Shown: in pieces, positions 1 to 64,000 of the stretch
Numbering within the stretch: position 1 is the first letter of the stretch
Layout: the number at the start of each line of letters is the position of its first letter
Assembly (NCBI RefSeq): GCF_016862555.1
Contig: NZ_BONE01000013.1
Coordinates: 1-64,000, forward strand
Length of the DNA: 64,000 bases
Direction of reading: 5' to 3'
From: Asanoa siamensis
GTDB taxonomy: Bacteria > Actinomycetota > Actinomycetes > Mycobacteriales > Micromonosporaceae
The notes under the pieces: generated by a model
Databases searched by the model: none
Seen by the model: the letters and a program-made list of their open reading frames with translations, nothing else
Told to the model about the DNA's origin: nothing
Program-made: the position numbers and the translations under genes

Positions 1-1236
1 GCGCCCCGGGACGTCGCCAAGCTCCACCTTGGTTCGACCGACAGCCCCGCCCTGGCGTTGGGCGCCGGAGTAACCGCCCCGGCAGGCTCTGAGCTCGAGC
101 ATCGACTGATTGCGGCGGTCCTCGGAGGGCAATGTTCGGAGGTCGAACCGTACACCGCGAGCGGCATCGCCGGCGACCTGATCAAGGTTCTCGCACCCGC
201 GCGTTTTCTTACCATGGCCGCCGGAGGACAGACAAACTTCTATCGAGTGCAGGTCGGTCACCGGCATGGCCCAGGTGCCATCCTCGAAAGCGCTCGGCTG
301 GTCGCGGAGCAACGCCTGTGCGGACGTGATGCGCGTTTTGAGAGCGTGTTGGGTTCGTTGCGGCAAGGCCCTGGGACATCGATATGGAGCGACACGGCTC
401 GCGCGGTAGCCTCGGTGTACGGTCCTTGCTGGCTAGCGACCGAGATCGCGACAATCGGCGCGGTTGTCTCCGAGTTGGAAGAGATCACTCGGGGATGGCC
501 ACCTCGAGAAGGTGTCCCGTTCGGCCCGAACCCGGATTACGCGTGTCTGGCACAGGCGCGCCTTGGGCGGAACGACTCGACGTGGTGGCAGCGGCAATAC
601 GACATGATCTACGACGACCTGTCGAGGGCGAGTTGGTGTCTGGCATTGATCGCTGTCGCGTCCGAGGACGCGATCCTCGCCAATATCGAGCGACTGGATG
701 CGTTGGCAACGCAACTGCCGAGCGAAGAACGGCAGGCGTTGGTCCTGACTTCGAGCCGGCTCGGTGCGTCGACGATCGGGCGTCGTCTCGAGCCCGACCT
801 CCTGAAGCGGATCGGCCCGCGTTCGACGCTCACCGCTCTGCTCATCGCGCACCACTGCAGCCAGACTCAGACGAGCAAAGAAGGTGCGATCTATCTCGAT
901 CCGATGACCGCACTATCCGATCAGCAGCTCGCCGACATGGGAGCGTTTGGTCTCGCTGGGTGGCCAGCACTGCACGGACTCAGTGCCCGGATGCGCACCG
1001 AACCAACGGATGGCCTGCTAGCCGGCCTGCGGGCGCACGGCCCTCATGCAGTGGTGACGCTTCCCGAGATGGCTACTCCCGCACCGCGCGAGCTGCTCGT
1101 GAAGATTCTCGAAGCTCCTGCCGCGTATCCGCTGGCGTGGCTCCTCGCAGCGGAGAATTTCGTGGCCAGAAGTCACCAAGATCGCCCGTTGTTGGAACTG
1201 GCCCGGGCCGAAAGCTGGTTTGCCGACGCCGCCTAG
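1..1236 (+). CDS. C-terminal part of an unrecognised protein (5' truncated by window edge)
   Basis: The reading frame is open from the first base and ends at a TAG at 1234-1236, so the gene probably begins upstream; TTG at 58 is only the first possible start inside the window. About 411 residues are visible. I recognise no domain. The protein is rich in Leu, Ala, Arg and Glu, has several Trp and aromatic positions, lacks membrane segments, and looks alpha-helical and soluble. By eye its third codon positions are less GC-rich than those of the genes that follow, which may point to a recent arrival. No gene partner is visible upstream. Confidence 0.6.
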   Translation, partial: APRDVAKLHLGSTDSPALALGAGVTAPAGSELEHRLIAAVLGGQCSEVEPYTASGIAGDLIKVLAPARFLTMAAGGQTNFYRVQVGHRHGPGAILESARLVAEQRLCGRDARFESVLGSLRQGPGTSIWSDTARAVASVYGPCWLATEIATIGAVVSELEEITRGWPPREGVPFGPNPDYACLAQARLGRNDSTWWQRQYDMIYDDLSRASWCLALIAVASEDAILANIERLDALATQLPSEERQALVLTSSRLGASTIGRRLEPDLLKRIGPRSTLTALLIAHHCSQTQTSKEGAIYLDPMTALSDQQLADMGAFGLAGWPALHGLSARMRTEPTDGLLAGLRAHGPHAVVTLPEMATPAPRELLVKILEAPAAYPLAWLLAAENFVARSHQDRPLLELARAESWFADAA

Positions 1237-1351
1237 GGCGGACACGGCACCGCCATCTTCGGTCCTCGACCTTTATCGGCTGTGGTCCCCGAGGGAGCAT
1301 GGGCACGTTCGCATGTCGTGGGCGCGACCGTGCGGGCCGTCGTGCCCACCG

Positions 1352-1738
1352 CTAGGACGAGAGCGCCCGGCTCAGGCCGCGGAACTCCGCCACCAGGCGG
1401 TCGTCGCAGCGGACCGTGACGTCGTAGATGCCTGACTTGCCCGCGCGGTGGCGTTCCTGTGCCGTCGCCGTCAGCCGTTCGCCCTCCCGGGCCGCCGAGA
1501 CGAAGACGATCTCGGCCGACGCCGCCACCGTGACCGTGCCCGGGTAGTTGCAGGCGCCCGCGAACGCGGAGTCCGCCAGCAGGAAGACGTAACCACCGTG
1601 GGCCATGCCGTGGCCGTTGACCATCTCCGGGCGGATCGTCATCTCCAGGATCGCGTGGCCCGGCTCGAGGAGGACCACCGACATTCCGAGCGAGGAGGAC
1701 GCCCGGTCGCGGGCGAACATCTCCGTGGCACCGTCCAT
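1352..1738 (-). CDS. PaaI-type hotdog-fold acyl-CoA thioesterase
   Basis: A 128-residue hotdog-fold thioesterase of the PaaI type. These enzymes hydrolyse CoA thioesters, typically phenylacetyl-CoA derivatives, in the cytoplasm. The family signature NGHGMAHGGYVFLLAD sits near residues 43-58, including the conserved HGG turn and the acidic residue that follows. I chose ATG 1738 over GTG 1747 because a TAGGGT -10-like box ends exactly 7 nt before it, a spacing seen at many starts in this window. The gene lies downstream of lacI on the same strand, with a copy of the presumed LacI operator between them. No other phenylacetate genes are nearby, so the substrate is unknown. Confidence 0.85.
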   Translation of the reverse strand: MDGATEMFARDRASSSLGMSVVLLEPGHAILEMTIRPEMVNGHGMAHGGYVFLLADSAFAGACNYPGTVTVAASAEIVFVSAAREGERLTATAQERHRAGKSGIYDVTVRCDDRLVAEFRGLSRALSS

Positions 1739-1745
1739 GACCCGC

Positions 1746-1751
1746 ACCCTA
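1746..1751 (-). promoter_or_regulatory. -10 box (TAGGGT) for a leaderless thioesterase transcript
   Basis: On the minus strand TAGGGT is followed by 7 nt and then ATG 1738, with no ribosome binding site. No convincing -35 element is visible. Confidence 0.4.
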
Positions 1752-1788
1752 TGCGCATTCCGGCATTCGGCGCGCGCGAGCGGCGGCG

Positions 1789-1800
1789 GATAACGTTATC
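1789..1800. promoter_or_regulatory. Second copy of the presumed LacI operator
   Basis: The 12-bp perfect palindrome GATAACGTTATC is identical to the copy at the importer promoter. It touches the lacI stop codon and lies about 50 bp upstream of the thioesterase start. Its central CG and symmetry are typical of LacI-family sites. Confidence 0.65.
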
Positions 1801-2824
1801 AAGCAGGCGGCGCCGGCAACTCGCCCGAGCCGCGGGCGATCAGTTCCACCGGGACCGTCACCGTCTGGACCGGGCGGGACGGGTCCGCCGCGCGGGCCAC
1901 CAGCAGGTCGATCGCCGTCCGGCCGATCACCGCGCTGTTCTGCGCCACCACCGTCAGCGCCGGCCGCAGGATGTCGGCCAGGGGGAAGTCGTCGAACCCG
2001 ACCACCGCCAACCGGCCCGCGTCGGCACCCAGATAGCGCAGCGCCTCGATCGTCGTCGCCACGTTCCCCGTGATCAGCGCGGTCGCCGGCGCCGGCCCCG
2101 ACAAGACGGCGGCCAACGCCGTGGAGACCCGGGACGCCGTCACCACCCCCGGGAAGACCATCCCCGACAGCGGCCCCCCGCTCGCCGCCACGCACGCCCG
2201 GAACGCCGCCGCCCGCTCGCGGCCCGTGAATATCCGCTCGTCGTCGCCGATGTAGGCGATCCGCCGGTGGCCGTGCACCGAGAGCTGCCGGTAGGCCATC
2301 CCGATGCCGGCCGCGTTGTCCGAGAGCACCGCGTCCGCCGACACCCCGGCGCACGGCCGGTCGACCGCCACCACCGGCAGGCCGGCGGCGATCTCCGGCG
2401 CCAGGTAGTCGTGCGTCAGCCCGATCGGCTCGATCACGATCCCGTCGACCCGCCGCCGGCACATCGACAGCACCGCCTCGCGCTCCCGGGCCTCGTCGTC
2501 CTCGGTCGACATGGCCAGGACAGCCAGGCCGCGGGCCCGGGACGCGTCGTCGACCGCGGACAGCACCGGGTGCGCGTCGGCCAGGTTGCGGACCGCCGCC
2601 CCCACCGTGCCGCTCGTGCCCCGGCGCAACTGCCGCGCCCGCTCGTCGGGCGCGTAGTCCAGCGCCGATATCGCCGCCTGGACCCGGCTGACCAGGTGCG
2701 CGCCGACCGTCGGGTCGTCGTTGACGACCCGGGACACGGTGCGCAGCGCGACCCCGGCCTCGCGGGCCACGTCCCGCATGGTCGGGCGCTTCCGCCGCGC
2801 CACCCCGCCCACCCGATCGGTCAT
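1799..2824 (-). CDS. LacI-family transcriptional repressor of the sugar-use locus
   Basis: A 341-residue LacI/GalR-type repressor. The N-terminal helix-turn-helix occupies about residues 14-60 (TMRDVAREAGVALRTVSRVV, then the hinge helix region). A periplasmic-binding-protein-like effector domain fills the rest and ends with the usual GFDDFPLADILRPALT segment. ATG 2824 is preceded by a good AGGAGG 9 nt upstream, so longer upstream readings are not needed. It is transcribed away from the sugar importer operon, whose promoter carries a palindromic site. The simplest model is repression of the importer and glycosidases, relieved by a sugar ligand. A second identical site at its own 3' end suggests that the downstream thioesterase is also controlled. 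Confidence 0.93.
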   Translation of the reverse strand: MTDRVGGVARRKRPTMRDVAREAGVALRTVSRVVNDDPTVGAHLVSRVQAAISALDYAPDERARQLRRGTSGTVGAAVRNLADAHPVLSAVDDASRARGLAVLAMSTEDDEAREREAVLSMCRRRVDGIVIEPIGLTHDYLAPEIAAGLPVVAVDRPCAGVSADAVLSDNAAGIGMAYRQLSVHGHRRIAYIGDDERIFTGRERAAAFRACVAASGGPLSGMVFPGVVTASRVSTALAAVLSGPAPATALITGNVATTIEALRYLGADAGRLAVVGFDDFPLADILRPALTVVAQNSAVIGRTAIDLLVARAADPSRPVQTVTVPVELIARGSGELPAPPA

Positions 2825-2883
2825 CGCCTGATCCTCCTCTTCGGACGCTCGTCGTGCTCGCCCGAGCATCCGGACAACACCCT

Positions 2884-2911
2884 TGACACGAGAACGAAAC
2901 TTCCTATGCTT
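2884..2911 (+). promoter_or_regulatory. Vegetative-type promoter of the sugar importer operon
   Basis: TTGACA (2884-2889), a 16-nt spacer, and TATGCT (2906-2911) form a near-consensus SigA promoter reading toward the binding-protein gene. The operator palindrome starts 5 nt after the -10 box, over the expected start site. Confidence 0.75.
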
Positions 2912-2916
2912 CCGAG

Positions 2917-2928
2917 ATAACGTTATCC
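2917..2928. promoter_or_regulatory. Presumed LacI operator over the importer transcription start
   Basis: A perfect palindrome GATAACGTTATC lies just downstream of the -10 box, where a bound repressor would block initiation. The regulator encoded next door is the obvious candidate. Confidence 0.75.
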
Positions 2929-2976
2929 CACGCTGATCAACTTGACTAGCCCGTACCCCTTCCCCAGGAGGACCCC

Positions 2977-4254
2977 TTGATACGGAAGCCGCTGCTCGCG
3001 GCATGCGTCGCCGGTCTCCTCGCCTTCACCGCCGCATGTGGAAGCGGCGAAGGCGGAGGGAACGAAAGTGGCGAGACCGCGCTGACGTACCTGGTCTTCG
3101 AGACCCCGAGCCTCGACGCGAAGTTCTGGGACGACTCGATCGCCGCCGCCACCGCGCAGACCCCCGGCGTCAAAATCAACAAGATCGTCGCGCCGAGCAC
3201 CGACCGCGACGGATACGCCAAGCAGCTCCAGCAGTCCGGTCAGTTCCCCGACCTGCTGCAGTCGATCACACCGTCCAACTTCGTCGGTGCGGGCCTGCTC
3301 AAGCCGTACGACAAGACCTGGATCGACGCGAACTTCCTGCTCCCGTCGGCCAACTCGCTCAAGGGCGAGGTCTACATCCCGCCGACCAACTCGCAGATCG
3401 TCCCGCAGGTCTACTACAACAAGAAGCTGTTCACCGACGCCGGCATCAGCGCGGCGCCGAAGACCTGGGCCGAGTTCCTCGACGCCTGCGCCAAGCTCAA
3501 GGCCAAGGGCATCAACCCCATCGAGCTCGGCGGCGCCGACCCGTTCGCCGCGAGCATGCCGCTGGTCGGCATCATCAGCGCCGACATCCTCGGCAAGAAC
3601 AAGAACTGGCTGCAGAACCGCTACGCCGACAAGGTCAAGTTCGCCGACCAGGACGTGGTCGCCGCCGTCAGCAAGTACCGGACCCTCGTCACCAGCGGTT
3701 ACTTCGACAAGGGCGCCCTGGGCGTCAAGTACGCCGACTCGATCACCCGGTTCACCACCGGCAAGTCCGCCATGTACCCCATGGGCAGCTGGTTCCTCGG
3801 CTCCGTACCCAAGGACACGGCCGACAACTTCGGCTCGTTCCCCTGGCCGACCGACAGCGGCGACGTCGTCGTCCCGTTCGTCGGCGGCGGCTCGATGGCC
3901 ATCTCCGCGAAGGCCAAGGACACGGCCAAGGCGGAGAAGTTCGGCCAGGCCTGGTCGCTGAACACAAAGAACCTCAAGGCCCTGATCGAGACCGACGGCG
4001 CCTTCCCGATGATCAAGGGCAAGACCCTCGAGGACTACGGCGTGACGGTCACGCAGGTCTTCAAGGACTCGTACGCCTATGTCGGCCAGGACAACAACAA
4101 GGTCAACGCGATCGGTTGGGCGACCAACGACGACGCGCTGCCCCCTGGCCTCAACGACGCGTTCTACGCGGCCGCGCAGGCCCTGTTCACCAAGGACGAC
4201 GTGGCCGGTGAGATGCGCAAGCTCGACGACGCGTGGAAGACCGCCGTTCAGTGA
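2977..4254 (+). CDS. ABC sugar importer, substrate-binding lipoprotein
   Basis: A 425-residue extracellular solute-binding protein of family 1 (MalE-like). It starts at TTG 2977 behind AGGAGG at 2966-2971. Residues 1-20 form a lipoprotein signal peptide and Cys21 follows TAA (lipobox-like), so the mature protein is probably lipid-anchored outside the membrane. Many aromatic residues (Trp, Tyr) fit carbohydrate binding. It captures a sugar or oligosaccharide and delivers it to the two permeases immediately downstream. No ATPase gene is present in the cluster, so a shared MsiK/MalK-type ATPase elsewhere probably powers it, as is common in actinobacteria. Confidence 0.93.
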   Translation: MIRKPLLAACVAGLLAFTAACGSGEGGGNESGETALTYLVFETPSLDAKFWDDSIAAATAQTPGVKINKIVAPSTDRDGYAKQLQQSGQFPDLLQSITPSNFVGAGLLKPYDKTWIDANFLLPSANSLKGEVYIPPTNSQIVPQVYYNKKLFTDAGISAAPKTWAEFLDACAKLKAKGINPIELGGADPFAASMPLVGIISADILGKNKNWLQNRYADKVKFADQDVVAAVSKYRTLVTSGYFDKGALGVKYADSITRFTTGKSAMYPMGSWFLGSVPKDTADNFGSFPWPTDSGDVVVPFVGGGSMAISAKAKDTAKAEKFGQAWSLNTKNLKALIETDGAFPMIKGKTLEDYGVTVTQVFKDSYAYVGQDNNKVNAIGWATNDDALPPGLNDAFYAAAQALFTKDDVAGEMRKLDDAWKTAVQ

Positions 4255-5132
4255 GGAAGAAGCACTCCGGCGAGCGGGGCCTGGCCCTGCTCGCCGCCCT
4301 CGCCCTCGTGCTCTACCTGGTGTTCCTCGTGCTGCCGCTGCTGCTCAGCCTGCGCAGCAGCTTCACCAACGAGAACCCGCTCAAGGCGACGAACGAGTAC
4401 ATCGGCTTCGCGAACTACACGGAGATGGCCGGAGACGACCAGCTGCGGGCCAGCCTCACGTTCACCCTGATCCTGGCGTTCGGCGTGACCGTCGCGGCCA
4501 ACGTCCTCGGCGTCGCCTTCGCCATCCTGCTCAACCGCACCAGCCTGAGCTACCGCGTGATGCGTACCGTCGCGTTCCTGCCCCAGGTGCTCTCCGGCGT
4601 GATCGTGGCGTTCGTCTGGCAGACGATCCTCACCCAGAACGGCCTGCTGAACACCGCACTCATGAAGATCGGCATCCTCGACGAGCCGTACCCCTGGCTC
4701 GGCAGCCCCAACGCCGCGCTCTTCTCCATCGGCGTCGTCGTCACCTGGGTGATGACCGGCTTCACGACGGTCGTCTACCTGGCCGCGCTGCAGAGCATCC
4801 CGCTGGAACTGCACGACATGGCCTCGCTCGACGGCGTCCGCGGCACGCAACGGTTCCGCAAGATCACCTGGCCGTTGCTCGCGCCCGGCACGACGATCTC
4901 CGTCACGATCAGCCTGATCACCGTGCTGAAGCTCTACGACATCATCACCGTGCTCACCGGCGGCGGCCCGGCCAACTCCACCCAGTCGACCGCCCTCTAC
5001 ATCGTCAAGCTGGCGTTCACCAGCGACCGCGTCGGTTACGCGAGCGCCGTCGCGATGCTCCTGCTCGCCTTGTCCGCGGTGGTCGCCCTCACGATCACGA
5101 GCGCCCTGCGCCGCCGGGAGATCTCCCTATGA
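4251..5132 (+). CDS. ABC sugar importer, permease subunit 1 (MalF type)
   Basis: A 293-residue inner-membrane permease with about six hydrophobic segments. It carries the EAA-type loop (ELHDMASLDGVRGTQRFRKI near residues 190-210) that contacts the ATPase. I chose GTG 4251 because it overlaps the TGA stop of the binding-protein gene as GTGA, a translational coupling arrangement. Its stop overlaps the start of the second permease. It forms the translocation pore with the next gene. Confidence 0.92.
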   Translation: MRKKHSGERGLALLAALALVLYLVFLVLPLLLSLRSSFTNENPLKATNEYIGFANYTEMAGDDQLRASLTFTLILAFGVTVAANVLGVAFAILLNRTSLSYRVMRTVAFLPQVLSGVIVAFVWQTILTQNGLLNTALMKIGILDEPYPWLGSPNAALFSIGVVVTWVMTGFTTVVYLAALQSIPLELHDMASLDGVRGTQRFRKITWPLLAPGTTISVTISLITVLKLYDIITVLTGGGPANSTQSTALYIVKLAFTSDRVGYASAVAMLLLALSAVVALTITSALRRREISL

Positions 5133-6049
5133 CGACCATTCCCAGGGATACGCGCGACCGCCCGGCCGCCGGTGGGAGGACCGCCCTGGCACCGTCGCTC
5201 CAGAAGCCCACACCGAAGCCGAGACGTCGCCTGAGCGGGCGGCTGCGGGTCCTGGTCGCGGCCGCCGTCACGCTGCTCTTCGCCGCGCCGATCTACCTGA
5301 TGCTGGTCAACGCGTTCAAGCCGCAGGAGAAGATCCTCGACAACCCGGTTGCCCTGCCGTGGCCGCCGACGCTCGAGAACCTGACCGAGGCCCTCGGACG
5401 ACCGGACAACCTGATCCCGCTCGGCCTGCGCAACTCGCTGATCGTCGCGGTGGTCTCCGTCGCGCTGATCGTGCCGCTCGGCTCGGCCTTCAGCTTCTAT
5501 CTCTCGCGCAGGAGCGGGAAGGTCAAGGCCGCCGTCCTGATCGCGCTCTCCGCGGGCCTGATGATCCCGCCCCAGGTCACCCTGCTGCCGACGATCCGCA
5601 TCCTCACCTGGATCGGCCTCGACCACACCTACCCGGGCCTGATCCTGGCGAACCTCGGCGGCGGCTACCTGAGCTTCGCTGTCTTCGTCTACGTCGGCTT
5701 CATGCGCTCGGTGCCCGACGAGATCATCCAGGCGGCCCGCCTCGACGGCGCGAGCGGCCTGCGGATCTGGTGGCAGATCGTGATGCCGCTGGTGCGGCCG
5801 GCCACCGCGACCGTGGCCATCTTCCTGACGCTGTGGATCTGGAACGACTTCCTCAACCCGCTGTTCATCCTCGGCCCGCTGCAGGGCCAGACGATCACCA
5901 CCGGCCTCTACCTGACGATCGGACAGTACTCAGTGGACTATGGCCAGCTCTTCGGCATCATGTTCCTGGCCGGTGCCCTGCCGGTCATCGGCTACCTCAC
6001 GGTGCAGAAGCAGTTCGTCGCCGGCCTGACCTCGGGCGCCAGCAAGTGA
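5129..6049 (+). CDS. ABC sugar importer, permease subunit 2 (MalG type)
   Basis: A 306-residue MalG-type permease. ATG 5129 overlaps the preceding stop as ATGA. It has about six membrane segments after a polar N-terminal tail of around 40 residues, and an EAA loop (EIIQAARLDGASGLRIWWQI near residues 199-218). Together with the upstream permease it imports the sugar recognised by the lipoprotein. The next gene, a cytoplasmic glycosidase, starts within its stop codon, so import and intracellular cleavage are expressed together. Confidence 0.93.
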   Translation: MTTIPRDTRDRPAAGGRTALAPSLQKPTPKPRRRLSGRLRVLVAAAVTLLFAAPIYLMLVNAFKPQEKILDNPVALPWPPTLENLTEALGRPDNLIPLGLRNSLIVAVVSVALIVPLGSAFSFYLSRRSGKVKAAVLIALSAGLMIPPQVTLLPTIRILTWIGLDHTYPGLILANLGGGYLSFAVFVYVGFMRSVPDEIIQAARLDGASGLRIWWQIVMPLVRPATATVAIFLTLWIWNDFLNPLFILGPLQGQTITTGLYLTIGQYSVDYGQLFGIMFLAGALPVIGYLTVQKQFVAGLTSGASK

Positions 6050-8685
6050 CGGGGGTGCCCGCGCTCGACGACGTGGCGGGGGAGTGGGTCGCCGCCGGCG
6101 ACCTGGGCCACCTGCCGTCGCTGCGCAACCAGCGCGGCCAGGCGCACGTCAACCACGACCTGACCAGCGTCTCGTGGCTGGCCGCCCCGCCGTTCGCGGG
6201 CGGCTACCACACCGGCGTGCTGCGGGTCGACGGCGTCGCGCCGGGTGTGCAGCACTACCTCTGGAAGCCGTGGGGCACCCGGCGGTCCTACCGCGACGCG
6301 CACGTCGCCGTCTGCACCGACACCGCGCTGGCGTACGACGCGGACCGGCTGCTCTGGCGGGTCGAGGTCACCAACACCCGCCCGGAACGCGCCACCGTCG
6401 AGCTGACGCAGGACCTGTTCGCGCCGGTCGGCCATTCCGAGACCGGCTGGGGCTGGCTGCACACGGTGCCGTGGAACGCGTCCGGCGAGCACGACTACCA
6501 CGCGTTGGAGCGCGTCCGGGAGACGACGCGGCCGGGCGCGCAGGGTGCGCCGTACCTGATCGGCCCCGGCCCCCGCCGGCTGCGCCTCGGCCGGCCGCGC
6601 CCGCCGGGCATCCAGCGCGACGAGGACACCGCGCCGATGCTGCTGGAGTACGAGCTGCCCCGGCACGTCAGCGCCGACTGGGTCTACCCGCACACCAGCT
6701 CGGTCCGTGGCGCGGTGCGCGCGTTGCGCGTGGGCGACGGCCGCGCGCTGGCCGGCCCGTTCGTCCTCGGCGACGGCACCGAGCTGCCGCTGGACGCGTT
6801 CGCGCTGACCCCGGGCACCGCGCTGGAGCTGGAGTTCCGCACCGACCAGCCCGGCCACGACGGCGTGCTGCTGACACACGGCAACCACCCGGACTCGCTC
6901 CAGCTCGGCCTCGCCGGCGGCCGCCTCTGGCTGGGCATCTGCGGCGAGCGCGAGACCGCCGACCACCCCCTCGAAGCCGGCCGCTGGCACCGGATCCGGG
7001 CCGTCGTCGACGCGCACGACGCCCGGCTGGAGCTCGACGGTACCGAGGTGGCCCGCACCGGCCACTGGACCCGCCCGGTCCGCTGGCGGTCCACCGTGGA
7101 CAACGGCCGCGTGCACGTGACCGACACCCGCGGCGCGGCCCGGGCCACGTACGCGTTCGCCGGGGAACCGGACGCGCTCGTGCCCCACGGCGCCGGCGCC
7201 CGGGCGACCTGGCGGCTCGACCTCGCACCCGGCCAGAGCGCCGTCGTCGGCTTCACGCTCGCGTTCGGCACGGACGCGACCGAGGTGGCCGAAGCCGCGC
7301 GCACGGCCGCCGCCACCCTGGACGCGGCGTTCGCGGAGACCGCCGACGCCTGGCGCCGGCTCTGGGCCCACGCGTTCACGCCCGGCAACCCGGACTTCAG
7401 CGGGCACCTGCCGACCCTGACCACCCCGCACGCCGACCTGGCCCGCGCTTACTACATGGGCGCGCTGCTGGTGCTCTACCTGCGCAACACCCACGTCGGC
7501 CGGACCGGCCCGGTGTTCCTCACCGGCGGCCCCCGGCTCGGCGCGACCACCACGTTCTTCTGGGACCACACCGAGTGGAGCCGGATGTACGCGATGCTGG
7601 ACCCGGCCGGCCTGCGCGCCTGGCTGCTGGCCGGGCTGGCGGGGCCTTACCACGAGTCGTTCGGCTACGACGTGCGCGGCGGCGGCCCACTCGGCAACTA
7701 CTACGTCTCCAACGAGTACGCGCTCTTCCGGCTCGTCGAGCACTACGTCGGCGTGACCGGCGACGTGGCGTTCCTGGCCGAGCCGGCCGGCGCGTGGACC
7801 GTGCTGGAGCACCTCGAGCGCCTCGCCTACGGGATCGTCGGCCGGCGGGGCACGGGCGTGCTCGCCGACTTCGGGCCGGACGCCTGGCGGGTGCTGGAGT
7901 GCGTGCCGAACTACGTCGACGGGCTGGCCTCGTTCAACGCGGCCTACGTCCACATGCTCCGGTCGTACGCGGACCTGCTCCGTTTCCTCGACCGGGACGC
8001 CGACGCCGACCGCGCCGAGGCCGACGCCGGCACGCTCGCCGCCGCGGTGCTCGACCTCTACGCGGGCGACGGCCGTTGGCAGATCGCGCACCCGGACGGC
8101 CGCGAGACGATCGGGCACGTCCTCGACTTCGGTCTGGTCGCGGCGGCGCTGTCCGGTGACCTGACCGCCGACCAGCGCGCCGAGATGGTCGCCTTCGTGG
8201 TCGACAAGCTGCTGGCCGACCCGTGGATGCGGGCGTTGGCGGCCGACGACCCGATCGCGCCGTTCTCGGACCGGCCCGACCACGGGGCGGGCGGGGCGTT
8301 CGGCGCCTGGCCCGGCGTCACCGCGTACGGCCTGGCCAGGCTCGGCCGGGCCGACCTCGCGGTCGACGTGCTCAGCAGGACCCCGCAGGCTGCCTCAGGC
8401 GGTCTCTGGGGGCAGGCGATGGAGATCGTTGGTGATCGCCGGGTCCGGGTCGCCGGGCGCGGCGTCGCCAACCGGGACTCCATCGCGGGGGCGGCCACGG
8501 CCGAGGCGGTCATCGCCGGCCTCTTCGGCGTGGAGCCCGGTTTCGACGCACTGCGTTCCACCACCCCCCATCCCGACCCGGTCACCGCCCCCGACCTCGG
8601 CACGCTGGAGAACCTCAACCTGCGCCCGGCTCCGCGCCCGGACCTGCTGGCAGCGGACGCGCCTGCGCCGGTGGGAGCCTGCTGA
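6046..8685 (+). CDS. Cytoplasmic six-hairpin glycosidase with LamG-like insertion
   Basis: An 879-residue protein starting at GTG 6046, which overlaps the permease stop as GTGA. It has no signal peptide, so it should act on imported sugars. The N-terminal beta-rich part (about residues 1-240) resembles the N-terminal domains of (alpha/alpha)6 glycosidases. Residues about 255-340 look like an inserted laminin-G/concanavalin-type domain (LELEFRTDQPGHDGVLLTHG, then EAGRWHRIRAVVDAHDARLE). The C-terminal half, about 430-830, is a helical toroid with many Trp, Tyr, Asp and Glu residues (FFWDHTEWSRM, YYVSNEYALF). I cannot place it in a numbered GH family. Its substrate is inferred only from the operon: an oligosaccharide delivered by the importer. 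Confidence 0.75.
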   Translation: MTGVPALDDVAGEWVAAGDLGHLPSLRNQRGQAHVNHDLTSVSWLAAPPFAGGYHTGVLRVDGVAPGVQHYLWKPWGTRRSYRDAHVAVCTDTALAYDADRLLWRVEVTNTRPERATVELTQDLFAPVGHSETGWGWLHTVPWNASGEHDYHALERVRETTRPGAQGAPYLIGPGPRRLRLGRPRPPGIQRDEDTAPMLLEYELPRHVSADWVYPHTSSVRGAVRALRVGDGRALAGPFVLGDGTELPLDAFALTPGTALELEFRTDQPGHDGVLLTHGNHPDSLQLGLAGGRLWLGICGERETADHPLEAGRWHRIRAVVDAHDARLELDGTEVARTGHWTRPVRWRSTVDNGRVHVTDTRGAARATYAFAGEPDALVPHGAGARATWRLDLAPGQSAVVGFTLAFGTDATEVAEAARTAAATLDAAFAETADAWRRLWAHAFTPGNPDFSGHLPTLTTPHADLARAYYMGALLVLYLRNTHVGRTGPVFLTGGPRLGATTTFFWDHTEWSRMYAMLDPAGLRAWLLAGLAGPYHESFGYDVRGGGPLGNYYVSNEYALFRLVEHYVGVTGDVAFLAEPAGAWTVLEHLERLAYGIVGRRGTGVLADFGPDAWRVLECVPNYVDGLASFNAAYVHMLRSYADLLRFLDRDADADRAEADAGTLAAAVLDLYAGDGRWQIAHPDGRETIGHVLDFGLVAAALSGDLTADQRAEMVAFVVDKLLADPWMRALAADDPIAPFSDRPDHGAGGAFGAWPGVTAYGLARLGRADLAVDVLSRTPQAASGGLWGQAMEIVGDRRVRVAGRGVANRDSIAGAATAEAVIAGLFGVEPGFDALRSTTPHPDPVTAPDLGTLENLNLRPAPRPDLLAADAPAPVGAC

Positions 8686-8726
8686 GCGCCGGGCGGCTCG
8701 ACCACGCCGCACCGGAAAGGACACCC

Positions 8727-11507
8727 GTGCGAACACGACCGTCCCGTCGCGTACTCGCCGGAACCGTCGTCGCCTCTCTCGTCGCCGGCGTGGGCTTCTT
8801 CACGCCCACGCCGGCCCGGGCCGCGACACCGACCCCCGACCAGCAGTGGGCGGCGATCCAGTCGCTGCTCGCGAACATCAAGGGCCGCTGGACCGACCAG
8901 TCCTATGTGAACTCCATCGTCAACGGCATGCCCAGCACGGCCCTGCTCGGCAACGGCGACATCGGCGTCACCTCGTCCGGCAGCACCGGCGTCAAGACGT
9001 TCCTCGTGGCGAAGGGCAACTTCTGGCGGGGCAACCCGGGCCCGGCGATCGCGCCGGTCGGCGGCGTGACGCTGGCCGCGGCGAGCGGTGGCTCCGGCTC
9101 CACCAACCTCGCCCTGGGTGCGACGGCCACGGCCAGCAGCGCGCACCCGTCGTTCCCGCCGTCGCGGGCGGTCAGCGGCCAGTGGGGTCCCGGCTACGAG
9201 GGCTGGGTCTCCACCGTGGGCAAACCGCAGACGCTGACGCTCGACCTCGGCACCGCGAAGACGTTCACCCGCTACATCGCCCGGCACGACAGCGCGGCCC
9301 GGCCGTCGGAGACGGCCAACAACACGAAGAACTTCCAGGTGCTGACGTCGACCGACAACCAGACCTGGTCGTCGTGGGACACGGTCACCAACAACACGGC
9401 CGCCGTCACCGACCGGACGCTGGGCGCGCGTACCGCCCGCTGGGTCCGGCTCGTCGCCACCGAACCGACCCAGGGCACGACGGCCGACTCGCAGCAGAAC
9501 CCCAGGGCCAGGATCGGGCAGTTCGAGTTGTACGGCGCGGGCGGCGGCCCCGGCGGCCCGGGCGGCGGGTCGTTCCTGGAGGAGCAGAACGTCCTCAAGG
9601 GCGAGGTCGACACCACGATGAGCCTCGGCGGCCAGCCGGTGGTGCTGAAGACCTGGGTGGCGGCCAACGACAACCTGCTGGTCACCCAGTTCCGCTCGAC
9701 CGGCAGCGCGACCGTCCGTCTGGAGGCGCGCACCTGGTCCGGCGCGACCAACCCGATGGGCGGCTTCACCCAGACCGCCGGCGTCTCCGGCAACACGACC
9801 TGGGCGGCCCGCACCACGCCGAGCGGGTCGCGCTGGGTGTCCCGGGCCGCGCTGGCCAGCCGGCTCGTCGGGGCCGACCCGGTCGCGGCGCCGAGCGCGT
9901 CCGGCAACACGGCACGGTTCCAGTTCGACCTGGCGCCGGGGCAGACGCTACGGCTGGTGACCGCGGTCGCGGGCGGCGGGGCCAACAACGGCGACCCGGC
10001 GCCGGGCGCGCGCTCGCTGGCCGAGGCGCAGACCGGCGGCGCGCTGGACGGTCTCTACAACGGTCACCTCGACTGGTGGAAGCAGTTCTGGCTGCGGTCC
10101 TACGTGGACCTCGATGACGACGTGCTGGAGCGGTTCTACTACGCGGCCCAGTATTTCCTCGGGTCGGCGTCTCGGAACGGGAAGACGGCGCCCGGGCTCT
10201 ACGGACTCTGGATCACCCGGGACGACCCGTATTTCAGCGGCGACTTCCACCTGAACTACAACTTCGTCGCCAACTTCTACGGGGCGTACTCGTCGAACCG
10301 GGCCGACCTCGCCCTGCCGATGATCGACGCGGTCATCTCGTACCTGCCCGAGGCCCGGCGCCGCTCCACGCAGGAGTTGCAGCAGGTCAAGTCCGACTAC
10401 GTCACGCCGCGGTTCGGCACCGGCGGGATCCCGGGCGGGGTGCTGTTCCCGGTCGGCATCAGCCCGTTCGGTGGCACGCCGGACGGCAACTACTGGCAGC
10501 AGGTGAGCAACTCGCTGTTCAACGTCGTGGAGTTCATCGCCTACTGGGACTACACGCGCGACCGGACCTACCTGCAGAGCAAGGCGTACCCGTTCATGAA
10601 GGAGGTCGCGACGTTCTTCAGCCGCTGGATGGAGCACGACGCGGCGACCGGCCGCTACACGACGTGGGGCGGGCCGCACGAGGGCACCTGGGCGCGCAAC
10701 CCGAGCCTTGACGTCGGCATGCTGCGCTACCTGCTGACGTCGCTGCTCGCCGCGAGCAACGAGTTGGGCCTCGACGCGGGGTCGCGGCCGCTCTGGCAGC
10801 AGATGCTCAATGGGCTGCCGCCGATCGCGACGACGACGTACAACGGGAAGTCGGTCTACGCCCTGGGTGACCCGGGCACGGTCTCCGACGGCCGGGCGAT
10901 CCGCCCGGGCGACAACACGGTCAACCTCGAGTTCATCCATCCCGGCGAGGGCCTGGGCCTCAACTCGCCGGCGGCCGACCGGCAGCGGGCGATCGACACG
11001 TTGGACGCGATGAACTCGTGGGGGCAGGACAACAGTTTCCCGAAGGTGTTCACGCAGGCGGCCCGGGTCGGGTATCCGGCGCAGAGCCTGATCGACCGGC
11101 TCAAGGGCCAGATCACGGCGAAGATCGACCCGAACCTGCGGATCCGCGACCAGTGGCACGGGCTGGAGAAGTCCGGTGCGACCGAGGCGATCAACAACAT
11201 GCTGCTGCAGAGCGACGACGGGGTGCTGCGGGTCTTCCCGGTCTGGCCGGCCGGGAAGAACGCCAGCTTCGTGAAGCTCCGGGAGAAGGACGCGTTCCTG
11301 GTGTCCAGCGCGCTGTCGGGCGGCCGGGTGTCCTATGTCGACGTGACGAGCGAGGCGGGCCGGCAGCTGCGGCTGCGCAACCCGTGGCCGGGCCAGCCGG
11401 TCACGGTGACGCGGGTGGGCGGCGGCACGGTCACCCCGACGGTGAGCGGCGACGTCATCACGTTCGCGACGGTGGCGGGAGCGACCTACACGGTCACCTC
11501 GCCGTAG
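8727..11507 (+). CDS. Secreted GH95-like glycoside hydrolase with F5/8C (CBM32-like) module
   Basis: A 926-residue exported protein. GTG 8727 follows GAAAGG at 8715-8720. A signal peptide covers about residues 1-33 (ends ARA). An N-terminal beta domain starts the enzyme and is interrupted at about residues 128-272 by a discoidin/F5-8C-type module (NLALGATATASSAHPSFPPS), which usually binds sugar. After a Gly/Pro linker the beta domain resumes. A six-hairpin catalytic toroid follows at about 440-830, with GH95-like features such as HLNYNFVANFYGAYSSN. GH95 enzymes include alpha-fucosidases and alpha-galactosidases, but I cannot verify the catalytic residues here. It probably releases sugars outside the cell for the upstream importer. 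Confidence 0.75.
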   Translation: MRTRPSRRVLAGTVVASLVAGVGFFTPTPARAATPTPDQQWAAIQSLLANIKGRWTDQSYVNSIVNGMPSTALLGNGDIGVTSSGSTGVKTFLVAKGNFWRGNPGPAIAPVGGVTLAAASGGSGSTNLALGATATASSAHPSFPPSRAVSGQWGPGYEGWVSTVGKPQTLTLDLGTAKTFTRYIARHDSAARPSETANNTKNFQVLTSTDNQTWSSWDTVTNNTAAVTDRTLGARTARWVRLVATEPTQGTTADSQQNPRARIGQFELYGAGGGPGGPGGGSFLEEQNVLKGEVDTTMSLGGQPVVLKTWVAANDNLLVTQFRSTGSATVRLEARTWSGATNPMGGFTQTAGVSGNTTWAARTTPSGSRWVSRAALASRLVGADPVAAPSASGNTARFQFDLAPGQTLRLVTAVAGGGANNGDPAPGARSLAEAQTGGALDGLYNGHLDWWKQFWLRSYVDLDDDVLERFYYAAQYFLGSASRNGKTAPGLYGLWITRDDPYFSGDFHLNYNFVANFYGAYSSNRADLALPMIDAVISYLPEARRRSTQELQQVKSDYVTPRFGTGGIPGGVLFPVGISPFGGTPDGNYWQQVSNSLFNVVEFIAYWDYTRDRTYLQSKAYPFMKEVATFFSRWMEHDAATGRYTTWGGPHEGTWARNPSLDVGMLRYLLTSLLAASNELGLDAGSRPLWQQMLNGLPPIATTTYNGKSVYALGDPGTVSDGRAIRPGDNTVNLEFIHPGEGLGLNSPAADRQRAIDTLDAMNSWGQDNSFPKVFTQAARVGYPAQSLIDRLKGQITAKIDPNLRIRDQWHGLEKSGATEAINNMLLQSDDGVLRVFPVWPAGKNASFVKLREKDAFLVSSALSGGRVSYVDVTSEAGRQLRLRNPWPGQPVTVTRVGGGTVTPTVSGDVITFATVAGATYTVTSP

Positions 11508-11525
11508 GACCCCTTGGGTAGGGGA

Positions 11526-11554
11526 GGCCGCCGGCCCGTAAAGGGCCGGCGGCC
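11526..11554. terminator. Bidirectional terminator hairpin
   Basis: A perfect 12-bp stem (GGCCGCCGGCCC / GGGCCGGCGGCC) with a GTAAA loop lies between the convergent glycosidase and WD40 genes. There is no U tract, as is usual for actinobacterial terminators. Confidence 0.8.
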
Positions 11555-11555
11555 A

Positions 11556-12422
11556 CTACGCCACCGACCAGTCCAGCTTGCCGCGCTCGACCGGCGTGTC
11601 GAGCGTCGGCCCCCAGATCCGGATCTGTTTCACGGCGCCGGAGCTCGCCAGCGTCCGGCCGTCCGGCGCGAACGCGAGTCCGCCGATCGGGCCGTCGTGG
11701 CCGACCAGCCGCTGATCGGGCTGCTCGCTCGCCGGCAGGCCGGAGGGACCAAGGCGCCAGAGGTGGATGGCCCTGTCCCGCGCGGCAACGGCCAGCGTGG
11801 ACCGATCCGGACTGATCGCCAGCGCCCGGATCTCGAGCGTTTCCAGCGCCGCCCAGTCGGGCGTCGTCGCTCCCGCCGGCCAGGATCGGACTCCCTTCCC
11901 CGCGCCGAACACCCGGCCGTCCGCGCCGAAGGCGAGGGACCGCACGTTCCGCCCCGGGCTCCACCGGAGACTCGGCTCGTCGCCGCGTCGTGAGCTGTCC
12001 CAGACGCGAACCGCTTCATGGTCCGCGGCCGCCAGCAGGGCACCGTCCGCGCTGAACGCGACCGCGTGGACCCATCCGGCCGGCAGGGCGCGGATCCGTC
12101 CGCCGGTGTCCGGATCCCACAACTCGACGAGGCATCCGTTCCCACCTGTCGCCAACACCGCTCCGTCCGGCCGGAAGGCGAGGGCGAAGGTGAGACGGGG
12201 GTTGGACACCCGCTTCCACCAGTTGCCGGCCACGGCGGTGGCCAGGGCGTGCACGGGTGTCGCGGATCCGGGTCGCCACAACCGGACACGTTCGTCGGCG
12301 CCGGCGGTGGCCAGCAGGTCTTCGCCCGGCCGGTGGGCCATGGCGTGCAGCCGCGTTCCCGCACCACGGAACGGCTCGCCGACCGGAGCACGACTCGCGA
12401 GGGTTCCAGAACCGCACCTCAC
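11556..12422 (-). CDS. WD40 propeller part (blades 2-7) of a frameshifted caspase-WD40 gene
   Basis: This frame encodes six WD40-type blades, each ending in a W-containing strand (RVRLW, LVELW, AVRVW, GVRSW, AIHLW, QIRIW). Only six blades are complete here. The first blade, ending RFWNP, is in the caspase frame directly upstream, and together they make the canonical seven. The piece therefore belongs to the caspase gene, joined by a +1 frame change at about 12380-12405. It probably has no start codon of its own; GTG 12422 is merely the first in-frame one. A seven-blade propeller fused to a caspase usually serves as a sensor or scaffold for the protease. Confidence 0.8.
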   Translation of the reverse strand: MRCGSGTLASRAPVGEPFRGAGTRLHAMAHRPGEDLLATAGADERVRLWRPGSATPVHALATAVAGNWWKRVSNPRLTFALAFRPDGAVLATGGNGCLVELWDPDTGGRIRALPAGWVHAVAFSADGALLAAADHEAVRVWDSSRRGDEPSLRWSPGRNVRSLAFGADGRVFGAGKGVRSWPAGATTPDWAALETLEIRALAISPDRSTLAVAARDRAIHLWRLGPSGLPASEQPDQRLVGHDGPIGGLAFAPDGRTLASSGAVKQIRIWGPTLDTPVERGKLDWSVA

Positions 12423-13320
12423 CCGTCGGCCCGGCGCAGGTCACCGCCGCTCCGTCGGAGCTGAACGCCACCATGTCGTAGGAGCCGACGTCGAATCGGC
12501 CGAGGCGGTCGTCGATGACGGCCACGCAACGGTCGGGCAACGGTCGCGCCGGTCGCGCCACCGGCCGCCGTGGCGCCGGCGTGCCACCGGTACGGGCGAG
12601 CACGAGGTCTCCCTCGCCACCGTAGGTCCAGCGTTGTGGGCTCTGCGCCGCACCCAGTTCCCGCAACCGTTCCGCGGCGTGGGTGTAGGCGTCCTCGACG
12701 GACACGTAGCCCTTGCGATCGCGGTCCGCCCGCCCGCGCAGACCGTCGACCAAGGCGGCGGTGAAGGCCGACCGGGCCGGCTGCGTCGTGGCCTCACCCT
12801 CGTAGGAGTACTCGGTCGCCCGCGAGGCGGTCAGCACCGTGCGCCCGCGGCCGTTGCCGACCAGCCGGCGGTCGAGGCCGAGATCCCCATCGCTCTTCGT
12901 GTTGGCGAAGGCGCCGCTGAAGCAACAGTCGAGGATGACCACCTGGGCACGCGCGCGACAGTCCTCCAGCCGATCCAGGAGCCAGCCGGCCTCGACGGCG
13001 GTGGCGCTCAGGTCGGCGCGGTCGGTGTCGCGGGTGGCGAAGGAGAGCCTGCCCCGGGCGTCGAGAACGCCGTGGCAGGACATGTAGACGAGCACGAGGT
13101 CGGCCGGGCCGGGCGAGGCGAGAAAGCCGCTGATCGCGCGGCGTACCCGGCTCTCGGGTTCGTCCATCAGAGAGGTGACCTCGAATCCGCCGATCGCGGG
13201 GTCGCCCAGCACCTCCGCCATGTCGCCGGCGTCGGTGGCCGGGGCGCGCAGCGCGGCGAATCGCGGGTCTTCGTAGCTGTTGGTCGCGACGACGAGGGCG
13301 AGGCGGGCACCGGCGGTCAT
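12016..13320 (-). CDS. Caspase-like protease (peptidase C14), N-terminal part of a frameshifted caspase-WD40 gene
   Basis: A caspase-fold cysteine protease domain covers about residues 5-240. Catalytic His83 lies in YMSCHGVLDARG and catalytic Cys133 in VVILDCCFSGAFA; both are intact. ATG 13320 has an AGGAG ribosome binding site 6 nt upstream. A short basic linker follows, then the first WD40 blade (about residues 270-305, ending RFWNP). After that this frame turns into Arg/Pro-rich nonsense to a stop at 12016, while the +1 frame continues with six more blades. The domain resembles actinobacterial caspases described with EACC1-type conflict systems. No partner effector is adjacent. It may be a real mutation or a one-base assembly error. 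Confidence 0.85.
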   Translation of the reverse strand: MTAGARLALVVATNSYEDPRFAALRAPATDAGDMAEVLGDPAIGGFEVTSLMDEPESRVRRAISGFLASPGPADLVLVYMSCHGVLDARGRLSFATRDTDRADLSATAVEAGWLLDRLEDCRARAQVVILDCCFSGAFANTKSDGDLGLDRRLVGNGRGRTVLTASRATEYSYEGEATTQPARSAFTAALVDGLRGRADRDRKGYVSVEDAYTHAAERLRELGAAQSPQRWTYGGEGDLVLARTGGTPAPRRPVARPARPLPDRCVAVIDDRLGRFDVGSYDMVAFSSDGAAVTCAGPTGEVRFWNPRESCSGRRAVPWCGNAAARHGPPAGRRPAGHRRRRRTCPVVATRIRDTRARPGHRRGRQLVEAGVQPPSHLRPRLPAGRSGVGDRWERMPRRVVGSGHRRTDPRPAGRMGPRGRVQRGRCPAGGRGP

Positions 13321-13366
13321 GCGACTCCTGTCCGGACACATCGGATATGTGGCCTGACATCATCGC

Positions 13367-14308
13367 CTATCGACCAGTGCCGTCCTGTGGGGCCTCGCCC
13401 GGTCGTTCCTCGATCGCCGCCGCCACGTTGCGGCGGAGCTCCAGTGGGATCAGCTCCAAGAGCTGGTCCGGGCGCAGCGGCAGGTCGAGCAGGCTGAGCC
13501 GGACCCGGCTGCGGTTGGCGTAGTCGGTGACCGACAGGCGGACCACCTGCGCCGCGGCGGCCAGCAGGTGCACGTCGAGCCGGCCGCCCGCCGGGAGGTG
13601 GGTCGGTCCCGTGCCATCGGCGTCGACGGCCAACTCGTCCTCGGCCCGGATCGAGACCCGGTCGTCGCCGCCGAGCACCACCGGGCGGCTGATGCCCGAC
13701 ATGGGCGCGACCGGCGTCACCACCATCGCGTGCGAGGAGGGCGAGAGCACCGGGCCGCCGGCGGAGTAGTTGTAGGCCGTCGAACCGGTGGGTGTCGCGA
13801 CGATCACCGCGTCGGCGCGGTAGTAGCCGTAGTGCACGTCGTTGACCGTCAGGTCGACGTTGGTCGTGCGCCCCGGCCCGCTGCGGCCGAGCACGACGTC
13901 GTTGAAGGCGCACTTCCGCGTGTCGCCGATGATCACTTCCATGCCGGCGTGCTGCTCGACCGTGTAGTCGCCCGCCGCGAGCCGGTGCAGGGCCGCGGGC
14001 AGGCCCGCCGGGGTGACCTCGACCAGGAACCCGAGGTTGCCGTAGTTGACGCCGAGGATCGGCACCGGCCGCTTGACCATCAGCCGCATCGCGCCGAGCA
14101 TCGTGCCGTCGCCGCCCAGTGCGACGACCCCGTCGACCTGCCGGCGGAACTCCGCGTCGGAGACGACGTCGACGCCGGCCGGCATCCGCGGGCGGTCGTG
14201 CTCCCGCGCGAGCACCCGGACGTCGTCGGCGCGCGCGGAGTCGACGATCATGGTCAGCGACCGGTCGACGGCCTTCGTCGGGTGGAGCACCAGACCGACG
14301 GAGATCAT
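13367..14308 (-). CDS. nadK: NAD kinase
   Basis: A 313-residue ATP-NAD kinase that phosphorylates NAD(H) to make NADP(H). The GGDGTML motif (residues 65-71) with its catalytic Asp is present, followed by GVNYGNLGFL and the ATPTGSTAYNYSAGGP substrate loop, all hallmarks of the family. I chose ATG 14308 because MISVGLVLHP fits the usual N-terminus and a TACAGT -10 box lies 6 nt before it, implying a leaderless message; there is no ribosome binding site. It is divergent from the GGDEF-EAL gene, with a very short shared promoter region. Confidence 0.92.
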   Translation of the reverse strand: MISVGLVLHPTKAVDRSLTMIVDSARADDVRVLAREHDRPRMPAGVDVVSDAEFRRQVDGVVALGGDGTMLGAMRLMVKRPVPILGVNYGNLGFLVEVTPAGLPAALHRLAAGDYTVEQHAGMEVIIGDTRKCAFNDVVLGRSGPGRTTNVDLTVNDVHYGYYRADAVIVATPTGSTAYNYSAGGPVLSPSSHAMVVTPVAPMSGISRPVVLGGDDRVSIRAEDELAVDADGTGPTHLPAGGRLDVHLLAAAAQVVRLSVTDYANRSRVRLSLLDLPLRPDQLLELIPLELRRNVAAAIEERPGEAPQDGTGR

Positions 14309-14314
14309 TTTTTC

Positions 14315-14320
14315 ACTGTA
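14315..14320 (-). promoter_or_regulatory. -10 box (TACAGT) for leaderless nadK
   Basis: Minus-strand TACAGT is followed by GAAAAA and then ATG 14308. No Shine-Dalgarno sequence is present. Confidence 0.5.
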
Positions 14321-14402
14321 CGCGGGGCCGCCCTCATTCCAGGATTGACAGCCCAGACCGGACATAGCTCCTAGAAGAGACATTGCGCGCTGGGCACGCG
14401 GC

Positions 14403-14408
14403 TACGGT
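14403..14408 (+). promoter_or_regulatory. -10 box (TACGGT) for the leaderless GGDEF-EAL gene
   Basis: TACGGT is followed by 7 nt and ATG 14416. This decides the start among TTG 14383, GTG 14407 and ATG 14416. Confidence 0.5.
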
Positions 14409-14415
14409 GAGAGAG

Positions 14416-16416
14416 ATGTGGGCCCGGCACCGCCCCGCTTTCGTCGCCTTCAACGTGCTCACGTTGGCGGGCGCGCTCGCGGTCCTGCTCACCCATCTCG
14501 GCGACGCGGCCGCCAACGCCGGGAGCGCCGCGTTCTGGGTGATGGTGGTGCTCGCCGTGCTGGCGGGGACCCAGGCGTTCGCGGCGGAGATCGGGCCCGA
14601 GCGGGTGCACGTGACCGTCGCGCCGACCGTCTGCTTCACGTTCGCGATCCTGTTGACCTGGGGGCTCTGGCCGGCCGCGGCGACCCAGGCCGTGGCCTGC
14701 GCGGTGATCGCGTGGCGGCTGAGACGGACGCCGTCGGCCGCGGCGGTGGCGGCGGCCCGTTACACGCTCGCGCTCGGGGCCGCGGCGGTCATCCTCTGGC
14801 TGGGCAACCCCGATCCGTTTCGGGACAACGGCGGCACCAGCCTCGCCACCGACGCGCTCTCGGTCGTCGCCGCGGGCGTGGCCTGGCTGGCCGTCTACGG
14901 GCTGCTGTTCCTCGGCACCCGGATCGGCGAGGGCCTGCCCTGGCGGCGCGCCCTCGTCGTGGTGCGCGACCAGGTGCTGTTCAACTCGGCGCTGCTGGTG
15001 CTCAGCCCGGTGCTGGCGCTGGCCGCCCGGATCAACGTCGCCTACCTGCCCTTGGCGATCATCCCCCTGGTCGCCGTGCAGCGGCTGGCCCGCCTGTCCA
15101 CCCAGCGCGAGACGATCGCCCGCCAGGACCCGCTGACCGGGCTGGCCAACCGGACGGGGCTGCGGGCGGCGTACGACCGGCTCGTCGTCGGTTTCCCGGC
15201 GCGCCCAGGTGTCACCGCGCCGGTCCGGCCGAGCCTGCTCGTCCTCGACCTCGACCGGTTCAAGCAGGTCAACGACGCGCTCGGGCACGACATCGGCGAC
15301 CAGCTCCTGGTGGCGGTGGCCGGCCGACTGCCGCCGGTCGACCCACGCCTCGGCGTGGCGGCGCGGCTCGGTGGCGACGAGTTCGCGATCCTCGCCCGCA
15401 CCGACGACCCGCACGGCCTGGCCGAGGAGGTGGTCCGCGGCCTGCGCCGGCCCGTCTACCTGGAGGGCCTGCGGGTCGACGTCACTGCCTCGGTGGGTGT
15501 CGCGACCGACGACGGCGAGGGCTTCCACACGCTGCTGCGGCACGCCGACGTCGCCATGTACGAGGCGAAGCAGCGCGGCGACGCGATCGCCACCTACGAC
15601 ATGCGGTCCGACCGGTCGAGCCCGGCCCAGCTCCGGCTGCTGGCCGACTTCCGGCGCGCGCTGGAGGTCGACGACACCGTCCGGCTGCGGGCCCACTACC
15701 AGCCACAGGTGTCCCTGAGCACGGGCCACGTCGAGGCCGTCGAGGCGTTGCTGCGCTGGGACCACCCGCGGCTCGGGCCGGTCAACGCCGAGGACATCGT
15801 CGCCCTGGCCGAGCACACCCCGGTGATGGTCATGCTGACCCGCCGCATGATCGACCGGGTCACCGCGCAGGTCGCGGACTGGAACGCGGCCGGCCTCGGG
15901 CTGCGCGCGTCCCTCAACGTCAGCACGCGCGACCTCTACAGCGAGGACCTGATCGACCATCTGGCGCAGCGGATCGCGTACCACCACATCCCGCCGGGCC
16001 AGGTCCAGATCGAGCTGACCGAGAGCGCGATCCTCGCCGACGTCCGCCGGGCGCAGGGTCCACTGCGCCGCATCGCGGACCTCGGCGTCACCATCTGCCT
16101 CGACGACTTCGGTACGGGCTACTCGTCGCTGCAGCACCTGCGCCGCCTGCCGATCAGCGAGATAAAGATCGACAAGTCGTTCATCGCGGGCATGGCCCAC
16201 AACCGCGACGACGCCGCGATCGTCCGCTCCACCATCGAGTTGGCCCGCTCGCTGCACATCCGCACGGTCGCGGAGGGCGTCGAGGACGACCTCACCCACA
16301 AGCTGCTCGCCAAGGCCCGCTGCGACCTGGCCCAGGGCTGGCACACGGCGCGCGCGATGGCACCCGAGGAGCTGCCGGCGTGGCTGACCGCCCACGACGC
16401 CCGCCGCGCGGCCTGA
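14416..16416 (+). CDS. Membrane-anchored GGDEF-EAL cyclic-di-GMP enzyme
   Basis: A 666-residue protein with both cyclic-di-GMP synthesis and breakdown domains. Roughly the first 220 residues form an integral membrane sensor region with about six to seven hydrophobic segments. The GGDEF domain follows (about 235-400), with an intact active-site GGDEF at 319-323. The EAL domain (about 410-650) has EALLRW at 443-448 and later conserved acidic motifs such as LDDFGTGYSSL. Both halves look catalytically competent. No inhibitory RxxD site is obvious just before GGDEF. In sporulating actinobacteria such proteins tune c-di-GMP and so BldD-controlled development; that role is inferred here. Confidence 0.93.
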   Translation: MWARHRPAFVAFNVLTLAGALAVLLTHLGDAAANAGSAAFWVMVVLAVLAGTQAFAAEIGPERVHVTVAPTVCFTFAILLTWGLWPAAATQAVACAVIAWRLRRTPSAAAVAAARYTLALGAAAVILWLGNPDPFRDNGGTSLATDALSVVAAGVAWLAVYGLLFLGTRIGEGLPWRRALVVVRDQVLFNSALLVLSPVLALAARINVAYLPLAIIPLVAVQRLARLSTQRETIARQDPLTGLANRTGLRAAYDRLVVGFPARPGVTAPVRPSLLVLDLDRFKQVNDALGHDIGDQLLVAVAGRLPPVDPRLGVAARLGGDEFAILARTDDPHGLAEEVVRGLRRPVYLEGLRVDVTASVGVATDDGEGFHTLLRHADVAMYEAKQRGDAIATYDMRSDRSSPAQLRLLADFRRALEVDDTVRLRAHYQPQVSLSTGHVEAVEALLRWDHPRLGPVNAEDIVALAEHTPVMVMLTRRMIDRVTAQVADWNAAGLGLRASLNVSTRDLYSEDLIDHLAQRIAYHHIPPGQVQIELTESAILADVRRAQGPLRRIADLGVTICLDDFGTGYSSLQHLRRLPISEIKIDKSFIAGMAHNRDDAAIVRSTIELARSLHIRTVAEGVEDDLTHKLLAKARCDLAQGWHTARAMAPEELPAWLTAHDARRAA

Positions 16417-16420
16417 CGCG

Positions 16421-16813
16421 TCAGCCCAACGGCGCGAAGTAGTCCCGCAGGTGGCTGATCAGGCCGTCCCGGACCCGGAAGATCTGCACCAGCGACATCG
16501 TCGCGCCCGAGACGAACGCGGTGTCGATCTCGGCGATGAAGACGTCCGGCTCGGCGGTGGCGTGCAGCGTGAAGGACGTCCGGGTCGGGTCCACCGGGTC
16601 GTCCGCCGGGGCCGGCAGCCGAAGGTAGGCCGCCGCCATGCCGGCCCGGATGGCCTCCCGGCCCGCCAACCGGCGCGGGACGGCGTCCCCGTCCCGCGCG
16701 AACGGTGCCTCGTAGACGCCGTCCGCGGTGAACAGTGCGGCGAGCGCGTCGGGATCGCGCGTCATCGCCCCGGCGTGGATGTACCGCTGGAAGATCTCCT
16801 GTGGCGTCGTCAC
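16421..16813 (-). CDS. SnoaL-like (NTF2-fold) protein
   Basis: A 130-residue NTF2-fold protein of the SnoaL-like type (FQRYIHAGAMTRDPDALAAL at the start, then a short alpha+beta barrel). Members range from polyketide cyclases to isomerases and small binding proteins; the function here is unknown. GTG 16813 overlaps the glyQS stop codon as GTGA, so it is translationally coupled to glycyl-tRNA synthetase. Its own stop lies 4 bp from that of the convergent GGDEF-EAL gene, within the palindrome TGACGCGTCA. Confidence 0.82.
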   Translation of the reverse strand: MTTPQEIFQRYIHAGAMTRDPDALAALFTADGVYEAPFARDGDAVPRRLAGREAIRAGMAAAYLRLPAPADDPVDPTRTSFTLHATAEPDVFIAEIDTAFVSGATMSLVQIFRVRDGLISHLRDYFAPLG

Positions 16814-19776
16814 ATCCGGAGATGGTCCCAGTCCAGGATGCCGGCGCCAAGGTCCCGGACCGTCGCGAGCAGGCCCAGGCGGGCGCGGCGCAGGGCCGGC
16901 TCCTCGGCCATCACGTACACCTCGTCGAAGAAGGTGTTGACCGGCTCGGTGACCTTGCCCGCGGCCGACAGGAACGCGACCAGGTCGGGGCCCGACACCG
17001 CGACCGAGCGGACCACCTCGTCGAGGCGGCGCTCGGCCGGCTCGACCAGGTCGGCCACGTCGTAGCCGGCGGGCGTCCCGGCCGGCACGATCCGCCGCGC
17101 CCGCTGGATCGCCTCGACCAGCGCCCGGAACCGCTCGTCCTTGACCAGCTCGTCGAGCTGGTGCAGCAACTGGTCGGCCAGCGCCGGGCGGTCGGCGTGC
17201 GGCAGCACCGCGCGGACCCGGTCGACCGGGTGCCCCTCCTCGACCAGCACCTGCTCCAGCCGGCGGGTGAGGAACTCGGCCGCGTCGGCCAGCACCTGGC
17301 CGGACACCTCGACCGGCTGCAACGCGGCCGCGTCGGCCATGGCCGCCGTCAGGCTCACCGGCACCAGCCCGGTGCGGTGCACGGCGAGCAGGCCCAGCAC
17401 CGCGCGGCGCACCGCGAACGGGTCGCTGCTGCCGGTCGGCAGCCCGACCGTGGCCGCCATGCCCGTGACGAGGTCGAGCCGGTCGGCCAGCGAGAGCACG
17501 GCACCGGGCACGTGCGACGGCACGGCGTCGCCGGTGTTGCGCGGCAGCTCGCTCTCGAAGACGGCCTCGGCGACCGCGGCGGGCTCGCCGGCGTGCGCGG
17601 CGTAGTCGCGCGCCATCACGCCCGCGAGACTGGTCATCTCCGTGACGAGCTGCGCGCCGAGGTCGAACTTGACCAGCTCGGCGGCCCGGCCCAGGGTGTC
17701 GCGGTCGGCGCCGCCGAGACCGGAGGAGTTCGCCAGGGTACGGGCCAGCGTGCTGATCCGGGCCGCCCGGTCGGCCATCGAGCCGAGCTTGTCGGTGAAG
17801 GTGAGCCGCTCGAGCCGGTCGCGCATCGCGTCCAGCGGGGTGTCCCGGTCGGCGCGGTAGAAGAAGGCCGCGTCCTCGTACCGGGCCCGCAGCACCGCCT
17901 CGTTGCCGGCGCGGACCAGGTCCTCGTCGATGTCGCCGTTGGCCACCGCCACGAAGCAGGGCAGCAGCGAGCCGTCGGCGGCGCGCACCGGCAGGTAGCG
18001 CTGGTGCTTGCGCATGACCGTGGCCAGCACCGCCTCGGGCAGCCGCAGGTAGCTCTCGTCGAACCGGCCGAGCAGCGCCGTCGGCCGCTCGACCAGGTAG
18101 GTGACCTGGTCGATCAGCGCGCGCTCGTCCTCGACGTCGACCTGTCCGCCGGCGGCCGCGGCGAGCCGCTGCGCGTCAGCGACGATCTCCGACCGGCGCT
18201 CGTCGGGATCCGCCACGATGCCGTGCGCGCGCAGCGTGTCGAGGTGGGTCTCCGCGCTGTTGACGACGACGGTCGGCGACTCGGCGGTGCGGTGCACCCG
18301 GGTCTCCCGGCCGGCGGCCAGCGTCGAGACCGCGAACGGCACGACCTCGTCGCCGCGCAGCGCGAGCAGCCAGCGGATCGGGCGCGTGAACGACAGCGCG
18401 GGGTCGTTCCAGCGCATGTTCTTCGCGGAGCGCAGCGCCGTGACCACCTTGGCCAGCACGTCGGCCAGCACCTCGCCGGCCGGACGGCCCGCCTCGTGCT
18501 TCACCACCGCCACGTGGGCCACACCGTTGACGTCCTGCTGTTCGAGGTCGGCCAGCTCGACACCCTGCGACCGGGCGAACCCGCGGACGGCCGGGGTCGG
18601 CTCGCCCGCGGCGTCGTACGCGGCCGCGACCTTGGGACCGCGGACCGTGCGCACGTGGTCCTGCTCGCGGTCGGCCACCGCGTCGACGACCGCGACGATC
18701 CGGCGCGGGGTGGCCAGCACGGTGATCTCGCCGTGCGCCAGTCGGGTGGCGGCCAGGCGCTCGGTCAGCTCGCGGCGCACCTGCTCCCGCGCGGCCCTGG
18801 CCTCGGCGGGCGGCAGCTCCTCGGTGCCGATCTCGAAGACGAGCTGCCGCACGCCCGGCGACCCGTCGACGGCCTCGGCCGGCGGCTGCGCGGCCGGCGT
18901 CGCCGCGACCGTGCCCAGCGGGTGGCCGAGCTCCTCCCGGCGGGCGATCCACTGCTTGGCGACGTCACCGGCGAGCCGGCGCATCCGCCCGAACTCGGCG
19001 GCCCGGTCCGAGGTGGAGACGGCGCCGCGGGCGTCGAGGACGTTGAACGCGTGCGAGGTCTTCAGCACGTAGCTGTGGGCGGGCACCGGCAGCCCCGCCT
19101 CGACCATCCGCTGCGCCTCGCCGGCGTAGAGGTCGAGCAGCTGCCGGTTGGTCGCCACGTCGGCGTCGTCGAGGTAGTACCGCGACATCTCGTACTCCGG
19201 CTGTCCGAAGACCTCGCCGTAGCTGACCCCCGGGGCGTACGCGATGTCCTTGAAGTGCCGCACACCCTGCAGGGCCATCAGGATCCGCTCGATGCCGTAG
19301 GTGATCTCCACGGACGGCGGCTCGAGGGTGACGCCACCCGCCTGCTGGAAATAGGTGAACTGGGTGATCTCCAGGCCGTCGAGCCAGACCTCCCAGCCGA
19401 GGCCCCACATGCCCAGCGCGGGGGAGGCCCAGTTGTCCTCGACGAACCGGACGTCGTGCGCGGCGACGTCGATGCCCAGCGCGGCCAGGCTGCCGAGGTA
19501 GACCTCCTGGGCGTTGCCCGGCTCCGGCTTGAGGATGACCTGAACCTGGGTGTGGGTCTGGATCCGGTTCGGGTTCTCGCCGTACCGCGAGTCGTCGGGC
19601 CGCACCGAGGGCTCGACGTAGACCACGCGCCAGGGTTCCGGCCCGAGCACCCGCAGGAAGGTGGCCGGGTTGAGCGTGCCGGCGCCGACCTCGGTGTTCA
19701 TCGGCTGCACCGTCAGGCAACCCTGATCGACCCAGTAGGCGGTGAGCCGCGACAGGGCTTCCTGCATGGTGAGCAT
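16810..19776 (-). CDS. glyQS: Glycine--tRNA ligase, fused alpha and beta subunits
   Basis: A 988-residue protein joining both subunits of the bacterial tetrameric glycyl-tRNA synthetase. Residues about 1-290 match GlyQ, the catalytic alpha subunit (MQEALSRLTAYWVDQGCLTV, GLGWEVWLDGLEITQFTYFQ). After a short Ala/Pro linker near residue 320, the rest is GlyS, the beta subunit (FEIGTEELPP; later an HD-like region, MRWNDPALSFTRPIRWLLAL, and a C-terminal anticodon-binding-like domain). ATG 19776 has AAGGAG 6 nt upstream. A tRNA gene lies directly upstream on the same strand. It charges tRNA-Gly in the cytoplasm. Fused GlyQS chains are known in Chlamydia and some actinobacteria. Confidence 0.95.
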   Translation of the reverse strand: MLTMQEALSRLTAYWVDQGCLTVQPMNTEVGAGTLNPATFLRVLGPEPWRVVYVEPSVRPDDSRYGENPNRIQTHTQVQVILKPEPGNAQEVYLGSLAALGIDVAAHDVRFVEDNWASPALGMWGLGWEVWLDGLEITQFTYFQQAGGVTLEPPSVEITYGIERILMALQGVRHFKDIAYAPGVSYGEVFGQPEYEMSRYYLDDADVATNRQLLDLYAGEAQRMVEAGLPVPAHSYVLKTSHAFNVLDARGAVSTSDRAAEFGRMRRLAGDVAKQWIARREELGHPLGTVAATPAAQPPAEAVDGSPGVRQLVFEIGTEELPPAEARAAREQVRRELTERLAATRLAHGEITVLATPRRIVAVVDAVADREQDHVRTVRGPKVAAAYDAAGEPTPAVRGFARSQGVELADLEQQDVNGVAHVAVVKHEAGRPAGEVLADVLAKVVTALRSAKNMRWNDPALSFTRPIRWLLALRGDEVVPFAVSTLAAGRETRVHRTAESPTVVVNSAETHLDTLRAHGIVADPDERRSEIVADAQRLAAAAGGQVDVEDERALIDQVTYLVERPTALLGRFDESYLRLPEAVLATVMRKHQRYLPVRAADGSLLPCFVAVANGDIDEDLVRAGNEAVLRARYEDAAFFYRADRDTPLDAMRDRLERLTFTDKLGSMADRAARISTLARTLANSSGLGGADRDTLGRAAELVKFDLGAQLVTEMTSLAGVMARDYAAHAGEPAAVAEAVFESELPRNTGDAVPSHVPGAVLSLADRLDLVTGMAATVGLPTGSSDPFAVRRAVLGLLAVHRTGLVPVSLTAAMADAAALQPVEVSGQVLADAAEFLTRRLEQVLVEEGHPVDRVRAVLPHADRPALADQLLHQLDELVKDERFRALVEAIQRARRIVPAGTPAGYDVADLVEPAERRLDEVVRSVAVSGPDLVAFLSAAGKVTEPVNTFFDEVYVMAEEPALRRARLGLLATVRDLGAGILDWDHLRM

Positions 19777-19836
19777 CGATGACTCCTTGGTGGGGATTTG
19801 TCCCACCGAGTCTACGCAGGCTGGCATTGACGGCCT

Positions 19837-19860
19837 GGCACCACTGGGGCCAGTGGTGCC
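19837..19860. repeat. Perfect inverted repeat overlapping the tRNA 3' end
   Basis: GGCACCACTGG and CCAGTGGTGCC are separated by 2 bp. On the transcript the first arm contains the tRNA's own 3' GGCACCA and the second arm is in the trailer, so the two can pair in competition with the acceptor stem. It may be a processing signal or weak terminator ahead of glyQS. Confidence 0.7.
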
Positions 19861-19929
19861 CCCGGTCGGATTCGAACCGACACTGTCGGAGGTTTGAGCT
19901 CCGTGCCTCTGCCGTTGGGCTACGGGGAC
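19854..19929 (-). tRNA. tRNA with anticodon CAA (UUG codon) and a short variable loop
   Basis: A 76-nt cloverleaf with encoded CCA. The acceptor stem GTCCCCG pairs with CGGGGGC (one T-G pair), with discriminator A73. The D arm is GCCCAACGGCAGAGGC with GG at 18-19. The anticodon stem CGGAG/CTCCG is perfect around loop CTCAAAC, so the anticodon is CAA, which reads the Leu codon UUG. The variable loop has only 5 nt (ACAGT), the T stem GTCGG/CCGAC is perfect, and the T loop is TTCGAAT. Normal bacterial tRNA-Leu is class II with a long variable arm and about 85 nt. This one is class I in shape yet carries a leucine anticodon, so its amino acid cannot be assigned from the anticodon alone. Confidence 0.88.
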
Positions 19930-20039
19930 CATGGTCGTCTAGACGCCACGAGGATGAAGCGCACTCAGCCTACCTACTACGCTAAGGAGCGCGACACCGG
20001 ACAGGCCGGTCGTGGATTGCACACCTGGGGAGAGGCTTC

Positions 20040-20663
20040 GTGGGCGAGTCGCAGACTGCCGAGCGTCGGCGCGTGCTGATCGCCGAGGATGAGGCCCTGA
20101 TCCGCCTCGACCTCTCGGAGATGCTCACCGAAGAGGGTTACGACGTGGTCGGCGAGGCCGCCGACGGCGAGACCGCCGTGCGGCTGGCCGAGGAGCTCAA
20201 GCCGGATCTGGTCATCCTCGACATCAAGATGCCGATCATGGACGGGCTCGCCGCCGCCGAGCGGATCGTCGGCGGGCGGATCGCCCCGGTCGTCATCCTG
20301 ACGGCGTTCAGCCAGCGCGACCTCGTCGAGCGGGCGCGCGCCGCGGGCGCGATGGCCTACCTGGTGAAGCCGTTCCAGAAGAGCGACCTGGTGCCGGCGA
20401 TCGAGATCGCCCTGTCGCGCTACGCGGAGATCGCCTCCCTCGAGTCCGAGGTGGCGGGGCTGGCCGACCGGCTCGAGACCCGCAAGAGCGTCGAGCGGGC
20501 CAAGGGCGCGCTGATGACGAGCTACGGGATGACCGAGCCGCAGGCCTTCAAGTGGATCCAGCGCACCGCGATGGACCACCGGATGACGATGCGCGAGGTC
20601 GCCGACCGGATCGTCGCCGAGGGCGTCGGCGGCGCGGCCCCCGACACCACCGACACCCCCTAA
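20040..20663 (+). CDS. pdtaR: PdtaR-type response regulator with ANTAR RNA-binding domain
   Basis: A 207-residue two-component regulator. The receiver domain (about 12-130) has the acidic pair EDE, phospho-acceptor Asp61 in VILDIKMP, and the conserved Thr and Lys (ILTAF; LVKPF). The ANTAR domain (about 140-195) binds RNA stem loops and acts by antitermination rather than by binding DNA. GTG 20040 follows GGGGAGAGG. The matching Mycobacterium protein, PdtaR (Rv1626), pairs with the sensor kinase PdtaS; no kinase is encoded beside it here. From memory, the gene lies a little upstream of polA, rpsA, coaE and uvrB there as well. Confidence 0.92.
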   Translation: MGESQTAERRRVLIAEDEALIRLDLSEMLTEEGYDVVGEAADGETAVRLAEELKPDLVILDIKMPIMDGLAAAERIVGGRIAPVVILTAFSQRDLVERARAAGAMAYLVKPFQKSDLVPAIEIALSRYAEIASLESEVAGLADRLETRKSVERAKGALMTSYGMTEPQAFKWIQRTAMDHRMTMREVADRIVAEGVGGAAPDTTDTP

Positions 20664-20671
20664 GCCCGGCG

Positions 20672-21859
20672 ATGCGCCCGCCGGCCCGGTTCACCGCGCT
20701 CGCGGCGCTGCTGCTCGCCGTGGCCGCCTGCACCCCGGGCGACCCGCCTACCCCGCCACCGGTCTCTCCACAGTGGAAGCAGCTGACGCTGCCGATGCCG
20801 GCGGGGGCCGCCGGCCGGATCATGGTGCGGGACGCGACCCGGTGCGGGCAGGCGTGGTACGTGGCCGGCGGCGTCAGCACGCCCGCGGGGGAGACCCGGC
20901 CGGCGCTCTGGCGCACCGCGGACCCGGCGGCCGCGAGCGGCTGGGCGGTGGTCCCGGTCGAGACCGGCGACGACTACTACGTCATCCGCAGCGTGCTCTC
21001 GGCCCTCGGCTGCCAGGGCGGCCTGGTCGCCGCGATCGGCGCGAAGAGCGGTGGCGCGCACGGCAACCCGCGGGTCCGCACCTTCTACTCCCGCGCCGAC
21101 GGCACGCTCGTCGGGGTGCCGTCCCTGGACTTCGAGCTCTACGGCGGCCCGCGTCAGGTCAGCGTCAACCGGATCGCCGGCGGCGGCCCCGGCGGCTGGC
21201 TGATCGCCGGCAACCGGGCCGGCGGCGCGACGGTCTGGACCTCGCCCGACGCCACCGCCTTCACCATCCACGAGGACCTGGCGCCGTTGGCCAACTCGGC
21301 GGAGCTGGCCACGTCGGCGGTCGACACGGTCGCGGTGCCGGGCGGCTGGGTGGTCGCGGGCGCCGGGCGGCCAGCCGGACGGATCGACCGGGATCCTTAT
21401 GTATGGACCTCCGTCGATAGTGAGGTATGGACCCGTATCCCACTCCCTGGGACCGTCGATGATGAACAGGCGCAGCGGCTCGCCCGTACGCCCGACGGGA
21501 CCGTGGCGTTCGGCGTCGCCGGCACCGCCTTCGCGGCGTGGAGCGGCGACGCGACCGGCACCGGCGGCTGGTCCGGCCCGAAACGGTTCGGAAACACGGG
21601 AGTCGGCTCGATCGCGGGCGTCGACGCGGTCGCGGTGCTGGACTCCGCCGTGGTCGCCGCGACCGTCGGCGCCGACGGGCATCGGTTGTGGACCGCGGAT
21701 CTCACCGGTAACGACTGGCGCGGCGTGGCCACCCCTGTCCAGGTCGGACCGGGCGGTGGGACGGCCGTTTCCGTGGGCGGAGCCGGAGACACCCTCCTGT
21801 TGCTGACCGACGACGGCAGTGCCAGCACCGTGTGGGCAAGCCAGTTTCCCAGGGCGTGA
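20672..21859 (+). CDS. Putative lipoprotein with beta-propeller-like repeats, unknown function
   Basis: A 395-residue protein with a lipoprotein signal peptide (lipobox VAAC, Cys20). The mature part is rich in Gly, Trp, Val and Ser, with repeated WTS-type strands (VWTSPDATAF, VWTSVDSEVW, RLWTADLTGN) that suggest a beta-propeller fold outside the membrane. I recognise no catalytic motif. It starts 8 bp after the pdtaR stop on the same strand and may be co-transcribed with it. The start ATG 20672 is supported by the signal peptide rather than by a strong ribosome binding site. Confidence 0.75.
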   Translation: MRPPARFTALAALLLAVAACTPGDPPTPPPVSPQWKQLTLPMPAGAAGRIMVRDATRCGQAWYVAGGVSTPAGETRPALWRTADPAAASGWAVVPVETGDDYYVIRSVLSALGCQGGLVAAIGAKSGGAHGNPRVRTFYSRADGTLVGVPSLDFELYGGPRQVSVNRIAGGGPGGWLIAGNRAGGATVWTSPDATAFTIHEDLAPLANSAELATSAVDTVAVPGGWVVAGAGRPAGRIDRDPYVWTSVDSEVWTRIPLPGTVDDEQAQRLARTPDGTVAFGVAGTAFAAWSGDATGTGGWSGPKRFGNTGVGSIAGVDAVAVLDSAVVAATVGADGHRLWTADLTGNDWRGVATPVQVGPGGGTAVSVGGAGDTLLLLTDDGSASTVWASQFPRA

Positions 21860-22064
21860 CCTCGGCGTACGACCGTCGACTGTGACACCGGGCGAGCCAA
21901 TTCCGACACCCTAAGTAACGGTTGCGTCAACGCGCCTAGTGAGGCCTTACGTTGGTCGCTGTAGTGGGATAACGTCCCGGCCCAGACCGGGTGAACGGTC
22001 CGGTTCGTCGTTGCACCTCCCGGCCCGCGACGGCGGGCTGATGGATGGAGAAGGGGCTTCAGCC

Positions 22065-23231
22065 TTGAGGCAGATTTTCGTACGCGCCATCGGCGGGGTC
22101 GCGCTTGCGGCGCTCGTCCTGGGCGGCGCGGCTGCATGTAAGCAGGACGAGGGCGGCACCGAGGGCGGCAGCGCCAGCAAGGTGTGCGACCTCAAGATCG
22201 GCTTCTTCGGGGCGCTCTCCGGCGGCGACGCTGGCCTGGTGACCCCGGGCAAGCAGGCCGCGGACCTGGCGGTCAAGCAGTACAACGCCGAGCACGCCGA
22301 CTGCAAGGTCTCGATCCAGGCCTACGACTCGCAGGGCAAGCCGGAGCTTGCCGGTGGTCTGGCCACCAGCGCGGTGGGCGACGCCAAGGTCGTCGGCATC
22401 GTCGGCCCGGCGTTCTCCGGCGAGTCGGAGACCGCGAACCCGATCTTCCAGCAGGCCGGCCTCCCGGTCATCACGCAGTCGGCGACCCGGCCGAGCCTGG
22501 CCGACAACGGCTGGGCCATCTTCCACCGCGGCGTCGGCAACGACTTCTCGCAGGGCCCGGCCGCCGCTGCCTACATCAAGAGCATCAACGCCGCCAAGGT
22601 CTTCGTCGTCGACGACCAGTCGGCGTACGGCGCCGGTCTGGCCGACGAGGTCAAGAAGGCGCTCGGCGCGACGGTCGTCGCCTCGGACAAGGCGACCGAC
22701 AACCAGCAGGACTTCAGCGCCATCGTCACCAAGGTGACCTCGAGCGGCGCGACCGCCCTCTTCTACGGTGGTTACACCGAGGAGGCCAGCCCGTTCCTCA
22801 AGCAGCTGCGGGCCGGTGGCTACAAGGGCACGTTCGTCGGCGGCGACGGCATCTACGACGCCAACATGCTGTCCGTGACCGGTAACGCCGACGTCGAGGG
22901 TGCGGTCGCGACCTGCCCCTGCGCCCCGGCCACCACCGCCAAGGGCACCTTCGTGCAGGACTTCAAGGCCGAGTTCAACGCCGAGCCGGGCGTGTACGCG
23001 GACGTCGCCTACGACCTCACCAAGATCTACCTCGAGGCCATCGGCGAGGGTAAGTCCAGCCGCGCCGACATCCAGGCGTTCCTGAAGTCCTACAACAAGG
23101 CCGGCTCCGCCACGGGCGTCACCTACAAGTGGGACGACAAGGGCGAGCTCGACCCGGCCCAGGTTCGCGTCTGGTCGTACATCGCCAAGAACGGCGCCTG
23201 GGCGCCGGACAAGGAGATCCCGAAGGCCTGA
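22065..23231 (+). CDS. livK: Branched-chain amino acid ABC transporter, substrate-binding lipoprotein
   Basis: A 388-residue periplasmic-binding-protein family 4 (Leu/Ile/Val-binding) lipoprotein. TTG 22065 follows GGAGAAGGGG with good spacing and gives a compact signal peptide ending GAAAC (Cys25). The mature part has the typical VGIVGPAFSGESETANPIFQ region. It binds branched-chain or related amino acids outside the membrane for LivH/LivM. A strong hairpin separates it from the permease genes, which would allow more binding protein than transporter to be made. The upstream region of about 200 bp has no promoter that I can assign with confidence. Confidence 0.92.
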   Translation: MRQIFVRAIGGVALAALVLGGAAACKQDEGGTEGGSASKVCDLKIGFFGALSGGDAGLVTPGKQAADLAVKQYNAEHADCKVSIQAYDSQGKPELAGGLATSAVGDAKVVGIVGPAFSGESETANPIFQQAGLPVITQSATRPSLADNGWAIFHRGVGNDFSQGPAAAAYIKSINAAKVFVVDDQSAYGAGLADEVKKALGATVVASDKATDNQQDFSAIVTKVTSSGATALFYGGYTEEASPFLKQLRAGGYKGTFVGGDGIYDANMLSVTGNADVEGAVATCPCAPATTAKGTFVQDFKAEFNAEPGVYADVAYDLTKIYLEAIGEGKSSRADIQAFLKSYNKAGSATGVTYKWDDKGELDPAQVRVWSYIAKNGAWAPDKEIPKA

Positions 23232-23306
23232 TCCACGGTCGCGCCGGCTCGCCGCACCGCAGCGGGCCGGCTCTTCCGTGACGGGCACGACGGTCGTCAA
23301 CCCATG

Positions 23307-23343
23307 CCGGTGCGGCCGGGCAGACAAAGCCCGGCCGCACCGG
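23307..23343 (+). terminator. Intra-operon hairpin between livK and livH
   Basis: A perfect 15-bp stem (CCGGTGCGGCCGGGC / GCCCGGCCGCACCGG) with loop AGACAAA. It probably acts as a partial terminator or mRNA stabiliser that raises livK expression relative to the downstream genes. Confidence 0.75.
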
Positions 23344-23380
23344 CCTTGACTGAAGGATCTCCCGGGAGAACCTGTAGCAA

Positions 23381-24325
23381 ATGAATGAACTAATCAACGG
23401 TTTCCCGGTGCTGACGGTCACCGGGTTGACCCAGGGCGCGATCTACGCACTGGTCGCACTGGGATACACGCTCGTGTACGGCGTCCTGCGCCTGATCAAC
23501 TTCGCGCACTCCGACGTCTTCATGATCGGCACCTTCGGTGCCATCTGGACCTGGTCGGCGTTCGGCTTCGACGCCAACTCACCCCGCCCCTCGGTCGGCG
23601 GTGCGCTGGGGCTCATCGCCCTTGCCATCGTTGTCGCGGCGATCCTCTGCGGCATCTTCGCGATGCTCGTGGAAGTGACCGCCTATCGACCTCTACGGGC
23701 GCGCAACGCGCCACCCCTCGCGTTCCTGATCACCGCGATCGGCGCCTCGTTCGTGCTCTCCGAGGGCATGGCCGCGTTCACCAACCGCCGCCAGTTCGGC
23801 GTGCCGGCGATGCTGCCGACCGACCCGCTCTTCTCGATCGGCTCGTGGCAGGTCACCCCGCTGCAGCTCACCACCATCGCCGTCGCGATCCTCATGATGG
23901 TCGCGCTGGACTGGTTCGTGCAGCGCACCAAGTTCGGCCGGGGCATCCGGGCGGTGGCGCAGGACGCCAACACCGCCGCGTTGATGGGCGTCAACAAGAA
24001 CCGGGTCATCCTGCTGGTCTTCCTGATCGGTGGCCTGATGGCCGGTGTGGCCGCGGTGCTGTCCGACATGAAGGCCGCGAGCACGCGGTTCAACGTGGGC
24101 TTCCTGATCGGTCTGAAGGCGTTCGCCGCCGCGGTGCTCGGCGGCATCGGCAACCTGCGCGGCGCCGCCCTCGGCGGGATCCTGCTCGGCCTGGCGGAAA
24201 ACTACGGCTCGGCCGTGTTCGGCACGAACTTCCGTGACTTCATCGGGTTCCTCGTGCTGATCCTGCTTCTGATGTTCCGCCCGACCGGTCTGTTGGGCGA
24301 GTCGCTCGGGAGGGCCCGCGCATGA
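23381..24325 (+). CDS. livH: Branched-chain amino acid ABC transporter, permease LivH
   Basis: A 314-residue permease with about eight membrane segments and the LivH signature (GLTQGAIYALVALGYTLVYG at the N-terminus; GRGIRAVAQDANTAALMGVN in the cytoplasmic loop). ATG 23381 lies just after the hairpin that follows livK. Its last codons overlap the start of livM (ATGA). It forms the membrane channel with LivM. Confidence 0.94.
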   Translation: MNELINGFPVLTVTGLTQGAIYALVALGYTLVYGVLRLINFAHSDVFMIGTFGAIWTWSAFGFDANSPRPSVGGALGLIALAIVVAAILCGIFAMLVEVTAYRPLRARNAPPLAFLITAIGASFVLSEGMAAFTNRRQFGVPAMLPTDPLFSIGSWQVTPLQLTTIAVAILMMVALDWFVQRTKFGRGIRAVAQDANTAALMGVNKNRVILLVFLIGGLMAGVAAVLSDMKAASTRFNVGFLIGLKAFAAAVLGGIGNLRGAALGGILLGLAENYGSAVFGTNFRDFIGFLVLILLLMFRPTGLLGESLGRARA

Positions 24326-25515
24326 CCGACGTCCGTACCCGGTGGCGCGACTTCCGCCACGGTGTGAGCGCACGGTTCGACCGGCTGCCGAAGGCCAGCA
24401 AGATCGGCCTGATCGTGGTCTTCATCGTGTTCCTCTACGCGCTGCCCAACAAGGGCTTCTACGAATACCTGGGCCTGCCGCTGGGTGAATACATCCCGCT
24501 CTACACCACGCGCAACGACATGGCGACGGTGCTGTTCCAGTGCGGGTACTACATCCTGCTGGCGCTCGGCCTGAACATCGTGGTCGGCTACGCGGGCCTG
24601 CTGGACCTCGGCTTCTTCGGCTTCTTCGCGGTCGGCGCCTACACCGTCGCCACGCTGACGTCGCCGCGCAGCAAGATCTTCACCGAGTACAACTGGCTCG
24701 AGAGCCCCTGGCCGTGGCTCGTCGCCCTGCCGATAGCGATCGCGTTGTCGTTGTTGGCGGGCGTGATACTCGGCTGGCCGGTCCTCCGGCTCAGAGGCGA
24801 CTATCTGGCGATCGTCACGCTCGGCTTCGCCGAGATGATCCGGATCGTCGCGCAGCAGAACGACTGGATCTTCAACGGTGACCGGGGCATCTCCGAGATC
24901 GCGCACCCGCCGGGCAAGAACGCCGACGGTTCGCCGATCTTCGCGTTCGACGCCAAGCCTTATTACTGGCTGGTCCTGACGGTCATCATCGGCATGGTCT
25001 TCCTGATCCGGAACCTCGTGCGTAGCCGGGTCGGCCGGGCCTGGGTCGCGATCCGCGAGGACGAGGACGCCGCCGAGCTGATGGGCGTGCCGACCTACAA
25101 GTTCAAGATCTGGGCGTTCGCCATGGGCGCGGGCATCGGCGGCTTCTCCGGCGCGCTCTGGGCCGGGCAGGCCAACTTCGTCAACGCCTCGACGTTCCGG
25201 TTGGAACAGTCCATCCTGGTGCTGGCGGCGGTGCTGCTCGGCGGTGCCGGCAACATCGGCGGCGCGATCCTGGGTGGCTTCCTGGTCATCTACGTGCCCG
25301 AGTGGCTGCGCTCGATCGGTGACGTGTTCGGCCTCCCCGAAAACGTGCGCATCGCCGGCGAACCTTATGACATCAGCGCCACCAACCTGCGTTACCTGTT
25401 CTTCGGAATAATTCTGATCGTGGTCATGATTTTCCGACCACAAGGGTTGTGGCCCAACCGGCGGCGTGCCGCCGAGATCAAGGACCGCGAGAAGGAGGCG
25501 ATGGTCGGTGCCTGA
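24322..25515 (+). CDS. livM: Branched-chain amino acid ABC transporter, permease LivM
   Basis: A 397-residue LivM-type permease. An N-terminal extension of about 40 residues precedes the membrane segments. Family features include LNIVVGYAGLLDLGFFGFFA and the coupling loop GRAWVAIREDEDAAELMGVP. ATG 24322 overlaps the livH stop as ATGA, and livG starts inside its last codons. It partners LivH. Confidence 0.94.
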   Translation: MTDVRTRWRDFRHGVSARFDRLPKASKIGLIVVFIVFLYALPNKGFYEYLGLPLGEYIPLYTTRNDMATVLFQCGYYILLALGLNIVVGYAGLLDLGFFGFFAVGAYTVATLTSPRSKIFTEYNWLESPWPWLVALPIAIALSLLAGVILGWPVLRLRGDYLAIVTLGFAEMIRIVAQQNDWIFNGDRGISEIAHPPGKNADGSPIFAFDAKPYYWLVLTVIIGMVFLIRNLVRSRVGRAWVAIREDEDAAELMGVPTYKFKIWAFAMGAGIGGFSGALWAGQANFVNASTFRLEQSILVLAAVLLGGAGNIGGAILGGFLVIYVPEWLRSIGDVFGLPENVRIAGEPYDISATNLRYLFFGIILIVVMIFRPQGLWPNRRRAAEIKDREKEAMVGA

Positions 25516-26431
25516 GACGCCTCCGGAGCCACAGGACGCCAGCGAGCGCGACGTCACCAGCGAGCGCGACGCGGCGCCCGACGCCCGCACCACGGTCGGC
25601 GTGCCGGCCGAGCCGCCGTCCGGCGAGTCGACGCCGGCCGCGGCGCCGGTGCCGGCCGGGAAGAAGGCCCTGCTCGAGGTCGACAACGTCACGCTGCGGT
25701 TCGGCGGCGTCGTCGCGCTCGACAAGGTCAACTTCAACCTGTACGAGGGCGAGATCCTCGGTCTGATCGGTCCCAACGGGGCCGGCAAGACCACCTGCTT
25801 CAACGCCATGACCGGCGTCTACACCCCGACCTCGGGCGAGATCCGGTTCCAGGGCCAGAAGCTGAGCGGTCGCGCCCGCTACAAGATCACCAAGATGGGC
25901 ATCGCCCGGACGTTCCAGAACATCCGGCTCTTCCCCGAGATGAGCGCACTGGAGAACGTCATGGTGGGCGCCGACGCGCACCACAAGACGAGCGTCCCCA
26001 GCGCGCTGCTGCGCCTGCCGCGCTACTGGCAGGAGGAGCGCAGCGGTCGGGAGCGGTCCCGCGAGCTGCTCGACTTCGTCGGCATCCGCCGGCACGACGA
26101 GGCGGCCCGCAACCTCTCCTACGGCGAGCAGCGCCGCCTGGAGATCGCCCGGGCGTTGGCCACCCGGCCGACGATGCTCTGCCTCGACGAGCCGGCGGCG
26201 GGCTTCAACCCGGCCGAGAAGGACTCGCTGCTGCAGCTGATCCGCGACATCCGCGACACCGGCGTGACCGTGCTGCTCATCGAGCACGACATGCGCCTCG
26301 TCATGGGCGTCACCGACCGGCTCGTGGTGCTCGAGTTCGGCAAGAAGATCGCCGAGGGCTCGCCGGCCGAGGTCCGGCAGGACCCGAAGGTGATCGCCGC
26401 GTACCTGGGGGTGCCCGCAGATGCTGCTTGA
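25508..26431 (+). CDS. livG: Branched-chain amino acid ABC transporter, ATPase LivG
   Basis: A 307-residue ABC ATPase. GTG 25508 has AAGGAGG at 25492-25498. An unusual acidic, Ala/Pro-rich tail of about 50 residues precedes the ATPase core. Walker A is GPNGAGKTT, the signature is LSYGEQRRLEIARAL, and Walker B is MLCLDEPAAGFNP. The LivG hallmark GIARTFQNIRLF is present. It powers amino acid import together with LivF. Confidence 0.94.
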   Translation: MPETPPEPQDASERDVTSERDAAPDARTTVGVPAEPPSGESTPAAAPVPAGKKALLEVDNVTLRFGGVVALDKVNFNLYEGEILGLIGPNGAGKTTCFNAMTGVYTPTSGEIRFQGQKLSGRARYKITKMGIARTFQNIRLFPEMSALENVMVGADAHHKTSVPSALLRLPRYWQEERSGRERSRELLDFVGIRRHDEAARNLSYGEQRRLEIARALATRPTMLCLDEPAAGFNPAEKDSLLQLIRDIRDTGVTVLLIEHDMRLVMGVTDRLVVLEFGKKIAEGSPAEVRQDPKVIAAYLGVPADAA

Positions 26432-27134
26432 GGTCGACAACATCACCCTGCTGTACGGCCGGATCCAGGCGTTGCACGGGATCACCGTTCACGTCAACGA
26501 GGGCGAGATCGTGGCCCTGATCGGCGCCAACGGTGCCGGGAAGACGACGACGATGCGGGCGGTCTCGGGCGTGCGCGCGATCGCCTCCGGCCGGATCCGC
26601 TTCAACGGCGTCGACATCACCCGGATGCGCGCCGACCTGCGGGTCATCCAGGGCATCTGCCAGTCACCCGAGGGCCGGGGCGTCTTCCCGGGCATGACGG
26701 TGCGGGAGAACCTGGAGATGGGTGCCTACACCCGCAAGGACACCGGCAACATCGCCAAGGACATGGACCACGTGCTGGACCTGTTCCCCCGGCTGCGCGA
26801 GCGTTTCAAGCAGGCGGGCGGCACGCTCTCCGGTGGTGAGCAGCAGATGCTGGCGGTGGGTCGCGCTCTGATGAGCCGGCCGAAGCTCCTGCTCCTGGAC
26901 GAGCCGTCGATGGGCCTGGCCCCGATGCTGATCCAGCAGATCTTCGAGATCATCACGGAGATCAACCAGCGCGACGGCACGACGATCCTGCTCGTCGAGC
27001 AGAACGCCCAGCAGGCGCTGTCCCGCGCCCACCGGGCGTACGTGCTGGAGACGGGCTCGATCGTCAAGGAGGGCACCGGGCAGGAGCTCCTGCACGACCC
27101 GGCGGTCAAGGACGCCTACCTCGGCGTGGCCTGA
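26421..27134 (+). CDS. livF: Branched-chain amino acid ABC transporter, ATPase LivF
   Basis: A 237-residue ABC ATPase, the last gene of the liv operon. ATG 26421 overlaps livG by 11 bp. Walker A GANGAGKTT, the LivF-type segment QSPEGRGVFPGMTVRENLEM, signature LSGGEQQMLAVGRAL and Walker B LLLLDEPSMGLAP are all present. A strong terminator follows 10 bp after the stop. Confidence 0.95.
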   Translation: MLLEVDNITLLYGRIQALHGITVHVNEGEIVALIGANGAGKTTTMRAVSGVRAIASGRIRFNGVDITRMRADLRVIQGICQSPEGRGVFPGMTVRENLEMGAYTRKDTGNIAKDMDHVLDLFPRLRERFKQAGGTLSGGEQQMLAVGRALMSRPKLLLLDEPSMGLAPMLIQQIFEIITEINQRDGTTILLVEQNAQQALSRAHRAYVLETGSIVKEGTGQELLHDPAVKDAYLGVA

Positions 27135-27143
27135 TCCACACCC

Positions 27144-27180
27144 GAAGGCCCGGTCCACCGCCACGGTGGGCCGGGCCTTC
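27144..27180 (+). terminator. Terminator of the liv operon
   Basis: A 16-bp stem (GAAGGCCCGGTCCACC / GGTGGGCCGGGCCTTC, one T-G pair) with loop GCCAC. Confidence 0.88.
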
Positions 27181-27250
27181 GCCTTGCGCTCCCACCGACC
27201 CGACTCCCTCCGGGGCCGCGGCACGAGACCGCGGCACCGACCCGCGGGCG

Positions 27251-27340
27251 TGGCCGCGCGGAGTGGGCTGTGGCATGGCCGCGCGGAGAGGCCTGTGGCG
27301 TGACCGCGCGGAGTGGCCTGTGGCGTGACCGCGCGAATGA
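27251..27340. repeat. 25-nt tandem repeat, about 3.6 copies
   Basis: Unit like TGRCCGCGCGGAGTGGCCTG followed by TGGCG. Copies start at 27251, 27276, 27301 and 27326 (the last partial), with one to three changes between copies. Confidence 0.85.
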
Positions 27341-27690
27341 CCACGCCAAACCACCCACAAACACCAAGCCGACGGACCGCGACCGCCACGCCGACGCACC
27401 GCCACCACAACACCAACCGCAACAGCGCGAACCGCGCGCAGCCACCAAGCGGGACCGCGGCGCCTCGGCGGCGGTGAGCGCCCTGCCGGGCGGTCTCGCG
27501 CGGCGGTCACGACCGCTCTCCATGGGGGCGTGGGGCGGCCCCGGCGCCCGGCTCCACCGGCGCGCTGCCGGTCTGGTACTCGTTCGGCGAGCACCTCCGC
27601 GGACCTTGGTCGTTCGTGGTGCCTCCGGCCGCGACCATTCACCAAGATCGCGCGGCCCACGGCGACCGCGTTGCGCGGATTTGGAAAGCT

Positions 27691-27930
27691 GTCGCGGTTG
27701 TAGCGGCGTCCGTTTGCCAAGATCGCGTTGTGTGCCGGTCGCGATCCCGGACCGGGCGCCCGCTCGCGGTGATCGCGCGTTGTCTGTCGCTTCGCGGATC
27801 TTGGTTGTTTGTCGCGGTTGTAGCGGCGTCCGTTTGCCAAGATCGCGTTGTGTGCCGGTCGCGATCCCGGACCGGGCGCCCGCTCGCGCTGGTCGCGTTG
27901 CCTGCCGCTTCGCGGATCTTGGTTGTTTGT
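27691..27930. repeat. 120-bp tandem duplication
   Basis: Two units at 27691-27810 and 27811-27930. The first 78 bp of each (27691-27768 and 27811-27888) are identical, and the remainder is similar with a 2-bp length difference. Both contain CCAAGATCGCG and its approximate complement CGGATCTTGG, so each unit could fold back on itself. Confidence 0.9.
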
Positions 27931-28143
27931 TGCGGTTGGAGCCGCGACGCCCTACCTAGATCCGTCGTCGCCGGCATGGACGCGCCGCAGCGCGTTTGAT
28001 TGCGGAAGCGCCGCGACACCGCGCGTACCGCGCGTGACGGTCGCGTGCTCGAGACCGCGAGCGAGCCGCCGCTAGCCCGGCGGCTCGGCCGCCTCTTTTC
28101 GCGATCTTGGGTGGTTGTTGTCGCACCAGGGACGAGGGGTTGC

Positions 28144-29118
28144 CTAGATCCGGCGCTTGCCGTCCTTGGGGCCCCGCCAGCCCGCCGCCGTGAGGGCGCG
28201 GCCGAGCTGGTCGGCGACCTCGCCCGGCCGGCTTCGGACCATCGCCGCCGAGAAGCGCAGGATGCGGTCACCGGCGATCCAGATGTCGTTCTGCCGGCGC
28301 ATGTCGGCCTCCCATTGCACCGGGTCGGTGTGGTGCGCCCCGTCGACCTCGGCGTGCACGCCGAACTGCCGCCAGTAGGCGTCCACGTACCGGGTGCGCC
28401 CCGCGGCGTCGGTTCGGCGATGTTGCTGGTTCGGTCTGGGCAGGCGATGCCGAGCGCAGAGCCGGACGAGGTCGATCTCCGCGAGTGACCCGGCGCCGCC
28501 CGCGGCGTCGAGGGCTGTCGTGATCACGAGCGCGCGGCGCCGTGCCCGCGGCATCCGGCTGGTGACGGCGAGAAGCTCCGACGGCAGGACGAGGCGCTGC
28601 TGGCAGGCCGAAACGACCACCGTGCGGGCCTCGTTGTCGTCGGGTGCCCACTGCGCGGCATCGACCACGGCCCGCGGCATCGTGGTGCGGTCCGGGCGCC
28701 CGCGCTGCCGTTCCGCGGGGGTCAGGACGGTGGTGCGGCGGACCTTGACCGCGGCCAGGTCCAGGGGCAACCGCCTGAGCAGGTCCGGTGCCTTCCGTCC
28801 GGCGGGCAGGAGGACGTCGATCGCTTCGCGGCGCCACCGACCGCGCAGTCCGCCGGCGCGTGCGGCGGCCAGCCCGGCCAGGAGCGCGCCGTCGCCCGCG
28901 GCCAGCACCGCCACCCACACGTGCTGGTCGAACCGGGACGTCCCGGGCCCTGCGACGAAGACGCCTTGGCAGACCCGCCGCCAGCGGCCCGAGCTGACTC
29001 GGTGGCGCACGGCGGCGGGGCTCAGGTGGACCAGCGCCTGCCGGTAGGTGAGCACGCCAGACTGGGTGAACAGCAACCAGTCCAGATCCGGGTCGGGCGT
29101 ACGCACGGCGTCAGCCAA
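28144..29118 (-). CDS. DUF559-type nuclease-like protein with AbiEi-like N-terminal domain
   Basis: A 324-residue protein of a type common and often multicopy in actinobacteria. The N-terminus (TQSGVLTYRQALVHLSPAAV, SGRWRRVCQGVFVA) resembles the winged-helix AbiEi antitoxin domain. The C-terminus (about 235-315) resembles DUF559/Vsr-like endonucleases, with a YVDAYW strand, VHAEVDGAHH and a later IWIAGDRILRF stretch that could form a PD-(D/E)xK-like site. The start is uncertain (TTG 29118 or GTG 29106); neither has a ribosome binding site. No AbiEii toxin gene lies beside it, so a toxin-antitoxin role is not supported. Confidence 0.8.
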   Translation of the reverse strand: MADAVRTPDPDLDWLLFTQSGVLTYRQALVHLSPAAVRHRVSSGRWRRVCQGVFVAGPGTSRFDQHVWVAVLAAGDGALLAGLAAARAGGLRGRWRREAIDVLLPAGRKAPDLLRRLPLDLAAVKVRRTTVLTPAERQRGRPDRTTMPRAVVDAAQWAPDDNEARTVVVSACQQRLVLPSELLAVTSRMPRARRRALVITTALDAAGGAGSLAEIDLVRLCARHRLPRPNQQHRRTDAAGRTRYVDAYWRQFGVHAEVDGAHHTDPVQWEADMRRQNDIWIAGDRILRFSAAMVRSRPGEVADQLGRALTAAGWRGPKDGKRRI

Positions 29119-29166
29119 GCACGTCGCGGCGCGTCCTGGCCGGCCCGTGACGCCGAACCGGGTGGG

Positions 29167-30021
29167 TCAGTTGTCGTTGCTGAGCTGGTCGCTGTGGTCG
29201 CGGATGAACTCGGCCAGGGATCGCGGTGAGCGGCCGATGACCTGCTCGACGTGGTCGTTGGTGAAGTCCGCCCAGCCGGCGCCGTACGCGGCCCGGTAGT
29301 CGCGGAGCATCGCCGCGTACCAGTCCGGGAGGCCGAGCTGCAGCAGGAACGTGCGTACGCCCTCCGGGTCCGCCGGCGCGTACTTCACCAGGCGGCCGAG
29401 GGCGCGGCCGGCCTCCTCGGCGGCCTCGTGCAGGGAGAAGCTCGTCGGGCCGGTGAGGGTGTAGATCTTCCCCGCGTGCCGCTCCGGGGCCCGCAGGATC
29501 TCGGCCGCCACCGCGGCGATGTCGCGCACGTCGACGGCGCCGACCTTGCCCTCGCCGTAGATGCCGAACATCTCCTCGCCGGCGACGGAGCCGATCAGGT
29601 TCTGCATGAAGTTGGTCGGGCGCAGGATCGTCCACGGTATGCCCGAGTTCTCCAGCTCGGCGTCGGAGAGCGCGTGCAGCCGGCCGTTGCGGGTGGGCGC
29701 GTCGTGCGCGGCGCCGATCGCCGACATCCGGACGACATGCTGCACGCCGGCCTTGCGGGCGGCCCACAGCAGGTCGCTGCTCTGCGCCGGGGCCTGCGCG
29801 CCCATCGGGGTCAGCAGCCACAGCTTGTCGACGCCTCGGAACGCCGGGATGAGGGTGTCGGGCTGGTCGAGGTCGGCGGCGACGTACTCGACGCCGGGGA
29901 CGTGGGCCACGGTGGCGGGGTCGCGGACCAGCGCGCGTACGTCCGTCGTACCCGCGGCGGTGAGCGCCCGCAGCACCTCCCTGGACACCATGCCGTTCGC
30001 GGCGGTCACCAGAATGGTCAT
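29167..30021 (-). CDS. NmrA-like NAD(P)-binding oxidoreductase
   Basis: A 284-residue atypical short-chain dehydrogenase of the NmrA/NAD(P)H-binding group. The Rossmann motif is ILVTAANGMVSREVLRAL at the N-terminus. The usual YxxxK pair is not evident, as in NmrA-like proteins that sense redox cofactors or reduce quinones and azo dyes. ATG 30021 has GAGGAG 8 nt upstream. It is divergent from a MarR-family gene, with palindromes in the shared promoter, so it is probably the regulator's target. Confidence 0.88.
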   Translation of the reverse strand: MTILVTAANGMVSREVLRALTAAGTTDVRALVRDPATVAHVPGVEYVAADLDQPDTLIPAFRGVDKLWLLTPMGAQAPAQSSDLLWAARKAGVQHVVRMSAIGAAHDAPTRNGRLHALSDAELENSGIPWTILRPTNFMQNLIGSVAGEEMFGIYGEGKVGAVDVRDIAAVAAEILRAPERHAGKIYTLTGPTSFSLHEAAEEAGRALGRLVKYAPADPEGVRTFLLQLGLPDWYAAMLRDYRAAYGAGWADFTNDHVEQVIGRSPRSLAEFIRDHSDQLSNDN

Positions 30022-30084
30022 GACTTTGCTCCTCGAGAACGATCCATCGGCCGCGCCGTGGTCCGGCCGCGTGCCGTCGAGAAC

Positions 30085-30112
30085 TGTATAGTCCAAGAAC
30101 ATGACTGTCCAA
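30085..30112 (-). promoter_or_regulatory. Promoter of the NmrA-like gene
   Basis: Read on the minus strand: TTGGAC (30112-30107), a 16-nt spacer, and TATACA (30090-30085). The -35 element lies inside the palindrome cluster, fitting MarR repression. Confidence 0.6.
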
Positions 30113-30125
30113 TGATTGGACCAAT
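30108..30125. promoter_or_regulatory. Probable MarR operator (overlapping palindromes)
   Basis: TCCAATGATTGGA (30108-30120) and ATTGGACCAAT (30115-30125) are overlapping perfect palindromes with a 1-bp centre. A further GTCCAA half-site lies at 30091-30096. They sit between the divergent MarR and NmrA genes. Confidence 0.65.
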
Positions 30126-30126
30126 T

Positions 30127-30594
30127 ATGAAGCGCAGCACACGCAAGGAGCGGGAGCCGGACCTCGGCATCCTGTCCGTGCAGCTCTCGGCCCGTGTCCA
30201 GCGGGAGCTCTTCGCACGGGCGGCGGAACGGGGCTTCGCGGACGCGCGGCCCCGACACGGCGCGGTGCTCGCGTACCTGGACGAAGAGGGCACCCGACCG
30301 GGTGAGCTGGCCCGGTTGTCGGGCCGCAACAAGCAGACGATGGGCGCGATCATCGACGAGCTGGAACGCCTGGGGTACGTGCGGCGCGAGCCGGACCCGG
30401 CCGACCGCCGCGCCAAGCTGATCGTCCCGACGGACCGGGGGCGCGAGATGATGCGGATCTCCGACGAACTGGTCCAGCAGATCGAGCAGGAGCTGTCCGA
30501 GCGCCTGGGCGCGGCCACCTACGCCGAGTTCCGCGTGGCCCTGTCCCACGCCGCCGGCGGCCTGCGGCCCACCGGCGCCGACGTCGGGGACTGA
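30127..30594 (+). CDS. MarR-family transcriptional regulator
   Basis: A 155-residue winged-helix regulator. The DNA-binding core is about residues 50-110 (ELARLSGRNKQTMGAIIDEL, then the wing EPDPADRRAKLIVPTDRG with the conserved DxR). MarR dimers usually repress a divergent gene until a small phenolic or oxidant ligand binds; here that gene is the NmrA-like oxidoreductase. The start is ambiguous: ATG 30127 or ATG 30112, neither with a clear ribosome binding site. Confidence 0.9.
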   Translation: MKRSTRKEREPDLGILSVQLSARVQRELFARAAERGFADARPRHGAVLAYLDEEGTRPGELARLSGRNKQTMGAIIDELERLGYVRREPDPADRRAKLIVPTDRGREMMRISDELVQQIEQELSERLGAATYAEFRVALSHAAGGLRPTGADVGD

Positions 30595-30777
30595 CAGGAA
30601 AGGAAGCGTTCGCCGCGGCGGAGGTGGCAGCGACGCGTGAGCGAGCGGTGTCCGGCGGGAGCGACGGTCCGTACCACCGCGGGCCCGGGAACGCGGGCTT
30701 TTGGCCTTGATCTGGATAACCCGACATCAGGGGCGAAACAGCGCCGCCCGGCTGAGCAACATGTCATACCCGCCGAC

Positions 30778-30783
30778 TAGCAT
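30778..30783 (+). promoter_or_regulatory. -10 box (TAGCAT) for leaderless polA
   Basis: TAGCAT, then 7 nt, then GTG 30791. No ribosome binding site precedes the GTG. Confidence 0.55.
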
Positions 30784-30790
30784 CGCTCGG

Positions 30791-33478
30791 GTGAGCGACC
30801 AACCCCGGATCCTGCTGCTCGACGGCCACTCGCTGGCCTACCGCGCGTTCCACGCCCTGCCCGTGGAGAACTTCTCCACCGCGACCGGGCAGTCGACCAA
30901 CGCGGTGTTCGGGTTCACGTCGATGCTGATCAACATGCTGCGCGACGAGAAGCCGACGCACATCATCGTGTCGTTCGACGTGTCGCGGCAGTCGTTCCGC
31001 ACCGAGCGCTACGCGGAATACAAGGCCGGCCGCTCCGAGACCCCCAAGCCGTTCCAGGGGCAGGTCAGCCTCGTCAAGGAGGTGCTGGCGGCGCTGCGCA
31101 TCCCGGTCGTCGAGAAACCCGGCTACGAGGCCGACGACGTGATCGGCACGCTGACCACCCAGGCGCGCGCGGCGGGCATGGAGGTGATCATCTCCACCGG
31201 CGACCGCGACGCGTTCCAGCTCGTCGACGAGCACGTGACGGTGCTCTACCCCGTGCGCGGCGTGTCCGAGGTCTGGCGGATGAACCCCGAGGCCGTCGAG
31301 GCCAAATACTTCGTGCCGCCGGCCCGCTACCGCGACAAGGCCGCGCTGGTCGGGGAGACCAGCGACAACTTGCCGGGCGTGCCGGGCGTCGGCGACAAGA
31401 CCGCCGCCAAGTGGATCAAGGAATACGGCGGCATCGACGGCGTGATCGCCAACGCCGACAAGATCAAGGGCAAGGCCGGCGATAACCTCCGCGCCAACCT
31501 GGCCAACGTGATGCGCAACTACGAGCTCAACGCGCTCGTCTGCGACCTCGACCTCGAGATGGGCCCCGAGGACGCGCGCTGGCACGGGTGGGACCGCGAG
31601 AAGGTCCACGAGATCTTCGACGCGCTCGAGTTCCGGGTGCTGCGCGAGCGGCTCTACCAATACCTCGACGCCGTCGAGCCCGAGGCCGAGTCCGGCTTCG
31701 ACCTGTTCGGCGAGGTCCTGGCCGCCGGCGCGGTCGCGGGCTGGCTCACCGAGCACGTCCGCCCGGGCGTGGCGACCGGTGTGGCCGTGGCGGGCCACTT
31801 CGGCCGGGGCACCGGCGAGCTGACCGGCATCGCGCTGGCCACCGCCGACGGGCCGGCCGCCTGGTTCGACCCGACCCAGCTCGAGCCCGCCGACGAGCAG
31901 GCGGTCGCGGCCTGGCTCGACTCCACCGACCACCCCAAGGTGCTGCACGACAGCAAGCCGGCCCGGCTGGCGTTCGGGGCCCGCGGCTGGGGGCTGCGCG
32001 GCGTCGCCCGCGACACGGCGATCGCGGCCTACCTGGCCCGTCCCGACCAGCGCACCTACGACCTGGCCGACCTGGCGTTGCGCTACCTGCACCGCGAGCT
32101 ACGCGTCGACGTGCCCGAGACGGGCCAGCTCACCATCGACGGCCTGGGCGGCGACGAGGGCGTCGCCGAGCAGAACCTGATGCTGCAGGCCCGCGCCACG
32201 CTCGACCTGGCCGAGGCGATCGACGCCGAGCTGTCCCGCGACGGTGAGCTGTCGGTGCGCCTGATGGCCGACGTCGAGCTGCCCCTCTCCGAGGTGCTGG
32301 CCCGCATGGAGCAGGTCGGCATCGCGGCCGACACCCATTATCTGTCCGACATCGAGGCCCACTTCGCGGCCGAGGTGAAGGCGTCGGCGCAGGCCGCCTA
32401 CTCGGTGCACGGCCGTGAGTTCAACCTCGGCTCGCCCAAGCAGCTCCAGGAGATCCTCTTCACGGAGCGGGGGCTGCCGAAGACCCGGCGGATCAAGTCG
32501 GGCTACACCACCGACGCCGACGCGCTGCAGGGCCTGTTCGCCCAGACCGGCGACCCGCTGCTCGAGCACCTGCTGCGCCACCGCGACGTGGCCAAGCTCA
32601 AGTCCACCGTGGACGGACTGCTCAAGTCGGTCTCCGACGACGGCCGCATCCACACCACCTACTTCCAGACGGTGGCGGCGACGGGCCGGCTCTCGTCGAC
32701 CGACCCCAACCTGCAGAACATCCCGATCCGCACCGAGGAGGGCCGCCGCATCCGGCGGGCGTTCGTGGTCGGCGAGGGCTACGAGACGCTGATGACCGCC
32801 GACTACAGCCAGATCGAGATGCGGATCATGGCCGACATGTCCAAGGACGAGGCGCTCATCGACGCCTTCAACTCGGGCGCCGACTTCCACGCGGCCACGG
32901 CCTCCTCGGTCTTCGCGATGCCGCTGGAGGAGGTCACGGCCGACCACCGCCGCAAGATCAAGGCGATGAACTACGGCCTGGCCTACGGCCTGAGCGTCTA
33001 CGGCCTCTCGCAGCAGCTCGGCATCGGGGCCGACGAGGCCCGCGGCCTGATGGACGAATACTTCGACCGCTTCGGCGGCGTCCGCGACTACCTCCGGGCG
33101 ATCGTCGACCGGGCCCGCCAGGACGGCTACACCGAAACGATCCTCGGCCGCCGCCGCTACCTACCGGACCTGGTCAGCGACAACCGCCAACGCCGCGAGA
33201 TGGCGGAGCGCATGGCGCTCAACGCCCCGATCCAGGGCTCGGCGGCCGACATCATCAAAATCGCGATGCTCAGGGTCGACGAGGCGCTCAAGTCAGCCGG
33301 CCTGCGCTCGCGGATGCTCCTCCAGGTCCACGACGAGCTGGTCTTCGAGGTGGCCGAGGGCGAACGCGACCAGATGGACGAGCTGGTCCGGGCGGCGATG
33401 GGCGGTGCCTATCCGCTGGCGGTGCCGCTCGAGGTCTCGGTGGGCCTGGGCCGCGACTGGAACAGCGCCGACCACTGA
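30791..33478 (+). CDS. polA: DNA polymerase I
   Basis: An 895-residue family A DNA polymerase for repair and Okazaki fragment processing. The 5'-3' exonuclease domain fills about residues 1-290 (LLLDGHSLAYRAFHALP, YEADDVIGTL, STGDRDAFQLVD). The central 3'-5' exonuclease-like domain lacks the acidic DEDD residues (AHFGRG... region), so proofreading is probably absent, as in Taq and mycobacterial PolA. The polymerase motifs are intact: motif A DYSQIEMRI, motif B RRKIKAMNYGLAYG, motif C QVHDELVFE. I chose GTG 30791 because of the leaderless -10 box; ATG 30761 upstream lies before that box. Confidence 0.96.
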   Translation: MSDQPRILLLDGHSLAYRAFHALPVENFSTATGQSTNAVFGFTSMLINMLRDEKPTHIIVSFDVSRQSFRTERYAEYKAGRSETPKPFQGQVSLVKEVLAALRIPVVEKPGYEADDVIGTLTTQARAAGMEVIISTGDRDAFQLVDEHVTVLYPVRGVSEVWRMNPEAVEAKYFVPPARYRDKAALVGETSDNLPGVPGVGDKTAAKWIKEYGGIDGVIANADKIKGKAGDNLRANLANVMRNYELNALVCDLDLEMGPEDARWHGWDREKVHEIFDALEFRVLRERLYQYLDAVEPEAESGFDLFGEVLAAGAVAGWLTEHVRPGVATGVAVAGHFGRGTGELTGIALATADGPAAWFDPTQLEPADEQAVAAWLDSTDHPKVLHDSKPARLAFGARGWGLRGVARDTAIAAYLARPDQRTYDLADLALRYLHRELRVDVPETGQLTIDGLGGDEGVAEQNLMLQARATLDLAEAIDAELSRDGELSVRLMADVELPLSEVLARMEQVGIAADTHYLSDIEAHFAAEVKASAQAAYSVHGREFNLGSPKQLQEILFTERGLPKTRRIKSGYTTDADALQGLFAQTGDPLLEHLLRHRDVAKLKSTVDGLLKSVSDDGRIHTTYFQTVAATGRLSSTDPNLQNIPIRTEEGRRIRRAFVVGEGYETLMTADYSQIEMRIMADMSKDEALIDAFNSGADFHAATASSVFAMPLEEVTADHRRKIKAMNYGLAYGLSVYGLSQQLGIGADEARGLMDEYFDRFGGVRDYLRAIVDRARQDGYTETILGRRRYLPDLVSDNRQRREMAERMALNAPIQGSAADIIKIAMLRVDEALKSAGLRSRMLLQVHDELVFEVAEGERDQMDELVRAAMGGAYPLAVPLEVSVGLGRDWNSADH

Positions 33479-33486
33479 CCCGCCAC

Positions 33487-33882
33487 GTGCTGAGGCTGAT
33501 CGGCTACTGGGACGGCCCGGCGGCGGGTCCAGGGTGGCCCGACGTCCGGGACTTCGTCGATCCCGGGATGACGCCGGAACGGCGGCGGGCCACTGTCGAC
33601 TACCTCCGGTCGGGCACGCCGTTGGCCGCGGCCGCGGGCTGTTCGGAGTGCAGGCTCTGCGGCGCGCGGAACGCCTGCGACGAGCTGACCGACGGCGTCC
33701 ACTTCGTCTGGCCAGGCGGCCTCGCGCATTACGTCGAGGCGCATGACGTCGCGCTGCCGGACGACGTCGCCACGGTCGCCCTCGCGGGGCCGGCGGGGCC
33801 GGTCGACGTCGAGGAACTGGTCCGGGTGATGCCGGACGTCGACGAGCGATGGTGGCGCAGCCTGACCGGCCCCGGGACGTGA
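33487..33882 (+). CDS. Conserved four-cysteine protein of unknown function
   Basis: A 131-residue soluble protein starting with GTG 33487, 8 bp after polA, so probably co-transcribed. It has a CSECRLCGARNAC cluster (about residues 52-64) that could bind zinc, followed by LTDGVHFVWPGGLAHYVEAH, a segment that reminds me of small actinobacterial hypothetical proteins. The N-terminal LIGYWDGP also seems conserved in that group. I cannot assign a function. Confidence 0.7.
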   Translation: MLRLIGYWDGPAAGPGWPDVRDFVDPGMTPERRRATVDYLRSGTPLAAAAGCSECRLCGARNACDELTDGVHFVWPGGLAHYVEAHDVALPDDVATVALAGPAGPVDVEELVRVMPDVDERWWRSLTGPGT

Positions 33883-33924
33883 TCGCGCTGGTCGCGGCTG
33901 CGACCCGGGCCTCGTAGGCGGCCC

Positions 33925-33970
33925 CCGCACCCGGGCGCACCGCGCCTCCGCACCCGGGCGCACCGCGCCG
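33925..33970. repeat. 23-bp tandem duplication
   Basis: CCGCACCCGGGCGCACCGCG plus three bases, repeated at 33925-33947 and 33948-33970, in the short gap between convergent genes. Confidence 0.8.
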
Positions 33971-33992
33971 CCGCAGCACCGGCCCGTCCGGG

Positions 33993-34316
33993 TTATGACT
34001 TCAAGGGGTCGTGGCCCCAGTTCATCAGGGAGTAGCGCCACGTCGTGTCGGTGACGTCGCCCTTCGGGCGTTGGGCCGAGTGGCGTTTGACGTAGCCGAC
34101 GACCTTGCGCATGTGGGCCCGGTCCTCGTCCGTCAGGTCCGACTTCTTCGTGCGCAGCAGCGTCACGATGCGCCGGCCCGACTCGTGGCCCGTGGACTCG
34201 CCGCCGCTCGACGGCTTCTGGCCCACCGCCTTCGAGTCGTCGGTCGCCAACCAGCGTTCCAACTCCGCCGGCGTCATGTTGACCGCCTTGCCGAAGTCGG
34301 TGACCTCGTCACTCAC
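33993..34316 (-). CDS. DUF3140 family protein
   Basis: A 107-residue protein matching the DUF3140 family: an N-terminal helix pair (MTPAELERWLATDDSKAVGQ), the GHESGRRIVTLLRTKK segment and a Trp-rich tail (WRYSLMNWGHDPLK). Its function is unknown. GTG 34316 overlaps the end of the upstream DUF2945 gene by 8 bp, so the two are translated together. Confidence 0.85.
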   Translation of the reverse strand: MSDEVTDFGKAVNMTPAELERWLATDDSKAVGQKPSSGGESTGHESGRRIVTLLRTKKSDLTDEDRAHMRKVVGYVKRHSAQRPKGDVTDTTWRYSLMNWGHDPLKS

Positions 34317-34512
34317 GGCGCAGCGCCTCCTCCGTGTGCACGGCGTCGCGGCCCGTCTTGTCGCTGCGGACCCGGTACTGCGGCTCCTCGCGCGACGCGT
34401 CCACAGTGCGGCCCGCGGCCGACTGCCGTGACGTGATCCGCTCCTCGACCGTGCCGTGCACCCGCTGTCCGTGGCTCTGCCAGCTCACCTTGTCACCCTT
34501 GCGGAGTCCCAT
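34309..34512 (-). CDS. DUF2945 (hypervirulence-associated Tudor-like) family protein
   Basis: A 67-residue protein with the family pattern LRKGDKVSWQSHGQRVHGTV, followed by a KTGRDAVHTEEALR tail, predicted to form a small Tudor/SH3-like barrel. ATG 34512 has GGAG 4 nt upstream; ATG 34524 is an alternative. It is coupled to DUF3140. The pair recurs in actinobacteria, and the shared function is not known to me. Confidence 0.85.
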   Translation of the reverse strand: MGLRKGDKVSWQSHGQRVHGTVEERITSRQSAAGRTVDASREEPQYRVRSDKTGRDAVHTEEALRRE

Positions 34513-34552
34513 ACCGCTCCGCATACCCGCGTCAAAACGGACAAAACCTCAG

Positions 34553-36058
34553 TCAGGCCGGGTCGCGCGGGCGGGGGCCGGCGGGGGAGACCGGGGTCGG
34601 TGCCACGGCCTCCGAGGCGCGGCGGCGGCCGGCGGCGTGCATCCCGTACGCGAAATAGAGGACGAAACCGAGCGCCATCCAGATCACGAACCGGATCCAC
34701 GTGTCGACCGGCAGGTTGATCATCAGCCAGAGGCAGGCGAGCACCGCGAGGATCGGGATGACCGGCACCCACGGCACCCGGAACGCGCGCGGCAGGTCGG
34801 GTCGGGTGCGGCGCAGGACGATGACGCCGATCGCGACCACGACGAACGCGAACAGCGTGCCGATCGAGGTCAGCTCCGACAGCTTCGCGAGCGGCACGAA
34901 CCCGGCCATCAGCGCGACCGCCACGCCCGTGCCGATGGTGAGCAGCCACGGCGTGCCGAACCGAGGGTGCACCTTGGCCAGCTTCGGCGGCAGCAGGTTG
35001 TCGCGCGACATCGCGAACAGCACCCGCGACTGGCCGAGCAGCAGCACCAGGATCACGGTCGTGATGCCGCAGATCGCGCCCAGGGAGATCACTTTGGACG
35101 CCCACTCGACACCGACGTCGGAGAACGCCTTGGCCAGCGGCGCGCCCGTGTCCAGCGACGAGTACCGCGCCATACCCGTCACCACGAACGCGACGGCCAT
35201 GTAGAGCACCGCGCAGATCGCCAGCGACGCCAGGATGCCGCGGGGCATGTCGCGTTGCGGGTTGCGGGTCTCCTCGGCGGTCGTCGCGACCACGTCGAAG
35301 CCGATGTACGCGAAGAACACGATCGACGCCGCCGCCACGACACCGAAGAAGCCGAACTGCTGCGGCACGATCCCGAGCAGCGCCTGCAGCAACGGTTCCT
35401 CGCCACCCGAGGCGCCCTCGGCGGGCTGCGCCGGCGGCACGAACGGGTTGAGGTTCGCGCCCTTGATGTAGAACAGCCCCAGCCCGATCACGAACAGCAC
35501 CACCGCGACCTTGATCGCGACCAGCACGCCGGTGACCCGCCCCGACAGCTTCGTCCCCACCACGCCGACCACGGTCAGCGCCGCGACGATGAACATCGCG
35601 CCCCAGTCCGGCGTCGCCATGTCACCGGCGAGCCAGGTCGGCAGATCGAAGAGCGTCTGCAGGTACGCGCTCCAGCCGCGGGCCACCACCGCCGCACCGA
35701 GGCCCAGCTCCAGCACCAGGTCCCAGCCGATGATCCAGGCGACGAGCTCGCCGAGCGTGGCATACCCGAACGTGTACGCGCTGCCCGCGACCGGCACCGT
35801 CGACGCGAACTCGGCGTAACAGAGGGCGGCCAGCGCACACACCACCGCGGCGAGCAGGAACGAGATGACGATCGCCGGGCCGGCGTTGCGGGCCGCCTGC
35901 TGGCCGGTGAGCACGAAGATGCCCGTACCCACGATCACGCCGACCCCGAACACCGTGAGGTCGAGCGCGCTCAGCTCCCGCCGCAGCTTGTGGCCGGGCT
36001 CGTCGGTGTCCAGGATGGACTGTTCGATGCTCTTGGTGCGCAGGACTGAGAGAGCCAT
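34553..36058 (-). CDS. APC-family amino acid permease (cationic amino acid transporter type)
   Basis: A 501-residue integral membrane protein with about twelve hydrophobic segments. The first helix carries the APC signature VFGVGVIVGTGIFVLTGQQA, and later YIGFDVVATTAEETRNPQRD matches the CAT/YfnA subgroup. It probably imports or exchanges amino acids using an ion gradient. It is transcribed alone, between DUF2945 and a methyltransferase. The substrate cannot be told from the sequence. Confidence 0.92.
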   Translation of the reverse strand: MALSVLRTKSIEQSILDTDEPGHKLRRELSALDLTVFGVGVIVGTGIFVLTGQQAARNAGPAIVISFLLAAVVCALAALCYAEFASTVPVAGSAYTFGYATLGELVAWIIGWDLVLELGLGAAVVARGWSAYLQTLFDLPTWLAGDMATPDWGAMFIVAALTVVGVVGTKLSGRVTGVLVAIKVAVVLFVIGLGLFYIKGANLNPFVPPAQPAEGASGGEEPLLQALLGIVPQQFGFFGVVAAASIVFFAYIGFDVVATTAEETRNPQRDMPRGILASLAICAVLYMAVAFVVTGMARYSSLDTGAPLAKAFSDVGVEWASKVISLGAICGITTVILVLLLGQSRVLFAMSRDNLLPPKLAKVHPRFGTPWLLTIGTGVAVALMAGFVPLAKLSELTSIGTLFAFVVVAIGVIVLRRTRPDLPRAFRVPWVPVIPILAVLACLWLMINLPVDTWIRFVIWMALGFVLYFAYGMHAAGRRRASEAVAPTPVSPAGPRPRDPA

Positions 36059-36112
36059 GAATGCGATTCTCGACCCGCGCGCCGGAAACCGCAGCGTGAG
36101 CGGGGCTGGGAC

Positions 36113-36916
36113 CTAGGGCCGAGCGGTCACGAAGATCGCCGTGCCGGGGAAGAGCCGGCCGCGCAGCGGGCTCCACTGCCCCCACACCTGGGTGTGGCCC
36201 TCCGGCCACTCCGGCTCGACCACGTCCTCGATCACGAACCCGGCGCCGACGAGCTCCCGGATCCGGTCGCCCAGGGTGCGGTGCTGCTCGACGTAGGTCG
36301 GCACGCCCTCCGCCGTGGTCTCCACGTACGGCCGGCGGTCGAAGTACGAGTGCACCGCGAGGAGCCCGCGCTCGCCCGGGTCGTCCAGGAAGATCCAGCG
36401 CATCGGGTGGGTCACCGCGAACACCCACCGGCCTCCCGGGCGCACCACGCGGAACACCTCCCGCATCAGCGCGGCTGAGTCGGCCACGAACGGCACGGCG
36501 CCGAAGGCGGTGAAGGCGATATCGAACGATTCGTCCGAGAATGGCAGGGCGAGTGCGTCGGCCTGGACGAGCGGCACGCGTACGCCCGACGATGTGTTCC
36601 CCGTCACAGCGTGCCGCAGCATGCCGGCGGACAAATCGGTCGCGACGACCTCCGCGCCCTGGGCGGCGAGCCAGCGCGAGCCCGCCGCGGCGCCCGCGCC
36701 GACCTCGATGATCCGCCGTCCGGCGACCGGGCCGAGCAGGTGCGCGTCGGCCTCCCGCAGCCCTTCCGGGCACCAGCGCAGGTCAACGTCGCCCAGGAAG
36801 GCGCCGTGCTCGGCCTGGTAGGAGTCGGCGTCCTGGTCCCACCAGCCCCGACTGGCGCGGCGGGCCTCCGCGTCGGTCACCGCCAGCCGGCCCACGCCGG
36901 GATCGTCGTCAGACAT
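36113..36916 (-). CDS. Class I SAM-dependent methyltransferase
   Basis: A 267-residue methyltransferase of the Methyltransf_11 type. Motif I is IIEVGAGAAAGSRWLAAQGA, the post-I acidic strand is VVATDLS, and later motifs are DALALPFSDESFDIAFTAFG and RVVRPGGRWVFAVTHP. The substrate is unknown. It is divergent from rpsA; from memory, a similar methyltransferase sits at this position in other actinobacteria. Confidence 0.9.
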   Translation of the reverse strand: MSDDDPGVGRLAVTDAEARRASRGWWDQDADSYQAEHGAFLGDVDLRWCPEGLREADAHLLGPVAGRRIIEVGAGAAAGSRWLAAQGAEVVATDLSAGMLRHAVTGNTSSGVRVPLVQADALALPFSDESFDIAFTAFGAVPFVADSAALMREVFRVVRPGGRWVFAVTHPMRWIFLDDPGERGLLAVHSYFDRRPYVETTAEGVPTYVEQHRTLGDRIRELVGAGFVIEDVVEPEWPEGHTQVWGQWSPLRGRLFPGTAIFVTARP

Positions 36917-37176
36917 CGCACAACCCCATCACGCGGTAGGTTGCCGGCGCGGCTTGGGGAGGGCTTGCACGCTGTGGTAATGCGCACGGTAAGCTAGTCG
37001 ATGCGCACGCGGATTGTGTGCCTCGGCAGGGAGCAGGCGTCCGCGGTCCACGGACACCATCAATGATCATGGGCGATCGTTGCGGTGTGCCTTACGACCA
37101 ATTCGCGGGCGCACACAGGTCATTAGCTACCCGCACCGCAGCTGTGACACACCATCCGACCGGAGCAACCGCCCAC

Positions 37177-38667
37177 ATGACGAGCAGCATCGAGGCCACC
37201 TCGAGCGCCAACAAGGTCACCATCGACGATCTCGGTTCCGAGGAAGCGTTCCTCGCCGCGATCGACGAGACCATCAAGTACTTCAACGACGGCGACATTG
37301 TCGAAGGCACCGTCGTCAAGGTCGATCGGGACGAGGTCCTGCTCGACATCGGCTACAAGACCGAGGGTGTGATCCCCTCTCGTGAGTTGTCGATCAAGCA
37401 CGACGTCGACCCCGCCGAGGTGGTGTCGGTCGGTGACCACATCGAGGCCCTTGTCCTCCAGAAGGAGGACAAGGAAGGTCGCCTGATCCTCTCGAAGAAG
37501 CGCGCGCAGTACGAGCGGGCGTGGGGCACCATCGAGAAGATCAAGGAAGAGGACGGGGTCGTTCGCGGCTCGGTCATCGAGGTGGTCAAGGGTGGTCTGA
37601 TCCTCGACATCGGCCTGCGCGGCTTCCTGCCCGCGTCGCTGGTCGAGATGCGGCGTGTCCGCGACCTGCAGCCGTACGTGGGCCGCGAGCTCGAGGCGAA
37701 GATCATAGAGCTCGACAAGAACCGCAACAACGTGGTTCTGTCGCGCCGCGCCTGGCTCGAGCAGACCCAGTCCGAGGTGCGCACCGAGTTCCTCAACAAG
37801 CTCCAGAAGGGCCAGGTCCGCAAGGGCGTGGTCTCGTCGATCGTCAACTTCGGCGCGTTCGTCGACCTGGGCGGCGTCGACGGTCTGGTGCACGTCTCCG
37901 AGCTGTCCTGGAAGCACATCGACCACCCGTCCGAGGTTGTCGAGGTCGGCCAGGAGGTGGAGGTCGAGGTCCTCGACGTCGATCTCGACCGCGAGCGGGT
38001 GTCCCTGTCGCTCAAGGCGACCCAGGAAGACCCGTGGCGTCAGTTCGCCCGCACCCACGCGATCCAGCAGATCGTGCCCGGCAAGGTCACCAAGCTGGTG
38101 CCGTTCGGCGCGTTCGTCCGGGTCGACGACGGCATCGAGGGCCTGGTCCACATCTCCGAGCTGGCCGAGCGCCACGTGGAGATCCCGGAGCAGGTCGTCC
38201 AGGTCGGTTCCGACGTCATGGTCAAGGTCATCGACATCGACCTCGAGCGCCGGCGGATCTCGCTGTCGCTCAAGCAGGCCAACGAGGGCTTCGTCGAGGG
38301 CGAGGAGCACTTCGACCCGACCCTCTACGGCATGGCGGCGACCTACGACAACGAGGGCAACTACATCTACCCCGAAGGCTTCGACCCCGAGACGGGCGAG
38401 TGGCTCGAGGGCTACGACAAGCAGCGGGAGACCTGGGAGACCCAGTACGCCGAGGCGCGTCAGCGTTGGGAGGCCCACACCAAGCAGGTGCAGACCTCCC
38501 GCGCCGCCGACGCCGAGGCCGCTGCGGCCCCGCCGGCCCCCGCCGGCCAGGGTGGCGGGGCGTCGTCCTCGTCCTCCACGCCGTCGCGTGCCGCCGAGGA
38601 GCCCGCGGGCACCCTGGCGACCGACGAGGCGCTGGCTGCTCTCCGCGAGAAGCTGGCAGGCAAGTAG
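37177..38667 (+). CDS. rpsA: 30S ribosomal protein S1
   Basis: A 496-residue protein with four S1 RNA-binding repeats, at about residues 35-105, 122-187, 208-276 and 293-362 (for example GTVVKVDRDEVLLDIGYKTE and GVVSSIVNFGAFVDLGGVDG), and an acidic then Ala/Ser/Pro-rich tail typical of actinobacterial S1. I chose ATG 37177, where MTSSIEATSSANKVTIDDLG matches the usual N-terminus; GGAG lies 12 nt upstream, a loose spacing. The gap of 260 bp upstream has no other gene and probably holds a long leader. It is followed by a strong terminator. Confidence 0.96.
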   Translation: MTSSIEATSSANKVTIDDLGSEEAFLAAIDETIKYFNDGDIVEGTVVKVDRDEVLLDIGYKTEGVIPSRELSIKHDVDPAEVVSVGDHIEALVLQKEDKEGRLILSKKRAQYERAWGTIEKIKEEDGVVRGSVIEVVKGGLILDIGLRGFLPASLVEMRRVRDLQPYVGRELEAKIIELDKNRNNVVLSRRAWLEQTQSEVRTEFLNKLQKGQVRKGVVSSIVNFGAFVDLGGVDGLVHVSELSWKHIDHPSEVVEVGQEVEVEVLDVDLDRERVSLSLKATQEDPWRQFARTHAIQQIVPGKVTKLVPFGAFVRVDDGIEGLVHISELAERHVEIPEQVVQVGSDVMVKVIDIDLERRRISLSLKQANEGFVEGEEHFDPTLYGMAATYDNEGNYIYPEGFDPETGEWLEGYDKQRETWETQYAEARQRWEAHTKQVQTSRAADAEAAAAPPAPAGQGGGASSSSSTPSRAAEEPAGTLATDEALAALREKLAGK

Positions 38668-38680
38668 TAGGGAGAACGTC

Positions 38681-38721
38681 GAAAGCGGCCCCGCACCGGA
38701 TCCCGGTGCGGGGCCGCTTTC
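38681..38721 (+). terminator. Terminator of rpsA
   Basis: A perfect 18-bp stem (GAAAGCGGCCCCGCACCG / CGGTGCGGGGCCGCTTTC) with loop GATCC. Confidence 0.92.
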
Positions 38722-38735
38722 TCGTCGCGATCACG

Positions 38736-38741
38736 TAGCCT
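38736..38741 (+). promoter_or_regulatory. -10 box (TAGCCT) for leaderless coaE
   Basis: TAGCCT, then 7 nt, then GTG 38749: the same spacing as at polA. It lies only 15 bp after the rpsA terminator. Confidence 0.5.
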
Positions 38742-38748
38742 CGTGCTC

Positions 38749-39897
38749 GTGTTGCGTGTGGGGTTGACCGGGGGGATCGGGGCCGGGAAGAGTGCGGCTG
38801 CCGCGCGGTTCGTGGCCAACGGGGCCGTGCTGATCGACTCCGATCGGCTGGCGCGGGAGGTGGTCGAGCCGGGTACGCCGGGCCTCGCGGAGGTCGTGGC
38901 GGCGTTCGGGCCACAGGTGCTGGGCGCCGACGGTGCGCTCGACCGGGCCGCGCTCGGGCAGGTCGTATTCGCCGACGCGGGCGCCCGCAAGCGGCTCGAG
39001 GGCATCCTGCACCCGCTGATCCGGGCCCGCAGCGCGGAGTTGGCCGCCGCCGCCGCGCCCGACGCGATCGTGGTCAACGACGTGCCGCTGCTCGTCGAGA
39101 CGGGACTCGCACCCTCGTACCACCTGGTCGTGGTCGTCGACGCGGCGCCCGAGGTGCGGGTCGAGCGGCTGGTCCGCGACCGCGGGATGAGTCCGGCCGA
39201 CGCCACCGCGCGGATCTCGGCGCAGATCGACGACGCGGCCCGGCGGGCGGCCGCCGACGTGGTGCTCGACAACAGCCGCTCGCCGGAGGCGCTCGCGGCG
39301 GCGGTCGACGCGCTCTGGACCGAGCGGTTGGTGCCCTATGAGCACAACGTCCGCACCGGGCAGTGGGCCGACAAAGATCCCTTGGCCACCCTGGTCGACT
39401 ACGACCCGACCTGGCCCGCGCAGTACGAGCGGTTGGCGGCCCGCATCCTGCACCGCGTGGGACCGCACCGGGTCGACCACATCGGTTCGACCGCGGTGCC
39501 CGGCCTCGTCGCCAAGGACGTCATCGACATGATGCTCACGGTCGACTCGTTGGCGGAGGCCGACTCGCTGGCCGGGGCCCTGACCGCAGCGGGCTTCCCG
39601 CGGAAGCCGGGCGTCTACCAGGACCGGCCGAAGCCGCCGGACGTCGGGCCTTGGGAGAAGCGGATGCACGCCAACGCCGACCCCGGCCGCCGGGTCAACC
39701 TGCACGTCCGGGTGGCCGGGTCACCGGGCTGGCGGACGGCGCTGCTGCTCCGCGACCACCTGCGGGCCGACACCGCCGATCGCGACGCGTACGCCGCGAT
39801 CAAGCTCGCCAACGCGGGCAAGCCCATCGACGACTACCTGGACGCCAAGGAGCCGTTCTTCGACCAGCTCTACGACCGCGCGATCCGGCAGCCCTAG
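38749..39897 (+). CDS. coaE: Dephospho-CoA kinase fused to a GrpB/UPF0157 domain
   Basis: A 382-residue bifunctional-looking protein. Residues about 1-195 are dephospho-CoA kinase, the last step of CoA synthesis, with P-loop [14 protein letters not shown] and the [10 protein letters not shown] substrate segment. Residues about 215-380 are a GrpB/UPF0157 nucleotidyltransferase-like domain ([20 protein letters not shown]), whose role is unclear. This fusion is known from mycobacteria. GTG 38749 is chosen for the -10 box 7 nt upstream; GTG 38743 is an alternative. Its TAG stop overlaps that of the convergent lipoprotein gene in one CTAG. Confidence 0.95.
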
Positions 39898-41513
39898 TTC
39901 ACCAACTGCTGGGCCGGCAGCTCCGGCACCTCGGCGTCGACGAGGTCGGCCTGGGCGAACGTGCCGGTCCGGGTACGCGCCTCCAGCCGCAGGACCGCGC
40001 CGGTCTTGTCGACCCAGTAGCGCATCCGCGCCTGGCCGCGCCCGATGACGCCCTGCTCGGCCGGTTTGGCGATTTCGAAGACGGTCACCGCGACCCCGCC
40101 GACCTCGTCCTTGCGCAGGAACGACGCGGCCTCCTGGAAGTACTTCGCGCTGTCCTTCGTCGTCGACGCCATCGCCAGCGCCTCGCCGAGCAGCAGGTCG
40201 ATGTCGAGACCGCCACGCGGATCGGCGCGCTGCGCCCAGGTCTGGAACACCCATCCCTCGTACGGCGCCGGCAGCGGCGGCTCGTCCAGCGCCTTGCCGG
40301 ACTTCGGCTGGTAGGAGACGCCGGACCCGCTGGCCCGCAGCAACGCGACGTCGGTCGGCTTGGCGACGTCGTGCACCGCGACGTAGGCGATCGAGGAGTT
40401 CCAGTCGAGCCAGCCGCCGCCGCGCAGGTTGGCCACCGGCACCGTCGGGACGCTGACGGCCAGCTTCACGCCGCCGCGGTCCAGGTTGCGCTGGCGCATC
40501 TTGGCCAGCAGCGTCGTCTCGGCCTTGCTCGGTGCCCGCGGCGTCACCTTGTTGCCGCCGAAGTAGGCCACCGCGTCGAAATCCGGGCGATCGGCGTGGT
40601 CGACGTCGGCGCGGACGGACAGGTTGCCGGGCAGCACCGCCTCGAAGCGGCGCAGCTTGGCGCCGGAGTCGAGCCAGTAGCGGACGGCGCCGCCGAGCTC
40701 GTTGAGGGAGGTCGGTGGGGCGGTGCGGCTCGAGGTCGCGGTCGGGCTCTGCGTCGCCGTCGGTGTCTTCGCCTCGGTCGGGCGGCTGGGGGAGGGCTTC
40801 GCGGACTTCGTCGCCGGCGGCGTGGCGGTCGGCAGCGGCTGCGGCGGGACCGCGGGGCCGAGCAGCACGTCGACCGTCGCACCGGCGATGCGGTCCGTGC
40901 CCACCCAGCGCGCCTCGGTCTTCGCGAGCAGGTCGGCCTGGTCGGCCTTGGTGCTGGCCATCACGAACATCAGCGACAGGAACGTGTCCAGCGGGGTCGC
41001 CGTCTTGCCGGTGGGCGACCACGGCCGGACCTGCCATCCGTCGGTCGGGGGAGCGGCGGGCGGTGCGGCCACCGGCGGCGCCGGCTTCGTCGCGTCGCCG
41101 GTCCGCGGTGCCTCGGCCTCCGCGGCCGCGTCCGCCGCCGTCGCGGGCCGGGTCGCCACCGTCCCGGGTACGGCCTGCAGCAGCCCGCGCTGGTCACCGG
41201 CGCCCGGGCCGCCGACCCGCAGGTACGCCAGCGCGTGCTTCCAGTCGATCCAGCCGGCGACGCGTACCTCGGTGGCGCCCTCGCCCCAGGTGGCGCCGAT
41301 GCCGGCGCGCTCGTCGCGGTAGTTGGTCACCCGCATCTCGGCGAGGCGCTGGGCCTCGGCCGCGGACAGGGGACGGGCCTGCACCGGCTGCTCCTGCGGC
41401 CCGCACGAGACCAGGCCACCGACCAGGCCGGCCAGCGAGCCGAGGGAGAGGCAGGAGAGCACGACCAACGCGACGATGCGCCGCTTCTGCGCGGGACGAC
41501 GAGAAAGGGTCAC
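39894..41513 (-). CDS. Lipoprotein with an internally duplicated domain, unknown function
   Basis: About 539 residues from GTG 41513; ATG 41573 is an alternative 20 codons upstream. A basic n-region, a hydrophobic stretch and lipobox LVSC (Cys37) give a lipoprotein anchor. The mature protein has two related halves, about 50-330 and 340-535. Each has a segment of the form [17 protein letters not shown] or [17 protein letters not shown], then a DGWQVRPW or EGWVFQTW turn, then a [16 protein letters not shown] or [16 protein letters not shown] strand. This strand pattern recalls LppX/LprG-type lipid-binding lipoproteins. A Thr/Pro-rich linker separates the halves. It is convergent with coaE. Confidence 0.75.
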
Positions 41514-41838
41514 GCGTGGTTGAACGGCTGACCGTGGTTGAGGTGACGTGTGGTGCCGCGGTGGCGAGCCCATCGTGTGGTTGCCGCTCAGGGCGCTCGC
41601 GGCGGCCGGTCTGCGCATCGCGCGACCGCGTCGGGTGCGCACGCCGACGATGTGCCGGGGCTGCAACCACAGCGCCGGGGCTGACCGGCCGGTGTGGAGG
41701 CCCGGTCTGGCGCCCGGTCGGCCGCCGCGAGCGGCCTACGCTCAAATGGTAGGGCGGTGACCTATCGCACACAATGACAATATCGAAGCCGATCACCTAC
41801 GGACTGTCCGGTGGCGGGAACATGTCGTACCCCCGACG

Positions 41839-41844
41839 TAGTTT
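41839..41844 (+). promoter_or_regulatory. -10 box (TAGTTT) for leaderless uvrB
   Basis: TAGTTT, then 7 nt (TAAGGGC), then ATG 41852. The AAGGG directly next to ATG is too close to act as a ribosome binding site. Confidence 0.5.
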
Positions 41845-41851
41845 TAAGGGC

Positions 41852-43984
41852 ATGACGCTGGACATCCCCCGCACCGACGGCCGCTTCGAGGTCGTCAGCG
41901 ACTTCAAGCCGGCCGGCGACCAGCCGGCGGCCATCGACGGTCTTGAGCGTCGAGTGCGACAGGGTGACCGGCACTCGGTGCTCCTCGGTGCCACCGGCAC
42001 GGGCAAGAGCGCGACCACGGCGTGGCTGATCGAGCGGCTGCAACGGCCGGCGCTGGTGCTCGCGCCCAACAAGACGCTCTGCGCCCAGCTCGCCAAGGAG
42101 TTCCGCGAGCTGCTGCCCAACAACGCCGTCGAATACTTCGTCTCCTACTACGACTACTACCAGCCCGAGGCCTACATCCCGCAGACCGACACCTACATCG
42201 AGAAGGACTCCTCGATCAACGAGGAGGTCGAGCGGCTCCGGCACTCGGCGACGATGTCGCTGCTCACCCGGCGTGACGTGGTGGTGGTCGCGACGGTGTC
42301 GGCGATCTACGGTCTGGGCACCCCGTCCGAATACCTCGACCAGGCGGTCCGGCTCAAGGTCGGCGCCCAGGTCGACCGTGACCAGGTGCTGCGCCGGCTG
42401 GTCGACATCCAGTACACGCGCAACGACATGTCGTTCACCCGCGGCACGTTCCGGGTCCGCGGCGACACGCTCGAGATCATCCCCGCCTACGAGGAGCTGG
42501 CCGTCCGGGCCGAGCTGTGGGGCGACGAGATCGAGAAGCTCTACTACCTGCACCCGCTGACCGGTGACGTGATCCGCGAGGTCGACGACCTGTTCATTTT
42601 CCCGGCCTCCCACTACGCGGCCGGCGCCGCGCGGATGGAGCGGGCGATCACCGGCATCGAGGCCGAGCTGGCCGAGCGGCTGGCCGAGCTCGAGGGGCAG
42701 AACAAGCTCCTCGAGGCGCAGCGGCTGCGGATGCGCACGACCTACGACATCGAGATGATGCGCCAGGTCGGGTTCTGCTCCGGCATCGAGAACTACTCGA
42801 TGCACATCGACGGGCGCACCTACGGTGACCCGCCGTTCTGCCTGCTCGACTACTTCCCCGACGATTTCCTCACGGTGATCGACGAGTCGCACGTGACGAT
42901 CCCGCAGATCGGCGGCATGTACGAGGGTGACGCGTCCCGCAAGCGGCTGCTGGTCGAGCACGGGTTCCGGCTACCCAGCGCGGCCGACAACAGGCCGCTG
43001 CGGTTCGACGAGGTGCTCGAGCGGGTCGGCCAGATGGTCTTCCTGTCGGCGACGCCGGGCCCGTGGGAGATGCGCGAGGCCGGCGGCGAGTTCGTCGAGC
43101 AGGTCATCCGGCCGACGGGCCTGATCGACCCCGAGGTGGTGGTCAAGCCGACCAAGGGCCAGATCGACGACCTGATGCACGAGATCAAGCTGCGTACGGA
43201 CAAGGACGAGCGGGTGCTGGTCACCACGCTGACCAAGAAGATGGCCGAGGACCTCACCGACTACCTGCTGGAGCACGGCATCAGGGTGCGCTACCTGCAC
43301 TCCGAGGTCGACACGCTGCGCCGGGTCGAGCTGCTGCGCGAGCTGCGCAAGGGCGACTACGACGTGCTGGTCGGCATCAACCTGCTGCGGGAAGGCCTCG
43401 ACCTGCCCGAGGTGTCGCTGGTGTCGATCCTCGACGCCGACAAGGAGGGCTTCCTGCGCAGCGGCCGCTCGCTGGTGCAGACCATCGGCCGCGCGGCGCG
43501 AAACGTCTCGGGCCAGGTCCACATGTACGCCGACAAGATCACCCCGTCGATGGCCGAGGCGATCGACGAGACCAACCGCCGGCGGGCCAAGCAGGTCGCA
43601 CACAACGAGGCCAACGGCATCTCGCCCGAGCCGCTCCGCAAGAAGATCCACGACATCCTCGACGACATCTACCGCGAGGCGGAAGACACCGAGGGTGCCC
43701 TCGGCGGCCACGGCCCCGGCGGCGCGATCGTCGGCGGTGGCGGGCGGCAGATGTCCCGCGGCAAGGGCCCGGTCCCGGAGACCAGGTCCAAGGGCAAGGC
43801 GGCGGCCCGCACGTCCAGCAAGGACATGGCCCGCCACGACCTGGCCCAGCTCATCCAGGACCTCAACGACCAGATGCTGGCCGCGGCCCGCGAGCTGCAG
43901 TTCGAGCTGGCGGCCCGCATCCGCGACGAGGTCCACGAGCTGAAGAAGGAGCTCCGCGGCATGGACGCGGCCGGAGTGAAGTGA
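41852..43984 (+). CDS. uvrB: UvrABC excinuclease subunit B
   Basis: A 710-residue nucleotide excision repair helicase-like subunit. Walker A GATGTGKS is at 46-53. The Tyr-rich beta-hairpin ([20 protein letters not shown]) that clamps damaged DNA, the DE-box region ([14 protein letters not shown]), helicase motifs V and VI ([26 protein letters not shown]) and the C-terminal UVR motif that binds UvrC are all present. ATG 41852 gives [18 protein letters not shown], the usual actinobacterial N-terminus. The stop overlaps the next gene's GTG. Confidence 0.97.
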
Positions 43985-44805
43985 CCGACTACACCGTCGG
44001 AGCGCCCGGTGGGCTGCTCCGACGGGCCGTAGGCCCGTATGTCGGCTACGCCGAACGGGCCGCGGCACCACTCGCCCGCCGCGAGGTGGCGATCTCGCGG
44101 TGCGTGCTCATCCTTGGCTGGGGCGCGCCCCTCGACGTCCGCGACCCCCGCGGCCCGGCCGGCGGTGCGACCGCGGTGTCGTCGTTCGTCGGAGGCCTCT
44201 CCGACACGTGGGTCGACACGATCACGGCCCCGGGCGAGGCCACCGGCATCCAGCTGATGCTCGACCCGCTGGTCGCGGCCCGCATCCTCGGCCGCCCCTT
44301 CGGCGAGCTTGCCAACCGGGTGGTGGCGCTCGACGACCTCGACGGCCGCGCGCTGCGCACGGTCCGCGCCCTGCCGTCCCGCCTGGCCGCGGCCGCGGAC
44401 TGGCCGACCCGCTTCGCGCTGCTGGACGAGACGCTCACGGCCCGCCTGACGGCAACAGGCCCGCCGGACCCACGCCTCGCCGCGGCCTGGCACCGCCTAC
44501 GCCAGACGGCGGGCGCGGTCCCGATCGAGACCCTGGCGGCGGAGACGGGCTGGACCCGCCGCCACCTGAGCACCCTCTTCCGCCGCGAGCTGGGCCTACC
44601 ACCAAAGCTCCTGGCCCGCCTGATCCGCTTCGAACACGCCTACGCCCAGTCGCCCCGCGCGGCAACCGCCGGCTGGGCCGCGGTAGCGGCCGACACGGGC
44701 TACTACGACCAGGCCCACCTGATCCGCGACTTCCACACGTTCACGGGCTCAACCCCCGCGCGCTTACCGCAACGCACAGAAGCGCCCGCCCTGCACCCGG
44801 CCTGA
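43981..44805 (+). CDS. AraC-family transcriptional regulator coupled to uvrB
   Basis: A 274-residue regulator. The N-terminal part (about 1-150) resembles the DUF6597-type sensing domain of small AraC proteins ([20 protein letters not shown]). The C-terminal AraC DNA-binding domain (about 165-260) has two helix-turn-helix units ([40 protein letters not shown]). GTG 43981 overlaps the uvrB TGA as GTGA and has GGAG upstream, so it is translated with uvrB. Its target is not evident; damage-linked regulation is only a guess from position. Confidence 0.88.
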
Positions 44806-45772
44806 CACCCGCCGTCGGGCATCTTCCAGGTCAAGGCCGGCCCCATGATCGCGGTTACCTTCCCGCGCGCCAGGTTCGCGGATCGCAAGTTTCGGCTCGG
44901 GCGGCTCGGTGATCCGCGGCGGGGGGCGGGCCGGATGGTCATTGCGTGCTGTCGGTGCGCCGACGAGGCGGCGCCATGCGGATCGCGGTGTTCGGGTTGG
45001 GGGTTCGGCGATCTGCGGCTGGACGCATGGTCGTTGTGACCCCCTGCGCGAGGTCGCGGTCGCACCGTTCAAGTCGGTGGCTGGGCGATCCGCTTACAGG
45101 GCTTCTAAGCCTGCGGCCCGGTCGGCGTGCGTTTCCCGGATCGACCCCGAACCCGGTTGCGCGTCTTGTGGCTGCGGCGACGGAGCGCGCGACTGCGTCC
45201 CGACGTCCGAATCCGGGCGCGATGGCCACCCGGGGCCTGGTGTTCAGCGCTTACGTGTTTTCGCGTGTGTGTACATCGGAGAACATGTCGGCGCGAATGC
45301 GTATCGGTCCGGGCGGAGGCTGCGGGCCGGTCGGGACAGGGCTGCACCTCGCGGCGGGTCCTCCGGCCCGAGCGTCTTGGCCGCGTGTGACGTCCTGCGG
45401 CCCGCTCGGCGTGGGTTTAGGATCGACCCCGAATCCGGTTGCTCGTCTTGTGGCTGCGGCGACGGAGCGCGCGACTGCGTCCTGACGTCCGGAACCGCAC
45501 GTGATGGCAAGGCGGGGCCGGGGTGCGTCTGGCGCCTACGTGTTCTCGCGTGTGTGTACATCGGAGAACATGTCGGCCCGAATGCGGTATCGGTCCGGGC
45601 GCCGGGCTGCGGGGCCGGTCGGGACATGCCCGCACGGCCGCGGCGGGGCCTCGTGCGGTCGAGCGTCTTGGCCGCGTGCATCGACTGGGCGGTCGCCGCA
45701 TTTCCGGAGCCATGGTTTGTCGTGCGCGGACCGAGGCGGGTCGTGCGGAGCGGGGGGTGACCCGTTGCCGGT
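44806..45772. other. Non-coding region with a long direct repeat
   Basis: About 970 bp between convergent genes with no convincing coding region. Open frames are Arg/Cys/Gly-rich, lack ribosome binding sites and repeat themselves because of the duplication. It is less GC-biased than its neighbours and contains several TGTGTACATCGGAGAACATG-type motifs. Confidence 0.65.
45111..45678. repeat. Long imperfect direct repeat, two copies 284 bp apart
   Basis: Copy 1 is about 45111-45387 and copy 2 about 45395-45678. The best conserved blocks are GGATCGACCCCGAAYCCGGT and what follows (45138 and 45420), GGCTGCGGCGACGGAGCGCG, and the block around GTGTGTACATCGGAGAACAT. Similarity runs almost end to end with small indels. 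Confidence 0.88.
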
Positions 45773-46540
45773 TCAGCCGTAGCGGTTGAAGCCGCCCTCC
45801 GAATCGAGGACCTGGCCCGTGATCCAGGCTGCTTCCGGGGAGCAGAGCCAACCCACCAGCCGGGCCGCGTCGTCGGGGGTGCCCCAGGTGCCTGTCGGGA
45901 ACATCTGGGCTACCGCGGCGTGGGTGTCCGGGTCCGCCCAGCCGGTGTCGGTCGGACCTGGGTTCAGGCAGTTGATCGTGATGCCGCGGGTCATCAGCAG
46001 CGTGCCCAGCTGGCGGGTCAGGTTCTCCACCGCCGCCTTGCTCACCGCGTACGGCAGCTCGCCCGTCATCGGGCCCAGGCGTTGGCCGCTCGAGAAGAGG
46101 ACAACGCGGCCGGCGCCCGCGTCCGGGGTGTGGGCCGCCGCGAACGCCTCCACCAGCAGCATCGTCGCGCGGACGTTGACGATCAGGTGGCGGTCGATCT
46201 CCGTCGCGTCGAGGTGGCCGAAAGGGCCTGACGTCGAATAGGTGTGTACGGCCACCAGCGCGTCGATCCGGCCCAGGCGGTCCACGACCGACTTGACCAG
46301 GGCGGCGGGAGCCGCCGGGTCGGACAGGTCGGCGGGGGAGTAGTGGTGCGGGCCGCCGGGCAGCTCCGCCAGCACCCCCGCGAAGTCGTCCGGGTCCGCG
46401 CCGAAGGGCTGGTCCTCGTCGTATGCCCGCAGGCCGCTGGCCACCACGCGGTAGCCGTCGGCCGCGAGGCGCCGGATCACCGCCGTGCCGATGCCGATCC
46501 GGCGGCTCGTGCCCGTCACCAGCGCCACCCGTTCGATCAT
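45773..46540 (-). CDS. Short-chain dehydrogenase/reductase (SDR)
   Basis: A 255-residue classical SDR. The cofactor loop is TGTSRRIGIG, the catalytic Ser lies in VVLFSSGQRLG, and the YxxxK pair in YAVSK; the C-terminal CLNPGPTDTGW loop is typical. It is most like the group annotated as 3-oxoacyl-ACP reductase-like, but the substrate is unknown. It is divergent from a GNAT acetyltransferase gene with only about 37 bp between the start codons. Confidence 0.92.
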   Translation of the reverse strand: MIERVALVTGTSRRIGIGTAVIRRLAADGYRVVASGLRAYDEDQPFGADPDDFAGVLAELPGGPHHYSPADLSDPAAPAALVKSVVDRLGRIDALVAVHTYSTSGPFGHLDATEIDRHLIVNVRATMLLVEAFAAAHTPDAGAGRVVLFSSGQRLGPMTGELPYAVSKAAVENLTRQLGTLLMTRGITINCLNPGPTDTGWADPDTHAAVAQMFPTGTWGTPDDAARLVGWLCSPEAAWITGQVLDSEGGFNRYG

Positions 46541-46565
46541 GCGAGCTACCTAACCACAGCCGTCG

Positions 46566-46571
46566 TACGAT
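46566..46571 (+). promoter_or_regulatory. -10 box (TACGAT) for the leaderless GNAT gene
   Basis: TACGAT, then 6 nt, then ATG 46578. No ribosome binding site is visible. Confidence 0.45.
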
Positions 46572-46577
46572 GTCGCG

Positions 46578-47066
46578 ATGTTTGATCTCCAGCGGCTGGC
46601 CGCCGGACATGCCGCGGCGTTGCTGCGGTTCGAGCTGGAGAATCGGGCCTACTTCGCGCGGTCGATCTCCGATCGGGGCGACGACTACTTCGCCGAGTTC
46701 GCCGAGCGGCACGAGTTGCTGCTCGCCGAGCAGGCCGCCGGGCTGTGCCATTTTCACCTGGTGGTCGACGACGACGGCGCGGTCCTCGGCCGGTTCAACC
46801 TGGTCGACGTCGACCAGGGCAGCGCGGAGCTCGGCTTCCGGGTCGCCGAACGCGCCGCCGGCCAGGGGCTCGCGACCGACACCGTGCGGCGGATCTGCGA
46901 GCTGGCGGGCACCGACTACGGCCTGACGCGGCTCGTCGCCGCCGCCGCGCTCGACAACCCGGGGTCCCTCACCGTGCTGCGGCGCAACGGGTTCACACCC
47001 ATCGAGGAGATCATCCTGGTCAACCGCCCCGGCCTTCGCCTCGGGCGTGACCTGACCAGCCGCTAG
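46578..47066 (+). CDS. GNAT-family N-acetyltransferase (RimJ/RimL type)
   Basis: A 162-residue GNAT fold enzyme that uses acetyl-CoA. The core includes HLVVDDDGAVLGRFNLVDVD, AELGFRVAERAAGQGLATDT (the acetyl-CoA pyrophosphate loop region) and LDNPGSLTVLRRNGF, the usual RimJ/RimL-type ending. The substrate, protein N-terminus or small amine, is unknown. Its TAG stop shares CTAG with the convergent monooxygenase gene. Confidence 0.92.
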   Translation: MFDLQRLAAGHAAALLRFELENRAYFARSISDRGDDYFAEFAERHELLLAEQAAGLCHFHLVVDDDGAVLGRFNLVDVDQGSAELGFRVAERAAGQGLATDTVRRICELAGTDYGLTRLVAAAALDNPGSLTVLRRNGFTPIEEIILVNRPGLRLGRDLTSR

Positions 47067-47359
47067 TCGGTGGTGACGTCCGTGAAGTGCTCGACGACCG
47101 GCGGGCCGGCGAAGTAGGGGCCGATCAGCGCGCGCCACCGCGGGAACCGGTCCGACTCGCGGAAGTTCTCCAGGTGGGCCTCGACGGAGTCCCATTCGAC
47201 GAGGAGCACGAAGCGCGACGGCGACTCGATGCCGCGGGTCATCCGGATCGAGCGGAAGCCGGGCGTGCCCCGGACGATCGGGTGTGCCTTGCGGTAGGCG
47301 GCGGCGAACGCCTCCTCGTCGCCCGGCCGGATATCGATCAGCGCAACCTCGAGGATCAT
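47063..47359 (-). CDS. Antibiotic biosynthesis monooxygenase (ABM) domain protein
   Basis: A 98-residue dimeric alpha-beta barrel protein of the ABM type (MILEVALIDIRPGDEEAFAA; FRSIRMTRGIESPSRFVLLV; WDSVEAHLENFRES). Members oxygenate aromatic compounds without cofactors or degrade haem, but many are uncharacterised, so the function is not assigned. It overlaps the GNAT gene by 4 bp at the stop codons. Confidence 0.88.
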   Translation of the reverse strand: MILEVALIDIRPGDEEAFAAAYRKAHPIVRGTPGFRSIRMTRGIESPSRFVLLVEWDSVEAHLENFRESDRFPRWRALIGPYFAGPPVVEHFTDVTTD

Positions 47360-47499
47360 GCCGGGAAGCCTGCCATGATCCGGTGGCGACCAGCGAAATA
47401 TCCTAGGACGCCGTGCACCGTGTGTCGCATCGCACGTGGTGACGGGCGACTCGCGGTGGTCGATGTGCCAAAACCAGGTGCGATGGGTGACAATGGCAC

Positions 47500-47630
47500 C
47501 TGAGGAGGGGAGTATTCCCCGCGGCGTTGTCGTCAGCACGGCAGTCGTTCGGCGTTCGCCGGGCGTCCACCCGGCAGCGTCGGCCGCCCGGCTCATCCAG
47601 GCCGTGGTGGTGGAAGAGACCTCCCGACAG
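47500..47630 (+). promoter_or_regulatory. Probable yybP-ykoY manganese riboswitch upstream of terC
   Basis: The leader opens with GGGGAGTA (47507-47514) paired by a short stem to TTCCCC, continues with a GTCGTCAGCACGGC segment and a long GC hairpin, and closes with GAAGAGACCTCCC (47613-47625). The GGGGAGTA start and GAGACCTCC end are hallmarks of the yybP-ykoY element, which senses Mn2+ and typically controls TerC/Alx/MntP exporters. The gene immediately downstream is terC. Confidence 0.75.
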
Positions 47631-47686
47631 TCACGACTCAGCACGCCGCCCGCGCGGGCGACGTGGTCTGCCTGCCGGAGGTCTAT

Positions 47687-48706
47687 TTGAACGCGCCCGA
47701 CTTGCACGTGACCCCGCTCGTCTGGGGCATCACCCTGGTCGTCATGGTCGCGGTGCTGTTGGCGGACCTGCTGATCATCGGCCGCCGGCCGCATGAGCCG
47801 AGCATCAAAGAGTCGACCATCTGGGTGTCGATCTACGTCGGCCTCGCGGTGCTCTTCGGCCTCGGGCTCTGGTGGACCTCGGGCGCGACCTTCGCCGGCG
47901 AGTTCTACGCGGGCTGGCTGACCGAATACAGCCTGTCGATCGACAACCTGTTCGTCTTCGTGATCATCATGACGCGGTTCATGGTGCCGCGGCATCTGCA
48001 ACAGGAAGTGCTGCTCGTCGGCATCATCCTGGCGCTGGTCATGCGGGGTGGCTTCATCGCCGCCGGGTCCGCGCTGATCAGCCAGTTCTCCTGGGTCTTC
48101 TACATCTTCGGCGCGTTCCTCGTCTACACGGCGATCAACTTCGCGCGCCAGGGTGAGCCCGACGAGGACGACTTCAAGGAGAACGTGATCATCCGTTGGG
48201 TACGGCGCGCCGTGCCCGTCTCGCGCGACTTCGACGGCGCGAAGATCACGACGACCGACAGCGCCGGGAAGCGGCTGTTCACGCCGATGCTGATCGTCAT
48301 GATCGCGATCGGTACGACCGACCTGATCTTCGCGCTCGACTCGATCCCCGCGATCTTCGGTGTGACCAAGGAGCCCTACCTGGTCTTCACCGCCAACGTG
48401 TTCGCGCTGATGGGCCTGCGGCAGCTCTACTTCCTGCTCGGCGGCCTGCTCGACCGGCTGGTCTACCTCAACATCGGGCTGGCCTTCGTGCTCGGCTTCA
48501 TCGGCGTCAAGCTGGTCCTCGAGGCGCTGGCCGGCAACAACCTGCCGTTCATCAACGGCGGCGAGCACATCGGCTGGGCACCGCACATCCCGATCTGGCT
48601 GTCGCTGACGGTGATCCTCGGCACCCTGTCCGTGGCGACGGTGGCGAGCCTGGTCAAAAGCTCCCGGGACAAGAAAAGGGACCGCGAGCTGACCCCGGTC
48701 GGCTGA
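47687..48706 (+). CDS. TerC-family membrane protein, probable Mn2+ exporter
   Basis: A 339-residue integral membrane protein of the TerC/Alx family with about nine hydrophobic segments. The metal-site motifs with intramembrane acidic residues are present (LTEYSLSIDNLFVFVIIMTR; TTDLIFALDSIPAIFGVTKE). TTG 47687 has GGAGG 5 nt upstream and gives the family-typical N-terminus MNAPDLHVTPLVWGITLVVM. Recent work links this family to manganese export, which fits the presumed riboswitch in its leader. The older tellurite resistance name need not apply. Confidence 0.92.
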   Translation: MNAPDLHVTPLVWGITLVVMVAVLLADLLIIGRRPHEPSIKESTIWVSIYVGLAVLFGLGLWWTSGATFAGEFYAGWLTEYSLSIDNLFVFVIIMTRFMVPRHLQQEVLLVGIILALVMRGGFIAAGSALISQFSWVFYIFGAFLVYTAINFARQGEPDEDDFKENVIIRWVRRAVPVSRDFDGAKITTTDSAGKRLFTPMLIVMIAIGTTDLIFALDSIPAIFGVTKEPYLVFTANVFALMGLRQLYFLLGGLLDRLVYLNIGLAFVLGFIGVKLVLEALAGNNLPFINGGEHIGWAPHIPIWLSLTVILGTLSVATVASLVKSSRDKKRDRELTPVG

Positions 48707-48726
48707 GGCGGGCAACCCCAGGGCAT

Positions 48727-48770
48727 GCGAAAACGCCGCTCCGGCCGTAAGGCCGGGGCGGCGTTCTCGC
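48727..48770. terminator. Terminator of terC
   Basis: A 20-bp stem (GCGAAAACGCCGCTCCGGCC / GGCCGGGGCGGCGTTCTCGC, one T-G pair and one A-C mismatch) with loop GTAA. About 170 bp of apparently empty sequence follows before the next gene's stop. Confidence 0.9.
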
Positions 48771-48941
48771 GGTGTCGGTGTGCATGTCGCCTCTCGGCGA
48801 GTGGCGCGACGCGGCTCCAGCCGAACGGTATTCCGCGAAGGCAATTTAGGTGAGGCCCGGGGACACTGAACACACCGACAGTCAGCTCAACGACCCACCC
48901 CGGCCGGTCATTCCCCGGGGCCGGCGAAAACCGGAAAAAGA

Positions 48942-49832
48942 TCAGTCGGCGACCCGGTGCGCCGCCACCAGGGTCTCCTCGCGGGCGGCGGAGAGCGGCT
49001 CCTCGACCACCCGCCGCTGCGTGTAGCAGGCGTGCAGCATCCGCCGAGGCCCGCCGTCCTGGCCCGCGGTGACGATGCCCACGTGGTGGATGCGACGCCC
49101 GGGGCGGGCGAAGAAGTAGAGGTCGCCGGGCCGCTCCGAGCCCAGCGGCACCGACCGGGTCGCCGCCGCCTGGTCGGCCGCGTCGCGGGGGAGCGTCACC
49201 CCGAAGCGGCGCCACGACAGGTGGACCAGACCGGAACAGTCGATCCCGTACGCGGAGAGCCCGCCCCAGACGTAGGGCACGCCGCACAACCGCGTCGCCA
49301 CGCCGAGCGCCGCCATCGGCCGCCCACCGGCGCCGGCGCCGGGCACCACGTCGGCGGCGGAAACCCAGAGCGTGTCTGAGCCGGCCCGCACCGGCACCCA
49401 GCCGTCGACCGCGGCGCCCACCGGCACCAGCCGGGTGCCGAGCATCACGTTCGCGAGCGCCACGGGCCCGCCGGGAGTGACCCGCAGGTCGGTCGAGGTC
49501 GCGTCGACGACAAGGGTGGTGTCGTCGACCGCGGGGTCGTCACCGGCCGGCACGAGTTGCTCGGCGGGAATCCAGCCCGGGTAGCCGCGCTGGTCACGGA
49601 CGCCGGGCTGCTGCAGCGCGACCACCCGGACCCAGCCGTCGGCGCGCACCTCGTCGACCCGGACCCGCTCACCCAGCAGCAACTGGCTCAGCACACCGTC
49701 GCCGACCTGCTGTTCGGCCGACATCGACGCGACCCAGGAGGGGATGTCGGCGGTGCGCCCGAGCGCGCGGCTGTCGACCGGTCGGACCGCGTCGGGTGTG
49801 GACCACAGCGTCGCGACGGCCACCCGTACCAT
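48942..49832 (-). CDS. NlpC/P60 endopeptidase with SH3 domains (YkfC type)
   Basis: About 296 residues from ATG 49832; GTG 49916 is an upstream alternative. Two bacterial SH3-like domains (about 45-100 and 105-165) precede an NlpC/P60 cysteine peptidase domain (about 172-290) with catalytic Cys199 in YGIDCSGLVHLSW and His in HHVGIV. No signal peptide is visible. Bacillus YkfC has this architecture and cleaves gamma-D-Glu-diamino acid bonds of muropeptides inside the cell. The next gene upstream, a dipeptide epimerase, is its expected partner in recycling cell-wall peptides. Confidence 0.85.
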   Translation of the reverse strand: MVRVAVATLWSTPDAVRPVDSRALGRTADIPSWVASMSAEQQVGDGVLSQLLLGERVRVDEVRADGWVRVVALQQPGVRDQRGYPGWIPAEQLVPAGDDPAVDDTTLVVDATSTDLRVTPGGPVALANVMLGTRLVPVGAAVDGWVPVRAGSDTLWVSAADVVPGAGAGGRPMAALGVATRLCGVPYVWGGLSAYGIDCSGLVHLSWRRFGVTLPRDAADQAAATRSVPLGSERPGDLYFFARPGRRIHHVGIVTAGQDGGPRRMLHACYTQRRVVEEPLSAAREETLVAAHRVAD

Positions 49833-50033
49833 CGCGTCGCTGCCTGCCCGCACCGCTCGTTGCCTGTCCGTTCGCACTCGCCCGCCCCCCGTCCGCACCG
49901 CCGACGGGGTCCCCACCCCCTGACCGTCAGGCTACGAAACTCTTCGCCGGTGCTCAACCGTCCGCTGGAACTCTTCTTCATTCTGGCCGCTCGGCCGACC
50001 CCGATCGACCGACGGGCCGGCGGCGCCCGTCCG

Positions 50034-51110
50034 TCAGCCGGGCGGCAGCGTCAGACCGAGGCCGGGCGCGTCGGGGAGCACGACCGCACCCGGTTCGTAG
50101 CGCAGCCCGCCGACGACGGGGGACGACGACAGCCACCACGCGGCGTCCAGGTCGGCCACGGCCGACGTGCCCTGGGCGGCCACCAGGCTCGCGGCGGCAC
50201 CGACACCGACCGGACCCTCCATCATCGTGCCGACGATCGAGCCCATGTCGTGCGCCTCGGCGAGGGCGAGCAGCGTACGGGCCGGCCCCAGGCCGCCGCA
50301 CTTCGCGAGCTTCACGTTGACCATGTCGGCCGCCCGCGCGCGGATGACGGTGACCAGATCGCGCACCCCGTACACGGACTCGTCGGCCAGGATCGGCACG
50401 TCGACCCGGTCGGTGACCCAGCGCAGGCCCTCGATGTCGCGCGCGTCGACGGGCTGCTCGACGAGTTCGAGGTCGGCGCCGTCGTCCTGGGCCGCGCGGA
50501 TGATCCGTACCGCTTCCTTGGCCGTCCAGCCCTGGTTGGCGTCGAGCCGGACGCGCGTCCCGGCGCCGGCGGCGGCGCGGACGTCGCGGATCCGGGCCAG
50601 GTCGCTGCCGGGATCGGCGCCGACCTTGACCTTGAGCACGGTGAACCCTTCGGCCACCCGGGCGCGCGCGGAGTCGGCGACACCGATCTCGTCGGCCGCG
50701 GTCAGCGTCACGTCCGTGGGCACCCGCCCGGTGGAGCCGCCCAGCAGCCGGGCCAGGGGTACGCCGAGGCGGCGCGCGGCCAGGTCGTGCAGCGCGACGT
50801 CGACAGCCGCCTTCGCCGCCTCGTTGCCGGCCACCGCCCGCGCGGTCGCCCGGCAGAGCGCGACGAGGTCGTCGGGGTCGCGGCCGAGCAGCAGCGGGCG
50901 CAGCATCGTGGTGACGCACGCCTCGGAGCCGGCCAGCGACGCCCCGGTGACCTGCCACACCTGCGGCGCCTCGCCGTACCCGGAGCGCCCGTCGCTGTCG
51001 ACGATCTCGACGACCAGGGTCTCCATCGAGGTCGCGCGGCGCAGGGCCGTGACGAACGGCGTGTGCAGCGGCGCGCGTACCCGGTGGGTCCTGACATCCT
51101 CGATCGTCAT
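50034..51110 (-). CDS. Dipeptide epimerase (L-Ala-D/L-Glu epimerase type), enolase superfamily
   Basis: A 358-residue enolase-superfamily enzyme of the muconate lactonising/AEE type. The catalytic KxK pair is K160-V-K162, metal ligands are Asp190, Glu218 and Asp243, and the opposite catalytic base is about Lys267 (VNVKLAK). These positions almost match Bacillus YkfB. It probably converts L-Ala-D-Glu from recycled muropeptides to L-Ala-L-Glu. ATG 51110 has a TAGGGT box 7 nt upstream, implying a leaderless message. It is divergent from a phosphatase gene. Confidence 0.9.
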   Translation of the reverse strand: MTIEDVRTHRVRAPLHTPFVTALRRATSMETLVVEIVDSDGRSGYGEAPQVWQVTGASLAGSEACVTTMLRPLLLGRDPDDLVALCRATARAVAGNEAAKAAVDVALHDLAARRLGVPLARLLGGSTGRVPTDVTLTAADEIGVADSARARVAEGFTVLKVKVGADPGSDLARIRDVRAAAGAGTRVRLDANQGWTAKEAVRIIRAAQDDGADLELVEQPVDARDIEGLRWVTDRVDVPILADESVYGVRDLVTVIRARAADMVNVKLAKCGGLGPARTLLALAEAHDMGSIVGTMMEGPVGVGAAASLVAAQGTSAVADLDAAWWLSSSPVVGGLRYEPGAVVLPDAPGLGLTLPPG

Positions 51111-51117
51111 ATGCGGC

Positions 51118-51123
51118 ACCCTA
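51118..51123 (-). promoter_or_regulatory. -10 box (TAGGGT) for the leaderless epimerase gene
   Basis: Minus-strand TAGGGT, then GCCGCAT, then ATG 51110. Same hexamer and spacing as at the thioesterase gene. Confidence 0.5.
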
Positions 51124-51156
51124 TCCGGAGGGGCTGTGGACGACGGGAGTACGAGC

Positions 51157-51951
51157 ATGACGAGGCAGTGGTCGTTGACAGGCGCGCCGAACGCCCGTGA
51201 CCTCGGCGGACTCGTCGGCGCCGGCGGCCGGCCGGTGCGCTCCGGCGTGCTGATCCGGGCCAGCGGGCTGGGGCGCCTGGTCGACGACGACCTGCCGACG
51301 CTGGGCAAGCTCGGCCTGTCCTGCGTGCTCGACCTGCGCGCCGCGAGCGAGATCGAGGTCGCACCGCCGGACCGCCTGGTCGGCGAGCCGACGGTGGTGC
51401 ACGTGCCGGTGCACGACCCCGAGCACCCCGTCTTCACGTACGTGTCGGCGGTGATGCTGGGTCATGACCTGTCCGCGTACGAGGCGCTGGCGCGGGAGGG
51501 CACCACCGGGGCGATGGAGGCGATCTACCGCTGGTTCGTCGCCGGCCCCGCCGCCGCGGTCGCGTTCAGCCGGGCCGTCCGGACGGTCGCCGAGGCGAGC
51601 AACCTGCCCCTGCTCTTCCACTGCAGCGCCGGCAAGGACCGCACGGGTTGGCTCTCGGTGATCCTGCTGACCGCGCTGGGGGTCGACCAGGAGGCGATCC
51701 TGGCCGACTACCTGCGCACCAACGAGCTCGCCGACGGTGTCAACGACGCGATCCTGGGCGCGATGCTGGTCCGCCGGCCGGGGCTGGACCTCGAGGCGAT
51801 CCGGCCTGTGCTGGAGGCGCGCGAGTCGTACCTGGCCGCGGCCTATGCCGAGGTCGACCGGCTGCACGGCGGCATGGACGCCTACCTGCGCGACGTGCTC
51901 GGCATCGACGACGCGTTGCGGGCGACGCTGCGGGAGCGGCTGCTCGACTAG
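51157..51951 (+). CDS. Tyrosine-type protein phosphatase (Y_phosphatase3 family)
   Basis: A 264-residue phosphatase with the N-terminal signature LTGAPNARDLGGL and the CX5R active site HCSAGKDRTG (Cys nucleophile and Arg). This group includes the mycobacterial PtpB type, which acts on phosphotyrosine, phosphoserine or phosphoinositides. GGGAG lies 7 nt before ATG 51157. It has no signal peptide. Its TAG stop shares CTAG with the convergent hydrolase. Confidence 0.9.
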   Translation: MTRQWSLTGAPNARDLGGLVGAGGRPVRSGVLIRASGLGRLVDDDLPTLGKLGLSCVLDLRAASEIEVAPPDRLVGEPTVVHVPVHDPEHPVFTYVSAVMLGHDLSAYEALAREGTTGAMEAIYRWFVAGPAAAVAFSRAVRTVAEASNLPLLFHCSAGKDRTGWLSVILLTALGVDQEAILADYLRTNELADGVNDAILGAMLVRRPGLDLEAIRPVLEARESYLAAAYAEVDRLHGGMDAYLRDVLGIDDALRATLRERLLD

Positions 51952-52757
51952 TGGCGGTTGGCCCAGGCCGCGCGCGAGACCCCCGCGACCAGGGCGCACG
52001 CCGCGTCGTCGGCCAGGCTCGTCGAGGTGCAGACCACCACGGTGTACGGCGGCGCGTCAGTGGGGAAGACCACCCCGGCGCCGTGGCGTACGCCCGTGAT
52101 CCAGCCGTTCTTGTGTGCCACCCGGGTGCCGGGCGGCAGGCCGGCGACCAGGTCGTCGCGGTGCTCGTTGGCCTCCAGCAAGGCGAGCGCCCCGGTCGGG
52201 TCCGGGACGAGGTCGCCGGCTACCAGCTCGCCGAACAGGCGGGCCAGGTCGCCGGCCGTGACGAGGTTGTCGAGGCCGGCTTCGCGGGCGGCGGCGTCCT
52301 CGATGCCGCGGGCGGTGACGCTGTGGGTGGCGCCGGCGAGCCGCCAGACCTCCTGGGTCGCCGGGATGCCGACGGCGCCCAGGCACAGGTTGGTGGCCAG
52401 GTTGCCGGAGCGGACGATCATCTGGCGCGCGAGGTCGCGCAGCGTGCTGGCCTTGCCGAGCAGCGCCCAGGTCGCGGTGTCGCTGTCCTCGGCGGGGTCG
52501 TTGGCGTAGGGTTCGGCGCCCGGCAGCGCGGACTCGTGTCTGTTGTGGACGGTGACGGCGGCGTCGAGGTCGAGCCGGCCCGCCGCGGCGGCGCGGTGGA
52601 GGGCGACCAGCACGCCGACCTTCATCGTGCTGGCCGCGTAGTGCGTCGCGTCGGCCGCCCGCGCGTAGACCGGCGCGCCGCCGACGGGCCCGACCCAGGC
52701 GGCGGCGGTGCCCGGCGCGGCGGCCAGCGCGGCGTCGACCTCGTCCCAGCTCTTCAC
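51948..52757 (-). CDS. Serine hydrolase of the class A beta-lactamase fold, apparently cytoplasmic
   Basis: A 269-residue protein with all main class A motifs: Ser43-x-x-Lys46 (STMK), SGN at 117-119 in place of SDN, a Glu159-containing omega-loop-like segment (EAGLDN), and KNG at 216-218 in place of KTG. There is no signal peptide, and a leaderless -10 box supports GTG 52757 as the true start. A periplasmic beta-lactamase is therefore unlikely. A peptidase or amidase acting on cell-wall fragments or a cyclic peptide is possible, and muropeptide recycling genes are nearby. Confidence 0.85.
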   Translation of the reverse strand: MKSWDEVDAALAAAPGTAAAWVGPVGGAPVYARAADATHYAASTMKVGVLVALHRAAAAGRLDLDAAVTVHNRHESALPGAEPYANDPAEDSDTATWALLGKASTLRDLARQMIVRSGNLATNLCLGAVGIPATQEVWRLAGATHSVTARGIEDAAAREAGLDNLVTAGDLARLFGELVAGDLVPDPTGALALLEANEHRDDLVAGLPPGTRVAHKNGWITGVRHGAGVVFPTDAPPYTVVVCTSTSLADDAACALVAGVSRAAWANRH

Positions 52758-52764
52758 GGGGTCG

Positions 52765-52770
52765 ACGATA
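52765..52770 (-). promoter_or_regulatory. -10 box (TATCGT) for the leaderless serine hydrolase gene
   Basis: Minus-strand TATCGT, then CGACCCC, then GTG 52757. Confidence 0.45.
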
Positions 52771-52818
52771 GTGGTGCGCTGTCCGCGAACATCGCCCCGC
52801 CCGGCCGGATCGTCGGGC

Positions 52819-52824
52819 TAGCGT
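52819..52824 (+). promoter_or_regulatory. -10 box (TAGCGT) for the leaderless methyltransferase gene
   Basis: TAGCGT, then GCCGGC, then ATG 52831. Confidence 0.5.
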
Positions 52825-52830
52825 GCCGGC

Positions 52831-53484
52831 ATGGCCGCGTACGACGCCCACGCCGACTGGTACGAGGACTACACGCGTTCCGTCTCGTCCTATATGGACA
52901 GGGTGCGGGCGCACCTGGCCGCGTTGCTCGGCCCAGGCAGCGGCACCTGCCTCGACCTGTGCTGCGGTGGGGGAGCGCACGCCGCGACGATCCGGGAGTT
53001 GGGCTGGCGGCCGGTCGGGGTCGACCTGTCCCGCGGGCAGTTGCGCTGGGCGCGCGGCCGGCTGCCGGTCGCCAACGGCGACGCGACCCGGCTGCCGCTG
53101 CGCTCCGCCGGCCTGCCGGCGGTGGCCTGCGTGCTGGCGCACACGGACGTGCCGGACTACGCGGCGGTGGTCCGGGAGGCGGCCCGGGTGCTGGCGCCCG
53201 GCGGACGGTTCGTGCACGTGGGGGTGCACCCGTGCTTCGTCGGTGCGTTCGCGGACCGCTCGGACGCGGCGCTGGTGACGATCAGCCCGCGGTACGCGGA
53301 CACGGCCCACACCTACGACGCCTGGGCCCCGCACGGGGTCCGGGCGCGGGTGGGAGCCTGGCACGTGCCCATGGCGGCGATGCTCAACGCGGTGGCCGCC
53401 GCGGGCCTGCACCTCGAGACGGTCGCCGAGTCAGGCCCGAACGGCATCGCCGACACGTTCGCCTTCAGCGCGCTCAGAAGCTGA
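52831..53484 (+). CDS. Class I SAM-dependent methyltransferase
   Basis: A 217-residue Methyltransf_11-type enzyme. Motif I is LDLCCGGGAHAATIRELG, the acidic loop is PVGVDLS, and later strands are ACVLAHTDVPDY and ARVLAPGGRFVHVG. Its substrate is unknown. The last 11 bp overlap the end of the convergent transglycosylase gene. Confidence 0.9.
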   Translation: MAAYDAHADWYEDYTRSVSSYMDRVRAHLAALLGPGSGTCLDLCCGGGAHAATIRELGWRPVGVDLSRGQLRWARGRLPVANGDATRLPLRSAGLPAVACVLAHTDVPDYAAVVREAARVLAPGGRFVHVGVHPCFVGAFADRSDAALVTISPRYADTAHTYDAWAPHGVRARVGAWHVPMAAMLNAVAAAGLHLETVAESGPNGIADTFAFSALRS

Positions 53485-54343
53485 GGCACTCACAGTTCTT
53501 CATCAGGGAGCGGACGTTGTCGACGTAGCGCGGGTTGGGTATCACCAGGCCGTTGCTGGTGTCGACCGCGCCCGGCCCGAAGTTGTAGGCCGCGATCACC
53601 GCGTTGAGCAGGCACAGGTCGTCGTGGCTGGCGCAGTCGGCGGGGTCGGCGGAGTAGTCGCCCTTGAAGTAGACGTCGCCGAAGTATTTGATCAGCCAGG
53701 CCAGGTAGTTGGCGCCGAGCGCCGCGTTGTCCTCGTAGTCCTTGATGTCGTAGCTCTTGTCGAACCGCTGGTTGACGAACGCCGCGGTGTCGGGCATGAC
53801 CTGCATGAGCCCGATGCCGCCGTCGCAGGCGATGATGTTGGACTGCCAGCCGCTCTCCTGGTAGGCGGTGGCCTTGACCAGGTCGAGGGGCACCTTGAGG
53901 CTCGGTGCGCTGGTCGGCCAGTAGGTGCGGCCGGCCGCGTCGGTCAGCGCGGCCTTGGCGGCGGCCCGGCTGGCCTGCGTGCCCTCGTACTTCGGCTTGG
54001 TGCAGCCCTCCGCGGGCTTCGGCGGCGGCGGAGCCTTCACCTCGTTGGTGGCCTTGCGCGGCGGGCTCTTCCTGGTCGGGGTGGTCTTGCGGGTCTGCTT
54101 CGGCGAGGGCGTCGGAGACTTCGTCGGCGCGGCGCCCAGACCGGTGTCGGCGTCGGCGTCGGCGTCCGGCTCCTCGGTGGCGTCCCAGGCGTTGGCCTCG
54201 TCGCTCGTCGTGGACCCGGCGGCGGCCGCGCTGTCGAGACCGCTGCCGGCGTTGGCCGGCGTGCCCTTATCGGCGCATCCGCCGGCCGCCAGGGCCAGCA
54301 CCACCGCGCAGACCGCGATCGCGTAACGGCGTGAGCTTCCCAT
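53474..54343 (-). CDS. Lytic transglycosylase (SLT domain) lipoprotein
   Basis: A 289-residue exported protein. Signal peptide residues 1-22 end in lipobox AAGGC (Cys23). A long Thr/Lys/Pro-rich linker (about 35-115) may span the cell wall. The C-terminal SLT/lysozyme-like domain (about 130-285) has catalytic Glu in AYQESGWQSN, GGIGLMQVMPDTA and AAYNFGPGAV. It would cleave peptidoglycan glycan strands with anhydro-sugar formation. GGGGAGG precedes ATG 54343. Confidence 0.92.
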   Translation of the reverse strand: MGSSRRYAIAVCAVVLALAAGGCADKGTPANAGSGLDSAAAAGSTTSDEANAWDATEEPDADADADTGLGAAPTKSPTPSPKQTRKTTPTRKSPPRKATNEVKAPPPPKPAEGCTKPKYEGTQASRAAAKAALTDAAGRTYWPTSAPSLKVPLDLVKATAYQESGWQSNIIACDGGIGLMQVMPDTAAFVNQRFDKSYDIKDYEDNAALGANYLAWLIKYFGDVYFKGDYSADPADCASHDDLCLLNAVIAAYNFGPGAVDTSNGLVIPNPRYVDNVRSLMKNCECLSF

Positions 54344-54389
54344 CGCACCTCCCCGTGATCGGGGGGACGCTATCAGCCGCGAACCGCTT

Positions 54390-55844
54390 TCACCGCCCCG
54401 GTTGCGCCGTCTGGGGTGCCGCGGCCAGCCCCGCGTCGTCGGCCTCGGGCCGCTTCTCGACCGCCGGTGCGGCGTACCCGATGGGCTCCTCGCTCTCCTC
54501 GTCGTCGCGGCTGGCCCAGGCGACCATGAAGAAGAGCGTCCACATCACGCCGAGCAGCACCGACGCGACGATCTCGCTGGCCAGGCTCCAGCCCAGGTAG
54601 AGGCGGGCGCCCGAGAGGCTCGCGATGAAGGCGGCCGCGACCGTCCACAGCGCCACCCGCAGCGGCCAGTGCCGGCCCCGGGAGAGCAGCCAGGCCAGGG
54701 TGCAGAAGCCGGCGGTGATCACGGCGTTCTGGCTGGGGAACAGGCCGGAGACCGACGAGTTGGCGGGGGTGAGCGCGCCCGCCCGGGTCAGGTCGGAGAT
54801 CACCGCGAGCAGCACCAGCGGCACGAACGCGCCGGCCGTGCCGATCACGGTGACCAGGTCGCCGCGCCACGGCCGGTGCTTCCACGCGAGCGCGACCGCG
54901 ACCAGGGCGACGGCGATGATCAGCAGGGAACCGCGCAGCACGCCGAGGGTGTCGCGGGCGGCCTCGACGGCGGGGCCGGTGCGGCGCAGCGCGAACCAGC
55001 CGGCGATGTTGTCGTCGATGATGCTCAGGCCGCTCTGGTCGACCGCCCACTTCATCACGAACGCGAGCCCGAAGGCGAGGCCGAACAGCAGCGCGATGCC
55101 GGCGACCAGGTTGGCGAGCAGTGCCCAGCCCCGCCCGATCCGCATGGTGAGCATGAAGAACAGGACACCGAAGCGCTGGTTGACCCAGCGCATCGGGGGC
55201 AGCGCGCCGGCCCGGGCGACCAGCGCGCGCCACGGGTCGGGGTTGCGGCCGAGCCAGCGACCGGCGAGCACGATGACGATCAGGGTGCCGATCAGGGTCA
55301 GCACGGCACTGGTCGCCTTGCCGAAATACTCGGAGACGGTCTCGTACGACTCGCCGGCCACGTACCCGACCAGCACCGACGCTCCGACGAAGAGGATCAC
55401 GCCGGGCGGGTTCCAGAGCACGAAGCGGCGGTACGGCATGCCGGTGGCACCGGCGAGGCGGGGCACGAGCGTACGGGCGAACGCGACGAACCGGGCGACC
55501 ATGATGCCGCGGCCGCCCATCCGGTGCAGCAGCCCCTCGGCCTTGGCCCAGCGCTCGGCACCGACCCGCTCGCCCCAGCGCCCCTCGCGTAGTCGGGCGC
55601 CCGTGCGGCGACCGGCCCGGAAGGCGAGCGAGTCACCGACCAGCCCGGCGACGATCATCAGCGCGAGCGTCAGCCGCAGGTCCAGCGTGCCCGTGTATGA
55701 CAGAAATCCGACGAGCAGCAGCGTCGCCTCGGCCGGGAACACCAGCCCCAGCAGCACCGCTGTTTCGCCCGCTATCAGTGTGAAGGCGATCACGTAGATG
55801 ACGGCCGGCGGTAAATCCGCCAGTCGTGTCAGTAGATCGACCAT
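54390..55844 (-). CDS. DedA (VTT) membrane protein fused to a PAP2 phosphatase
   Basis: A 484-residue polytopic membrane protein. The N-terminal half (about 10-200) is DedA/SNARE-associated, with ETAVLLGLVFPAEATLLLVG, FRAGRRTGARLREGRWGERV and ARFVAFARTLVPRLAGATGM. The C-terminal half (about 270-440) is a PAP2-type phosphatase with the pattern FPSQNAVITAGF and a later SGARLYLGWSLASEI, although the first KxxxxxxRP motif is not clear. DedA proteins translocate lipids such as undecaprenyl phosphate and PAP2 enzymes dephosphorylate undecaprenyl pyrophosphate, so a combined lipid-carrier recycling role is an inference. GGGGGA precedes ATG 55844. Confidence 0.88.
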   Translation of the reverse strand: MVDLLTRLADLPPAVIYVIAFTLIAGETAVLLGLVFPAEATLLLVGFLSYTGTLDLRLTLALMIVAGLVGDSLAFRAGRRTGARLREGRWGERVGAERWAKAEGLLHRMGGRGIMVARFVAFARTLVPRLAGATGMPYRRFVLWNPPGVILFVGASVLVGYVAGESYETVSEYFGKATSAVLTLIGTLIVIVLAGRWLGRNPDPWRALVARAGALPPMRWVNQRFGVLFFMLTMRIGRGWALLANLVAGIALLFGLAFGLAFVMKWAVDQSGLSIIDDNIAGWFALRRTGPAVEAARDTLGVLRGSLLIIAVALVAVALAWKHRPWRGDLVTVIGTAGAFVPLVLLAVISDLTRAGALTPANSSVSGLFPSQNAVITAGFCTLAWLLSRGRHWPLRVALWTVAAAFIASLSGARLYLGWSLASEIVASVLLGVMWTLFFMVAWASRDDEESEEPIGYAAPAVEKRPEADDAGLAAAPQTAQPGR

Positions 55845-55974
55845 TGCGTCCCCCGGCCCACCGAACCAGCATGCCAGTGCGTAAGGGTCCAGAAACAGGC
55901 AATAACCAGAGATCCGGGCCACCTCCGGGATACCCCGACGGGGTCGGCGATCGACGACCAAGGAGGATGGAGGT

Positions 55975-57840
55975 ATGCCGACCCGTTCCGATCTCCGCAA
56001 CGTCGCCATCGTGGCCCACGTCGACCACGGCAAGACGACCCTTGTCGACGCGATGCTGCGCCAGGGCGGCCAGTTCCACGCGCGTGCCGAGATGACCGAC
56101 CGCGTGATGGACTCGATGGACCTCGAGCGCGAGAAGGGCATCACCATTCTCGCGAAGAACACCGCCATCACGTACGCGCCCGCCGAAGGCGACCCGGTGG
56201 TCATCAACATCATCGACACCCCGGGCCACGCCGACTTCGGCGGTGAGGTCGAGCGCGGCCTCACCATGGTCGACGGCGTGGTGCTGCTGGTGGACGCGAG
56301 CGAGGGCCCGCTGCCGCAGACCCGCTTCGTGCTGCGCAAGGCCCTGGCGGCCCGCATGCCGATCATCCTGGTGATCAACAAGGTGGACCGCCCGGACGCG
56401 CGGATCAAAGAGGTCGTCGACGACACGTACGAGCTGTTCCTCGATCTCGACGCGGACGACTCGCAGATCGACTTCCCGATCGTGTACGCCTGCGCCCGCG
56501 ACGGCATCGCGTCCCTGACGCAGCCGGCCGACGGCACGGTGCCGACCGACAGCGACTCGCTGGAGCCCCTGTTCCGGGTGCTGCTGGACTCCATCCCGGC
56601 GCCGTCGTACTCCGAGGACGCGCCTCTGCAGGCCCACGTGACCAACCTCGACGCCTCGCCGTTCCTCGGCCGGCTGGCCCTGTGCCGGGTCCGCGAGGGC
56701 ACGATCCGCAAGGGCCAGACGGTGGCCTGGTGCAAGACCGACGGGACGACCGAGCGGGTACGAATCTCCGAGCTGCTGATGACCGAGGGCCTGGAGCGCA
56801 AGCCGGCGGAGTCGGCGGGCCCGGGCGACATCATGGCGGTCGCCGGCATCCCCGAGATCATGATCGGCGAGACGCTGGCCGACGCGGAGGACCCGCGCCC
56901 GCTGCCGCTGATCACGGTCGACGAGCCCGCGATCTCGATGACGATCGGCACCAACACGTCGCCGCTGGTCGGCAAGGTCAAGGGCGCGAAGGTCACCGCC
57001 CGGATGGTCAAGGACCGCCTCGACCGCGAGCTGATCGGCAACGTGTCGCTGAAGGTCCTCCCGACGGAACGCCCGGACGCGTGGGAGGTCCAGGGCCGCG
57101 GCGAGCTCGCCCTGGCGATCCTGGTGGAGCAGATGCGCCGCGAGTCGTACGAGCTGACGGTCGGCAAGCCACAGGTCGTGACGCGCGAGATCGACGGCAA
57201 GGTGTGCGAGCCGGTGGAGCGGCTGACGATCGACTCGCCGGAGGAGTACCTGGGCGCGATCACCCAGCTGCTGGCGACCCGCAAGGGCCGGATGGAGCAG
57301 CTGGTCAACCACGGCACGGGCTGGATCCGGATGGAATGGCTGGTGCCGGCCCGCGGTCTCATCGGCTTCCGGACGGAGTTCCTCACCGACACGCGCGGCA
57401 CCGGAATCCTGCACCACGTGTTCGAGAGCTACGAGCCGTGGTTCGGGGAGCTGCGTACCCGTGGCAACGGTTCGTTGGTCGCGGACCGCTCGGGCCCCGT
57501 GACGGGCTTCGCGATGCTGAACCTGCAGGAGCGGGGGACGCTGTTCGTGGAGCCGGGCACGGAGGTCTACGAGGGCATGATCGTGGGTGAGAACTCGCGC
57601 TCGGACGACATGGACGTCAACATCACGAAAGAAAAGAAGCTGACGAACATGCGCTCGTCGACGGCTGACGAGACGGAGAAGGTGATTCCGCCGCGGAAGC
57701 TGTCGTTGGAGCAGGCTCTGGAGTTCTGCCGTGAGGACGAGTGCGTCGAGGTGACCCCGACGGCGGTGCGGATCCGCAAGGTGGTCCTGGACCAGACGAT
57801 CCGCGGGCGGGCAGCGGCCCGCCGCAAGCACGCCGGCTGA
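55975..57840 (+). CDS. typA: Translational GTPase TypA/BipA
   Basis: A 621-residue ribosome-associated GTPase. G1 is AHVDHGKTT (14-22), G2 lies in the REKGITILAKNTAI region, G3 is DTPGHADFGG and G4 is NKVDRPDARIKE. Domain II and the EF-G-like domains III and V, plus the BipA-specific C-terminal domain, follow with normal length. AAGGAGG is well placed before ATG 55975. It acts in ribosome assembly or translation under stress. Confidence 0.97.
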   Translation: MPTRSDLRNVAIVAHVDHGKTTLVDAMLRQGGQFHARAEMTDRVMDSMDLEREKGITILAKNTAITYAPAEGDPVVINIIDTPGHADFGGEVERGLTMVDGVVLLVDASEGPLPQTRFVLRKALAARMPIILVINKVDRPDARIKEVVDDTYELFLDLDADDSQIDFPIVYACARDGIASLTQPADGTVPTDSDSLEPLFRVLLDSIPAPSYSEDAPLQAHVTNLDASPFLGRLALCRVREGTIRKGQTVAWCKTDGTTERVRISELLMTEGLERKPAESAGPGDIMAVAGIPEIMIGETLADAEDPRPLPLITVDEPAISMTIGTNTSPLVGKVKGAKVTARMVKDRLDRELIGNVSLKVLPTERPDAWEVQGRGELALAILVEQMRRESYELTVGKPQVVTREIDGKVCEPVERLTIDSPEEYLGAITQLLATRKGRMEQLVNHGTGWIRMEWLVPARGLIGFRTEFLTDTRGTGILHHVFESYEPWFGELRTRGNGSLVADRSGPVTGFAMLNLQERGTLFVEPGTEVYEGMIVGENSRSDDMDVNITKEKKLTNMRSSTADETEKVIPPRKLSLEQALEFCREDECVEVTPTAVRIRKVVLDQTIRGRAAARRKHAG

Positions 57841-57863
57841 GCCCCGCGGTGTGGGCAGCGGTG

Positions 57864-57910
57864 GCAACCGGATCGATCGGCGCCCGCGGGCGCCGAGGTG
57901 GTCCGGTTGC
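57864..57910. terminator. Bidirectional terminator between typA and the DUF6884 gene
   Basis: An inner perfect palindrome CGGCGCCCGCGGGCGCCG (57878-57895) is nested in an outer 9-bp stem GCAACCGGA / TCCGGTTGC (57864-57872 and 57902-57910). The structure lies between convergent genes. Confidence 0.8.
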
Positions 57911-57925
57911 CGGGGCGCACGGAGG

Positions 57926-59071
57926 CTAGAGCCGGTGCCGGCCGCGTAGTCGGGTGAGTTGCGCGCGGACAGGTGTGGCCGGCATGCCCTTCAGGTTCAG
58001 CGGTGGGTCGAGGTCCTTGAGGACCGTCTCCTCGAGGCGGCCGAGTGTGTCGGCGTCCGCGTAGGGGACGGTGACGACCTTCAGGCGGTCGTGCATCCAG
58101 GACGTCAGCGCCGGTTCGTCGATGCTGTCGCTGCCCGCCGCGGCGGCGAGGATCGCGCCGAGTGTGCGCCGGAGCGTGGAGAACTCGTGGTTTCCGCCGA
58201 GGTGCATGCCCGCGATGCGGGCCCACAGCGTGTTCGTCGACCGCCTGCCGCTCGGCCATCTGGTGGCGCCAGCGGTTCCGGCGTAGATGATCCCCGAGGC
58301 GATCGGGAAGCCCAGCCCGCGGGACAGGTCGAGGGCGCCGGGCGCATCGACCCACCAGCAGTAGAGGCCGGTCACGCGGAGGCCGGCGCCCTGCCGGTCC
58401 AGGAACTCTTCTGGAGTCACCGCGGCCCCTCGTGACCGCAGGCGGTCGATGACCAGGTCCGACTCCGCCGGTTCGCGCGCACCGGCGCCGGCCGCGTCGT
58501 ACCAGGCGAGGCGCTCGCCCATCGTCAGACCGTGCAGCGGGAGCATCAGGCCGGCACCCTTGGTGGCGAGCGGTCCGCTGATGGCGTCGACGTACGCCGC
58601 CCCGGCGTGGACCTCGACCACGCGTCCGGTCAGTGGGCCGGCGAGGAGCTCGAGCCGCTCCGCCACCCAGCGTCCCCACGCCGACCGATAGCCGGCGGGC
58701 GTGTCGGGCAGGTACCGCTCGTACGGCGCCAGCCACTCGTCGGGTCCCACCAGGCCGTGTTCGGCGGAGAGGATGAACCAGGGAACTCCGCTGCGTTCGG
58801 CGTACGCCCGCTCCTTCTTGAACAGCGCGGAAACATACAGGTCGCGGGCGGCGGCCGGCACGCCGCGCTTCTCCTTGACGCAGGTGACCAGCAGCAGATC
58901 CGCGGGACCGCGCGGGACCGCGGGCAGCTCCGGTGAGCCGGCCCGTACGAAGGTGACCTCCACACCAGGGACCACCTTGTCGATGGCGTAGCCGGCGGTC
59001 GGAGCCGAGTCGAGAGCTTCGCGCAGCGGTTCCATGTGGTCAGTCTTCAACACGGGCCTCGCCGGCGGCAT
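57926..59071 (-). CDS. DUF6884 domain fused to a GIY-YIG nuclease-like domain
   Basis: A 381-residue protein. The N-terminal half (about 55-160) matches DUF6884 (LLLVTCVKEKRGVPAAARDL, WFILSAEHGLVGPDEWLAPY). The C-terminal half (about 225-320) looks like a GIY-YIG nuclease: GLYCWWV and IIYAGTAG as the two strand motifs, then a conserved Arg in LWARIAGMHL and a GGNHEFSTLR segment. ATG 59071 overlaps the TAA of the upstream amidohydrolase gene as TAATG; ATG 59035 is an alternative. The combination suggests DNA processing or defence, but I know of no assigned function. Confidence 0.75.
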   Translation of the reverse strand: MPPARPVLKTDHMEPLREALDSAPTAGYAIDKVVPGVEVTFVRAGSPELPAVPRGPADLLLVTCVKEKRGVPAAARDLYVSALFKKERAYAERSGVPWFILSAEHGLVGPDEWLAPYERYLPDTPAGYRSAWGRWVAERLELLAGPLTGRVVEVHAGAAYVDAISGPLATKGAGLMLPLHGLTMGERLAWYDAAGAGAREPAESDLVIDRLRSRGAAVTPEEFLDRQGAGLRVTGLYCWWVDAPGALDLSRGLGFPIASGIIYAGTAGATRWPSGRRSTNTLWARIAGMHLGGNHEFSTLRRTLGAILAAAAGSDSIDEPALTSWMHDRLKVVTVPYADADTLGRLEETVLKDLDPPLNLKGMPATPVRAQLTRLRGRHRL

Positions 59072-59985
59072 TAGTCGATCGTGGCGCCTTCCGCGGCGTT
59101 GAGGTTGAAGAGGCGTGACGCGTTGTCCCAGCAGACCGCGCGCAGCCAGTCGTCGCCGAAGTCCAGAGCGGCCAACCCCGCCAACTGACGCGCGTACGCA
59201 TAGGGGATGTTCGGGAAATCCGATCCGAGGAGGACCTTGCCGGCCTCACCCAGGGCGTGTAACCGCGGCAGTTCCGACCGGGGGAACGGTTGCGCCGCGT
59301 CGAAGAAGTCCGTGAACATCATCGTCGTGTCCAGGGCGACCCCCTCGTAGTCCTCCGCCAGCCGCAGGAAGTCGACATACTCCGGCGCGCCCAGGTGGGC
59401 GATGATCGCGCGCAACCGCGGATGCCGCGCCAGGACCGCGCCGAACGGTCCCGGACCCGTGTGGCCGTGGGCGACCGGGCCCGAGCCGGCGTACACCACG
59501 ACCGGCACCTGCGCCTCGGCCAGCAGGCCCCACACCTCGTCGAGCAGCGGGTCGGCCGGGTGGAAGTCGGCGACCTGCAGGTGCAGCTTGAACAGCCGGG
59601 CACCCGACGAGAGAGCGGCCCGGGTGTAGGCCGACGCCGACGGCTCCGGGTAGAACGTCGCGCACGGCAGACAGCCGGGGGTACGGGCGGCGAAGTCGAG
59701 CGTCCACGCGTTGAGGTCGGCCGCCATCCCGGGGCGGTGCGCGTAGGCGAGCGCGCTGAACACCCGTACCCCCATGCCCCGCAGATGGGCGACCCGCTCC
59801 GCATCCGGCCAGCGGTAGCGGATCGGCCACGGCATCCCGACCAGCGGCCCCGCGTCGTCGAAATGCGCCCACACCCGGCGCATCATCCGGTCCGGCAGGA
59901 AATGCGTGTGCACGTCGGCCAGGCCTGGCAACCCCAGCGCCTGCCAGAAGGCCGGCACGTCCTCGTCGTCCAGCAGCCGCGGCAT
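59071..59985 (-). CDS. Amidohydrolase-family (TIM-barrel) metal-dependent hydrolase
   Basis: A 304-residue amidohydrolase-2 type protein. The metal-binding HxH is in DVHTHFLPD near residue 25. Further ligands are likely at KLHLQVADFHP, IIAHLG and the C-terminal Asp in GSDFPN. Such enzymes hydrolyse or decarboxylate small aromatic and related substrates; the substrate here is unknown. ATG 59985 has a TAGGTT box 7 nt upstream (leaderless). It is translationally coupled to the DUF6884 gene through TAATG. Confidence 0.9.
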   Translation of the reverse strand: MPRLLDDEDVPAFWQALGLPGLADVHTHFLPDRMMRRVWAHFDDAGPLVGMPWPIRYRWPDAERVAHLRGMGVRVFSALAYAHRPGMAADLNAWTLDFAARTPGCLPCATFYPEPSASAYTRAALSSGARLFKLHLQVADFHPADPLLDEVWGLLAEAQVPVVVYAGSGPVAHGHTGPGPFGAVLARHPRLRAIIAHLGAPEYVDFLRLAEDYEGVALDTTMMFTDFFDAAQPFPRSELPRLHALGEAGKVLLGSDFPNIPYAYARQLAGLAALDFGDDWLRAVCWDNASRLFNLNAAEGATID

Positions 59986-59992
59986 GCGAGCC

Positions 59993-59998
59993 AACCTA
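59993..59998 (-). promoter_or_regulatory. -10 box (TAGGTT) for the leaderless amidohydrolase gene
   Basis: Minus-strand TAGGTT, then GGCTCGC, then ATG 59985. Confidence 0.5.
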
Positions 59999-60101
59999 CC
60001 CCCGGCGAAGATGGCCGAAAGGTTAACTCCTGGCCAACCAGCGGTTGCGCGTACACCGGGACCTCGTGAGGATCGATGGATTCCCGACAAAGGAGTCCTG
60101 G

Positions 60102-61568
60102 ATGTCTGACCTTGATCGCCGTTCCTTGTTGCGGGGTGTTGCCGCTGCCGCCGGAGGTGTCGCGCTCGGTGGGCCGTTCCTCGGGTTCGTCAACCGTGAC
60201 GCGGCCAGCGCCGCCCGACCCCGCCGGCCCCTCGTCGACGACGTCGCCGACCTGCGTGACGGGCAGGTTCGGCTGCACGTGCCCGCCGGTTTCCGCTACC
60301 GCTCCTTCCATGACACCGAGTCACCGATCACGCTCGACGACGGCACCGCGCTGCCCGGCCGGCACGACGGCATGGGGGCCTTCCGCGGGAGGGACGGCGA
60401 CGTCGTCCTCGTCCGCAACCACGAGATCAACGGCCCGGGCGCCGCGTTCGGGCCGCGTACCCCTTATGACCCGATGGCCCGGGGCGGCACCACGACCGTC
60501 CACACGACGCGGTACGGCGAGGTCAAGCGCGCGTACACCAGCGTCAACGGCACCATGATGAACTGTTCCGGCGGCCGGATGCCCTGGGGCAGCTGGGTGA
60601 CCTGCGAGGAGACCGTCAACGGGCCCGACGTCGGGCCGGATTTCACGAACGTCTCCAACATCCCGCTGACCCAACCGCACGGGTACGTGTTCGAGGTGCC
60701 CGTCAAGGGTGAGGCCAGCGGCGAGCCGCTCACCGCGGCCGGGCGGTTCACGCACGAGGCCGTCGCCTGGGACCCGCACTCCGGCTACCTCTACCTCACC
60801 GAGGACAGCTTCGAGTTCCCGTCCGGCTTCTTCCGCTACAAGCCGCGGCGCGACCCGATGCGGCTCGGTCACCTCGACAACAAGGGGCGGCTGCAGATGC
60901 TCGCCGTCCGCAAGCGCCCCAACATCCACCTCGAGGGCGAGCAGCGGCGCGGCGCCACGTACGACGTGAAATGGGTCGATATCGACGATCCCGCGCCGCG
61001 CTTTCCCTACACTCCCGGCGAGACGGCGCCGACGAGCAACGACGATGCCACCGTGTACGTGCCGCGGCAGGGCTGGGAGCAGGGGGCGGCCTACTTCTCC
61101 CGCCTGGAGGGCGCGGTCTACGACGACGGGGTCATCTACTTCACCTCGACGCAGGGTGGCGGCGAGCCGGAGACGGAGATCGGACCACACCCGACCGGCG
61201 GGTACGGCAACGGGTCAGGCCAGATCTGGGCCTACTACCCGAAGCACGAGGTGCTGCGGGTCGTCTACCAGTCGCCGGGGCCGGACACTCTCGACTTCCC
61301 GGACAACGTGACCACCAGCCCGCGCGGCACGCTGGTCGTGTGCGAGGACAACACCAACGACAACTACCTGCGCGGGCTCACCCGGCACGGGGACCTGTTC
61401 GACATCGCGCTGAACCGGCTGACGTCCTCGACCGGCACGACCCGGTACAACGACGAGTTCGCCGGGTCGACGTTCAGCCCCGACGGGCGGACGCTGTTCG
61501 TCAACATCCAGGCGAGCGCGGGCATGACGTTCGCCATCTGGGGTGACTGGCGCGGGATCGGCGTGTGA
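60102..61568 (+). CDS. Tat-exported PhoX-type alkaline phosphatase (DUF839 family)
   Basis: A 488-residue secreted enzyme. A twin-arginine signal (RRSLLRGVAAAAGGVALGG, Arg6-Arg7) covers about residues 1-37. The mature part matches PhoX/DUF839 proteins, which are calcium- and iron-dependent phosphatases with a beta-propeller fold: RFTHEAVAWDPHSGYLYLTE, TCEETVNGPD, and NDEFAGSTFSPDGRTLFVNI near the end. AAAGGAG lies before ATG 60102. It probably releases phosphate outside the cell. The upstream DNA has 11-nt-spaced GTTAACT/GCCAACC elements that faintly resemble Pho boxes. Confidence 0.9.
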   Translation: MSDLDRRSLLRGVAAAAGGVALGGPFLGFVNRDAASAARPRRPLVDDVADLRDGQVRLHVPAGFRYRSFHDTESPITLDDGTALPGRHDGMGAFRGRDGDVVLVRNHEINGPGAAFGPRTPYDPMARGGTTTVHTTRYGEVKRAYTSVNGTMMNCSGGRMPWGSWVTCEETVNGPDVGPDFTNVSNIPLTQPHGYVFEVPVKGEASGEPLTAAGRFTHEAVAWDPHSGYLYLTEDSFEFPSGFFRYKPRRDPMRLGHLDNKGRLQMLAVRKRPNIHLEGEQRRGATYDVKWVDIDDPAPRFPYTPGETAPTSNDDATVYVPRQGWEQGAAYFSRLEGAVYDDGVIYFTSTQGGGEPETEIGPHPTGGYGNGSGQIWAYYPKHEVLRVVYQSPGPDTLDFPDNVTTSPRGTLVVCEDNTNDNYLRGLTRHGDLFDIALNRLTSSTGTTRYNDEFAGSTFSPDGRTLFVNIQASAGMTFAIWGDWRGIGV

Positions 61569-61592
61569 CCGGCGGCGCGGGCGGTGGCTGGG

Positions 61593-61598
61593 TACGGT
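61593..61598 (+). promoter_or_regulatory. -10 box (TACGGT) for the leaderless CocE/NonD gene
   Basis: TACGGT, then GAGATC, then GTG 61605. Confidence 0.45.
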
Positions 61599-61604
61599 GA
61601 GATC

Positions 61605-63266
61605 GTGCTCGCCCAGGTCGCGACCTACGCCGCCGCCCGCGCGCTGCGCCTGCCCCCGGCCGTGCCGGGCAAGGTCAGCTACCGCCGCAACCAGCGCATG
61701 CGCGCCCGCGACGGCGTCGCGCTGATGACCGACTATTACGCCACCGACGTGCCCGACGCGGGTACGGTGCTGATCCGCACGCCGTACGGGCGGGGCGGGC
61801 CGGTGACCCTGCTCGGGCGGCTCATCGCTTCGCGTGGGTTGCACACGGTGATCCAGTCCTGCCGCGGCACGTACGGGTCCGGCGGCACGTTCGAGCCGAT
61901 GCTGCACGAGCGCGAGGACGGCATCGACACCGTGGACTGGCTGCGGCGGCAGCCCTGGTACAACGGCAACCTGGGCATGTTCGGCTCCAGCTACCAGGGA
62001 TTCACCCAGTGGGCGGTGGCGCCGTACGTCGGCGACGAGCTGCGGGCGATGGTGCTGGTCTGCACGGCCTCGTCGGCCCGCGACTCGACCTACGCGGGCG
62101 AGGCGTTCTCGCTCGACACCGTGCTGACCTGGGCCGAGCTGCTGGCGGCCGAGGGCGCGCCGTTCTTCAGCCGCCAGGCCGAGCTGCGGCGCGGGCAGCC
62201 CAAGCTGTTCCGCGGGCTGGCGACGCTGCCGCTGGAGACCGCGGACGCGGTCGCCACCGGGGCCGCGGTGCCGTTCTTCCAGGAGTGGCTGCGCGAGGTC
62301 GCGCCGGACGCGGCCTACTGGGCCGACCGGGTGTTCGACGCCGGCGTGACCTCGGTCAAGGCGCCGATCGCCATGATCACCGGCTGGTACGACATCTTCC
62401 TGACCGCCCAGCTCCGTGACTACGCCGCGCTGAAGGCGGCGGGGGCCGACCCGTACCTGATGATCGGGCCGTGGACCCATGGCAGCCCCGGGCTGCTCAC
62501 CGCCTGGATGCGGGAAGGGCTCGCGTTCCTCTGTGACCGGATGCCGCGGGGTGGTGACGCGGCGGCGGCGCTGCGCGGGCGGTCGGGCGGGGCGCCGTGG
62601 GACGGCGAGGTGCGGCTGCACGTGGCCAACGCCGGGTGGCGCTCGGAGCGGGCGTGGCCGCCGCCGGGGCGCTCGGCCGAGGTGCTGCTGCGGCCGGGCG
62701 GCGGGCTCGGCGCGTCGCCGGGCGTGGGTGAGCCGTCCAGCTTCTACTACGACCCCGGCGACCCGACGCCGTCGGTCGGTGGGGCGGTGCTGACCGCGAA
62801 CCGGGCGGGGCGGGTCGAGAACGGCTCGGTCGAGAGCCGCGACGACGTGCTGGTGTTCACGGGCGCGCCGCTGGAGTCGCCGTTCGACATGGTGGGCGAG
62901 GTCGCGGCGACGATCTACATGGGCGGGGAGCCCGAGTTCTTCGACGTGTTCGTGCGGCTGTGCGACGTGGACCCGCGCGGACGGTCGTTCAACGTGTGCG
63001 ACGGGCTGGTCCGGGTGGTGCCACGGCGGTTCCGCCGGGATGCCGACGGGGTGACGCGGGTCGAGGTGCCGATGTACCCGACCGCCTACAGGTTCCAGGC
63101 CGGCCACCGGCTGCGGGTGCAGGTGGCGGGCGGGGCGCATCCACGGTGGGCGCGGAACCCGGGGACCGGGGAGCCGCTGGGGTCGGCGGTCGAGATGCGC
63201 GGCGGGCGGCGCTGGGTCTATCACGACGAGGCTCGGCCGTCGGCGGTGCGGTTCACGGTCGTCTGA
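61605..63266 (+). CDS. CocE/NonD-family alpha/beta hydrolase
   Basis: A 553-residue hydrolase of the X-Pro dipeptidyl-peptidase/cocaine esterase type. The alpha/beta core has nucleophile Ser129 in MFGSSYQGFTQW, the Asp in ITGWYDIFL and the His in IGPWTHGSPG. A jelly-roll C-terminal domain (PeptidaseS15_C-like; ending YRFQAGHRLRVQVAGGAHPR) follows. It has no signal peptide. I chose GTG 61605 because of the leaderless -10 box, although an in-frame upstream start at 61584 exists. The substrate, an acyl ester or peptide, is unknown. Confidence 0.92.
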   Translation: MLAQVATYAAARALRLPPAVPGKVSYRRNQRMRARDGVALMTDYYATDVPDAGTVLIRTPYGRGGPVTLLGRLIASRGLHTVIQSCRGTYGSGGTFEPMLHEREDGIDTVDWLRRQPWYNGNLGMFGSSYQGFTQWAVAPYVGDELRAMVLVCTASSARDSTYAGEAFSLDTVLTWAELLAAEGAPFFSRQAELRRGQPKLFRGLATLPLETADAVATGAAVPFFQEWLREVAPDAAYWADRVFDAGVTSVKAPIAMITGWYDIFLTAQLRDYAALKAAGADPYLMIGPWTHGSPGLLTAWMREGLAFLCDRMPRGGDAAAALRGRSGGAPWDGEVRLHVANAGWRSERAWPPPGRSAEVLLRPGGGLGASPGVGEPSSFYYDPGDPTPSVGGAVLTANRAGRVENGSVESRDDVLVFTGAPLESPFDMVGEVAATIYMGGEPEFFDVFVRLCDVDPRGRSFNVCDGLVRVVPRRFRRDADGVTRVEVPMYPTAYRFQAGHRLRVQVAGGAHPRWARNPGTGEPLGSAVEMRGGRRWVYHDEARPSAVRFTVV

Positions 63267-63545
63267 GCGCTTCGACGGCCTTGTAACAGCAGTGTGTTGG
63301 TTGCCGCTGCTTGCTTCTGGCGCGCGCCGTCGCGCGTATCTCCGCGTCATTGATCTTCAGATCCCTGCCCCCAGCTCCTCTTCCCCGTGGCCCTGCGGCG
63401 TCCCTCGTCCGGACAAATCGGATGTTCATGACTTTTGTTCGCGGTTTCCTCGCTTTTCCCGCCTGTCTCATTTCCGGCAAATAGCCTGAATTGACCGCTG
63501 GCGGAGCGGACCGTCGGGGGCTTCTGGTGGAACGGGGGACCGACG

Positions 63546-64000
63546 GTGCCATCTGCTCTCACGCGCGCGCTGCTCGCCGGCGCTCTGGCCGCCGCGGCGG
63601 CGGTCACCTTCCTGCCGGGCGTGGCCGCCGCGGCGCCGACGGCTACGGTCGCTGCGAACGGACCGCTCAATCTCCGAAGTGGACCGTCCACGGCGGACTC
63701 GCGTACCGGCTCGGTGGCCGACGGTGCCAAGGTGACCGCGGTCTGTCAGGCGTTCGGCCAGGAGATCGCGGGTACGCAGCGCAAGACGCCCTACTGGGAC
63801 CGCCTCTCCAACGGCCACTACGTCTCGGACGGCTACCTGAAGTGGTCGCCGGCGCGGCCGACGCTGCCCTGGTGCTCCAGCAAGGGCGCCACAGTGTCCA
63901 AAGTGAGCAGTGGCGGCGGGAAGGTCAACGTGCGGGCCGGCGCGAGCACCGGCACCGCCATCCTCGGTACGCTCGCCAACGGCAGCGGGCTGGCGATCGA
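63546..64000 (+). CDS. Secreted SH3-domain protein, 3' truncated by window edge
   Basis: GTG 63546 follows GGGGGA and starts a signal peptide of about 29 residues (PSALTRALLAGALAAAAAVT, ending VAAAAP). Two bacterial SH3 domains follow: TATVAANGPLNLRSGPSTAD with a YVSDGYLKW ending, then GGKVNVRAGASTGTAILGTL. The two Cys (CQAFG and WCSSKG) may form a disulfide. The frame is still open at base 64000, so a catalytic domain such as NlpC/P60 or CHAP may lie beyond the window. It probably binds cell wall outside the membrane. Confidence 0.8.
   Translation, partial: MPSALTRALLAGALAAAAAVTFLPGVAAAAPTATVAANGPLNLRSGPSTADSRTGSVADGAKVTAVCQAFGQEIAGTQRKTPYWDRLSNGHYVSDGYLKWSPARPTLPWCSSKGATVSKVSSGGGKVNVRAGASTGTAILGTLANGSGLAI

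Follow-up and report, generated by a model that had tools for sequence, protein, structure and literature searches.

Sequence comparisons indicate that the tRNA-Leu(CAA) gene of the window, as we call the whole stretch of 64,000 nucleotides from Asanoa siamensis analysed here, very probably encodes the UUG-reading leucine tRNA of this genome, a short-armed tRNA that lies at the locus usual for tRNA-Leu(CAA) and would be charged by LeuRS. The features discussed below are listed in Table 1. According to ARAGORN this gene is the sole tRNA in the 64-kb window, and at the gathering thresholds it is also the only match to any Rfam family (RF00005, 52.8 bits, E = 1.7e-8).

Table 1. Features of the window around the short-armed tRNA-Leu(CAA) gene
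Feature	Position in window	Strand	Basis
Short-armed tRNA-Leu(CAA), class I shape, 76 nt including encoded CCA	19854..19929	-	ARAGORN, Rfam, positional comparison, folding
Anticodon CAA (positions 34-36)	19894..19896	-	ARAGORN; counted from sequence
Variable loop ACAGU (44-48); U48 at its end able to pair with A15	19882..19886	-	Rfam, positional comparison
glyQS, fused alpha-beta glycyl-tRNA synthetase, starting ~75 nt downstream of the tRNA	16810..19779	-	NF011499, 1370.9 bits
pdtaR-like response regulator, conserved neighbour marking the tRNA locus	20040..20663	+	Conservation measured

The original prediction had described a complete cloverleaf of 76 nt with perfect anticodon and T stems, the anticodon CAA, an encoded CCA and a variable loop of 5 nt. 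ARAGORN and the RF00005 match agree with this description, and the loop indeed reads ACAGU; what the description had lacked is a C13·A22 mismatch in the D stem, which otherwise consists of three pairs. The acceptor stem has seven pairs, one of them a U2·G71 wobble, the anticodon stem (CGGAG/CUCCG, enclosing the loop CUCAAAC) and the T stem (GUCGG/CCGAC) are paired at five of five positions, and the discriminator A73 is followed by the CCA. With its 5 nt, the variable region is shorter than the 10 nt or more of a class II arm. The cloverleaf is also the minimum-energy fold (-29.7 kcal/mol), with 9 of 200 shuffled sequences folding equally well, and a hairpin 3' of the tRNA is no better than shuffles (31/200 fold equally well).

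Within the family, a DNA match to the tRNA at E<=0.001 is present in 98 of 121 genomes, the weaker ones possibly being other tRNAs. The best 30 of these loci yield a CAA tRNA of 74-77 nt without exception, and their D stems carry compensatory changes at pairs 10-25 (G-C, U-A or C-G) and 11-24 (C-G or U-A). Because of these matches, the CAA tRNAs at the best loci and the covariation, family-wide conservation rules out a chance cloverleaf, and we regard the gene as a real tRNA as far as sequence can tell. The same observations bear on the idea that it might be a functionless pseudogene or relic, with UUG being read by tRNA-Leu(UAA). Wobble reading of this kind is possible in principle, but a cloverleaf retained across the family and far beyond, with compensatory exchanges in its D stem, makes a relic hardly credible.

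Identity was judged by lining up the tRNAs of the genome position by position; parsing failed for one array tRNA-Glu, and tRNA-Ala(GGC) and the array tRNA-Leu(CAG) were shifted by an additional 5' base. Among the parsed tRNAs, A14, A15:U48, A73 and an A22 opposite position 13 occur jointly in leucine tRNAs only, namely in the long-armed CAG, GAG and UAA species and in the short-armed CAA and two UAG species, while the Leu(CAA) of a separate tRNA array deviates with A15·C48. All elements expected of a tRNA-Leu (A73 together with A14, A15:U48, G18G19 and A20a) are present in the window tRNA. A wider comparison of 41 distinct short-armed and 32 distinct long-armed leucine sequences found A14, A15 and G18G19 in every one, U48 in 40/41 and 32/32, and A73 in all 40 readable short-armed and all 32 long-armed sequences. 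The two kinds differ elsewhere in the core: position 9 is A in 39 of 41 short-armed and G in all long-armed tRNAs, pair 12-23 is C-G in 41/41 against G-C in 32/32, and position 13, opposite A22, is C in 41/41 against G in 30/32. The window tRNA accordingly has A9, C12-G23 and C13·A22 rather than the long-armed core of G9, G12-C23 and G13·A22. Its U2·G71 pair is shared by 13 of the 41 short-armed sequences in total, as opposed to C2-G71 in 30 of the 32 long-armed ones. In view of the core differences, identical recognition of the two cores cannot be assumed.

The premise that a bacterial LeuRS needs the long arm for identity is contradicted by work on the E. coli enzyme, for which A73, A15-U48, G18G19 and A20a matter and variants lacking the long arm remain active (PMC9976931). 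One LeuRS gene in the A. siamensis genome scores above the family cut-off. We propose that this single LeuRS would charge the short-armed tRNA by recognizing A73 and, in the elbow and D loop, A14, A15:U48, G18G19 and A20a, which would act independently of the long arm, and that the leucylated tRNA would then decode UUG in the same way as every other tRNA-Leu(CAA). Expression of the tRNA and its charging by LeuRS, at whatever rate, are inferred.

The remaining tRNAs of the 8.78-Mb genome are in line with this proposal. ARAGORN, run around the 64 RF00005 matches, found long-armed tRNA-Leu with the anticodons CAG, GAG and UAA and short-armed tRNA-Leu in the form of two UAG genes and the CAA gene of the window; the separate array contains a short-armed Leu(CAA) and a short-armed Leu(CAG). 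Neither a long-armed Leu(CAA) nor a long-armed Leu(UAG) was detected in the genome, whether by patterns or by ARAGORN on the stretches around the 64 matches. A search for a normal class II tRNA-Leu(CAA) elsewhere in the genome had been suggested as a check on recoding. No class II gene was detected, but this is not a sign of recoding, because a long-armed Leu(CAA) is likewise missing, by pattern, from 263 of the 264 genomes of the class in which we found the short form. The array comprises 20 tRNA genes, several of them oddly structured (L240:7175-9568; G000 C2:131174-133567), and tRNA arrays were also seen in the A. ishikariensis (L234) and Rhizocola hellebori (L238) loci. Elsewhere in the genome, a gene resembling a tRNA carries the amber anticodon CUA (L052; G000 C95:15211-15282); ARAGORN calls it tRNA-Pyl, and it may represent a suppressor or a relic.

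These 264 genomes, out of 394 in the class, match a strict short-armed CAA pattern; the count is one of pattern matches, and a few of those listed (e.g. in G416) look like chance. A backwards control of the pattern matched 2/394 genomes. The strict version was used because a looser class I pattern, with matches in 301 of 394 genomes, gave many chance matches in protein-coding sequence. The original prediction's mention of unusual UUG-reading tRNAs in actinobacteria is consistent with this distribution. By comparison, the long-armed CAA pattern matches 112/394 genomes, of which 19 were excluded as chance since none of their matches forms all five anticodon-stem pairs (counting G·U), leaving 93. 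Neither pattern matches 38 of the 394 genomes, some of which may hold variants outside both. The two patterns coincide in a single genome (G402), where the short match is a 3' tRNA fragment without the 5' half. The mutual exclusion of the forms gives a Fisher value of 1.7e-57, which ignores shared ancestry and hence is not usable as a probability. One genome outside the strict count (G209) has a long-armed CAA tRNA at pdtaR and an additional short-armed one elsewhere, which escaped the strict pattern (L158, L199).

At the species level, the strict pattern matches seven of 11 genomes checked, namely Asanoa hainanensis, A. ishikariensis, Actinoplanes xinjiangensis, Rhizocola hellebori, Salinispora cortesiana, S. 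mooreana and Pilimelia terevasa, and gave no match in Metallococcus carri, Intrasporangium calvum and two Flexivirga species. The sole strict CAA match of R. hellebori (L238:1500-1575) lies inside a 12-tRNA array. Within the phylum but outside the class, 19 of 234 genomes have a short CAA match, and 14 of these, from three families, look tRNA-like by eye. In two genomes of the class, G228 (L277 ~1745) and G402 (L285, minus strand), the pattern matches are 3' fragments of tRNA-Leu(CAA) that lack a full 5' half; they resemble leftovers of elements that integrate into the tRNA-Leu(CAA) gene, and such integration would be their cause.

Divergent from the tRNA lies the response regulator gene that we take to be pdtaR, and both forms of tRNA-Leu(CAA) adjoin it. 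The long-armed form does so at 26 of 29 loci in a first set (with one locus, L194, left out since it has no tRNA) and at 24 of 24 in a second, with one genome (G245) common to both sets. The short-armed form adjoins pdtaR at 29/30, 16/17 and 12/12 loci in three sets; for the 16/17 set, 13 of 30 short-pattern loci were left out as lacking a CAA tRNA. The 24/24 and 12/12 counts come from one group of 40 loci, taken largely from genera in which both forms occur; four of the 40 were omitted for the same reason. By pattern, both forms are present, in different species, in 10 genera (g48, g65, g67, g79, g82, g99, g102, g108, g112 and g156), and in four of them (g48, g67, g99 and g112) we found complete tRNAs of both kinds, each at pdtaR. 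Since both forms adjoin pdtaR, even within these four genera, the short- and long-armed Leu(CAA) genes are, judging by their placement, positional orthologues, and the two almost never occur together. The gene of the window thus belongs to tRNA-Leu(CAA) by position as well, occupying the locus of the long-armed form and replacing it there.

Two versions of a single leucine tRNA should behave in this way, nearly excluding each other at one locus, whereas an added recoding tRNA should not. The original prediction had left two readings, a leucine tRNA that has lost its arm or a tRNA charged with another amino acid that recodes UUG. The first is supported by the leucine elements, the pdtaR locus and the exclusion with the long form. 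For the second, in which a dual-identity or recoding tRNA would partly or fully mistranslate UUG, one could point to the combination of a class I shape with a leucine anticodon and to the precedent of dual-identity tRNAs, which are known in Streptomyces for other codons. Against it stand not only the shared locus, the near-complete exclusion and the leucine elements in the tRNA body, but also the use of UUG in proteins. We aligned 68 glyQS genes (that of the window and those of 67 further loci, with frames set by tblastn; 1153 columns) and counted the residues of the other rows at conserved UUG positions. There are 77 such columns. Leucine is the residue of the remaining rows in 68 columns and in 201 of 212 cells, and no other residue occupies more than two cells. 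UUG behaves like CUC (1324 of 1413 cells leucine) and CUG (1204 of 1327) in the same count. The Asanoa UUG columns are few, seven in all: five correspond to leucine, one to valine and one to glutamine, and leucine is the residue at each of the three that are well conserved. The glyQS columns thus speak against wholesale reassignment of UUG; they do not identify the amino acid on this tRNA, and codon conservation is insufficient for that, because the long-armed tRNA-Leu(UAA) might also read UUG. On the exclusion, the shared pdtaR locus, the leucine elements and the UUG columns together, we rejected recoding, which we consider very unlikely for this tRNA.

A further alternative arises from the other neighbour. 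The glyQS gene lies close downstream on the same strand and looks spare, as the genome also has a dimeric GlyRS (G000 C10:132309-133652), so that GlyQS might charge the tRNA, the two forming a dedicated pair that places glycine at UUG. Streptomyces offers a pair of this kind in ProRSx and its tRNA. The adjacency, though, is confined to Asanoa: a CAA tRNA stands beside glyQS at three of 67 glyQS loci, all from this genus (at one locus, L116, the upstream side falls outside the data), and conversely glyQS stands beside the CAA tRNA only at the six same-genus loci among the 30 tRNA loci. Moreover, the tRNA has A73, A35 and A36 where the genome's own tRNA-Gly has U73, C35 and C36. We rejected a dedicated GlyRS-tRNA pair because the neighbourhood is found in Asanoa only, and regard glycine at UUG by this route as extremely improbable. 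From its distribution, glyQS appears to be a local arrival, a genus-specific neighbour that we do not judge to be a functional partner of the tRNA. The gene, whose product has 989 residues, is 89-91% identical to glyQS of three Asanoa species. Its reading frame is open back through the tRNA, which we take for an accident; the ATG at 19779 was used as the start because GlyQ homology begins there (TIGR00388 matches from residue 4). Among the other glyQS loci, one has a tRNA-Arg ~0.7 kb upstream (L094) and one a doubtful 96-nt call downstream (L097), and Winogradskya consettensis carries two glyQS genes on different contigs (L066, L090).

Short arms are not restricted to the CAA anticodon. A short-armed UAG pattern matches 28 of 197 genomes. 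Two of these (G226, G230) appear to be chance matches, and the remaining 26 do not overlap with the 116 of 197 genomes that match the long-armed UAG pattern. Over the whole molecule, the short CAA tRNA is as close to the long-armed CAA (identity 0.63) as to the short-armed UAG form (0.62), while in the D arm the mean identity is 0.76 between short CAA and short UAG against 0.59 between short and long CAA. A short-armed tRNA-Leu(UAA) was seen in a genome of the same order (L283:2344-2419). In a phage collection, 54 records match the short-armed tRNA. Ten of these were examined: nine contain a short-armed tRNA-Leu, from phages of Streptomyces, Corynebacterium, Gordonia, Myxococcus and marine cyanobacteria, and one has only a 3' half. 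The phage records examined already label such genes tRNA-Leu. In Streptomyces phage LukeCage (L248:196-364), a short-armed tRNA-Leu(UAG) of 75 nt and a longer one of 82 nt lie side by side. The cyanophages S-CREM1, P-RSM6 and P-SSM7 (L244:195-267, L245:194-269 and L246:195-267) have short-armed tRNA-Leu(UAA) with a CAGTG motif at the variable loop, as in actinobacteria. The record with only a 3' half is that of the Mycobacterium abscessus prophage prophiGD02-2; it starts (L250:1-50) with this piece, apparently of a short-armed tRNA-Leu(UAA), where the prophage probably has its attachment site.

It is possible, although we would place it somewhat below an even chance, that the short-armed leucine tRNAs form a distinct structural lineage, marked by A9, C12-G23, C13·A22 and the 5-nt loop and comprising CAA, UAG, UAA and CAG, which moves in phages and tRNA arrays and has been swapped with the long-armed CAA form at pdtaR on many occasions, including among species of one genus. 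Perhaps a single short-armed type spread across anticodons; alternatively, loss of the arm may itself force the change of the core. Were the lineage real, the LeuRS of such bacteria would read two core architectures. Why the forms were exchanged is a matter of pure speculation; one idea is that a short-armed tRNA evades toxins which hold on to the long arm in order to cut or modify tRNAs.

A 2023 review describes tRNA-Leu as long-armed everywhere except in animal mitochondria, a rule that the short-armed bacterial genes contradict. In a review of non-canonical tRNAs, a search of the main text for the terms Actinobacteria, Streptomyces and Mycobacterium found none of them (PMC7609411). A 2024 paper on an M. 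tuberculosis toxin refers to tRNA-Leu 2, 3 and 5 as long-looped (PMC11541572), a naming which may imply that the others are short. A full-text search, judged by titles and opening lines and covering few subscription papers, gave no description of a short-armed bacterial tRNA-Leu among the matches listed, which is a weak indication that no such description exists. On the basis of these searches, we thus appear to be dealing with an undescribed, widespread structural variant of tRNA-Leu that, judging from the genomes compared, was repeatedly exchanged with the standard form at one locus. Sister species with a long or a short tRNA at this locus would provide natural pairs for testing which features LeuRS recognizes and what purpose the arm serves. 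There is also a practical side, as arm length, by which the Codetta paper called leucine or serine identity in yeasts (PMC8629427), would misjudge short-armed tRNAs if used as a criterion.

Several known systems resemble the tRNA of the window in part. One is the long-armed tRNA-Leu(CAA) itself, which shares the anticodon, A73, A14, A15:U48, G18G19, a 13·A22 mismatch and the pdtaR neighbour, but differs in a variable region of 13-16 nt rather than 5 and in the core positions 9, 12-23 and 13 described above. Streptomyces has dual-identity tRNA-Pro variants in which body and anticodon are seemingly discordant and which lie near a synthetase gene. They too come from an actinomycete, and their apparent discord and synthetase neighbour recall our case, whereas body and anticodon of the window tRNA are both of leucine type and its synthetase neighbour is specific to the genus. 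A human tRNA-Leu-CAA gene without the long arm has, according to the tRNAscan-SE 2.0 paper, a tRNA-Met body (98.4 versus 2.6 bits by isotype model; PMC8450103); the anticodon and the missing arm are the same, but the body of the window tRNA shows leucine features. Animal mitochondrial tRNA-Leu also lacks the long arm and is leucylated, with A73 and A14 stated as identity elements (PMC9976931), but it functions in an organelle with its own LeuRS, whereas here a bacterial LeuRS would also serve long-armed isoacceptors. Lastly, the short-armed tRNA-Leu genes of phages have no long arm and a similar D arm, and that of Corynebacterium phage StAB even has the anticodon CAA and is 79.2% identical; they differ in being phage-borne and, in the other records, in having the anticodons UAA or UAG.
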